DNA of 37,405 bases from Flammeovirgaceae bacterium BBD 1991-12 (lineage in GTDB: Bacteria; Bacteroidota; Bacteroidia; Cytophagales; Cyclobacteriaceae), in NCBI GenBank assembly GCA_001657315.1, contig LYSV01000104.1, forward strand, positions 1 to 37,405, given 5' to 3'. This document shows positions 1 through 37,405 of the stretch, one piece after another. The notes under the pieces were generated by a model, which saw only the letters and a program-made list of their open reading frames with translations, searched no databases and had not been told where the DNA came from. Made by a program: the position numbers and the translations under genes. Each line of letters starts with the position of its first letter. Positions within the stretch are counted from its first letter, which is position 1.

Positions 1-87
1 TGATACAGGGTACCAGGGGGCGCTGCGCTAAGACCAGTAGATGTATTTTACAAGTATTATCTGGATGGGAAGTGGGATATTTATTAA

Positions 88-2826
88 TCACTCAGCAGTT
101 TGGGTGGCCCCGAATATAAGCTTTTCGAGACCAGCAATGCACTTTTCTTTTTCGTAATACCAGTTTGAGTAGGGTAGAGGGATCATTTTTACTCCGGCGC
201 GTCCCAGAATTTCATACTGATCGATACTATTCGCATCATAAAATTTACCAGGGTATCCGATCAGGTCAATACCGAAATATCCTTCGTTTGTATGTACTAA
301 AATATCAACCAGGATACCTGCCACGAGATAATCCTTATGTATTTCTCCTACCTTTCCTTTAAAGAACCGGGCCACTTCATTGAGAAATTCATCATATATT
401 TCATTGTCCGTTGGACTTTCTACATGCTCTCGTGAATCGATACTCAGTAGATACCGGGTTACCAAATGATCGCCTGTAGCGTTGGAAATGGAGCTGTATA
501 TGTACTGTGTAAACTTTGCCCTGGTGATTGCCACGTTGAACATTTCAGAGGTATTCAAATAACTTAGGGCTGTGGTGTGAGAAGCATTGTCCACACAAAA
601 AGAGATTAACATGACGTCCCGTTCATCTCCCTGGAATGAATAGGGAGTCCCAATTTTAATTTTGTGCTTTTCGATTTTCTCTATCGTCAGTGTTTGGTGA
701 ATGCGATCATGAAGAAATTCAGCCTGCATCCGGAAGGGACTGAGCACCCCTATGGACGTAGCCGCTTTTTGATCCATCTCTTCCTGTTCTTCTATAATGC
801 TGATCATCGTTTCCACCAATTGCGTAGCTTCTGATTCATTGATCCCGTTTTTAGATCGATGACCATTGGTTATCGTATGGTGAAGCCCATTACGTGTGTT
901 ATGGTGAGGTAATGATTTTATGATCTTCAATCGCCCCTGATAAAACTGATCATTGCTGAAGCGAATAAGACTATCGTTGCCTCTGAAATGTTCATCAAGG
1001 AACACCACCTGTTGCTGACGGGAGATCTTTTCAAAATAAATATCCAGAATACTGGTGTCACGATAATCAAAATAGTGATCTGCAAGTTGATCTGATATTC
1101 GATGTTTGTTTTTCAAATGGCTTATCATTCCCCTCGATAAAAAGGAATAGTGACGTAGTTGCATGGGGTCTCCCACAATGATCACTTTTTTGGCCCTTTG
1201 CAGAGCTGGGAGGCAGGTGGCAATGTCACACTGAGAAGCCTCATCGATGATCACTACATCAAAAAGTTCTTTCCTGAAGGGCAGCACTTCAAAAAGATCA
1301 CTGAGCTTACAGATCCATACCGGAAACGCTTTTAGTACTACATTGAAATCGACAGCACCAAAAAGCTCCTCCTGTTTGGCAAGTGTTCGGGCCCGCAGAG
1401 CCTGAGAAAAATTCCTGAGTGATTTTCTATGGTGTTTTGAGATTCTCCAAAGCTGATACCTGAAAATGGCCAGCACATACGCTTTAAGATCTTCCAGATA
1501 TTCATCTTTTGTATCATAGTATTTTGTGATGATCTCCCAGTGCGGCTCTTGTTGACTGTTGCGCCATTCTATATATTTCTTGACAATGGATGAGAAAATC
1601 CCTCCTTTTTTATTCCTGAACAGGTATTCTCCCCAGCGCAGGTCATCGGAGATCTGGTCATATAACTTTTGCTGGAGCTCCATGAGTGCAGTCCGGTCTT
1701 CCACAATTTTCTCCCTGAGCTCTCTCGCTTTATCATCGCTAAGAGCGTAGAGCGCCGGTAGACCAAGCAGAATGTTCCGAACCCGGTCCTTCAGGTTTTT
1801 GAGGTATTGTTTTCTGCCAGCCCTTACCGTTATGCCTTCTACGCCAATTTCATTGGCTATTTTATGATCGATAACGTCCAAAGCCTGATCGGTTTTGGAA
1901 ACGATCAGCACCGAATTGCCCCGGTTCACCTGATCAATAGCCAGTGTTGAAATAGTAAAGGATTTGCCCGTGCCCGGAGGACCTATGGCTACTGTTTCAT
2001 CATATCGGTTAGCCGACTCAATAATGTTTTGCTGTGCTTTGCTGAGGATAACCGGCACATGAATATCTACAGGAGAGGGATTTTCTGCCTGAACAAGGTC
2101 ATAGTTGAAAAAGTTATGAATAGCGCTGGAGTAATCCGGCTGTTGTTGCATTTGCTTCAGTTCTGTTATAATGCCCAGAGTAGCAGTCGAATGCTTCAAT
2201 ACACCAAGTGCTGCGGCCGGGCAGATCCGGAACCCTTCCTTTGTCTTTTTGAGGGTGGACTTAAGCGCTGATTCTGTTGAGTATTGAGGGTATAAAAGAA
2301 GTTCCTCAGCATGAAAATTATAAAAAGAGCTCTCCAGGATTCTTTTGACTGTACCACATGTCTCAAAAGAAAAAGGTTGTGTTAGAATATCATGGAAGAG
2401 TTCCGCCACTTCTATGGAGCCATCCAGCCGATGGCTTTCAAGGAACGATGTATTGGGAAAAGCAAGTCTTTTGTCGACAGTAAGAAAATATAATCCGTCT
2501 TGCTCTTCAATTTTAGCCGGGTAGAAAAAAAGCGGCGCACAAATACTATTTGTTCTTTTCCCTTCCTGTTGGCCTTTGCCTACCATGAAAAAAGCACAGA
2601 GATAAAGCGATTTCTCTTTGTTATAGGCATTAACATTCTCCAGTGTCAATTCGGCAGTAGTGATGTCCACTGGCAACCGGGGAAGATGCTCATTCAACAA
2701 CTCATCCGTGCCACTAAGAAAGTGTCGGTTCTCTACTTTGCTGGAGAATATATTGGTCAGGCTGACGGTACGGGTGTCAGCTTCGTAGCAGTCTTTGTAA
2801 AAGGAGAAGATTCCCTTGAAGTTCAT
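88..2826 (-). CDS. SF1 (DNA2/NAM7/UPF1-like) helicase with nuclease-like C-terminus
   Basis: A 912-residue predicted ATP-dependent helicase of superfamily 1. The Walker A motif GPPGTGKS lies near residue 282, the Walker B motif DEASQCD near 526, followed by VGDPMQLRH, and the motif VI block FNVAITRAK lies near 762. The long segment between Walker A and B is helical and basic, as in AAA_11-type helicases. After about residue 810 a separate small domain contains VDILVHTNEGYFGIDLIGYPG-like sequence (residues about 840-865), which resembles the Vsr/MTES_1575-type nuclease domain often fused to such helicases; this assignment is by pattern only. The N-terminal ~270 residues match nothing I recognise. 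It lies 64 bp downstream of a toxin-antitoxin pair on the same strand. Such helicase-nuclease proteins occur in defence islands, but a role in general nucleic-acid metabolism is equally possible. Confidence 0.85.
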   Translation of the reverse strand: MNFKGIFSFYKDCYEADTRTVSLTNIFSSKVENRHFLSGTDELLNEHLPRLPVDITTAELTLENVNAYNKEKSLYLCAFFMVGKGQQEGKRTNSICAPLFFYPAKIEEQDGLYFLTVDKRLAFPNTSFLESHRLDGSIEVAELFHDILTQPFSFETCGTVKRILESSFYNFHAEELLLYPQYSTESALKSTLKKTKEGFRICPAAALGVLKHSTATLGIITELKQMQQQPDYSSAIHNFFNYDLVQAENPSPVDIHVPVILSKAQQNIIESANRYDETVAIGPPGTGKSFTISTLAIDQVNRGNSVLIVSKTDQALDVIDHKIANEIGVEGITVRAGRKQYLKNLKDRVRNILLGLPALYALSDDKARELREKIVEDRTALMELQQKLYDQISDDLRWGEYLFRNKKGGIFSSIVKKYIEWRNSQQEPHWEIITKYYDTKDEYLEDLKAYVLAIFRYQLWRISKHHRKSLRNFSQALRARTLAKQEELFGAVDFNVVLKAFPVWICKLSDLFEVLPFRKELFDVVIIDEASQCDIATCLPALQRAKKVIIVGDPMQLRHYSFLSRGMISHLKNKHRISDQLADHYFDYRDTSILDIYFEKISRQQQVVFLDEHFRGNDSLIRFSNDQFYQGRLKIIKSLPHHNTRNGLHHTITNGHRSKNGINESEATQLVETMISIIEEQEEMDQKAATSIGVLSPFRMQAEFLHDRIHQTLTIEKIEKHKIKIGTPYSFQGDERDVMLISFCVDNASHTTALSYLNTSEMFNVAITRAKFTQYIYSSISNATGDHLVTRYLLSIDSREHVESPTDNEIYDEFLNEVARFFKGKVGEIHKDYLVAGILVDILVHTNEGYFGIDLIGYPGKFYDANSIDQYEILGRAGVKMIPLPYSNWYYEKEKCIAGLEKLIFGATQTAE

Positions 2827-2890
2827 ATCCGGAGGGTTTCAGGCCTTGAATATAAACATGAATACTATCTCCACAGAATTAAAGCCAGGA

Positions 2891-3190
2891 TTAATACTCT
2901 TTAGGTTCCTGTTTTACATGTCGTGCCCTTAACACTCTTATTTCGGCGGCTGTAATGACATAGGCTATGCGACAACTGTACTTTTCAAAAGCTCTGAAAC
3001 TTCCATCATTCAGTCTCTTATATTTGTCGGGAGGATATTTCTCCGGATGATCAGGCAGGTTTCGGACAATTTCCAAAATTTCCTTTCGAACCTTTTCGGC
3101 CGCTTGCAAAGAATCTTTTTTTATGTGATCAATATATTTCCTAAAGGAATCACGGGCCTGTACATCCCAGACAACCTTTATTTCAGCCAT
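2891..3190 (-). CDS. RelE/ParE-family type II toxin
   Basis: A 99-residue protein with the ParE/RelE plan: an N-terminal beta strand (IKVVWDVQARDSFRKYIDHI), two helices rich in K and E, and a C-terminal beta sheet with SCRIAYVITAAEIRVLRARH. That ending fits the usual YRIxYxI...VLRVxH pattern. Family members either cleave ribosome-bound mRNA (RelE) or poison gyrase (ParE); the sequence alone does not tell which. The start overlaps the last 13 bases of the upstream antitoxin-like gene, so the two are translationally coupled. It precedes the helicase gene by 64 bp on the same strand. Confidence 0.82.
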   Translation of the reverse strand: MAEIKVVWDVQARDSFRKYIDHIKKDSLQAAEKVRKEILEIVRNLPDHPEKYPPDKYKRLNDGSFRAFEKYSCRIAYVITAAEIRVLRARHVKQEPKEY

Positions 3191-3399
3191 GATGAAGATT
3201 CTTTTTCAATATCTTCATGAGCAATGGATGTACCTGAATCTATTCTTGCGTTGGCTTCGTCCAATTCCTTATTGTATTGCTCAACACTAATGCGCTGATG
3301 GGCCTCTTTCCATTTAATCAGCTCTTGGATAAGCTTTTTATCCTGTAGAGAAGCCAACCACTCAAACAACTCAAGTTTTTGGGCTTGTGTATTACTCAT
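3178..3399 (-). CDS. Small antitoxin-like protein paired with RelE/ParE toxin
   Basis: A 73-residue acidic, helical protein. It starts with ATG and overlaps the downstream toxin by 13 bp, the antitoxin-first order typical of type II modules. The C-terminal region (NKELDEANARIDSGTSIAHE) matches the style of Bacteroidota antitoxins, in which a flexible acidic tail wraps the toxin. No ribbon-helix-helix or helix-turn-helix is obvious at the N-terminus, so DNA binding and autoregulation are uncertain. No clear inverted repeat was found just upstream of the start. The function is inferred mainly from gene order and size. Confidence 0.75.
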   Translation of the reverse strand: MSNTQAQKLELFEWLASLQDKKLIQELIKWKEAHQRISVEQYNKELDEANARIDSGTSIAHEDIEKESSSWLK

Positions 3400-3494
3400 G
3401 ATGTAGAGTTTTTATGCAAAATAACCATTTTTAATATCTTTTTGTAACGAATGTTAGCCATACTTCTTCTGAAAGAATTAGTGCACACCAACAC

Positions 3495-5000
3495 TCAAAC
3501 CAATCCCGCAGCCAAAATCCCCGAATCCATCGCCTCAAACAGCAGTGGCAATCGGCTGTTGTCCACACCTGCATAGACGATGTTTTTATTTCCACGGTAT
3601 TGATTCTTGTCGTCGAAAAGATAATCCCGGCCAGGAATGGGCATAGCATGTCCCATTACCTTGATATGTACTTGCTGTATGGCTGGGCTGATGTCCTCAC
3701 CAAAATAATTACTGATATACTGTGCTGTTGCCTCGGCTATCTTCATTTTGTTATCTTCCACATGGACCAGATCATTGCGGGATGAGGGAGGCAGGCAATA
3801 GTAGGCCGTTAGTACCCAGTGTTCCTGTGAGGCCATGTGCTGTGTAGTGGAATCGATAAATCCCAAAAAGGTTCCGTCTTCTACAAGCATTTCATTCTGC
3901 CAGTAGCCGGGGTATTCCGGGGTACGGTCCAGCACCAGGTTCACTACCATCCAGGGAGCATATTGGTTGGCCTGAAAAAGATGCTGATCCTGTGGGAATA
4001 TATATTTCAACGCATGTTTTTGCCCGGCATAAATGATCTTCCTTGTCTTTATTGTCCTGATGACCTGATCTGTTACATCAATAACCTCAACATGGAAACC
4101 ATCCGACACTTCAGAGATATGCTTAACCAGATGGTTGGTCATTAATCGTTCTCCCCCCACATAGTTTGCCATTTTTTGAATGAAGTAGTGATTCCCCTCC
4201 GGTGGAGAGAAAAGCTCTACCACCTCCCGGTTATAGGGCCGGCAGATAAAATAATGGATACCAGCCAGTGCTGATACCGTATGGGCATCAGCCCCATAGT
4301 CGTCTTTCATGTGGTAGCTGAGACCTGCTACAAAATCATTCGTGAGGTTGAGACGGCTTTTTAGGAAATCAATAAAGGACAGTTTGTCAAGAGGCCTGAG
4401 TTTTTCATCGATCAATCGTGTGGGAAGATGCATTTCCCCCCTGTAGCTTTCAATAAGACTGAAAAAATCGTCCCTCAACGTCCCCCTGGGCAGTACCTCC
4501 TTTCGGATCTCCCCATGATCATAGCATTGGTTTTTTCTGCGATGCATCACCAGATGCTGCTCGTCTGTAAAACCCCATGCGGCCTTCCATGGTTGATGTC
4601 TGATAATATTCAGTGATTCCAGGAACTCCAACACCTCCTGCCCGTAGGTGTCCGGATAGGCCATGTCATAATGTGCCCCCTGGGCAAACGAGAGCTTGTC
4701 GGAATACCACGCAGAGGAAGTGCCCCCCAGGTCACTGGAAAGCTCACACAATAGAAAATTACGGTCCTTCAACTTACACGCTGCGGTAAGTCCTGCTATA
4801 CCCCCTCCGACGATCATGGTATCAACGGAACCTCCGGGTATCCGGTCAAACTGTTCACTTTTATAGATAAGATGACCTGTGTCTGCATCGGAGTGTACAT
4901 GAACAGGGTAGGCGACAGGCCTGTTGTCCCAACCACATGATTTCAGGATAACAGGTAGTGAAAGAATAGATGAAGTCCTGATAAAATCCCTGCGGTTCAT
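3495..5000 (-). CDS. Tat-exported FAD-dependent amine-oxidase-like oxidoreductase
   Basis: A 501-residue flavoprotein of the NAD(P)-binding/amine-oxidase superfamily. The N-terminus MNRRDFIRTSS is a twin-arginine signal, followed by a hydrophobic stretch and a lipobox-like LKSC, so it may be a Tat-exported lipoprotein. The dinucleotide-binding motif GGGIAGLTAACKL is near residue 64, with the acidic residue closing the beta-alpha-beta fold in LLCELSSDLGGTS. The C-terminal FAD-contact region is YAGVDNSRLPLLFEAMDSG, as in amine oxidases and phytoene desaturase-like enzymes. It lies 12 bp downstream of a spermidine-synthase-like gene in a four-gene cluster headed by S-adenosylmethionine decarboxylase. 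A polyamine or aminopropyl product is therefore a reasonable substrate guess, but this is inference from context. Confidence 0.8.
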   Translation of the reverse strand: MNRRDFIRTSSILSLPVILKSCGWDNRPVAYPVHVHSDADTGHLIYKSEQFDRIPGGSVDTMIVGGGIAGLTAACKLKDRNFLLCELSSDLGGTSSAWYSDKLSFAQGAHYDMAYPDTYGQEVLEFLESLNIIRHQPWKAAWGFTDEQHLVMHRRKNQCYDHGEIRKEVLPRGTLRDDFFSLIESYRGEMHLPTRLIDEKLRPLDKLSFIDFLKSRLNLTNDFVAGLSYHMKDDYGADAHTVSALAGIHYFICRPYNREVVELFSPPEGNHYFIQKMANYVGGERLMTNHLVKHISEVSDGFHVEVIDVTDQVIRTIKTRKIIYAGQKHALKYIFPQDQHLFQANQYAPWMVVNLVLDRTPEYPGYWQNEMLVEDGTFLGFIDSTTQHMASQEHWVLTAYYCLPPSSRNDLVHVEDNKMKIAEATAQYISNYFGEDISPAIQQVHIKVMGHAMPIPGRDYLFDDKNQYRGNKNIVYAGVDNSRLPLLFEAMDSGILAAGLV

Positions 5001-5012
5001 AACGATTCCTAA

Positions 5013-6458
5013 TTAAAATTTCCAGGTTCCCGTAGTATAATATTGATGTACTATCGGATTCTTAAGGCTGTTGATAGCAGTGTCTGGTTGTGTGAGTGAT
5101 TTGCCAAAAGAAAGCATCATTTTCATAGCGTCCTGGTTCAGCCATTGGGTTTCAGGGAAAGGGAAATCAATGTTGACCAACCTGGCTTTAAGTTCTTCGG
5201 CTGTAACGTGTTTGGCACCAATGATCCAACCCCATTCTCCAAGGGTCAATATCTGATTGTGCATGGCTACGGTTGAAAAGCCAGCCTTTTCCATGGTTCT
5301 TTGAATGCAGTAAAATGCCTTTGATGCATAGTATGGACTGCCAGCCTGTGTGATCAGCATCCCGTTATCGGTTAGTGCTGCATGACACAGCTCATAAAAT
5401 TCATGGGTATAATATTGATTTAGTTCAAGGTCCAGCGGATCGGGGATGTCAATAAAGATGAGGTTGAAACGGCCTTCGTTCCTATACAGGAAATCGAAGG
5501 GCGAAGTGCTGTTGAGTTTAGCCTTTTTATCCCTTAGAACCATCTTGTTCAGCTCGGTAAAATGGCGATTGGACGATGCAAGGTGATACAATGTGGTATC
5601 AATGGGTACATGTTCTACAACTCCGACTTCCGGATATTTCAAAAGTTCCCGGGTAACCATACCGTTTTCGCCTCCCACTACCAGTATCCTGTTCTTTTCC
5701 CCTTTCAGGTGCATGAGAGGATGAACCATAGGTTCAAAATACATCCAGTGGTCGATTGAGCTGAACTGATTTACATTGTTATAGTAAAACCAGTTCTGTC
5801 CTTTCCATCGGGTGATATCCACTTTCTGAAACGCTGTTTCACGTGAGTAAATAACCGGGTCATAGTATTTATTCTGGCTTTCGAAATACTGAACCGGTAC
5901 CGGGTCCAGCAGGAAAAATAAAGCTGAAAAAGCCAGCCCCATCATACTCGTGGCCGCCACAATGTGCCGCCTGAATGTTATGGACTGAACTATCAGGATG
6001 ATAAGGGCGGGAAACAGGATATACACAGACCCGAATGATCCGAAGTGTATAATAGTAAAGCCCACAAGGAATGCTGCAACGGATAAAACGAGAGCATTTT
6101 TCGATGTAAGCTTTTGAGAAAAGCAGGAGACAGCTATTCCGGAAACGGCTAAACCACCATAAATGATCAGGCTGGCCCAGTCCGTATGCCGGTGAAGGTG
6201 GTACCCGAGAGCTTCTCCCAGCAGGCTGAAAGATAAAAGCAAGAAAAGAAAAAGATAAGAAAGGTAGCTGCCTGAAGGTATAAACCGTCTTCCGGCAAAA
6301 CAAGACAAAAAGACAATACCGCCCAAAATGATCGGGTCACTGATATGTTCTCCATAATAATAGATAACAATGAACCATTGTTCAGCTACCATAGCTCCCA
6401 GTAGCTGGAAGAGAACTACGAAGAACAGGGCCTCGAAAAAGGGTTCACTTACCTTCAT
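5013..6458 (-). CDS. Membrane-anchored spermidine synthase-like protein
   Basis: The reading frame is open to a TTG at 6542, but the ATG at 6458 (MKVSEPFFEALFFVVLF) is the more likely start and gives about 481 residues. It overlaps the upstream channel gene by 14 bp. The first ~190 residues form several hydrophobic membrane segments. The second half is a Rossmann-type aminopropyltransferase domain: VVGGENGMVTRELLKYP is the nucleotide-binding loop, followed by EHVPID and the IFIDIPDPLDLELNQYYTHEFY block. In spermidine synthases the latter corresponds to the D(S/T)xDP...LY..EFY signature. The family transfers aminopropyl from decarboxylated AdoMet, which the product of the first gene (7190-7540) would supply. 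The acceptor is unknown, because membrane-fused versions are poorly characterised. Confidence 0.82.
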   Translation of the reverse strand: MKVSEPFFEALFFVVLFQLLGAMVAEQWFIVIYYYGEHISDPIILGGIVFLSCFAGRRFIPSGSYLSYLFLFLLLSFSLLGEALGYHLHRHTDWASLIIYGGLAVSGIAVSCFSQKLTSKNALVLSVAAFLVGFTIIHFGSFGSVYILFPALIILIVQSITFRRHIVAATSMMGLAFSALFFLLDPVPVQYFESQNKYYDPVIYSRETAFQKVDITRWKGQNWFYYNNVNQFSSIDHWMYFEPMVHPLMHLKGEKNRILVVGGENGMVTRELLKYPEVGVVEHVPIDTTLYHLASSNRHFTELNKMVLRDKKAKLNSTSPFDFLYRNEGRFNLIFIDIPDPLDLELNQYYTHEFYELCHAALTDNGMLITQAGSPYYASKAFYCIQRTMEKAGFSTVAMHNQILTLGEWGWIIGAKHVTAEELKARLVNIDFPFPETQWLNQDAMKMMLSFGKSLTQPDTAINSLKNPIVHQYYTTGTWKF

Positions 6459-7257
6459 GCTGGCGTGTGGTTTTTCTGTTCTTCTCTCTTTCAGACAGCT
6501 CTCGCTCGAAACTGGAAGCAATAATACCCGTAGGTAAGGCAAATACTCCTATCCCCAGTATGGCAATGACCGATCCAAGGAGTTTGCCCAGGGGAGTTAC
6601 CGGGTATACATCTCCGTACCCTACGGTGGTGAGCGTGGCAATACCCCACCACATCGTAGCAGGGATACTGGTGAATATGTCCGGCTGGGCTTCGTGCTCA
6701 ATGTAGTACATCAGGCTGGAAGCCAGAATGAGCATTACCACCAGTAAGGTGAAGGTGATCAGCAGTTCTTCCTTTCGTTTTTTCATCACGGTCACAATAA
6801 GTTGGAAGGCAACAAAATAACGACCAAGCTTAAACACACGCATAAGCCTGAACAGTCTTAATACCCTTAACACGCGTGCGTCCATATTGAAAAAAAGCGG
6901 TAAATAGAAAGGGAGAATGGCCAGCAGGTCGATGATCGCCTCGATGGAGAACATATACTTTAATCTCCCCCAGACAGGATGCCTGTACTTTTCGATCAGT
7001 GTACAGGTCCACAGCCTGATCACATATTCTATGGAAAAGACTATCACGGTGAAAATCTCAAAATAGTAAAAGACCCGTTCGTACCGGACCTGAATGGACT
7101 GAACGGTTTCTGTGATGACCGCAAAAACGTTCAGCACAATAAGTGCCATGATGAATATGTCAAACCCCCGGCTTAGCTGATCAGAACCGTCAGCTTTGTT
7201 GATCGTGGTCAGAATGCGTCTCTTGTATCGGCTTTTTGAGGAATAACTGGTCTTCAT
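6445..7257 (-). CDS. Voltage-gated potassium channel (Kv type)
   Basis: A 270-residue six-transmembrane channel. S1 is IFIMALIVLNVFAVITET, S2 is near VFSIEYVIRLW, and the voltage sensor S4 carries regularly spaced arginines in RVLRVLRLFRLMRVFKLGRY. The selectivity filter TTVGYGD lies near residue 211, followed by S6 with LGIGVFALPTGIIASSF. The ATG at 7257 is preferred because RRILTTINKADGSDQLSRGFD matches the usual cytosolic lead-in to S1; it overlaps the upstream AdoMet decarboxylase gene by 68 bp. Its 3' end overlaps the spermidine-synthase-like gene by 14 bp. Polyamines are known blockers and modulators of cation channels, so co-transcription with polyamine enzymes suggests a functional link; that link is inference. 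Confidence 0.92.
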   Translation of the reverse strand: MKTSYSSKSRYKRRILTTINKADGSDQLSRGFDIFIMALIVLNVFAVITETVQSIQVRYERVFYYFEIFTVIVFSIEYVIRLWTCTLIEKYRHPVWGRLKYMFSIEAIIDLLAILPFYLPLFFNMDARVLRVLRLFRLMRVFKLGRYFVAFQLIVTVMKKRKEELLITFTLLVVMLILASSLMYYIEHEAQPDIFTSIPATMWWGIATLTTVGYGDVYPVTPLGKLLGSVIAILGIGVFALPTGIIASSFERELSEREKNRKTTRQHEGK

Positions 7258-7540
7258 GCTGTTTATATTCTTGCAAATGGATCAAAAACTGATCGTACAT
7301 TTCCCTGCTGCAACTGCTGAGTTCTATATAGGTCTTATCTTCCTCGGGAAAAGTGTGGATAGCGAAGTGGCTTTCTGAGAGCAGCCATATACAGGTATAT
7401 CCCTGGGGATTAAAGTGGTGCTCCATAAAATTGAGGATACCAAACCCTGACCGGACCAATAGCTCCTCAAAATTATTTTTAAGAGTATCCGGGTTCGTGT
7501 CCCTTATCCATTCCGAATGATTGTCAATCTTCGCTTCCAA
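7190..7540 (-). CDS. speD: S-adenosylmethionine decarboxylase proenzyme (SpeD/SpeH type)
   Basis: A 116-residue pyruvoyl-dependent AdoMet decarboxylase of the short prokaryotic class. The self-cleavage motif is SESHFAIHTFPEE, with the pyruvoyl-forming Ser57 in ESH. The catalytic His62 is five residues later and Cys77 twenty residues later. As I recall, the spacing is the same as Ser63/His68/Cys83 in the Thermotoga enzyme. The product supplies decarboxylated AdoMet for aminopropyl transfer. An in-frame stop lies just upstream and no ATG is available before residue 39, so the start must be the TTG at 7540. The 3' end overlaps the channel gene by 68 bp. The gene heads the minus-strand cluster. 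Confidence 0.9.
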   Translation of the reverse strand: MEAKIDNHSEWIRDTNPDTLKNNFEELLVRSGFGILNFMEHHFNPQGYTCIWLLSESHFAIHTFPEEDKTYIELSSCSREMYDQFLIHLQEYKQHEDQLFLKKPIQETHSDHDQQS

Positions 7541-7772
7541 ACGTCAACTTATGTAGGGCTGCAAATTCAGGATTAAAATTAACGTATTTTCTTTAAAGCT
7601 GCTTTTCATTAACTTTCGTTATGTTTCACCGGTCTCCTGAGCTTTTTGTTGGATGTTTGATCGTCTGAAATTATCTGTTAAACGCTTTGGCTGTGGAATT
7701 CACTGCTGTGTGCTTTTTGTACAAACCTTGAAAGTCTGGAAACATAATACCGGCTTTTTAAGTATTAGTAAT

Positions 7773-8246
7773 ATGGAGAGAGTCTTCTTCATTTCGCTGT
7801 TTAGTGTGGTATTTTCCGGGGTTTTTGCCCAGGGAGGGTTGCCCTATGAACCAAAGGAGAATTTTGGCTTTGAACTGGACTATAGCTTTAAGACCAAACC
7901 TCCTCCTGAGAACAGTAAGGTTTCGCTGGTAGAGAATGCGGATTATACTGCTCAGCCGTTGCCCTATCTTAAAGTGAGGCTTAGTTTCAATGACCTGCCT
8001 GATCACTATTTCCGTTTTAGAGTTGAGAACAACAAGGGATCGATTGTAAAAAACAAAAAGATCAAAACCCCGGAGACCTACATACTTGACATGGGCTTTT
8101 CAGATGATTTGAAAGACAGGGTTACACCTCATAAATACACCATTTTTTTCCTTACAAAGGACAAGGAAAGAATATCCATGATCCAGATAGAGGTAGAGGA
8201 GAACGGCAACCTTCTGCTCAATGGGGAGTTTCATGGGAGGATCTAG
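7773..8246 (+). CDS. Secreted hypothetical protein
   Basis: A 157-residue protein starting at MERVFFISLFSVVFSGVFAQ, a clear signal peptide with likely cleavage after FAQ. The frame is open further upstream to 7653, but the extra 40 residues look non-coding and would bury the signal peptide, so the ATG at 7773 is chosen. The mature part is beta-rich (PYLKVRLSFNDLPDHYFRFRVEN) with many lysines and no family I recognise. It may sit in the periplasm or on the cell surface. It is divergent from the speD cluster, sharing the 7541-7772 spacer. Confidence 0.72.
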   Translation: MERVFFISLFSVVFSGVFAQGGLPYEPKENFGFELDYSFKTKPPPENSKVSLVENADYTAQPLPYLKVRLSFNDLPDHYFRFRVENNKGSIVKNKKIKTPETYILDMGFSDDLKDRVTPHKYTIFFLTKDKERISMIQIEVEENGNLLLNGEFHGRI

Positions 8247-8340
8247 TACTCATTTCGATAGTTTTTCTGGAAGCAAACTGCAGACGGGTTTTTTATACCA
8301 TTTAAAGCACGGTCTACCGGTTAAGTTTCCAATAGACTGA

Positions 8341-8373
8341 AACCTTACTAAGCTTTTAAAGCTTAGTAAGGTT
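8341..8373. repeat. 33-bp perfect palindrome
   Basis: Two 16-base arms, AACCTTACTAAGCTTT and its exact reverse complement, are separated by a single T. The arms are long enough to form a cruciform or a very strong hairpin on either strand. It sits in the 292-bp gap between two plus-strand genes. A bidirectional terminator or a dispersed palindromic repeat are the two likely explanations. There is no clear T-tract right after it on the plus strand, so terminator function is uncertain. Confidence 0.7.
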
Positions 8374-8447
8374 GGTGCCACCTTAGAGCCGTCGATCTTC
8401 TCCTGCCAATCGGCGATTGCTTCCTGTTCGTAAGAATGATTTTTCAA

Positions 8448-8476
8448 ATTAAGTATTTGATTATCAGTTACTTAAT
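8448..8476. repeat. 8-bp inverted repeat upstream of lipoprotein gene
   Basis: ATTAAGTA at 8448-8455 and TACTTAAT at 8469-8476 form a perfect inverted repeat with a 13-base spacer, about 60 bp before the lipoprotein start at 8539. The spacing of about two helical turns between arm centres is compatible with a dimeric regulator site, but no regulator is identified. Confidence 0.35.
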
Positions 8477-8538
8477 CCATAATCTTTTCTTTTGGCCTCA
8501 TAATTGTTTTATGTTGGTTGTAACCAAAGCCAAGGGCC

Positions 8539-8955
8539 ATGAAAAAGATCTTACCATTGTTATTCATATTACCTGTGACCTTGTCAGGTTGTCTTGTAGT
8601 GGTAGAGGAGGAGCCCGTTGTGGTCTATGACTACAGGAACGATTTCGTAGGCAGCTACAGTGTAGAGGAGTATAGTGAGACGTTCGATACTTGGGCAGAA
8701 TATTCCATAAGAATTGTTAGATCTGCAGGGTATCCACAGTCAGTGTACATCACGAACTTTTATGGCCTGGGGCTGGAGATCATAGCTGACGTAGAAGGCC
8801 GCCGGTTATACATTCCGGAGCAGGAGGTGAATGGTTATCACATTGAGGGTAGTGGCAGGCTGGTTGGAACTGAGCTGCGCATGGATTATTCGGTACATGA
8901 TCACTACGGCAGCCGCAACATCACGGACTTCTGCAGTACTGTGGCGTGGAGATAG
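8539..8955 (+). CDS. Hypothetical lipoprotein
   Basis: A 138-residue protein with a lipoprotein signal: MKKILPLLFILPVTLSGC, with lipobox LSGC at residues 15-18. The mature part begins with an acidic stretch (VVVEEEPVVVYDYRNDF) and continues as a beta-rich domain with GSYSVEEYSET and a late GSGRLVGTELRMDYSV segment. This resembles small Bacteroidota lipocalin-like or DUF-type lipoproteins that measure a difference between entity and solvent, but no family can be named. A hairpin at 8985-9016 follows the gene. Confidence 0.75.
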   Translation: MKKILPLLFILPVTLSGCLVVVEEEPVVVYDYRNDFVGSYSVEEYSETFDTWAEYSIRIVRSAGYPQSVYITNFYGLGLEIIADVEGRRLYIPEQEVNGYHIEGSGRLVGTELRMDYSVHDHYGSRNITDFCSTVAWR

Positions 8956-8984
8956 AATTGTTGTTGTTTTGAGGTTTAGTTTAG

Positions 8985-9016
8985 GAGAAGGCCGGCCCAC
9001 ATGAGCTGGCCTCTTC
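8985..9016. terminator. Hairpin terminator between convergent genes
   Basis: GAGAAGGCCGGC (8985-8996) can pair with GCTGGCCTCTTC (9005-9016) with one mismatch and two G-U pairs, leaving an 8-base loop. A short pyrimidine-rich tail follows. It lies 30 bp after the lipoprotein stop and before the convergent 3-hydroxyacyl-CoA dehydrogenase end, so it can serve both directions. Confidence 0.6.
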
Positions 9017-9083
9017 TTCGTTTGATAAAGTTTACCTGATTATGATGTTCTGAGTCGCGTGGCTCGAACAAGGTATTGCCCAG

Positions 9084-9971
9084 TTATTTGAAGCGGTCTG
9101 CCACGATCAGCTCTTTGGTGCCATGCCCCCACGCGTAAAAGCCATTACCGGATTTCACCCCTTTGTGCCCTGCTTCTACCATATTGACCAAAAGAGGACA
9201 GGGAGCGTATTTGGGATTTCCGAATCCGTTGTAAAGCACATTCAGAATCGAAAGGCAAACGTCCAGCCCGATGAAATCAGCCAGTTGGAGTGGACCCATA
9301 GGATGAGCCATGCCCAGCTTCATTACAGTATCAATTTCCTCTACACCGGCCACACCCTCATACAGTGAATAGATCGCTTCATTGATCATGGGCATGAGTA
9401 TCCTGTTGGCAATAAAGCCGGGATAATCGTTCACCTCTACCGGCACCTTACCCAGCTTTTTGGAAAGCTCCATAATGGTTTGGGTAACCTCATCCGTGGT
9501 ATTATACCCCCGGATCACCTCTATGAGCTTCATAACAGGTACCGGATTCATAAAATGCATACCAATAACTTTATCAGACCGGTTGGTGACAGCAGCGATC
9601 TTTGTAATGGAGATAGAAGAGGTGTTGGTAGCGAGTATAGTATCCGGGCCACAAACAGCATCCAGATCCTGAAAGATCTTCAATTTCAGATCAGTGTTCT
9701 CAGTGGCTGCCTCCACCACAAGATCTGCCGGGCCAACTCCCTCAGACAATGAGGTATAGGTGGTAATATTGCCAAGTGTGGTACTTTTGTCCTCTTCAGA
9801 AATGATCTCCTTTTTGATCTGACGATCCAGGTTTGCACCAATGGTTTTTATAGCCTTGTCCAGGGCTTCCTGAGCTATGTCGATCAATGATACGTTATAT
9901 CCATTCTGCGCAAAAACATGGGCTATGCCATTGCCCATGGTTCCGGATCCTATAACAGCAATATTTTTCAT
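9084..9971 (-). CDS. hbd: 3-hydroxybutyryl-CoA dehydrogenase
   Basis: A 295-residue NAD-dependent dehydrogenase that interconverts acetoacetyl-CoA and 3-hydroxybutyryl-CoA in fatty-acid or butyrate metabolism. The N-terminal Rossmann motif GSGTMGNGIAHVFAQNGY is at residues 7-24. The domain junction HFMNPVPVMKLIEVIRG carries the catalytic His, and the family signature continues with DYPGFIANRILMPMINEA. The C-terminal helical domain has GMAHPMGPLQLADFIGLD. The length is normal for the family. It is divergent from the CvfB-like gene, with compound short-period arrays in the shared spacer. Confidence 0.95.
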   Translation of the reverse strand: MKNIAVIGSGTMGNGIAHVFAQNGYNVSLIDIAQEALDKAIKTIGANLDRQIKKEIISEEDKSTTLGNITTYTSLSEGVGPADLVVEAATENTDLKLKIFQDLDAVCGPDTILATNTSSISITKIAAVTNRSDKVIGMHFMNPVPVMKLIEVIRGYNTTDEVTQTIMELSKKLGKVPVEVNDYPGFIANRILMPMINEAIYSLYEGVAGVEEIDTVMKLGMAHPMGPLQLADFIGLDVCLSILNVLYNGFGNPKYAPCPLLVNMVEAGHKGVKSGNGFYAWGHGTKELIVADRFK

Positions 9972-10014
9972 ATATGGTTTGGTTTGTTAAAGTCGCAAAT
10001 ATAGGTGAATGTAG

Positions 10015-10062
10015 GAAGTGTTGAAGTGTTAATGTGCTGAAGTGTTAGAGTGTTGAGGTGCT
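10015..10062. repeat. 8-bp period array, left copy (6 units)
   Basis: Six contiguous octamers: GAAGTGTT, GAAGTGTT, AATGTGCT, GAAGTGTT, AGAGTGTT, GAGGTGCT. They are the reverse complement type of the octamers at 11018-11145. The array lies in the promoter spacer between the divergent hbd and CvfB-like genes and abuts a heptamer array. Confidence 0.85.
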
Positions 10063-10069
10063 GCTTTAT

Positions 10070-10114
10070 ACTCAAGACTTACTACTCAATACTCATTACT
10101 AATCACTCAGTACT
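10070..10114. repeat. 7-bp period array, left copy (6 units plus ACT)
   Basis: Six contiguous heptamers all beginning ACT: ACTCAAG, ACTTACT, ACTCAAT, ACTCATT, ACTAATC, ACTCAGT, then a partial ACT. Bases 10074-10102 match 10961-10989 exactly in inverted orientation (29 bp). It ends 22 bp before the CvfB-like start codon. Confidence 0.88.
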
Positions 10115-10136
10115 GTATTTTGCCTAACTTCGCAAC

Positions 10137-10964
10137 ATGATGACCATTGGCAACTATTATGATCTGGAGGTGTTGAGGGAGGTGGAGTTTGGCATGTACC
10201 TGCAGTCTGATCTGGGAGATATTCTCATTCCACGCAAGTATATTCCTGAAGGAACCGTAGTAGGGGATAAAATTCACGTATTTCTGTACCGTGATTCAGA
10301 GGACCGGCTCATAGCCACCACACTTCATCCGGCAGGTGTCGTTGACCAGTTTGTCTCATTAACGGTTTCAGACGCCGGACCTCATGGGGCATTTATGTCA
10401 TGGGGCCTTGAAAAAGACCTGTTTGTGCCCAAAAAAGAGCAACCCGTGCCGTTCAAAAAGGAGAACAGGTATGTGGTACGCATCTGTCTGGACCACAGGA
10501 CAGACCGGCTGATAGGAGTTGGTAAGCTCAGGGCATTCCTGACCAAGCCTGATGCAACGGTCAAGGAAAATGATCAGGTGGATCTTCTGGTATACAGTAA
10601 AACAGACATGGGTTTTCTGGCAGTTATTGATCAAAAGTATTCCGGCCTCATCTATCACAATGACATATTCTCCGGCCTGTCAGTAGGAGATGCTCTTAAA
10701 GGGTATATCAAAAAAGTCAGAGATGACGGAAAAATCGACCTGACCCTGAACAGACCGGGCTTAGAGGCCATTTCTGACAACAAGCAGATCATCCTGAATA
10801 ATCTCATCATGAACAATGGCTTTCTGCCTCTGCATGACAGATCGGATCCAAATGAGATCTCCGATTCCCTGGGCATGAGCAAGAAGGCTTTCAAAAAGGC
10901 CGTTGGCGGTCTCCTGAAAGACGGCGCCATAGGACTTACTGATGAAGGGATAAAAAGTCTTTAG
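10137..10964 (+). CDS. CvfB-like S1 RNA-binding protein
   Basis: A 275-residue protein resembling the CvfB/YitL family: tandem S1-type OB folds followed by a winged-helix domain. The first S1-like segment contains MYLQSDLGDILIPRKYIPEG, the second GAFMSWGLEKDLFVPKKEQ and the third TDMGFLAVIDQKYSGLIYHN followed by GYIKKVRDDGKIDLTLNRPG. The C-terminal winged helix ends with AFKKAVGGLLKDGAIGLTDEGI. Family members bind RNA and affect virulence-factor or ribosome-related expression; the exact role is not established here. Two ATG codons are adjacent (10137 and 10140). The stop codon TAG at 10962-10964 lies within the right inverted repeat. Confidence 0.88.
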   Translation: MMTIGNYYDLEVLREVEFGMYLQSDLGDILIPRKYIPEGTVVGDKIHVFLYRDSEDRLIATTLHPAGVVDQFVSLTVSDAGPHGAFMSWGLEKDLFVPKKEQPVPFKKENRYVVRICLDHRTDRLIGVGKLRAFLTKPDATVKENDQVDLLVYSKTDMGFLAVIDQKYSGLIYHNDIFSGLSVGDALKGYIKKVRDDGKIDLTLNRPGLEAISDNKQIILNNLIMNNGFLPLHDRSDPNEISDSLGMSKKAFKKAVGGLLKDGAIGLTDEGIKSL

Positions 10965-11004
10965 TAATGAGTATTGAGTAGTAAGTCTTAAGTCGTAAGT
11001 ATAA
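10963..11004. repeat. 7-bp period array, right copy (6 units)
   Basis: Six contiguous heptamers beginning AGT: AGTAATG, AGTATTG, AGTAGTA, AGTCTTA, AGTCGTA, AGTATAA. This is the inverted counterpart of 10070-10114, with one extra heptamer unit. The first unit begins at the second base of the TAG stop of the CvfB-like gene. Confidence 0.88.
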
Positions 11005-11017
11005 AACAGCGTACTCT

Positions 11018-11145
11018 AACACTTCAACACTTCAACACTTCAACACTTCAGCACTTAAGCACCTTAGCACTTCAGCACCTTAACACCTTAGCACTTCAGC
11101 ACCTTAACACCTTAACACTTCAGCACATTAACACTTAAACACATA
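11018..11145. repeat. 8-bp period array, right copy (16 units)
   Basis: Sixteen contiguous octamers close to A(A/G)CAC(C/T)T(C/T), such as AACACTTC, AGCACCTT and AGCACTTC. The first four units are identical and later ones diverge at the same positions. It occupies the gap between the CvfB-like gene and the convergent lipoprotein gene ending at 11153. Confidence 0.9.
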
Positions 11146-11152
11146 CAGCTTT

Positions 11153-12298
11153 TCAATACTTTGCATAAAACCGGTTGATCGCTCCTGTTAGCTGATCGTA
11201 AATAGGCCTTGTGAACTCGATGAAAAGATTCTGAGGTGGAGGAGGGGAGGCCTCTTTGCTCTTGCAGATCTTTAGCTGCTCATCGGTGAGGGCTCTTTCA
11301 TCGCCATTGAAGGAGCCCCATCGTGAAAGCCATACATACTCACCGTTAAACTTTCGGTGGGTCAGCACGGCATTGGTGTTGCCATCGAATACCTGCATGC
11401 TGAAAAGCCCGTTGGAAACTACCTCCTTTTTATGAATGGTGACCTTTGCGTAGACGGTATTGTAGGCGTCTATCTTTGATCCGTCTTCCAGAGTAACGGT
11501 CCCTACCTTCACACTGTCCTTGCTCACAGATTCCGTATTGCGCTCTAACAATGTCTTTCCCACAACAAAGTCATCGAACTGCAGTCGCAGATAGTGGTCT
11601 ACAAAGGGTAGTTGTTCCTGCTCTGCTTCCAGGGGTGTGTAGAAGCGAACGAACTGGCTGCTTCTGAACCTTGTATGCAGGAATTCTTCGATCTTGTCCT
11701 GAAAAAAGCGAGCACTGAGATCATATCGTGTAGGTACGGGGATCTGCTCTATCACCACCTTGAGTGTAGCCCTGAATCTGGCTTCATCCAGCTTATTTTG
11801 TACGTCCTTGTAATTAGGGACGAAGGTTTGCACATCCTTGAAACGGTAAAAGGCTTGTTTGGCGTCTTCCCGGGTATCCCTGCTGAGCGCCAGCAGACCT
11901 GCCTCATAGCTCTCTTCAGCTGCCTTTTCCTTGAGCTCCGATACTTTGGTGTAATAGTTTTTGGGGTTGGCTACTACTCTCAGCGCTCCGGGAGATCTTC
12001 TTATCTCCTCATACATTCGATTGATCTGTTCATAATATCCCAGAGATTCCTTGAATTTGAAAGGACCATTGGCTGAAATGGCGTTCACCGCGTTTCTCTC
12101 CAACGTTTCAATAGCCAATGGGTAACTCTGTTTGAGTGTTTCGCGTGATCTTTTGTGTGTCGGGTTTTGCCGGAGGCGATTTACTGACTTTATTACTGCC
12201 TGATAGTAATCTCCCTGCTCAAAAGCCTTTTTGCCTGATGAACATGCCGAAAAAAATAAGATCAGCACAAAAAAAATAGCATAATAAAATCTGTTCAT
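11153..12298 (-). CDS. TPR-like outer-membrane lipoprotein, hypothetical
   Basis: A 381-residue lipoprotein. The signal MNRFYYAIFFVLILFFSAC has lipobox FSAC near residue 19, followed by SSGKKAFEQGDYYQAVIKSV, a tetratricopeptide-like helical pair. The first ~190 residues look helical (AGLLALSRDTREDAKQAFYRF), the rest beta-rich with a conserved aromatic ending (FIEFTRPIYDQLTGAINRFY). No enzymatic motif is visible. Such proteins occur widely in Cytophagales without an assigned role; an envelope assembly or scaffolding function is possible. A heptamer array separates it from the upstream GH31 gene on the same strand. Confidence 0.75.
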   Translation of the reverse strand: MNRFYYAIFFVLILFFSACSSGKKAFEQGDYYQAVIKSVNRLRQNPTHKRSRETLKQSYPLAIETLERNAVNAISANGPFKFKESLGYYEQINRMYEEIRRSPGALRVVANPKNYYTKVSELKEKAAEESYEAGLLALSRDTREDAKQAFYRFKDVQTFVPNYKDVQNKLDEARFRATLKVVIEQIPVPTRYDLSARFFQDKIEEFLHTRFRSSQFVRFYTPLEAEQEQLPFVDHYLRLQFDDFVVGKTLLERNTESVSKDSVKVGTVTLEDGSKIDAYNTVYAKVTIHKKEVVSNGLFSMQVFDGNTNAVLTHRKFNGEYVWLSRWGSFNGDERALTDEQLKICKSKEASPPPPQNLFIEFTRPIYDQLTGAINRFYAKY

Positions 12299-12348
12299 AT
12301 CAACGTTCTTTGATCATCAGACCACAAATAACATATTTGATGCCAAAT

Positions 12349-12439
12349 ATTCAAAGTTCAACGTTGAATGTTCAAAGTTCTGAGTTGAAAATCGAAAGTT
12401 CAGTGCTCCAACATTCAACACAGAACACAGAACCTGGAA
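12349..12439. repeat. 7-bp period array (13 units)
   Basis: Thirteen contiguous degenerate heptamers, including ATTCAAA, GTTCAAC, GTTGAAT, GTTCAAA, GTTCTGA, GTTGAAA, ATCGAAA, GTTCAGT, CATTCAA and CACAGAA twice. They fill almost all of the gap between the GH31 stop (12446) and the start of the downstream lipoprotein gene (12298). The unit differs from the heptamers near the CvfB-like gene. Confidence 0.82.
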
Positions 12440-12445
12440 TATCTA

Positions 12446-14851
12446 TTATTCCCAGCTGATCTCTACAGGATCATTTGTGTATTCCAATTCAAGATAAGGC
12501 AGATTCTCCAGTTTAAAATCACCGCCGGGAACACCCACGGGATCGAAATTGGAAATGGGAGCAATGTACCGGTAATCTTCAGACCTGAGATTTTCCTTTT
12601 TTGCATTTACAGAAGGTTTCAGCCCGTCAAATCCATGAAAACAGACTTTGACTGTCCTAAAACGGGACTTGAAATTCCCGTCTGCCTTGCCTATCTCTAA
12701 AATTGACTTTTTAGGTTGGTAACGGAAGGTGCGTCTGTGGTACTCATCCTGTTCGTACTTATAGGTTTCGCCATCATCTTCATAGTAAAGGAATTCATTT
12801 TCTTCATTACCTTTCCACACATGTATTTCCAGCACAGTGCCGAGGTTTTTGGTGTTTTCCTTCACTTCCGGTGCCACAGGTATGATCGCTGATGCCCTGA
12901 TGTACAGTGGAATGGTTTCTATGGAGCACTCCACCATCATTTCCTGACCGCCAGAGAACTTCTGATCTGTAAAGAGGTCATACCATTCTCCCTCTGGCAG
13001 ATGCACCTTGGTAAACTGCCTGTCACTTTCTACAGGAGCTACCATAATGGACGGACCAAAAAGATACTGGTGCTGATACAATTGATCATATACCCATGAC
13101 TCGTGCGGATGGTAAATGGCGAGGCTTCTGGCTACCGGCATTCCCGTCTGCACAGCCTCGTAAAAGACAGAATAGAGATAGGGCATGAGCTTGTAGCGCA
13201 GCGTGATGAAATTTCGTGAGATCTCCTCAACTTCCTCTCCATAGGACCATGGTTCGGAATCCCGGCTGTTTACCATGCTGTGACCCCGGAAAAACGGGGA
13301 AAATGCTCCCACCTGTATCCACCGGGCAAACAGATGTTCACTGGCATTGCCTACAAATCCGCCAATGTCGTAACCTGTAAAGGCCAGGCCGGTAAGCCCC
13401 ATGCTGTTGATCAATCTGATGCCCAGCATCATATGTTCATCGTTGGCCACGTTGTCACCCGTCCATACTGCGGCATAGCGTTGTATACCTGAGAAGGCAG
13501 CCCGGGTCAGATTGAACGGCCTTTTCCCCTTAAGTAACGCTTTGGTGCCTTCAAATGTGCTCCGTGACATCTGCATGCCATACACGTTCCGGGCTTTACG
13601 TGTGGATGCCTTCTGGCCTTCGAAATTAAACTCCATCAGCTCGGGCAGCGTATTTCCCCAGGTAGCGATCTCGTTCATGTCATTCCAGTATCCTTCAATG
13701 TCCATATTCACGTAGGTCTGGAGGTTTTCCTTCCACCATTCCCGGGCCCTGGGGTCTGTGAAATCAGGAAAATGACACCATCCCGGCCATACTTCCCCGG
13801 AGTACGGTGTACCGTCAGGGTATTTGACAAATATGTCCTTTTCTTTCCCGGACTCATAGGGAACATAACCGTCTTCTGTCTTAATGCCCGGATCGCACAT
13901 TACTACTACATGAAAACCCTGCTTTCTGAGTTCCTTGATCATACCCTCAGGGTCCTTGAAGTGGTCCTTGTCCCACGTGAAGATCTTGAACTCGTCCATG
14001 TAGTGAATATCCAGCACTATAGCATCAGCCGGGATGTTCTTTTCCTGAAAGGTTCGGGCCAGACTGAGTACCTCCTTGTCCGGATAGTAGCTGTACCGGC
14101 ACTGCTGATAGCCGATACTCCACAGCGGAGGCAGCTCCATACGCCCGGTCAGCTGAGTGTACGCCTGGATGATCCCGGCCACCGAATCATCATGGATGAA
14201 ATAATAATTCATGTCACCTGCATCGGCGGAGAAGCTGGCGAACCGGTCATTGGATGCTCCAAAATTGAAATGGGTCTTGTGACTATTGTCCAGAAAGATA
14301 CCATAGGCTCTATCGGCATGAATTCCCATGTAAAAAGGCATAGAGCAGTATAGCGGATCAGTACCATCCCAGTAGGCATACTGATCCGTATTCCAGTTCT
14401 GGTATCCTCTGCCCTTTCGGTCGAGCGGACCTGTTTTTTCGCCAAGGCCGATGAAACGCTCGCCTTCCTGTATCCTTTTGTAGGTAGTTACCTGATCACC
14501 GATCCACGAAGTGCCGAATGCAGCATCATCTTCGTTCACTACTTTCCCATCATTGTTGTGGAAGCGGAATCGAACCGGCGACTTCGCCACCTGTAGCCTG
14601 ATCTTTTTTGTTTTGATCCAAAGCTCGGTTTTGTAATCTTCCAGCTCAAAAATACCGCCGGGCGTATCAACTACCGCATAGGAAAAGTTGTCGAATTCAT
14701 TTTGTGTAATATGTATCCTTATGATCCGATCATCATACACCACGATCTTAAAATGGCCATTGGAGGTATCTCCCTCAACGCCCTGAGCTGTGGTCCGGTA
14801 GTTTAGCAGGTCTCCGATACTTTGATTCAACCTTGTGTTGGTACTGTTCAT
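12446..14851 (-). CDS. GH31 family glycosidase (alpha-glucosidase-like)
   Basis: About 801 residues from the ATG at 14851. The frame is open to a TTG at 14893, but MNSTNTRLNQSIGD is preferred, with an AGAG-type site upstream. It has the three-part plan of GH31: an N-terminal beta domain (FIGLGEKTGPLDRKG), a catalytic TIM barrel with AIVLDIHYMDEFKIFTWD, the nucleophile in YWNDMNE (about residue 388), the WTGDN and RWIQVGAFSPFFRGHS blocks, and a C-terminal beta domain with a DUF5110-like segment (FLYYEDDGETYKYEQDEYH). GH31 enzymes release alpha-glucose or alpha-xylose from non-reducing ends; substrate cannot be read from the sequence. No signal peptide is seen, so it is probably cytoplasmic. 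It is divergent from the alginate regulator and not an expected alginate enzyme. Confidence 0.92.
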   Translation of the reverse strand: MNSTNTRLNQSIGDLLNYRTTAQGVEGDTSNGHFKIVVYDDRIIRIHITQNEFDNFSYAVVDTPGGIFELEDYKTELWIKTKKIRLQVAKSPVRFRFHNNDGKVVNEDDAAFGTSWIGDQVTTYKRIQEGERFIGLGEKTGPLDRKGRGYQNWNTDQYAYWDGTDPLYCSMPFYMGIHADRAYGIFLDNSHKTHFNFGASNDRFASFSADAGDMNYYFIHDDSVAGIIQAYTQLTGRMELPPLWSIGYQQCRYSYYPDKEVLSLARTFQEKNIPADAIVLDIHYMDEFKIFTWDKDHFKDPEGMIKELRKQGFHVVVMCDPGIKTEDGYVPYESGKEKDIFVKYPDGTPYSGEVWPGWCHFPDFTDPRAREWWKENLQTYVNMDIEGYWNDMNEIATWGNTLPELMEFNFEGQKASTRKARNVYGMQMSRSTFEGTKALLKGKRPFNLTRAAFSGIQRYAAVWTGDNVANDEHMMLGIRLINSMGLTGLAFTGYDIGGFVGNASEHLFARWIQVGAFSPFFRGHSMVNSRDSEPWSYGEEVEEISRNFITLRYKLMPYLYSVFYEAVQTGMPVARSLAIYHPHESWVYDQLYQHQYLFGPSIMVAPVESDRQFTKVHLPEGEWYDLFTDQKFSGGQEMMVECSIETIPLYIRASAIIPVAPEVKENTKNLGTVLEIHVWKGNEENEFLYYEDDGETYKYEQDEYHRRTFRYQPKKSILEIGKADGNFKSRFRTVKVCFHGFDGLKPSVNAKKENLRSEDYRYIAPISNFDPVGVPGGDFKLENLPYLELEYTNDPVEISWE

Positions 14852-14956
14852 TCTATGGATCTCTTGTATGTTATGAAGTGTGATACTCACCAATGCGAAG
14901 CGTTAAAATTAACCATATTCTTAACTAGTGAAAGTTGGGCACTTCTAAAAAAATTA

Positions 14957-14970
14957 TGTAAACGATTGCG
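14957..14970. promoter_or_regulatory. LacI/GalR-family operator-like site 1
   Basis: TGTAAACGATTGCG fits the general LacI-family operator pattern TGNAANCGNTTNCA at all but the last base. It lies 106 bp upstream of the GH31 start codon. No LacI-family gene is in the window, so any regulator would act from elsewhere. Confidence 0.5.
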
Positions 14971-15036
14971 TAACGTGCAAGAGGGTGAAATAAAGGAACA
15001 TCAAACCTGCCTGAGAATAACTGTTTTGTAGAAAAG

Positions 15037-15050
15037 CGTCCGTTCGGACG
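15037..15050. other. Short GC-rich hairpin
   Basis: CGTCCG and CGGACG flank a TT spacer, forming a compact palindrome within the divergent spacer. It could be an operator or a hairpin in a leader RNA; no T-tract follows. Confidence 0.3.
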
Positions 15051-15300
15051 TTCCATGTACGATCATGAGCCAAATTCTTCTGAGATCATACCAGAATGAT
15101 CCGAACAGAAGATCATATATGTGTGACGGATGTTGGCTCTAATTGAAGAAACAAGACAAACAAAAAACTGACAAAAATCATAAACTGCTGAAAAACAATA
15201 TATCACCCCTCAAAAACGGCTTTAAATAGTCTTACTAGCACTTTGGATTTATTTTATTCTCGTTTACCAGGAAAAACTGATGGTTTGTCCCGAGGTAGGC

Positions 15301-15314
15301 TGCAACCGTTTGCA
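15301..15314. promoter_or_regulatory. LacI/GalR-family operator-like site 2
   Basis: TGCAACCGTTTGCA matches the LacI-family consensus TGNAANCGNTTNCA at every fixed position. It lies 81 bp upstream of the FadR-type regulator start and about 340 bp from the first such site, a distance compatible with looping. Confidence 0.6.
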
Positions 15315-15360
15315 AAAATATTTTGTGAAAAATTGGATATTGTCATAAACCTTATTAAAT

Positions 15361-15379
15361 TGGTCGACCAGTTACTGGT
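15361..15379. promoter_or_regulatory. Overlapping FadR/GntR-type palindromes, likely autoregulatory operator
   Basis: TGGTCGACCA (15361-15370) is a perfect palindrome, and ACCAGTTACTGGT (15367-15379) is a second perfect palindrome overlapping it. FadR-subfamily regulators typically bind TGGT-N-ACCA elements. The site ends 15 bp before the start codon of the FadR-family gene, a position suited to autorepression. Confidence 0.65.
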
Positions 15380-15394
15380 TGATTAATTTGTACT

Positions 15395-16117
15395 ATGTCA
15401 AAAGAATTATTGAACAGCTTCAGTGAGATCGTGATCGAAAGACCGGTGGACAAGATCATTCAGCAGATCAGAGAGCTTATCTCTTCCGGACAGTTGAAGC
15501 CTGGCGACAAACTTCCTTCTGAGCGCATGCTGAGCGAACGATTTGGTATAGGCCGCACCAATGTCAGAGATGCCATCAAAAAACTTGAGTTTTACGGGAT
15601 ACTAAAGACCCTGCCACAAAGTGGAACAGTGGTAGCAGGCTTTGGTATAGTGGCATTGGAAGGGTTGATCACAGATGTACTACAACTTGAAGGAAATGAT
15701 TTCCAATCACTGGTAGAAACCCGTGTGCTGCTGGAAAGTAATTCAGCCAAACTGGCGGCGCAGCGGAGAACGGATGATGATATTGTATCGATCTCCAAAG
15801 CCTTAAATGCCTTTGAGGCTGCAGTACAGGAAGGAAAGCCAGCAGTGGAGGAGGATCTGCTGTTCCACCTTGAAATTGCTGAAGCCAGTAAAAATTCTGT
15901 ATTGAAGTCACTAATGCTCATCGTAACCCCGGATATCCTTACCTATTTCAAGGAAAATGATGTCTGTGGGGGAGACCGGCCAAGACTGGCCCTTGAGGAG
16001 CATCATACTATACTCAATTATATTATCGAACAGGATGCCGTAAATGCCGAGTTATCCATGCGGGGCCATTTGAACGACCTTCTCAACTTTTACGGTAACC
16101 CTACTACTAGCCAATAA
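15395..16117 (+). CDS. FadR-subfamily GntR transcriptional regulator of the alginate locus
   Basis: A 240-residue regulator. The N-terminal winged helix-turn-helix spans residues ~15-80 with GDKLPSERMLSERFGIGRTN and the wing TLPQSGTVVAGFG. The C-terminal FCD effector domain spans ~90-230 and retains the usual metal-site residues: an Asp and His in EEDLLFHLEIAEAS, His in EEHHTILNYI and His in MRGHLNDLL. FCD proteins bind small carboxylic acids, so 2-keto-3-deoxygluconate or an unsaturated uronate is a plausible ligand; this is inference from the downstream genes. A palindromic operator lies just before the start, and an intrinsic terminator at 16147-16177 separates it from susC. Confidence 0.9.
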   Translation: MSKELLNSFSEIVIERPVDKIIQQIRELISSGQLKPGDKLPSERMLSERFGIGRTNVRDAIKKLEFYGILKTLPQSGTVVAGFGIVALEGLITDVLQLEGNDFQSLVETRVLLESNSAKLAAQRRTDDDIVSISKALNAFEAAVQEGKPAVEEDLLFHLEIAEASKNSVLKSLMLIVTPDILTYFKENDVCGGDRPRLALEEHHTILNYIIEQDAVNAELSMRGHLNDLLNFYGNPTTSQ

Positions 16118-16146
16118 ATGCCTATGGAAAGAAAAAAGAAAAAATA

Positions 16147-16177
16147 AAAATGGATTAACTCAGAGCTAATCCATTTT
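16147..16177 (+). terminator. Intrinsic terminator after the FadR-type gene
   Basis: AAAATGGATTA (16147-16157) and TAATCCATTTT (16167-16177) form a perfect 11-bp stem with a 9-base loop, with As before and Ts at the end of the stem. It is 30 bp after the regulator stop and can work on both strands. Confidence 0.75.
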
Positions 16178-16250
16178 GGCAGGATTGTCAAAGACGGTGC
16201 TATCGCCAAATAATTCCGTCCTTATCACTACCCATTATGTACAAAGATAG

Positions 16251-16272
16251 TTGATATCATATACAATATCAA
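16251..16272. promoter_or_regulatory. Inverted repeat upstream of susC
   Basis: TTGATAT (16251-16257) and ATATCAA (16266-16272) are a perfect 7-bp inverted repeat with an 8-base spacer, 60 bp before the susC start. It is a candidate operator or promoter element. It does not match the TGGT/ACCA pattern of the upstream site. Confidence 0.4.
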
Positions 16273-16332
16273 AGTGGTTTCAGCCTTTCCTGCCTCTGCT
16301 GTATCCAAACCACCGCACTTAAATTAAAAGTA

Positions 16333-19300
16333 ATGAAGAAAATTTTTACCAAAGAATTTTACAGGTTACCCCTGTGCCTTCTCCTGAGCCTGCTGGCATT
16401 CCATGACCTTGCAGCGCAGGAATCCTATACTATGAGAGGCAAGGTGACCGATGACACCGGTGAAGCACTACCCGGAGTGGCCATATTAGTCGAGGGCACC
16501 GGATCAGGTACCGTTACTGATATTAACGGGGAGTACTCGATAAGTGTTACCGCTGATCAGTCTGTTATCTTTTCCTTTATAGGTTTCAGAACTGTTAAGG
16601 TCCCTGTCAGTAGCAGGACCCAACTGGACATGAGCATGGAAGTGGACATCTCGGAGCTGGAGGAGATCGTGGTGATCGGGTATGGTACCCAAAAAAGATC
16701 ACATCTGACAGGGTCCGTATCCAAAGTGACCAATGAAAAGCTGGACCAGATACCTCTGTCACGCATCGATGACGCACTGGTGGGCCAGGTAGCTGGTGTT
16801 AACATTCAGATGACCAACCCTGCCGCTGGGGAAGCACCTACCATCAGGGTCAGGGGGCAAGGCTCCATTTCGTTTGAGTCCGATCCTCTTATTGTCGTGG
16901 ATGGCATAGCTGTGGGAACAGACTCCGATTTTCTCTCCAGCCTGGATATGAACGATGTGGAATCCATGGAAGTGTTAAAAGATGCTGCTTCCAGCGCCAT
17001 ATACGGCTCCAGGGGAGCGAATGGTATTATACTCATCACCACAAAACAAGGCAAGGAAGGGCCTACCCGGTTTTCATACAATGGCTACGTCGGGTTTAAG
17101 TCTGTGCCTGAAAATGACGTGCTGACCAGTATAGACGAATGGGCGGATTTTGTTCGCCAAAATAACAACGGAGAGCTTACCGACAGGATGAATTACATTC
17201 AGTTGCTGGGCACCCGCACGGACTGGGAAGAAGTGATGATGGATGGTGGTGTGATTCAGAGCCATGCACTTTCAGCAAGAGGTGGTACGAAAAACACGAA
17301 ATTCAGAGCCTCACTCAGCTACCTTGATGACGAAGGAGTACTGTTGACGGATAATTTTGAAAAGATCAATTTCAGGTTAAACTTGGATACCAAAGTGAAT
17401 GACCGCATTGAGTTCGGTGTTATGTTAAATCCATCACATACGGAGCAGCGCCGCTTTCCCATTGGTCTGCATGATGCTTTACGGCAGTCTCCATGGCTTC
17501 CACTCCGCCTCGATGAGAACAGCATTCAGTTTGTGAACCGCTTCCGTGAAAATGGCAGGTGGGAAGATGCTGAGATCGGTGATTATGCCATGGAACGTAT
17601 GTTTGATGATTTTGATCTTGTGAACGGCGTGCCCAATCCTGCTCTTACCGGTACGGATATTAGCACTACGAATAACCAGAACTCCTATGCCAAAGTAATG
17701 GAAAGGGACAGGAGACGGTTCCAGACCAAGGTTTTTGCTAATTCCTATGTGAAAATTAACATAACCAAGGGCTTCTTCTTCAAGCAGTCTCTGGGAGGAG
17801 ATTTCCGTTATACCCGTAATACAAACTGGACAGGTACACAAGCCACCCGAAATGGAGCGGCAGACTCCGAGTCTACCCGGTCGTCAGGGTTGGCATGGCA
17901 TACGGTGACGGAAAGTACATTGAACTTTAGCAAAGAGTTCGGATCACATAATGTTAGCGCTATAGCAGGATTCGCCTATGAATATTGGGATCGTGAATCC
18001 AGCAGACTGGAAGCGTCTGGCTTTGATTTTGATTATATTCAGACCATCCCCAATGCCAATCTGATAGGTGGCAATACTGAGGAATCGGAGGAAAATCTGG
18101 TTTCGTATCTGGGCAGGGTAAACTATGCCTACAAAGACAAATATCTGTTGTCAGTCAGCGCCAGAACCGATGGGAGCTCTAAGTTCGGTCCGGATGAAAA
18201 ATTTGGATTTTTCCCGGCAGTATCAGCGGGGTGGGTGATCACCCAGGAAGATTTTTTTCCCAACAGCAGGGTACTGTCCGACCTGAAAATAAGGGCGAGC
18301 TATGGTGTTTCAGGCAGTAACGGCGGCCCGGATGAATATGATCATCTGGGATTGATCAACCCGGTAGGCACCGTCATAAATGGCGGGATTGTTACCGGAT
18401 TTAATCCTTCCAATATTGCCAATCCCGAACTGAGGTGGGAAAAACTGGTTGAGATCAACCCCGGTATTGATGTGTCATTTCTTGGGGGGCGCATCAGTCT
18501 TTCGGCTGATTACTATCAAAGGACCAGCGAAGATCTTCTGCTTGATCTTCCGGTTCCGTCGGTTACCGGTTTTAAGACAGCTCTCGTGAACAAGGGAGAA
18601 GTAGAAAATGAAGGCTTTGAGCTGGAGTTGGCTTCTCAAAACTATAGTGCGCGGGATTTCACCTGGTCATCCTCAGTCATAGTTACCCGCAACAAAAATA
18701 CACTGACGAATTTTGCCGGTGCCAGCGGACGGATCACCACGGTGGACTCCAAGCGTCCGGCAGAATGGATAGCACTGGAAGGGAATCCCATATCCTCATT
18801 TTATGGCTACGTAGTAGAACGTGAAATTGCACCTGAATTCATCGGAAACCCCCTTTATCCAATTAATGCGCAGTCGCAGGATATCTATGTCAAGGACCTG
18901 ACCGGTGATGGTGTTATCGATACAGATGATCGTACTATCCTTGGTTCGCCTTATCCTGATTTGATCTGGAGTGTGAACAACAATCTTACCTTCAAGGGTT
19001 TTGACCTGACGTTCATGTTCCAGGGTTCACATGGTGCTGAGGTAAGGAACATCGATTCCCAGTACCTGAAAAATGAGTTTTCAGGGCAACAGGATTTTAC
19101 CAGTGATTTCCCGGATGCCGATAGAGTCCAACAACGCATTTTTACCAATGAAGACGTTATGGATGCCTCTTATGTAGCACTAAGGAATGTGAATCTTGGC
19201 TATACCCTGCCACTGGCTATTGTCGAGAAAGCGGGGATCCGAAGGGCCAGAGTCTATTTAGCTGCCCAGAATCTGCTATACATTATGTCCGACGACTATG

Positions 19301-19419
19301 AAGGGTACAATCCTGAAGGGATCAATCAGGGACGGAACAGCCCTTTAACATACGGTTACCAGCGAGGGGCTGCCCCTATATTCAGAACCTTGTCCGTGGG
19401 TGTTAATCTTGAATTCTAA
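16333..19419 (+). CDS. susC: SusC/RagA-family TonB-dependent receptor, alginate oligosaccharide import
   Basis: A 1028-residue outer-membrane receptor. It has a signal peptide (cleavage near LAAQ), then a carboxypeptidase-regulatory-like domain at residues ~34-110 (MRGKVTDDTGEALPGVAILV), the plug with the TonB-box region EEIVVIGYGTQKRSHLTGS, DPLIVVDGIAVG and SAIYGSRGANGIILITTKQG, and a 22-strand barrel. The end is RTLSVGVNLEF, with a C-terminal aromatic residue as expected. There is no N-terminal STN domain, so signalling through an anti-sigma factor is unlikely; the upstream FadR-type protein is the probable regulator. The stop overlaps the susD start by one base (TAATG). Substrate is inferred from the neighbouring alginate lyases. 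Confidence 0.96.
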   Translation: MKKIFTKEFYRLPLCLLLSLLAFHDLAAQESYTMRGKVTDDTGEALPGVAILVEGTGSGTVTDINGEYSISVTADQSVIFSFIGFRTVKVPVSSRTQLDMSMEVDISELEEIVVIGYGTQKRSHLTGSVSKVTNEKLDQIPLSRIDDALVGQVAGVNIQMTNPAAGEAPTIRVRGQGSISFESDPLIVVDGIAVGTDSDFLSSLDMNDVESMEVLKDAASSAIYGSRGANGIILITTKQGKEGPTRFSYNGYVGFKSVPENDVLTSIDEWADFVRQNNNGELTDRMNYIQLLGTRTDWEEVMMDGGVIQSHALSARGGTKNTKFRASLSYLDDEGVLLTDNFEKINFRLNLDTKVNDRIEFGVMLNPSHTEQRRFPIGLHDALRQSPWLPLRLDENSIQFVNRFRENGRWEDAEIGDYAMERMFDDFDLVNGVPNPALTGTDISTTNNQNSYAKVMERDRRRFQTKVFANSYVKINITKGFFFKQSLGGDFRYTRNTNWTGTQATRNGAADSESTRSSGLAWHTVTESTLNFSKEFGSHNVSAIAGFAYEYWDRESSRLEASGFDFDYIQTIPNANLIGGNTEESEENLVSYLGRVNYAYKDKYLLSVSARTDGSSKFGPDEKFGFFPAVSAGWVITQEDFFPNSRVLSDLKIRASYGVSGSNGGPDEYDHLGLINPVGTVINGGIVTGFNPSNIANPELRWEKLVEINPGIDVSFLGGRISLSADYYQRTSEDLLLDLPVPSVTGFKTALVNKGEVENEGFELELASQNYSARDFTWSSSVIVTRNKNTLTNFAGASGRITTVDSKRPAEWIALEGNPISSFYGYVVEREIAPEFIGNPLYPINAQSQDIYVKDLTGDGVIDTDDRTILGSPYPDLIWSVNNNLTFKGFDLTFMFQGSHGAEVRNIDSQYLKNEFSGQQDFTSDFPDADRVQQRIFTNEDVMDASYVALRNVNLGYTLPLAIVEKAGIRRARVYLAAQNLLYIMSDDYEGYNPEGINQGRNSPLTYGYQRGAAPIFRTLSVGVNLEF

Positions 19420-20801
19420 TGACTATGAAGACAATCAATATTTATTTGATCACCTTGCTTTTTGGCCTGATGTGTCTGCAAGGCTGTGGTGAAGATGACC
19501 TGGATCTTAAACCGATATCAGCGATCGGAGATAATGCCTTTTATTCAAATACTGATGAAGTGGAGGGTGGAGTACTGGCGATTTACGATGGACTCCAGGA
19601 AGTGCCGCTGAGAGAGTTTGCGCTTACAGAGATGCGTTCCGATAACACACGTACCAAGTCCCGTGAGGGGGATTGGGCTCAGTTCGAATCATTGAACGTA
19701 CAACCCACCAATAATGTGGTGGGAGACTACTGGGCTGCCAACTATAATGTCATCTTCAGAGCAAATACCGTGCTCAGGCATTTGGACGCAGTAGACAATG
19801 ACGCCCTTAGAGATCAGTTTGAAGGAGAAGCAAAATTTACCCGGGCACTGGCCAATTTTAACCTGGTGCGTGCCTATGGAGATGTACCTCTGGTGGACAA
19901 AGTCATCAAACCGGAGGATGAGTCCTATTTCGATCGTGATGCCGCCGCTGATGTTCTCGCTTTCATTGCTAACGATCTGGAAGATGCCGTGTCCATGCTA
20001 CCATCAAGGGGTGCTGTCGACGAAGGAAGAGCCACAAACGGAGCGGCAAGAGCCCTGCTGGCCAAAGTCCATCTTACACTGAACAATTACGCTGCTGCGG
20101 AAACGCGACTGGCCGAACTGATCGCAGATGGTAGCTATGCGCTGCAGGATGAATACCATGATGTATTTTACAATGAACGCAATACGGAAATAATTTTTGC
20201 CATCCAGTACATGGATGATGATACTCAGGAGAGTCAGGATTTCTCCTTTGAAATGACAAACAACGGGACCGTAAGTGGCCTGAACTACATCACCGATGAA
20301 TTTGCAGCCTTTGTAGATGTCAATGATACCGAACGGGCGGCTGTCTTTTTTAGTCCTGACAATACCGATGAGGTAGGTAAATTCCTTACCGAGTCTACCG
20401 ATATCCGGCTGTGTGGCAATGACTGGATCGTGCTCCGGCTGGCGGATGTCTTCCTGATGCATGCTGAGGCGATCATGGCCGGCAATGCTTCTACACAGGA
20501 CCTTGATGCGCTGGCTTCCTACAATGCCATACGGGAACGTGTAGGCCTGTCAACGCTTCCCCTGGACGGAAGCGCCACGCTGACCAAACAAATGCTGCTG
20601 GATGAACGTCGCGCTGAGCTGGCGTTTGAGAATCATCGCCTCTATGACCTTATCCGGTTCGGTGAGGCGGAAAATGTGATGAGGGATTTTGCGGGAGCCA
20701 ATGGTTTCGCGTTTTCAGCGACTGACCTTCTGCTTCCCATACCACAGACGGAGATCAACGTGAGCAATGGGCTGCTGAAACAAAACAGGGGCTACAATTA
20801 A
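19419..20801 (+). CDS. susD: SusD/RagB-family glycan-binding lipoprotein
   Basis: A 460-residue lipoprotein partner of SusC. The signal has lipobox LQGC (residues ~20-23), followed by acidic residues (GEDDLDLKP). The SusD fold is visible as TPR-like helices: GEAKFTRALANFNLVRAYGDVPLV, ATNGAARALLAKVHLTLNNY, and near the C-terminus LLDERRAELAFENHRLYDLIRFG, the standard RagB/SusD signature. It caps the SusC barrel at the cell surface and delivers oligosaccharides. It is slightly shorter than many SusD proteins. ATGs at 19419 and 19425 are both possible starts. Confidence 0.95.
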   Translation: MTMKTINIYLITLLFGLMCLQGCGEDDLDLKPISAIGDNAFYSNTDEVEGGVLAIYDGLQEVPLREFALTEMRSDNTRTKSREGDWAQFESLNVQPTNNVVGDYWAANYNVIFRANTVLRHLDAVDNDALRDQFEGEAKFTRALANFNLVRAYGDVPLVDKVIKPEDESYFDRDAAADVLAFIANDLEDAVSMLPSRGAVDEGRATNGAARALLAKVHLTLNNYAAAETRLAELIADGSYALQDEYHDVFYNERNTEIIFAIQYMDDDTQESQDFSFEMTNNGTVSGLNYITDEFAAFVDVNDTERAAVFFSPDNTDEVGKFLTESTDIRLCGNDWIVLRLADVFLMHAEAIMAGNASTQDLDALASYNAIRERVGLSTLPLDGSATLTKQMLLDERRAELAFENHRLYDLIRFGEAENVMRDFAGANGFAFSATDLLLPIPQTEINVSNGLLKQNRGYN

Positions 20802-20817
20802 TCAAATCGTGAAAGCA

Positions 20818-21657
20818 ATGAGAACTATGAAAATACAACTCACAAATATCAGGAAGTTATCATTCAGGAGCATTCAGATCAGAACCTTTATGGTGGCCTT
20901 ACTGTGTTGGGTAACAGTGGGATGTGAGGAAGATCTGCCTGATACGGGTTCGATACCAGATCCTACACCCCCCAGCGCCGATTTTTCCTTTACAGCAGAT
21001 GAAGGTAATTACAAAACACTGAGTTTTACCAATACCTCCATCAGCGCCTCTGACTTCCTCTGGGATTTTGGTGACGGCAGTACCTCTGGCGACAAAGAGC
21101 CGGAACACACCTATGCTGAAGATGGCACCTATGAAATATCGCTGACCGCTTCAGACAAGTTGGGTAAGGATAGTACGATTACCCAAAGTGTGGAGATCAA
21201 AGAGCCGGAAGTTCCTTTTACACCCACTATACTCAATCCCGGTTTTGACATACAGGGAGATGATGACTACAGGGATCACTGGCGGAATGCCGATCTGGGC
21301 GAGGTGATCCAGATCACGTCTAGCCCGGTACACCAGGGAGAAAAAGCGGCAAAGTTTCCTTCAGCGGGCGATCGTATCGCCTATCAGCTGATCACTGTAG
21401 AGGCTAACAAGGATTACATTGTATCCTTTTACTATACCATGAAAACATCTCCTGCAGGTAGCCTGAAAGTGGCCATTCTCGCTGGAGAAACCACGGATGA
21501 GATCAACGCCGTGACGGTGAATGATCAGAGCAACTCCAGTGAATACGTACTGGCCTCGGTATCGTTCAACTCAGGGCCAAATACGAAGGTGGCCATATTC
21601 GTCACTAATGAGGGTGTGGAATGCAGAGTGGATACTTTCACTATTGTTCCGGATTGA
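20818..21657 (+). CDS. PKD-domain surface lipoprotein with carbohydrate-binding-like C-terminus
   Basis: About 279 residues from the ATG at 20818; a GTG at 20809 and an ATG at 20827 are alternatives. The lipoprotein signal ends at WVTVGC, after an unusually basic N-terminus. Residues ~60-130 form a PKD domain with FLWDFGDGSTSGDKEPEHTY and GTYEISLTASD. The C-terminal ~150 residues are a jelly-roll-like module starting LNPGFDIQGDDDYRDHW, as in CBM4/CBM16-type domains, with YIVSFYYTMKTSPAGSLKVA. It sits between susD and a PL7 lyase, with 2 bp to the latter. It is probably a surface alginate-binding protein that assists SusCD; the ligand is not proven. Confidence 0.82.
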   Translation: MRTMKIQLTNIRKLSFRSIQIRTFMVALLCWVTVGCEEDLPDTGSIPDPTPPSADFSFTADEGNYKTLSFTNTSISASDFLWDFGDGSTSGDKEPEHTYAEDGTYEISLTASDKLGKDSTITQSVEIKEPEVPFTPTILNPGFDIQGDDDYRDHWRNADLGEVIQITSSPVHQGEKAAKFPSAGDRIAYQLITVEANKDYIVSFYYTMKTSPAGSLKVAILAGETTDEINAVTVNDQSNSSEYVLASVSFNSGPNTKVAIFVTNEGVECRVDTFTIVPD

Positions 21658-21659
21658 CC

Positions 21660-22589
21660 ATGGAAATAATTTCACGATCATATACAAAATGCCGTGCCGG
21701 GAAAAACCTTATCACCACTGTGATGATGTGTTTTTCCCTCACAGTGGCCGGTTGTCAGAGCGAAAGTGCGCCTGAACCTCCTGCAGTTAATGACCAGGAT
21801 ATTGTAGAGAAAAAAGAGGGGGTAGATTATTTTTTACCCAAAATTGACCTGAGCCACTGGAAGGTGACACTGCCCGTTGGGAAACCGACCGAAGTCAAGC
21901 CCCCGGAGATCCTGCAGTACGCTACCAACGCCACATTGCTGCCGTTCATGTACAATGACTCTACAGATGGATCACTGGTGTTTTACACCTATCCCGGGGC
22001 TTCAACAGCCAATTCGAGCTACTCCCGAACGGAGCTACGCGAGCAAATGGTACCCGGGAGCAACCATACCAACTGGACCTTTGAACAGGGAGGCAGAATG
22101 AGAGGTACGCTGGCTGTACCGGAGATTTCCAAAGATAAGAATGGAAAATACCACCGGGCGATCATTATGCAGATCCACGGCCGGTTGACAGATGAACAGA
22201 GGGATCTTATCGGTGAAGATGACAACAATGCGCCTCCCGTGCTGAAGATCTACTGGGCCAATGAGAAGATCCGCGTGAAGACCAAACAATTAAAAGACAG
22301 GAAAGCTTCCGGGGCGGATCTGTTACCTGTTAGCGCGTGGACTGATGATGAAGGGGTATACTTCGACGAAAAGGTGGGCTTTGGAAAGTTCACACTGGAA
22401 GTCGTAGCATCAGAGGGTCGCCTCGAGGTCACGCTCAACGACAAGCAAACCCTCGTGTACAAGGGGATACACATGGAAAAATGGTCCGCATTTGAAAACT
22501 ATTTTAAGGCTGGAAACTACCTGGTCACCAAAGATGAAGGAGCCTATGCGAGGGTAAAATACTATGCCCTGGAAATCTCTCATCCTTAA
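21660..22589 (+). CDS. PL7 alginate lyase lipoprotein
   Basis: About 309 residues from the ATG at 21660, two bases after the preceding stop; upstream in-frame codons overlap that gene and are unlikely. A lipobox VAGC lies about residues 33-36. The PL7 jelly-roll has its three signature blocks in order: SRTELREQ (near 122), QIH (near 171, in IIMQIHGRL) and YFKAGNY (near 281). The R, Q, H and Y of these blocks are the catalytic set of the family. QIH in place of QVH is reported to go with activity on guluronate-containing stretches. The lipid anchor suggests a surface endolyase that makes oligosaccharides for SusCD. Confidence 0.94.
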   Translation: MEIISRSYTKCRAGKNLITTVMMCFSLTVAGCQSESAPEPPAVNDQDIVEKKEGVDYFLPKIDLSHWKVTLPVGKPTEVKPPEILQYATNATLLPFMYNDSTDGSLVFYTYPGASTANSSYSRTELREQMVPGSNHTNWTFEQGGRMRGTLAVPEISKDKNGKYHRAIIMQIHGRLTDEQRDLIGEDDNNAPPVLKIYWANEKIRVKTKQLKDRKASGADLLPVSAWTDDEGVYFDEKVGFGKFTLEVVASEGRLEVTLNDKQTLVYKGIHMEKWSAFENYFKAGNYLVTKDEGAYARVKYYALEISHP

Positions 22590-22603
22590 GGCCTTATTAG
22601 ATC

Positions 22604-24839
22604 ATGAGATACAGTTTGTTCACACTACTCGTTTTATATAGCTTTTTTATCTCTTGTTCCGGTCCGTCAGATGGTATGCTGGTACGCTCCATGAAAGAAT
22701 TCGACCGTGCCGTAGATCAGGCTCAGCCCGGTGATGTTATTCTGCTTGCCAAAGGTACCTGGCAGGACGCTGAGTTGCTGTTCGAAGGAAAGGGTACGGA
22801 AGAGCTCCCCATATCGCTACGGGCTGAAAAGGAGGGGGAGGTGATCTTAAGTGGCCTGTCCAACCTGCGACTGGCTGGTGAATACCTTGACGTCTCAGGA
22901 CTTTTTTAAAAATGGCCATACACCGACCAGTGAAGTAATTTCCTTCAGAAAAGACAAGGATCATCTTGCAAGCCATTCCAGGGTCCATAACTGCGTTATA
23001 GACAATTACAATAACCCGGAAAGGTTTGAATCCGATACGTGGGTGGCGATCTATGGCCGTCACAATTCCTTTGATCACAACAGCCTGACAGGCAAACGCA
23101 ACCGGGGTGTAACACTGGCTGTAAGACTGAACACAGAGGAGAGCCGTGAGAATTATCATGAGATCAAAAACAATTATTTCGGCCCCCGGCAGAACCTCGG
23201 GTCCAATGGAGGTGAAACCCTGAGGATAGGCACCAGCCATTATTCCCTTACGAACAGTAATACTGTGGTAGAGGGCAACTACTTCGACCGCTGCAATGGT
23301 GAACACGAGATCATCTCGAACAAGTCTGGTAGCAATATTTTCCGCAATAATGTCTTCTTCGAATGCCGGGGCACGCTCACTATGCGTCACGGACAACATA
23401 CGCTGGTGGAAAACAATTATTTCTTTGGCAACCGCAAGCCCAACACAGGTGGTATCAGGGTCATCAATGAATATCAGACGGTAAGGAACAACTATCTGTA
23501 TGGGCTGACAGGTTACCGTTTCAGGGGTGCGCTGGTGGTGATGAATGGCGTGCCGAACTCTCCCCTTAATCGCTATAACCAGGTGGTAGATGCAAAAATT
23601 GAGGGTAACCTGGTCATGGATTGCGATCATGTGCAGCTTTGTGCAGGGAGTGATGAGGAACGTTCAGCTATTCCGGTAGGTACTGTAATGGCCCGGAATA
23701 TCTTTATGGGGAATACAAACCTTTCACCTTTCACCATTTACGATGACATATCCGGCATTACGTTCCGTGAAAATATCATCAATAAGGAAGCCATTCTTCC
23801 TATCAAAAAAGGCTTTGAAAAGGTCGGTTATAATGTCATTAAAAATGAAAAGGGCATTTCCACACCGGACCCGGACCTGCTTCAGCAGATAAACTTTCCG
23901 GAGGTCAGTGTTCCTGTCTCGAAAGATGAGACCGGTGCCGGCTATTATACCAAAACAGACCTCGAAGTGGGTTTCGGATCAGGACAGGTGATTCCGGTAA
24001 GTCCGGGAACAAACACGCTGATAGAAGCCTTTGGGAAGAGTAACCCCGGTGATATACTTCAACTGGAAGGGGAAGGAAAATATCTGATCACAAAGGATTT
24101 TACCATTGATCATACCGTATCCATTACTACCCCGGCAGGACCAGCGGCAAATGTTCTGTCAGAGAAGGCCAGCTTTTTCAGAATTGAGAATGAAGGTGCT
24201 CTCGAACTGGTGAATCTCCGGATTGATGGCTCCGAATCTCCGGACCAGCCCGGCAACGCTGTGGTAACCACCAGCAAATATTCCATGAACAGGAACTACA
24301 GACTATTTGTAAGGAATTGTGTAGTGGTTGACCTTGATGTGAACCATTCCTTTGACTTCCTCAGGATCTATCAGCATACCATGGCGGATACCTTGCTGAT
24401 CGAAGGATCGCGCTTCACGAATGTTACCGGTGCTGTCCTGTCGCTGGACAGGGAGGTGGAAGACCTCGGGATCTACAATGTGGAAGATGTCATTGTTACC
24501 AACAGCGTTTTCGAAAAAGTGCAGGGACCGGTGGTGAATCTTTATCGTGGAGGTACCGATGAAAGCACATTTGGCCCCATCGTCAGGGCAGAGAACAACC
24601 GGTTCATTGACTGTGGCAGGGGAAAACGTAACAAAACCAAGGCTTCACTGAAGTTCCATGGAGTGCAAAATATGCTCATCGAAGGTTGCACGTGGCAGAA
24701 CAGCGCCCCGCTGACATTGTACCTTACCAACGGTGAACCCATAGCGATTGTGAAGAACAGCGAGTTCAGGCAGACACCGGGTATCGTTTCAAACAATGAT
24801 CAGTTTACCACCGAAAATATCACCCTAACCGATGAGTAA
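22604..24839 (+). pseudogene. PL6 alginate lyase interrupted by a single-base frameshift
   Basis: Two overlapping frames together encode one PL6 lyase of about 744 residues. The first (22604-22909) has a lipoprotein signal ending FISC and the start of the parallel beta-helix (GDVILLAKGTWQDAELLF...VSGLF). The second continues with FFKNGHTPTSEVISFRKDKDH, the ordinary PL6 sequence. The break is in the run of six Ts at 22902-22907, directly followed by AAAAA; one T fewer restores the frame. The catalytic Lys (codon 23322, in SNKSG) and Arg (codon 23385, in TMRHG) are present and 21 residues apart, as in AlyGC (Lys220/Arg241). A second beta-helix domain fills the C-terminal third. The 3' end overlaps the PL17 start by 8 bp. 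Sequencing error, real mutation or slippage are all possible. Confidence 0.88.
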
Positions 24840-27093
24840 GCTGCGGTACATAGTGGGACTGACAGTATTGGTGCTATTTACATGCCCCCTTTCGGGACAG
24901 GATCATCCTTCCGTTTTTCTGACGCAAAAAGGTGTGCGGGAAATAAAGCAGCAGTTGGGAAAGCTTCCGTTCCTCAACCGGTCTTTTCAGCAGCTTCAGA
25001 AGGAGGTGGATGCTGAGATCCGTAAGGGAATACAGGTGCCTGTACCCAAAGACCTGGCCGGAGGCTATTCCCATGAGCAACACAAACGTAATTTTTCTAC
25101 TCTGCAAAAAGCAGGAGTACTCTACCAACTCACCAATGACATTCAGTATGCCGTATTCATACGGGGTGTTCTGCGTGAATATGCCCGGTTGTTCCCAACA
25201 CTCGACCGGCACCCTGCCACGCGTTCCTACGCCCGGGGAAAATTCTTCTGGCAGTGCCTCAACGATGCCAACTGGCTGGTATATGTAAGTCAGGCCTACG
25301 ATTGTATTTACAATTGGCTGGACCCTGCTGAGAGGGAACAACTGAACAGGGAATTTTTCCGTCCCTATGCAGATTTTTTATCTGTTGAGACCCCTCAGTT
25401 TTTCAACCGGATCCATAATCACAGTACCTGGGGAAATGCAGCTGTGGGTATGATCGGCCTGGTGATGAATGATGAGAAGCTGGTGCAGCGTGCCTTGTAT
25501 GGCTCGGGTCACAAGGTACCGGCTGATATGGTAAGGGATAACGATGGGGGGCTTATTCAACTACCGGGGCAGGCAAAAGCCGGTTTTCTTGCACAGATCG
25601 ATGAGGCCTTTTCACCGGACGGCTACTATACCGAGGGGCCGTACTATCAGCGGTATGCCATGTACCCTTTCCTGATATTTGCTCAGGCGTTGCAAAACAA
25701 GCGACCCGATCTGAACATATTCAGTTACCGGGAAGGAGTGTTGCTAAAAGCTGTTTATGCCCTTCTTTATCAGACGAATGCAACTGGTGAATTTTTCCCT
25801 GTCAATGATGCACAGAAAGGGATGTCCTTTTTGTCACGTGAGCTCGTGACAGCTGTGAACATAGCCTATCATTTCGGCGAAAAAGATCCCTCACTGCTCA
25901 CTGTTGTGGAACAGCAGGGGAGGGTGCCATTAAATGATACGGGCCTGAGTACAGCCCGTGCGTTGGCGGCCGGCAAAGCTGTCCCTTTCGTCAGGAAAAG
26001 TGTGGAACTAAAGGACGGCGCATCGGGTGCGGAGGGGGGGATCGGCATTCTCCGTAGCCATAGTGCTGAAAATGATCTTTGCGTGGTCATGAAATACTCC
26101 AAACATGGTATGGGACATGGCCATTTTGACAAACTGTCCATTCTGATGTATCATGGTGAAACAGAGGTTTACCAGGATTACGGTTCGGCCCGGTGGGTGA
26201 ATATCGAGCAAAAGGACGGTGGCGGCTACCTGAAGGAAAATAACACCTGGGCTAAACAGACCATAGCACACAACACAGTTTCCGTTGATCAGCGTTCGCA
26301 GTTTGATGGTGACGTCCGTCTGGCGGATCGGCATCATCCCACCCGTTACCTGTTCGATACTTCGGATATGGAAATTCAGGTGGTGAGTGCCGTGGAACCT
26401 TCCGCCTATCCTGGCATGGAGCTTCACAGGACCATAGCAATGATCAGCAATGATCAGTTTGAAAATCCGGTTATACTGGACCTGTTCCGTATCTCATCGG
26501 AGAGTGCCCACAAGACCTATGATCTGCCCTTTTACTTTCAGGGTGATGTTATGAAAACCAGTTTTTCAACCGAACTCCGGCTTTTTGAAAGCCTGGGCAA
26601 TGATCATGGATATCAGCACCTGGGAATAGAGGCTATAAGCCGTCCGGAGCAGGACAATGTTGTATTCAACTGGTTTCACGAAGATCGTTTCTATACCCTG
26701 ACTGCGACTGCTGACAGTACTGATCAGGTAATATTTGGCAGGACAGGTAAGGCTGACCCTTCCTTCAATCTCAGACGGGATCCGGTACTCATTTTAAGAA
26801 AAAACAACCGTCGTGATGCCGTTTTTGTGTCTGCCACAGAATGCCATGGACGGTATTCACCAGTGACAGAAATAGCCTCCAATGCCTATGGCAATATCAA
26901 AAAAATAAATATCCTCAAAAACAACGATCAATATTCCATTGTACAGCTGGATACCAAAACCGGGAGGAGCATGATATTCGCTATATGTAATAGTGACAAC
27001 GGAGCATCAGTACATCATGAGGTGGTGATCGGAAATGAGGTTGTGGAATGGGACGGTCCTTTTACACTTATTCACCGAAAACCAATGAATTAA
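24832..27093 (+). CDS. PL17 oligoalginate lyase (exolytic)
   Basis: A 753-residue secreted enzyme with signal peptide MSKLRYIVGLTVLVLFTCPLSGQ. It has an N-terminal alpha/alpha toroid (alginate lyase domain) and a C-terminal heparinase II/III-like beta-sandwich. The Asn-His catalytic pair is in NRIHNHSTWGN (residues ~196-197), and the family's catalytic Tyr is expected in YYTEGPYYQRYAMY (~265-277). The metal-site region is HGMGHGHFDKLSILMYH followed by YQDYG. PL17 enzymes release unsaturated monouronate from alginate oligosaccharides, probably in the periplasm here. The start overlaps the PL6 end by 8 bp, and kdgF begins 5 bp after its stop. Confidence 0.95.
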   Translation: MSKLRYIVGLTVLVLFTCPLSGQDHPSVFLTQKGVREIKQQLGKLPFLNRSFQQLQKEVDAEIRKGIQVPVPKDLAGGYSHEQHKRNFSTLQKAGVLYQLTNDIQYAVFIRGVLREYARLFPTLDRHPATRSYARGKFFWQCLNDANWLVYVSQAYDCIYNWLDPAEREQLNREFFRPYADFLSVETPQFFNRIHNHSTWGNAAVGMIGLVMNDEKLVQRALYGSGHKVPADMVRDNDGGLIQLPGQAKAGFLAQIDEAFSPDGYYTEGPYYQRYAMYPFLIFAQALQNKRPDLNIFSYREGVLLKAVYALLYQTNATGEFFPVNDAQKGMSFLSRELVTAVNIAYHFGEKDPSLLTVVEQQGRVPLNDTGLSTARALAAGKAVPFVRKSVELKDGASGAEGGIGILRSHSAENDLCVVMKYSKHGMGHGHFDKLSILMYHGETEVYQDYGSARWVNIEQKDGGGYLKENNTWAKQTIAHNTVSVDQRSQFDGDVRLADRHHPTRYLFDTSDMEIQVVSAVEPSAYPGMELHRTIAMISNDQFENPVILDLFRISSESAHKTYDLPFYFQGDVMKTSFSTELRLFESLGNDHGYQHLGIEAISRPEQDNVVFNWFHEDRFYTLTATADSTDQVIFGRTGKADPSFNLRRDPVLILRKNNRRDAVFVSATECHGRYSPVTEIASNAYGNIKKINILKNNDQYSIVQLDTKTGRSMIFAICNSDNGASVHHEVVIGNEVVEWDGPFTLIHRKPMN

Positions 27094-27098
27094 AAGAC

Positions 27099-27439
27099 AT
27101 GAAAAGACTAAAGGCAAGCAAGGAATTTTTACCGGGTAGGGAGCTGGTATGGGAAGAGATGGCCCCGGATTAAAACGGCAGACCATGGAATATGATGATA
27201 AAATACTTATGACGCGTGTACTTTTTGAAAAAGGGGCGGTAGGAGCCGTACACGAGCATTTTCATAGTCAGGCTACCTATGTGGTCAGTGGCAGGTTTGA
27301 GCTTCAGGCAGGGGACAGAAAGGAGGTCATAGGTCCTGGTGATGGATTTTACATCCCTTCCAATGTAGCACACGGGGCAGTGAGCCTGGAGAAGGGAGAA
27401 TTTTCAGCCCTGCAAGAGAGGACTTTTTTGATCCGGTAG
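27099..27439 (+). pseudogene. kdgF: KdgF-type cupin interrupted by a single-base frameshift
   Basis: KdgF converts the cyclic unsaturated uronate released by lyases to linear DEH (4-deoxy-L-erythro-5-hexoseulose uronate). The ATG at 27099 opens MKRLKASKEFLPGRELVWEE, but the frame stops at 27171 after MAPD. The downstream frame from about 27149 continues as GLKRQTMEYDDKILMTRV and the cupin core. Adding one C to the four at 27163-27166 gives EEMAPGLKRQT and an intact protein of about 113 residues, the family's normal size. The metal-binding cupin residues are present: HEHFHSQATYVVSG and IPSNVAHG. It lies 5 bp after PL17 and 3 bp before the transporter. If real, the break removes the first 24 residues. 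Confidence 0.85.
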
Positions 27440-27442
27440 AGA

Positions 27443-28702
27443 ATGAAAGTTAAAGGACTACGCTGGATCATTATCGGGCTGATATGGCTGGCCACTGTCA
27501 TTAATTATATAGACAGGTCAGCTTTGGGCATCATGTGGCCCAGCATATCAGAAGATCTTGGCATGAGCAAGAGTGATTATGCGATTATTCTTAACATTTT
27601 TATGGTGGCCTATGCTATAGGACAATCGGCTTCCGGTCGTATGTTTGACAAGATCGGAACGCGTTTCGGTTTTGTGATCTCCATAATCCTATGGGGGCTG
27701 GCTACTATTTTACACGCGGTTGCAAGGGGTCTGTTAAGTTTTGGGGTCTTTCGGGCCCTGCTGGGTCTTGGAGAAGCCGGTAACTGGCCGGGCGCCGTTA
27801 AAAGCAATGCCGAATGGTTTCCGCTGAAGGAACGGGCTATGGCCCAGGGTATCTTTAACTCAGGCGCTTCACTCGGTTCGGTAATAGCTCCTCCGCTTAT
27901 CGCATTACTGTGGGTGGCCTTTGGATGGAAAATAACCTTTGTGATCGTAGGTGCTCTGGGGCTGCTCTGGGTAATCCCATGGCTGGTGGTCAATAAGACA
28001 CAGCCGGAGCAGCATCCATGGATCACGGAAGAAGAAAAAGTTCACATTCTGGAAAATGAAGAACAACAGGAAGCTCCTGAGACTTCAGAAAGTCTGAGCT
28101 TAAAGCAAATACTGGATCATCGTGAGTCATGGGCTGTGCTGGTTTCCCGTTTTTTCGTAGAGCCGATCTGGTGGCTTTTCGTAAGCTGGATGCCCATCTA
28201 TCTGGCCGATCAGTACGGTTTTAACGTGATGGAGATTGGGTTTTTTACATGGGTTCCCTTTGTAGGTGCAGCGCTGGGTAGCCTTTCAGGTGGCTATTAT
28301 GCAGGGTACCTTATGCAACAGGGGGCTTCAGTGGATAAAGCCAGAAAGCAAACGATCAGCACTGGCGGGATCATTATGTTTGCCGGCTTACTGGCAACCA
28401 TCTTTTTCGCTAATACAGCACTCGCCTTTGTGATCATTGTGGCTTTTGTCCTCTACGGATTCCAGTTTGTGATCAGCAACATACAGACCATCCCCAGTGA
28501 TCTGTTCAGCGGCCCGTCGGTAGGCTCCCTGGCAGGCCTGGGAGGTACGGTAGGGGTATTTTCCGTGATCGTCATGAACTTCCTGGTCCCGGTCATTTCC
28601 CAATACTCCTATGTGCCCATTTTCGTAATGATCGCGGTGTTTGTACCGCTGGGGGTAGGTTCCGTCTACTGGTTGGCAAAAGAGATAAAACCTATTGGAT
28701 AA
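27443..28702 (+). CDS. MFS transporter, hexuronate (ExuT-like, ACS family)
   Basis: A 419-residue, twelve-segment inner-membrane permease. The ACS-family signature INYIDRSALGIMWPSISEDLGMS is at the first transmembrane region, followed by GRMFDKIGTRFGF in the loop 2-3 and LGLGEAGNWPGAVKSNAEWF. This matches ExuT-type transporters for hexuronates. It would move unsaturated uronate or DEH from periplasm to cytoplasm for the reductase and kinase encoded next to it. It follows kdgF by 3 bp and precedes the reductase by 38 bp, all on the same strand. Confidence 0.93.
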   Translation: MKVKGLRWIIIGLIWLATVINYIDRSALGIMWPSISEDLGMSKSDYAIILNIFMVAYAIGQSASGRMFDKIGTRFGFVISIILWGLATILHAVARGLLSFGVFRALLGLGEAGNWPGAVKSNAEWFPLKERAMAQGIFNSGASLGSVIAPPLIALLWVAFGWKITFVIVGALGLLWVIPWLVVNKTQPEQHPWITEEEKVHILENEEQQEAPETSESLSLKQILDHRESWAVLVSRFFVEPIWWLFVSWMPIYLADQYGFNVMEIGFFTWVPFVGAALGSLSGGYYAGYLMQQGASVDKARKQTISTGGIIMFAGLLATIFFANTALAFVIIVAFVLYGFQFVISNIQTIPSDLFSGPSVGSLAGLGGTVGVFSVIVMNFLVPVISQYSYVPIFVMIAVFVPLGVGSVYWLAKEIKPIG

Positions 28703-28740
28703 CGAAAGAAATAATAAGATCATTTTAAAACAGAAAAACG

Positions 28741-29493
28741 ATGCTTTTAAAAGACAAGGTAGCAATAGTCACTGGCGGGGCCAGAGATATTGGTAAGGCA
28801 GTTTCAAAAAAACTGGCTTGTGAAGGGGCTAAAGTTGTGATCAACTACTACGACAATGAGGTTCAGGCCAAAGAAACCCTTCAGGAGATCCGTGATGCCG
28901 GAGGTGAAGCGCTGATCATCCAGGGAGATATGACCCAACAGCAGGACGTTGACCGGGTAGTGCAGCAGGCATTGAAAGCCTATGGGAATGAGGTTCATGT
29001 GCTGGTGAATGTAGCAGGTGGGCTGGTAGCCCGTAAAAAGCTGGAAGAAATGGATGAAGACTTTTTCGATAAAGTGGTGAGGCTTAATCTCAACAGCGTA
29101 TTCCTTACCATGAGAGCAGTCGTGCCTCATATGAGCTCTGGCGCCTCTATTGTCAATTTTGCTTCACAGGCAGGCAGGGATGGTGGCGGCCCGGGGGCTT
29201 CTGCCTACGCCACATCCAAAGGGGCGGTAATGACGTTCACCCGATCCATGGCCAAGGAACTTGGACCGCAGAATATCCGTGTGAATGCCTTGTGCCCTGG
29301 TATGATCTCCACTACATTCCATGACGTATTTACTCAGGATATGGTACGCGAAAAGGTGGCCAACGGAACACCGCTGCGACGTGAGGGCACAGCTCAGGAA
29401 GTGGCCAATCTGGTCGCCTGCCTTGCGTCCTGTGAAACCTCATTCGTAACAGGTACAAATATTGACATCAACGGAGGCCTGGCATTTTCCTGA
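28741..29493 (+). CDS. SDR-family DEH reductase
   Basis: A 250-residue short-chain dehydrogenase. The cofactor motif is TGGARDIGKAV (residues 11-21), followed by the NVAGG structural motif, the catalytic Ser in NFASQAG and the YATSK pair. The C-terminus has NIDINGGLAFS. In alginate loci of Bacteroidota this position encodes the NAD(P)H reductase that converts DEH to 2-keto-3-deoxygluconate, as in the Flavobacterium FlRed enzyme. The substrate is inferred from context; KduD-type activity is the main alternative. A hairpin follows at 29512-29541. Confidence 0.9.
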   Translation: MLLKDKVAIVTGGARDIGKAVSKKLACEGAKVVINYYDNEVQAKETLQEIRDAGGEALIIQGDMTQQQDVDRVVQQALKAYGNEVHVLVNVAGGLVARKKLEEMDEDFFDKVVRLNLNSVFLTMRAVVPHMSSGASIVNFASQAGRDGGGPGASAYATSKGAVMTFTRSMAKELGPQNIRVNALCPGMISTTFHDVFTQDMVREKVANGTPLRREGTAQEVANLVACLASCETSFVTGTNIDINGGLAFS

Positions 29494-29511
29494 CTTTGGC
29501 GAGCCAAGACG

Positions 29512-29541
29512 GAGAACAAGGGACTTTCCCGTTTCTCTTTT
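29512..29541 (+). terminator. Probable terminator after the SDR gene
   Basis: GAGAACAAGGGA (29512-29523) can pair with TCCCGTTTCTC (29527-29537) with a small bulge, followed by a T-rich tail. It would end the transcript beginning at susC and leave kdgK on a separate promoter or read-through. The pairing is imperfect. Confidence 0.5.
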
Positions 29542-29585
29542 GAATGCTCCTATGATAAAGAAGTTATTAGATCTGCATAATGCCT

Positions 29586-29617
29586 TAATAACCTGATAAC
29601 CAAGTAACTCAATAACT
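29586..29617. repeat. Short 8-bp period array upstream of kdgK
   Basis: Four octamers in sequence carry TAAC at the same position (starting 29589, 29597, 29605 and 29613): TAATAACC, TGATAACC, AAGTAACT, CAATAACT. The array ends about 20 bp before the kdgK start. Confidence 0.55.
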
Positions 29618-29637
29618 AAACAGTACCTAAAGACCCC

Positions 29638-30669
29638 ATGAAGATTATAACTTTTGGTGAACTGTTGATGCGTCTCTCACCCCCGGGATATGGCCGCTTT
29701 GCCCAGGCAGAAAGCTATGCTGCCCACTATGGCGGTGCAGAGGCGAACACGGCTATTACTCTGGCCCAACTGGGACATGATGTGGATTTTGTGAGTGTAC
29801 TGCCTGATACCGACATAGGGAAAGGGGCATTGCGTGAGATCCGGAAATGGGGTGTGAATACCTCACATGTTCTTCAGCAAGGACATAAAATGGGGTTGTA
29901 CTTTATGGAAAAGGGGGTGTCCATACGTGGCGGTAACGTCATTTATGACCGGGAGGGATCTTCCTTCTGCTCAATTGATGCCTCTACCTTTTCATGGGAT
30001 GACATTTTCAGGAATGCAGATTGGTTCCATTGGACAGGGATAACGCCAGGCTTGTCTGCTGGCACTGCTTCAGCATGCAGGAGCGCCATAGAGGCGGCCA
30101 ACCGGCGAGGGGTAAGAATTTCCTGCGACCTGAACTATCGCAGTAAGCTGTGGAATTACGGAGTAGCACCGGAAGATGTTATGCCCGGACTGATCGCCGG
30201 ATGTGATGTCGTGCTGGCCAACGAGCTGGACGTCGCGAAATACCTGGGTGTAGTTCCGGACAAAAAGGATTACGAGTTGCATGAGTGTTTTGGGGAAAGG
30301 AGCTATGCTTTCATCAGCAAAACCCTTGCGGAACGTTTTCCGAAGATCAGCAAGGTTATCAGTACGCTGAGGCAAACACTGAGTGCCACCCATAATCTGT
30401 GGTCAGGAGTGGTGTATAACGGCACACGATTTATCCATGGGCCGGTCTTTGATATCAATAACATCGTAGACAGAGTGGGGGGAGGGGATTCTTTTATCGG
30501 GGCACTTATTCATGGCCTGTCCAGATACACTGAGGATGAAAAGGCACTGGAGTTTGCGCTGGCCGCCTCCAGCCTGAAACTTACCATCCCCGGAGATTAC
30601 AACATACTTTCGGAGAACGAGATCATAAATTTCATGAACAAGGAAAACGTAGGAAGGCTGAGCAGATAG
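29638..30669 (+). CDS. kdgK: 2-keto-3-deoxygluconate kinase
   Basis: A 343-residue pfkB-family sugar kinase that phosphorylates KDG to KDPG with ATP. The N-terminus has the substrate-site region GGAEANTAITLAQLG, and the C-terminal catalytic motif is RVGGGDSFIGALIHGL (about residues 280-295), with the Asp acting as base. It follows the reductase by 144 bp, an interval holding a terminator-like hairpin and an octamer array. KdgK feeds KDPG to an aldolase, whose gene is not in this window. The protein is slightly longer than the ~310-residue average. Confidence 0.93.
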   Translation: MKIITFGELLMRLSPPGYGRFAQAESYAAHYGGAEANTAITLAQLGHDVDFVSVLPDTDIGKGALREIRKWGVNTSHVLQQGHKMGLYFMEKGVSIRGGNVIYDREGSSFCSIDASTFSWDDIFRNADWFHWTGITPGLSAGTASACRSAIEAANRRGVRISCDLNYRSKLWNYGVAPEDVMPGLIAGCDVVLANELDVAKYLGVVPDKKDYELHECFGERSYAFISKTLAERFPKISKVISTLRQTLSATHNLWSGVVYNGTRFIHGPVFDINNIVDRVGGGDSFIGALIHGLSRYTEDEKALEFALAASSLKLTIPGDYNILSENEIINFMNKENVGRLSR

Positions 30670-31068
30670 TTCAACATTATCGTTAGGGGTCATATTCTGA
30701 AGAGTACCTGAAGTTTTAAGATAACTTCCGTCGACTCTCCCTCATTCCATCTTGAGAACTTTCAGGATAAAGAGAGATATACCCGAATAAAGTTTCAGCA
30801 AGGGTGAGTTGATGAGTGAAATCCTGAAACCGGCACAACGGGATTTTCAGCACGTTGTAAAAAGCTACGTCATTACCTGGCACCTTGCTGCTACCGCAGG
30901 GATCGGCAATGACAGTAAAAGTAACCATAAGCAGGTTTGGGTAGAGTTACACAATAGAAAAGCCCTGCCTTTAAAGCCGGTGTAGTGATCTTCTCAAAAC
31001 GGAGAATTGCCACTCCCGGACATTCAGTATTCGTTCTCAAATCGAATTTCAAACTAAACCTAAATATT
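30670..31068. other. 399-bp intergenic stretch between kdgK and PL7-CBM gene
   Basis: No convincing gene here. A minus-strand frame of about 70 codons (30716-30928) is open but matches nothing I recognise and has no ribosome-binding site. The region must hold the promoter of the PL7-CBM gene; no operator, clear palindrome or LacI-type site was seen. Confidence 0.45.
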
Positions 31069-32358
31069 ATGAAAGATCAATTGTTTTTTTGGAAGCACGT
31101 TCCGGGTTATCAGTCACCTTGGATAATACGTAGCACAGTACTTGCCATATTCTTTATGGTAAGTGCCTGTACGGATGAGCATACTGCTGATCCCGTTCCT
31201 GAGGAGATATCATTGGATACCAATGGTATGTTGGCTAAAAGCAGGAGTAATCAAAGAGCGGCGGCACAATTGTCAGTGGTTAGTGTTTCAGCCAGCTCTC
31301 ATGATGGAAATGTTCCGGAAAACACGCTGGATGAAAATTTTTCCACCCGATGGTCGGCAAAGGGGGCGGGCCAGTACATTACGTATGACCTCGGATCTTC
31401 CCAAACTGTGGGCAGCATGAAGGTAGCATGGTATAAGGGAGATCAGCGTGTTGCGGATTTCAAGATAAGAGTGGGGAACTCAACTTCGAGCCTCTCAACC
31501 GTTTTCGATGGTCTTAGCAGTGGCACTACCACGGGACTGGAAAGCTATGATTTCAGTGATGTTTCTGCCCGGTATGTACGCATCACAGGCTTTGGAAATA
31601 CATCAAACACCTGGAACAGCATAACGGAGGTGGAGATCTACGGAGAAAGTGACGGAGGACCCGGCACATCCGGTTATCCTTCCAGCCTGCTTGATCTGGG
31701 CATGTGGGAACTGACCCTACCTATACCGGAAGACAATGATCCGGACAACCCAAAAGACGTATATCAACCCGAATTGAATACCTATAAGCATGACACCTGG
31801 TTTCACCTGAACAGCAGTGGCAATGCTGTAGTTTTCAGAGCACATGCAGGAGGTACTACTACTCCCGGGTCCAGCTATCCACGGTCTGAGTTGAGAGAAA
31901 TGGAACCCGGTTATTCCGGCAATAATCCGAAGGCGAGCTGGTCTACCAGTTCGGGAACACACACTATGTATATCAAACAGGCGATCACCCACGTGCCTCC
32001 GGTGAAAAAGCATGTCGTAGCCGGTCAGATACATGACTCCGGGGATGACGTTATTGTTTTCCGCCTGGAAGGTAAAAAGCTTTTTGTGGATCTCAATGGG
32101 AACGATGGGCCCACATTGGACAGTAATTATACGTTGGGTGACGTCTTCGAAGTGAAGTTCGTGGCGCATGATGGTGTGATTGACGTGTACTATGAAAACA
32201 TGAACAGTGTTTTCTGGACCTATGATGATTCTGCGGCCAACACCTCAGGCTGCTATTTCAAGGCAGGATGCTACACGCAGTCCAACACCAGCCGGGGAGA
32301 TGCTCCGGACGCTTTTGGCCAGGTATTGATCTATGACCTGTGGATTTCTCATAAATAA
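31069..32358 (+). CDS. PL7 alginate lyase with CBM32-like (F5/8 C) domain, lipoprotein
   Basis: About 429 residues from the ATG at 31069 (MKDQLFFWKHVPG); the frame is open to 30985, but the extra residues would bury the lipoprotein signal, whose lipobox is VSAC near residue 28. Residues ~65-195 are a discoidin/F5-8C-type module: SVSASSHDGNVPENTLDENF, RWSAKGAGQYITYDLG and ITEVEIYGE. The PL7 catalytic domain follows, with RSELREME (~272), AGQIHDSG (~320) and YFKAGCYTQ (~396), all three family signature blocks in order. It is separated from the main operon and probably anchored at the cell surface, where the CBM binds polymeric alginate. Confidence 0.93.
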   Translation: MKDQLFFWKHVPGYQSPWIIRSTVLAIFFMVSACTDEHTADPVPEEISLDTNGMLAKSRSNQRAAAQLSVVSVSASSHDGNVPENTLDENFSTRWSAKGAGQYITYDLGSSQTVGSMKVAWYKGDQRVADFKIRVGNSTSSLSTVFDGLSSGTTTGLESYDFSDVSARYVRITGFGNTSNTWNSITEVEIYGESDGGPGTSGYPSSLLDLGMWELTLPIPEDNDPDNPKDVYQPELNTYKHDTWFHLNSSGNAVVFRAHAGGTTTPGSSYPRSELREMEPGYSGNNPKASWSTSSGTHTMYIKQAITHVPPVKKHVVAGQIHDSGDDVIVFRLEGKKLFVDLNGNDGPTLDSNYTLGDVFEVKFVAHDGVIDVYYENMNSVFWTYDDSAANTSGCYFKAGCYTQSNTSRGDAPDAFGQVLIYDLWISHK

Positions 32359-32832
32359 CAAGCCCGTAACGATTGTTCGTGGGAGTTCATGGATTCTCAC
32401 GAACGATCATATCAATGATGAGTTGACTGTTGTAATGATTAAAGTGTCCTTTTGCAAGACAAAACAAGTTGTCAGCAACTGTATTTCTCAAGACTATTTG
32501 AAGTGTATCATTAGTTATGATCCGAATAACTGACAAAAATCATGTCTCCTTTAAAGTCGCCGAATGTAATGTTTTTTATGAAAAAGCAATTTTTCAATTT
32601 TAAGAATGGAATAGGAGTATTTTTTATGATAAATGTTATATCCTTTCTCAGGAAAGTAGAATGTACTTTTTGAGGTTGTTTAGAATTTTTTTGCCTTTAG
32701 TGATTTTATAACTTTCATCTGTTTTTGAGGTGGTTTACCGAATTACTCGTCTGTTGGTCGATCTTTTCTTGATCATCAAATGCGTTCGTAAGCCTTGCAG
32801 TTGTTGGTAAAAAGAATTTTAATCATCAATCA
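32359..32832. other. 474-bp intergenic stretch before RHS-type gene
   Basis: No gene is supported. It has a strong hairpin at 32371-32408 right after the PL7-CBM stop and then AT-rich sequence with T-runs, probably the promoter region of the large secreted-protein gene. A 16-base segment at 32528-32543 (AACTGACAAAAATCAT) also occurs at 15166-15181 in the alginate control region. Confidence 0.45.
32371..32408. terminator. Strong 14-bp hairpin after PL7-CBM gene
   Basis: GATTGTTCGTGGGA (32371-32384) pairs with TCTCACGAACGATC (32395-32408) along all 14 positions in RNA, two as G-U pairs, with a 10-base loop. It begins 12 bp after the stop codon. There is no T-tract after it, so it may act as a 3' stabiliser or a factor-assisted terminator. 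Confidence 0.55.
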
Positions 32833-35800
32833 ATGTTCAGAATAAGAATCAGATACTATCTGCTGCTGGCAGGGGTCATTTTGTCTCACATAGGTATTGC
32901 GCAAAATACAGTTCGGGAATTGCTTACCAATACACCTCCTCCACCAAATGCTGCCGGCTTGGGTAAGTTTGGAGAGGTGCCGGTGGGCACCTATACGGGC
33001 ATTCCTGAGATCAACATCCCACTATATGAACTTAAAGGTAGAGAACTCAGCTTACCAATTTCTCTGACCTATCATGCGGGAGGTTTGAAGGTAGAGGAAA
33101 TATCCTCCTGGGTGGGTGCCGGCTGGAGTTTGAATGCTGGTGGAGCTATTTCAAGGTCTATCAATGGGTTTACGGATTTTAAAAGTAGGGATGGGGTTCA
33201 GGACAACTTTGGGATTGCCACCCCTATTACCTACGGCAACTTTGGCGTTCAAGTAAGTGGGCGATGGGTACCCAAGGGTATCCTGACTGACTGCTCCATA
33301 CAACGTGAGGACAATACTGTGGATGACTCGCCAAATAATGTCGGTTATATCTCGGACATGCTCTTTGAAAACTACTGGGATACAGAGCCTGACATGTTCT
33401 ATTTCAATTTTGGAGGCTTAAGCGGTAAATTCTTCTTTGATGAAAACAGAATAATTCGGCTGAACCAACCGGTGGACCTTGATTTTGAGTTTTATCCACA
33501 AAAAGATGAAGACCACTGGGCCATCAAAACCTTGAATGGTACAGTATACACATTTGGAGGTGAGGTCCGTGATGCGGGTAACAATGAAGTAGATAGTTGG
33601 ATTGAATGGACAAGATCACATTTTCCTCGTGGTATGTCAGTGTCCACCACCCAGGCCAGTACATGGTATTTAAGAAGCATTATTTCGACTTCCGGGGAAC
33701 GTATCGATTTCAAATATGAACGGGAGATGTATGAGTATTCCATTCTTTCAGGAGGAGCAAGCTTTGAGTATGACACCGGTTGCGAACCTGCCGGGACGAA
33801 CTGTTCCACACCTTCCGGGTATGCTTCTGTTACCAAAATCGAGACAGAAGGGTTGTTTCTGAAAGAGATTTTACTTTCGTATCCCGACAGCAGTTCTACC
33901 ATTGTCAGGTTTATATCAGCGAACGACCGATTGGATGGTGATGGCAACCCGGGAGTGGTTACCATTAACAATCCGATCAAAAGAAGACTTGACAAGATCC
34001 AGGTAATCGAGAAGAGTAGTAGTGGAGTGGAGACAGTCCTGAGAGAGTTCAGATTGGCACATGAAAAGTTAAGCAACAAATTATGGCTCACTAGTGTACA
34101 AGAAGTTGGGTTATACCAGGGGACGGCCTCTAAACCTCCCTACAGTTTTGATTATTACGAACATGAAGCGTTTCCGAATCGAACTTCCAAAGCTTCCGAT
34201 CTATGGGGATATTATAATGGAAAGGACGGAAATATGGGGTTTACACCAAAGGTGGCTTATGATCATGGAGGTTTTCCACATAGCCGGGTAAGTGGTAGTT
34301 CAAAAGAGCCGTCGGAAATCCATGCCAAGTATGGTGTCTTGACAAAGATCAATTATCCTACGGGAGGCTATACTCAATTTGAATATGAAAATAACCGAGC
34401 TAAAAATTTTAGTGTTTACAAAAGGCAAGACTTTGGAGATTTGGAGGTTTGCCGTGGATATAGTGCCGCTGTACCTTGCAATGCCTTACTACCTGTGGAT
34501 ACCACATTTTCCATTCAGGCTTCCGGGGATTACGAGTTTGATGTAGACATCATTCACCCTTACACTTCAACGCCGGCAGTAAAAGTATGCAGGAAATACC
34601 TCGTTTCAGGGTATGCAACAAGCTGCCATGGTACTTCTGATTTCAAACAACCCTTTACCGTAAGTGGTACAGAGCATGATATCTTATTGACGTACAGTAT
34701 TACAGGTTCACAAGCCGGCCAACCAGCAAATAGTATTTTGATAAAAAGGGGGGCGGTAGTCGAGGAAGAGATTTCCATTTCAAAAGGTTATGCCAGTTCT
34801 GGTACCATCAATTTAAATTTACCACCGGGCGATTATGAGATCTCAGCAAACGCCATCAATGTCGCCAACCACGAAGTATGGGGTGACTTGGTAAAACAGG
34901 TGTATGAAGCACCCAATCCGACCTATATTGTCAAGCTCAGTAAAGATGGTACAACCATTGAACAATTTACCGAAACAGGCAACTTCACCCAAACCTTGGG
35001 GCAGGGAAAGTATAAAGTTGAAATCGTCCAAATAGATCGCCAGGTGACCGGTGCCAAAGCACAGTGCTTAGTGAGACAACTGAGTTCAGAGTACTATACC
35101 AGTGACCTTAGCGCAGGGCTGCGTGTAAAGCGGGTTCGGATTCATGATGGCATGGACTCCGGCAGGGACATTATTAAAAGATACGAATACATAGACTCTT
35201 TGGGTGTATCTACCGGAGTGTTGATGAGAAAGCCGGTTACCTATTACACCACCGCTGCCGTTTATAATAACCAATTTGGGGACTTTTGTTACTTTAACAC
35301 CTACGGCTCCAGTAGTGTATATCCACTCAGTACCAGTGCCTCAGGCAATTTTGTGGGCTACGGTCAAGTGAACGTCTATTATGGTGAAAATGGGGAGAAC
35401 GGGAAGTCCACCTTTGAGTATTCTAATTACGCAGACGGTACAGGTAACAATACTGCAACGATTCGATTTAAATGTTCATTTTTTTCCGTTGGGGGATTAT
35501 TAGTACCGGGAACCCCTGGTTTCAGTTATGCCCATAAAAATGGCAACCTTAAACAGCAGATTGACTATAAAAATGACCAGGGTGTTTTTAAGATGGTTAA
35601 CAGAGTAGTTAATACTTACAATGAGACTTTTTTTGATACCCATGGGCTAAAGATAACTTCTCTGCCTCTGCCGCCAAGTAAACAATCCTTGTGGGATTGG
35701 AATCCCAGTGCACCTTGTGGTCCTGTTATGTATAAACATTACAAGATCAGGACCGGATTTTCCCGACTTGACAGCTCTAAAGTGACGGTTTATGATAATG

Positions 35801-36540
35801 CCGGGAGAGCATTACAAACTACATCGGGATACGAATACTATTCAAACCATTTACCTCGCTGGCAGAGTGTAAAAGACAGTGATGGGGTATGGAATTATAC
35901 ACACTACAGCTATTTGAATGGTACAGACCTTATACAAGAGGAAAGAAAAAGCCTGGGTGCTCACGATAATGCACCCATATTTGGAAGAGCTACAGAATAT
36001 GAGCAATACCGCCCGAAAACTATCTTTTTCCATGAATTGCTTCTGGACGGCGGAACACCGGATTCCGAAACAGGAATAGGAATTTTTGGAGTCACAAACT
36101 ATAAGAAAAGAGTGACCTATGAATATGACAGCTACAAAAACCCTAGCCAACAGGAAGTAGACGGGCATACCACAGCTTTTATATGGAACGCAAATAAAAC
36201 ACAGATCATTGCTAAGATCGAAAATGCTTCTTATGACACGAGTGGTAATCTTAAAGACAGGTTGGGTAATAGTTACTCTTCGGGTGACGTGAACCTCTTG
36301 TCTTTCTTTACCGGTACGACTGCTGAATTTTTGCTAAAATTCCAGGCCTTACGGCAAGCATTGCCCGCTGCGGAAGTTACTGCCTACACCCACCAAAAAG
36401 GAGTGGGGGTGACCAGCATTACCGATAACAATGGGTTGACTACCTACTACAAGTACGATCCGCTGGGAAGATTGGAGCTCACACGGGATCAAGACAATAA
36501 TATTGTTTCTAGGCATTCCTATAAATACAGCAATGAATAA
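32833..36540 (+). CDS. Secreted RHS/YD-repeat-like protein
   Basis: A 1235-residue exported protein with a signal peptide ending SHIGIAQ. The N-terminal part contains the Bacteroidota RHS-type lead-in: GKFGEVPVGTYTGIPEINIP, then LPISLTYHAGGLKVEEISSW and VGAGWSLNAGGAISR. The middle is a long beta-rich region without a named family. The C-terminus shows YD-type repeats (TDNNGLTTYYKYDPLGRLEL, RDQDNNIVSRHSYKY). There is no toxin domain and no C-terminal sorting signal. The end overlaps the start of the next gene by 8 bp, so the two products are made together. In Cytophagales such pairs precede or form large RHS surface proteins; role unknown. Confidence 0.8.
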   Translation: MFRIRIRYYLLLAGVILSHIGIAQNTVRELLTNTPPPPNAAGLGKFGEVPVGTYTGIPEINIPLYELKGRELSLPISLTYHAGGLKVEEISSWVGAGWSLNAGGAISRSINGFTDFKSRDGVQDNFGIATPITYGNFGVQVSGRWVPKGILTDCSIQREDNTVDDSPNNVGYISDMLFENYWDTEPDMFYFNFGGLSGKFFFDENRIIRLNQPVDLDFEFYPQKDEDHWAIKTLNGTVYTFGGEVRDAGNNEVDSWIEWTRSHFPRGMSVSTTQASTWYLRSIISTSGERIDFKYEREMYEYSILSGGASFEYDTGCEPAGTNCSTPSGYASVTKIETEGLFLKEILLSYPDSSSTIVRFISANDRLDGDGNPGVVTINNPIKRRLDKIQVIEKSSSGVETVLREFRLAHEKLSNKLWLTSVQEVGLYQGTASKPPYSFDYYEHEAFPNRTSKASDLWGYYNGKDGNMGFTPKVAYDHGGFPHSRVSGSSKEPSEIHAKYGVLTKINYPTGGYTQFEYENNRAKNFSVYKRQDFGDLEVCRGYSAAVPCNALLPVDTTFSIQASGDYEFDVDIIHPYTSTPAVKVCRKYLVSGYATSCHGTSDFKQPFTVSGTEHDILLTYSITGSQAGQPANSILIKRGAVVEEEISISKGYASSGTINLNLPPGDYEISANAINVANHEVWGDLVKQVYEAPNPTYIVKLSKDGTTIEQFTETGNFTQTLGQGKYKVEIVQIDRQVTGAKAQCLVRQLSSEYYTSDLSAGLRVKRVRIHDGMDSGRDIIKRYEYIDSLGVSTGVLMRKPVTYYTTAAVYNNQFGDFCYFNTYGSSSVYPLSTSASGNFVGYGQVNVYYGENGENGKSTFEYSNYADGTGNNTATIRFKCSFFSVGGLLVPGTPGFSYAHKNGNLKQQIDYKNDQGVFKMVNRVVNTYNETFFDTHGLKITSLPLPPSKQSLWDWNPSAPCGPVMYKHYKIRTGFSRLDSSKVTVYDNAGRALQTTSGYEYYSNHLPRWQSVKDSDGVWNYTHYSYLNGTDLIQEERKSLGAHDNAPIFGRATEYEQYRPKTIFFHELLLDGGTPDSETGIGIFGVTNYKKRVTYEYDSYKNPSQQEVDGHTTAFIWNANKTQIIAKIENASYDTSGNLKDRLGNSYSSGDVNLLSFFTGTTAEFLLKFQALRQALPAAEVTAYTHQKGVGVTSITDNNGLTTYYKYDPLGRLELTRDQDNNIVSRHSYKYSNE

Positions 36541-37405
36541 TATAAGTAAACTTTTACATCTAACATGCTTTTTCATTTGGATGACATCGATGCCATTCAT
36601 CGTTCAAAGCCAAAGCATATATGATGACTATTATCAGTATTGGAATTACGATGAGTTTTTAACCAATCCTACTGGTGGAGGTGGTGGGGTTACAGTAAGG
36701 ATCCAAGATGATATTCTTACGGTGACCTTTAGTGCAGGGTTTAATGAGTCTACTTTAAAAACAGGAAATATAAAATTTATTGATTCTAATCCCCCCTTAC
36801 CTTCTGGCTTCATATCTTTAGGACAAATAATATCTTCAAGTCAGGGGACACAATACGGGGCTAGCTTGTCTAATGGGCATTTAGCTATACAAGTCTGGGG
36901 TTCTTTCGCTCCTTTGATACACCAGTTTTCAGGTACCTTTACGCTTGATTTACGAGCTCATTTATGTTCTACTATTGCACCTCCACTGGCTTTCAATGTG
37001 TCTTCACATAGTTGTGGTCCTAAAACCTTAACAAAATCCGGTACTGTTCCAGCCGGTGTGACCTGGTATTGGCAAGGAACGGACCCCGATGGATATGATG
37101 ACAGTGCTTCAAAGAATGCTACTGTTTATAGCTATTCGGCACAGAGTTCAGGCACCTACTACCTTCGGTCAAAATCAGACATCGGTTGTTGGAGCAGTTC
37201 TACGGCGGTGTCCGTTTCAGTAAATGAAAGGCCAGCTAACCCACCGACTCCATTCATTGCCACCCAAAGTTGTGGGTTCGCAGTTCTTCAATTTACGGGT
37301 AGCCCACCAGCAGACGTGCGATGGCACTGGCAAACCACATCACAAGGGCAAGATCCGACTACGAGTAGCATGGCAAGCCAAACGATAACTTCAAATTCTG
37401 CTCAT
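36533..37405 (+). CDS. Secreted Ig-like-module protein, probably RHS-associated, 3'-truncated by window end
   Basis: The frame opens at the ATG at 36533 and runs without a stop to the last base (291 codons). A signal peptide ending near FIVQSQS is followed by a Gly-rich linker (PTGGGGG) and a beta-rich domain. From about residue 160 there are Cys-containing modules of roughly 85 residues: SCGPKTLTKSG...VTWYWQ...GTYYLRSKSDIGCWSSST, then NPPTPF, then SCGFAVLQF...VRWHWQ. Tandem modules of this type are found ahead of an RHS core in Bacteroidota. The start overlaps the previous gene (ATGAATAA). The C-terminal identity, including any toxin, lies outside the window. Confidence 0.78.
   Translation, partial: MNNISKLLHLTCFFIWMTSMPFIVQSQSIYDDYYQYWNYDEFLTNPTGGGGGVTVRIQDDILTVTFSAGFNESTLKTGNIKFIDSNPPLPSGFISLGQIISSSQGTQYGASLSNGHLAIQVWGSFAPLIHQFSGTFTLDLRAHLCSTIAPPLAFNVSSHSCGPKTLTKSGTVPAGVTWYWQGTDPDGYDDSASKNATVYSYSAQSSGTYYLRSKSDIGCWSSSTAVSVSVNERPANPPTPFIATQSCGFAVLQFTGSPPADVRWHWQTTSQGQDPTTSSMASQTITSNSAH

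What the first reader, a model, noticed from the sequence alone, without database searches (positions are those of the whole stretch)
10015..11145. Mirror-symmetric compound arrays (8-bp and 7-bp periods) flank the CvfB-like gene
On the left: six GAAGTGTT-type octamers (10015-10062), then six ACT-headed heptamers (10070-10114). On the right, in inverted order and orientation: six AGT-headed heptamers (10963-11004), then sixteen ARCACYTY octamers (11018-11145). Bases 10074-10102 and 10961-10989 are a perfect 29-bp inverted repeat. The right heptamer array has one extra unit compared with the left, and the octamer count differs (6 versus 16), as expected for slippage. The two arrays thus behave as one composite element in two inverted copies, and the right copy starts inside the stop codon. 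Heptamer arrays (STRR) are known in cyanobacteria; I do not know of a described composite 7/8-bp inverted pair in this group. Possible roles are recombination or inversion of the enclosed gene, a nucleoid or regulator binding array, or a mobile repeat.
Basis: seen in the sequence. Interest (0 to 1): 0.72.

Follow-up and report, generated by a model that had tools for sequence, protein, structure and literature searches.

The report
Outward-pointing repeat arrays at gene edges
The gene is flanked by short repeated DNA words that look like a mirror image because such repeats, in this bacterium and its kin, mostly sit at gene edges and point away from the gene, a placement rule described before for other repeats and still unexplained.

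Summary
In detail: coordinates, unit counts and the perfect 29-bp inverted repeat check. The window lies in an 8.6-Mb Fulvivirga-type genome. The arrays are better read as four gene-edge arrays than as one composite element in two copies. Degenerate 7- and 8-bp arrays with RGT-headed units (AGTNNTR, RGTGYTDA, RGTTAYTNR) sit near gene edges with the G-bearing strand pointing away from the gene: 58 of 69 scored in this genome, 21 of 21 and 12 of 14 in two other genera. Neighbouring opposite arrays converged in 20 of 20 pairs. Mirror orientation around a gene follows. Mixed 7/8 pairs recur (C202; a sister species). The two sides of cvfB also share a linker, so one was probably copied inverted from the other. 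No sign of gene inversion: same orientation in the 16 of 20 relatives' loci that hold both genes. The placement rule is in print for G-quadruplex heptamers of Xanthomonas and Nostoc (PMC4692102); no array checked here has four GGG runs. Stop-codon filtering fails as a general cause too. The cause remains inferred.

The parts
10015..10062 (+). left octamer array, 6 units RGTGYTDA, G strand reading away from the 5' edge of the 3HCDH gene
   Evidence: orthologous longer array in G012
10060..10072 (-). left linker, AGTATAAAGCAGC on the minus strand, joining heptamers and octamers
10070..10114 (-). left heptamer array, 6 units AGTNNTR on the minus strand, reading away from the 5' edge of cvfB (23 bp before the ATG)
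10137..10964 (+). cvfB-like gene (S1_2 and CvfB winged-helix domains), bracketed by the arrays
10956..11004 (+). right heptamer array, 7 units AGTNNTR, starting in the last codons and the stop codon of cvfB and reading outward
11001..11017 (+). right linker ATAAAACAGCGTACTCT, matching the left linker
11018..11145 (-). right octamer array, 16 units, G strand on the minus strand, reading outward from the 3' edge of the convergent gene 11153-12298
9084..9971 (-). 3-hydroxyacyl-CoA dehydrogenase gene, divergent neighbour; TATATTTG box on the minus strand at 9996-10003
   Evidence: the box is recalled as the Bacteroidota -7 element
11153..12298 (-). convergent neighbour gene, no Pfam match at E 0.001

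Best explanation
These are four members of a genome-wide population of degenerate short tandem arrays with RGT-headed units, spaced 7 or 8 bp apart. An array sits at a gene edge, 5' or 3', with its G/T-rich strand running away from the gene and its G-poor A/C-rich strand running into it. Two arrays in one intergenic region therefore converge, and a gene with an array at each edge shows them in mirror orientation. Shown: the arrays, the polarity, the convergence, conserved sites with changing unit number between sister species, and inverted relatedness of the two sides of cvfB. Inferred: unit number changes by slippage; multi-unit blocks spread by copying (template switching or gene conversion); and the polarity is kept because RNA read into a gene at its edge must be G-poor and unstructured while RNA leaving it need not be, that is, selection on transcript ends, with no dedicated element, recombinase or regulator.
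For: Polarity by nearest predicted gene edge within 150 bp. G000: AGT 30 out/7 in (1 more too far, 1 inside a gene dropped), GTG 12/1 (1 too far), GTTA 16/3. G051: AGT 21/0 (1 too far). G040: GTG 12/2 (10 too far). Fulvivirga relatives: GTG 11/1 (1 too far), AGT 9/3 (1 too far, 1 inside). 5' edges are stricter than 3' edges: G000 AGT 13/1 against 17/6. Neighbouring opposite arrays converge in 20 of 20 (a few are orthologues). 16 of the 17 3'-outward AGT arrays in G000 start between 14 bp before and 13 bp after the predicted gene end. In G051, 11 of 17 5' arrays lie within 12 bp of the predicted start codon, one overlapping it; by eye three more do if the start is reread. Arrays at orthologous places with other unit numbers at 6 loci (5 against G012, 1 against G013). 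G012 keeps heptamers at the cvfB stop although the next gene differs. Unit order is non-random (p 0.0018), as block copying predicts. The inward strand is 4-8% G.
Against: The cause of polarity was not tested at RNA level. Left of cvfB the arrays lie upstream of the likely promoters, so they may not be in its mRNA. All other arrays of period 7, 8, 14, 15, 16, 21 or 24 in the same loci gave 24 out/17 in, no clear rule (that pool held 7 GTTA arrays and a few sub-threshold AGT- or GTG-like ones). Generic upstream flanks show the same bias weakly (ACT:AGT 173:111) and downstream flanks do not (127:131). Gene edges come from a home-made gene finder; one G040 array was called out and in. Arrays are not all independent. 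A bias of the copying process itself could give the same rule without selection.
Confidence: 0.55

Rival explanations
1. Neutral repeat DNA (STRR-like) that grows by slippage and is merely filtered by reading frames: the outward strand carries stop codons in every frame, so it can cap an ORF, and start codons, so it is not tolerated in a leader.
For: AGT units with T at position 6 keep a stop in 133 of 134 (position 7: A58 G50 T25 C1), 141 of 147 units overall; octamers 53 of 70 (which used 75 of 100 listed heptamer strings and 46 of 54 octamer strings). The G strand carries 0.39 (AGT) and 1.41 (GTG) start codons per unit against 0.06 and 0.05 on the C strand.
Against: The GTTA family obeys the same polarity (16/3) although its stop codons are denser on the inward strand (1.28 against 0.51 per unit over 19 arrays; 7 of 7 arrays). 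Read by eye, the GGGAATC unit of the Xanthomonas paper has no stop on either strand, yet follows the same rule (PMC4692102).
Confidence: 0.25
2. Directional transcription insulators: any transcript that enters a gene from outside first reads the G-poor, C-bearing strand, which would load Rho (or, for same-family convergent pairs, form a terminator hairpin) and stop it.
For: Explains outward polarity at both gene ends and convergence in all 20 pairs; the inward strand is 4-8% G; the two same-family pairs folded form strong hairpins (z -11.4 in L322, -5.2 in L020).
Against: No RNA data. The mixed pair at cvfB is no better folded than shuffles (z -0.42), nor are the C202 pair (0.74, -0.47) and L241 (-1.35). 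Nostoc shows the rule, and cyanobacteria are recalled to lack Rho. Arrays a few bases before start codons would sit in the gene's own leader.
Confidence: 0.15
3. Halves of convergent inverted-pair (MITE- or REP-like) elements: all arrays were born as X-> <-X pairs and single arrays are remnants.
For: 20 of 20 opposite neighbours converge, 15 of them of one family; 10 of 19 GTTA arrays are in such pairs.
Against: 31 of 38 AGT and 9 of 14 GTG arrays have no partner at the scan threshold (two AGT cases, L004 and L014, show sub-threshold partners by eye); 5 of 20 pairs are mixed; no constant ends were seen by eye. Target-site duplications and transposases were not searched for in the genome.
Confidence: 0.15
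4. One composite 7/8 mobile or duplicated element.
For: The linker is shared by the two sides; C202 matches across both modules (98 nt, 75%, E 3e-12); L241 in G012 has the same order.
Against: The C202 linker is shared only at AGTATAAAA; G012 carries the modules at separate edges of cvfB and lacks heptamers at the C202 site; most AGT and GTG arrays are single.
Confidence: 0.08
5. Inverted repeats for switching (inversion) of cvfB.
For: 29-bp perfect inverted repeat around an 828-bp gene.
Against: cvfB is divergent from 3HCDH in all 16 relatives' loci (of 20) that hold both genes, in some with another gene's space between; no recombinase among the 13 window proteins scanned.
Confidence: 0.02

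Closest known systems
GGGAATC / GGGGA(C/T)T heptamer repeats of Xanthomonas and Nostoc (Rehm et al. 2015, PMC4692102; abstract, sections 13, 15, 16 and passages seen)
   Same: Tandem heptamers, mostly intergenic; G-rich strand antisense just upstream of ORFs and sense at or overlapping stop codons; inverted pairs mentioned; mostly the same gene pairs in related species with variable length; general metabolic genes
   Different: No array checked here has the four GGG runs of such a G-quadruplex; 8-bp families and mixed 7/8 convergent pairs; also present between divergent genes, where that paper finds under-representation
TAACTGA direct repeats of Beggiatoaceae, cyanobacteria and some Bacteroidetes (MacGregor 2015, PMC4679880; abstract and sections 9, 11, 12, 24 seen)
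   Same: Heptamers just upstream of start codons; in Flexibacter litoralis 12 of 14 sets forward before a start and one set in reverse right after a stop; the ACT-bearing strand is sense in leaders, as here
   Different: Nearly fixed unit; octamers are not mentioned in the parts seen; no such polarity in that paper's Microcystis sample
STRR heptamers of cyanobacteria (recalled, not read)
   Same: Degenerate 7-bp tandem arrays in intergenic DNA
   Different: Other unit sequences; no 7/8 pairing known to me

Membership tests
Polarised gene-edge heptamer repeats (Rehm type) | tandem units of 7 bp, mostly intergenic | tested here: met
   the octamer half differs in period
Polarised gene-edge heptamer repeats (Rehm type) | G strand antisense close upstream of ORFs and sense close to stop codons | tested here: met
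   (scored within 150 bp, most within 50)
Polarised gene-edge heptamer repeats (Rehm type) | G-quadruplex-forming (four GGG runs) | tested here: not met
   0 of 38 AGT and 0 of 14 GTG arrays, 0 of 19 GTTA, 0 of 24 in G040, 0 of 22 in G051; single GGG runs occur, in 12 of 19 GTTA arrays; two-layer forms not tested
TAACTGA repeats | unit TAACTGA | tested here: not met
   units are AGTNNTR and RGTGYTDA
MITE / composite mobile element | constant ends or conserved linker between copies | tested here: not met
   full linker shared only by the two sides of cvfB among the copies printed
MITE / composite mobile element | target-site duplication and empty sites | not tested
   only G013 seen as an array-free site
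Inverton (phase-variable inversion) | both orientations present | tested here: not met
   one orientation in 16 relatives' loci; reads of this strain not available
Inverton (phase-variable inversion) | recombinase nearby | tested here: inconclusive
   none among 13 window proteins scanned of 23 predicted
Intrinsic terminator / known RNA element | significant hairpin or Rfam match | tested here: not met
   z -0.42 (pair) and -0.67 (octamers alone); 0 Rfam matches at gathering score; the single terminator-like site lies inside cvfB

The most novel reading that the evidence does not exclude
Bacteria of several phyla mark gene edges with short tandem arrays whose unit sequence is free but whose polarity is fixed (G strand out, G-poor strand in), independent of G-quadruplexes and stop codons, because the inward strand is a directional signal that stops foreign transcripts from entering a gene. 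Convergent arrays such as the 7/8 pair beside cvfB would then be two-way insulators.
Probability: 0.15. Interest if true: 0.8.

Novelty: new variant of a known kind. Interest (0 to 1): 0.52.

Why it matters
The placement rule was reported for G-quadruplex heptamers and could be put down to G-quadruplexes. Here three families, two of them octamers, obey the same rule in another phylum without the four GGG runs, so its cause is probably something else. The rule also gives a simple reading of mirror-image repeats around genes, and it can be tested directly with RNA-end mapping and flipped arrays.

Tried and rejected
Gene inversion, an RNA hairpin or terminator made by the mixed pair, an Rfam element and a plasmid-borne element (one weak Enterococcus hit) led nowhere. 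A stop-codon filter looked convincing for AGT units but was contradicted as a general cause by the GTTA family. 'G-rich strand outward' does not hold clearly for the other families pooled (24/17; 12 more inside genes, 5 not scored). Paper searches gave no paper, 61 and 73 gave only unrelated ones; led to the two papers used. I saw no description of a 7/8 mirrored pair in these eight searches; subscription journals are mostly not held.

Limits of the counts. The sample is 16 stretches returned of 20 asked for by contig number plus 9 stretches on contigs that had hits, so the second set is not unbiased. G000 arrays studied are those brought; further places listed (for example C2, C12, C35, C74) were not fetched, and one search lists only 100 of 148 matches. 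share some G040 and G051 arrays and must not be added. The backwards control is uninformative, because GTG reads the same backwards. P values treat arrays as independent.

Full report
Observation. The 29-bp inverted repeat is exact and the right heptamers begin inside the stop codon TAG of the cvfB-like gene; one further unit, AGTCTTT, lies in the last codons. The match between the two sides is longer than stated: 89 nt at 79% identity across heptamers, linker and octamers, with a shared linker AGTATAAARCAGC.

Host. The window is contig C87 of an 8.59-Mb genome in 282 contigs. The nearest named relatives by cvfB are Fulvivirga (78% PL25a_bin.63, 74% M361, 61% imtechensis).

A population, not one element. 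The pattern of three RGTGYTNA units matches 17 times here (11 of them overlapping matches in the right array of this window), 0 for the reversed pattern, and occurs in 5 of 41 genomes of the family, this one included; three AGTNNTR units match 51 times (control 6) and occur in 14 of 41 genomes, where several genomes have as many control matches, probably because other heptamer families exist. In a sample of 377 kb, 16 of 22 intergenic TRF arrays have period 7, 14, 21, 8 or 16, with many unit families; not all of the 14- and 21-bp ones are heptamers. In the genus, the right composite finds matches in 5 of 15 genomes, this one included, next most in G012 with 20. Of the arrays scanned here, 31 of 38 AGT, 9 of 14 GTG and 9 of 19 GTTA arrays have no opposite partner within 300 bp.

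Polarity. For every scanned array I took the nearest predicted gene edge within 150 bp and asked whether the G-bearing strand reads away from it. In this genome: AGT 30 out, 7 in; GTG 12 out, 1 in; GTTA, examined later as a control octamer, 16 out, 3 in. Of the 17 AGT arrays that read outward from a 3' edge, 16 start between 14 bp before and 13 bp after the gene end; 6 others near a 3' edge read inward. In genus G051, AGT arrays gave 21 out, 0 in, 17 of them 5'; 11 of the 17 lie within 12 bp of the predicted start codon, the rest 36 to 64 bp by the gene finder, and three of these become close if the start is reread by eye; the genes read as ordinary housekeeping genes by eye. G040 gave 12 out, 2 in, 10 too far. 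In other genera AGT gave 15/4 (5 too far, 3 inside genes) and GTG 7/1 (2 too far), and in Fulvivirga relatives 9/3 and 11/1 (partly the same arrays). Neighbouring arrays of opposite orientation within 300 bp converge in 20 of 20 cases, 5 of them mixed families: both sides of cvfB, C202, G012 C194 and one GTTA/AGT pair in G004 (a few are orthologues). The mirror symmetry at cvfB follows from this rule: cvfB carries heptamers at both edges, each neighbour carries octamers at its facing edge, all pointing outward.

History at this locus. G012 has octamers at the orthologous divergent site, about 13 units against 6, between conserved promoter-side sequences; G013 has the same flanks and no array. 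Downstream of cvfB, G012 has a different gene but still five degenerate AGT units in 7-bp phase at the stop codon (29 of 35 positions; 1 of 5000 shuffles as good). So left octamers and right heptamers are probably old, and the inverse copies (left heptamers, right octamers) were seen only in this genome. Five further loci have arrays in orthologous places with other unit numbers, four against G012 and one against G013; at the C202 locus only the octamers are shared. At another locus G012 has GTG units where this genome has GTTA units. Unit order is non-random (p 0.0018), which suits copying of multi-unit blocks.

What explains the polarity. G-quadruplexes: none of the arrays checked has four GGG runs (0 of 52, 0 of 65), though single GGG runs occur, mostly in GTTA units. 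Stop codons: AGT units keep one almost always, but GTTA arrays obey although their stops are denser on the other strand (1.28 against 0.51 per unit). Background strand bias is weak. Hairpins: the two same-family convergent pairs folded are strong, the pair at cvfB and two other mixed pairs are not. What the obeying families share is a G/T-rich strand outward and a G-poor A/C strand (4-8% G) inward. I infer selection on what RNA reads into a gene, with a bias of the copying process as the main alternative.

Relation to known work. Rehm et al. [quoted passage not shown] MacGregor reports TAACTGA heptamers close before start codons in Beggiatoaceae and, in Flexibacter litoralis, one reversed set right after a stop. 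The arrays here are therefore a new variant of a known kind: other units, 8-bp families and mixed 7/8 convergent pairs, without the four-run G-quadruplex.

Noticed in passing
window 12346-12433: Another heptamer array (TTCAAAG, 7.6 units) followed by AACACAG units, between two minus-strand genes.
   Followed up: no
L010 (G000 C188), L249: Three permease-like genes in a row (FtsX/MacB type by eye) each end in an AGT array at the stop codon; L249 has a similar ending.
   Followed up: partly
L010, L022, L023, L246 intergenic regions: CAAC-type heptamers lie at the other edge of the intergenic region, often just before the start codon, opposite the AGT array (by eye).
   Followed up: no
L010 about 4910-4960, L012, L026, L028: A recurring G+C-rich stretch resembling GCTCACAGAGTCC...GTGG near the arrays, possibly a separate dispersed palindrome (by eye).
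   Followed up: no
L250:2436-2641 and L251:1419-1623: Two 21-bp tandem arrays of about 9.8 copies with similar units on different contigs.
   Followed up: no
G040 contigs C2, C4, C6, C13, C17, C29 near base 130: Six contigs have the same GTG octamer match about 130 bases from their start, as if it borders a multi-copy repeat that broke the assembly.
   Followed up: no
G000 C107:4332-4439 and C168:10543-10625: Two near-perfect arrays of other units (AGTAAAC, GTGAATTG/GTGAATGA).
   Followed up: no
NZ_CP068117.1 78380-78497 (Enterococcus hirae plasmid): Only plasmid record matching the queried stretch, in the octamers, 74.6% over 118 nt, no gene listed there.
   Followed up: no
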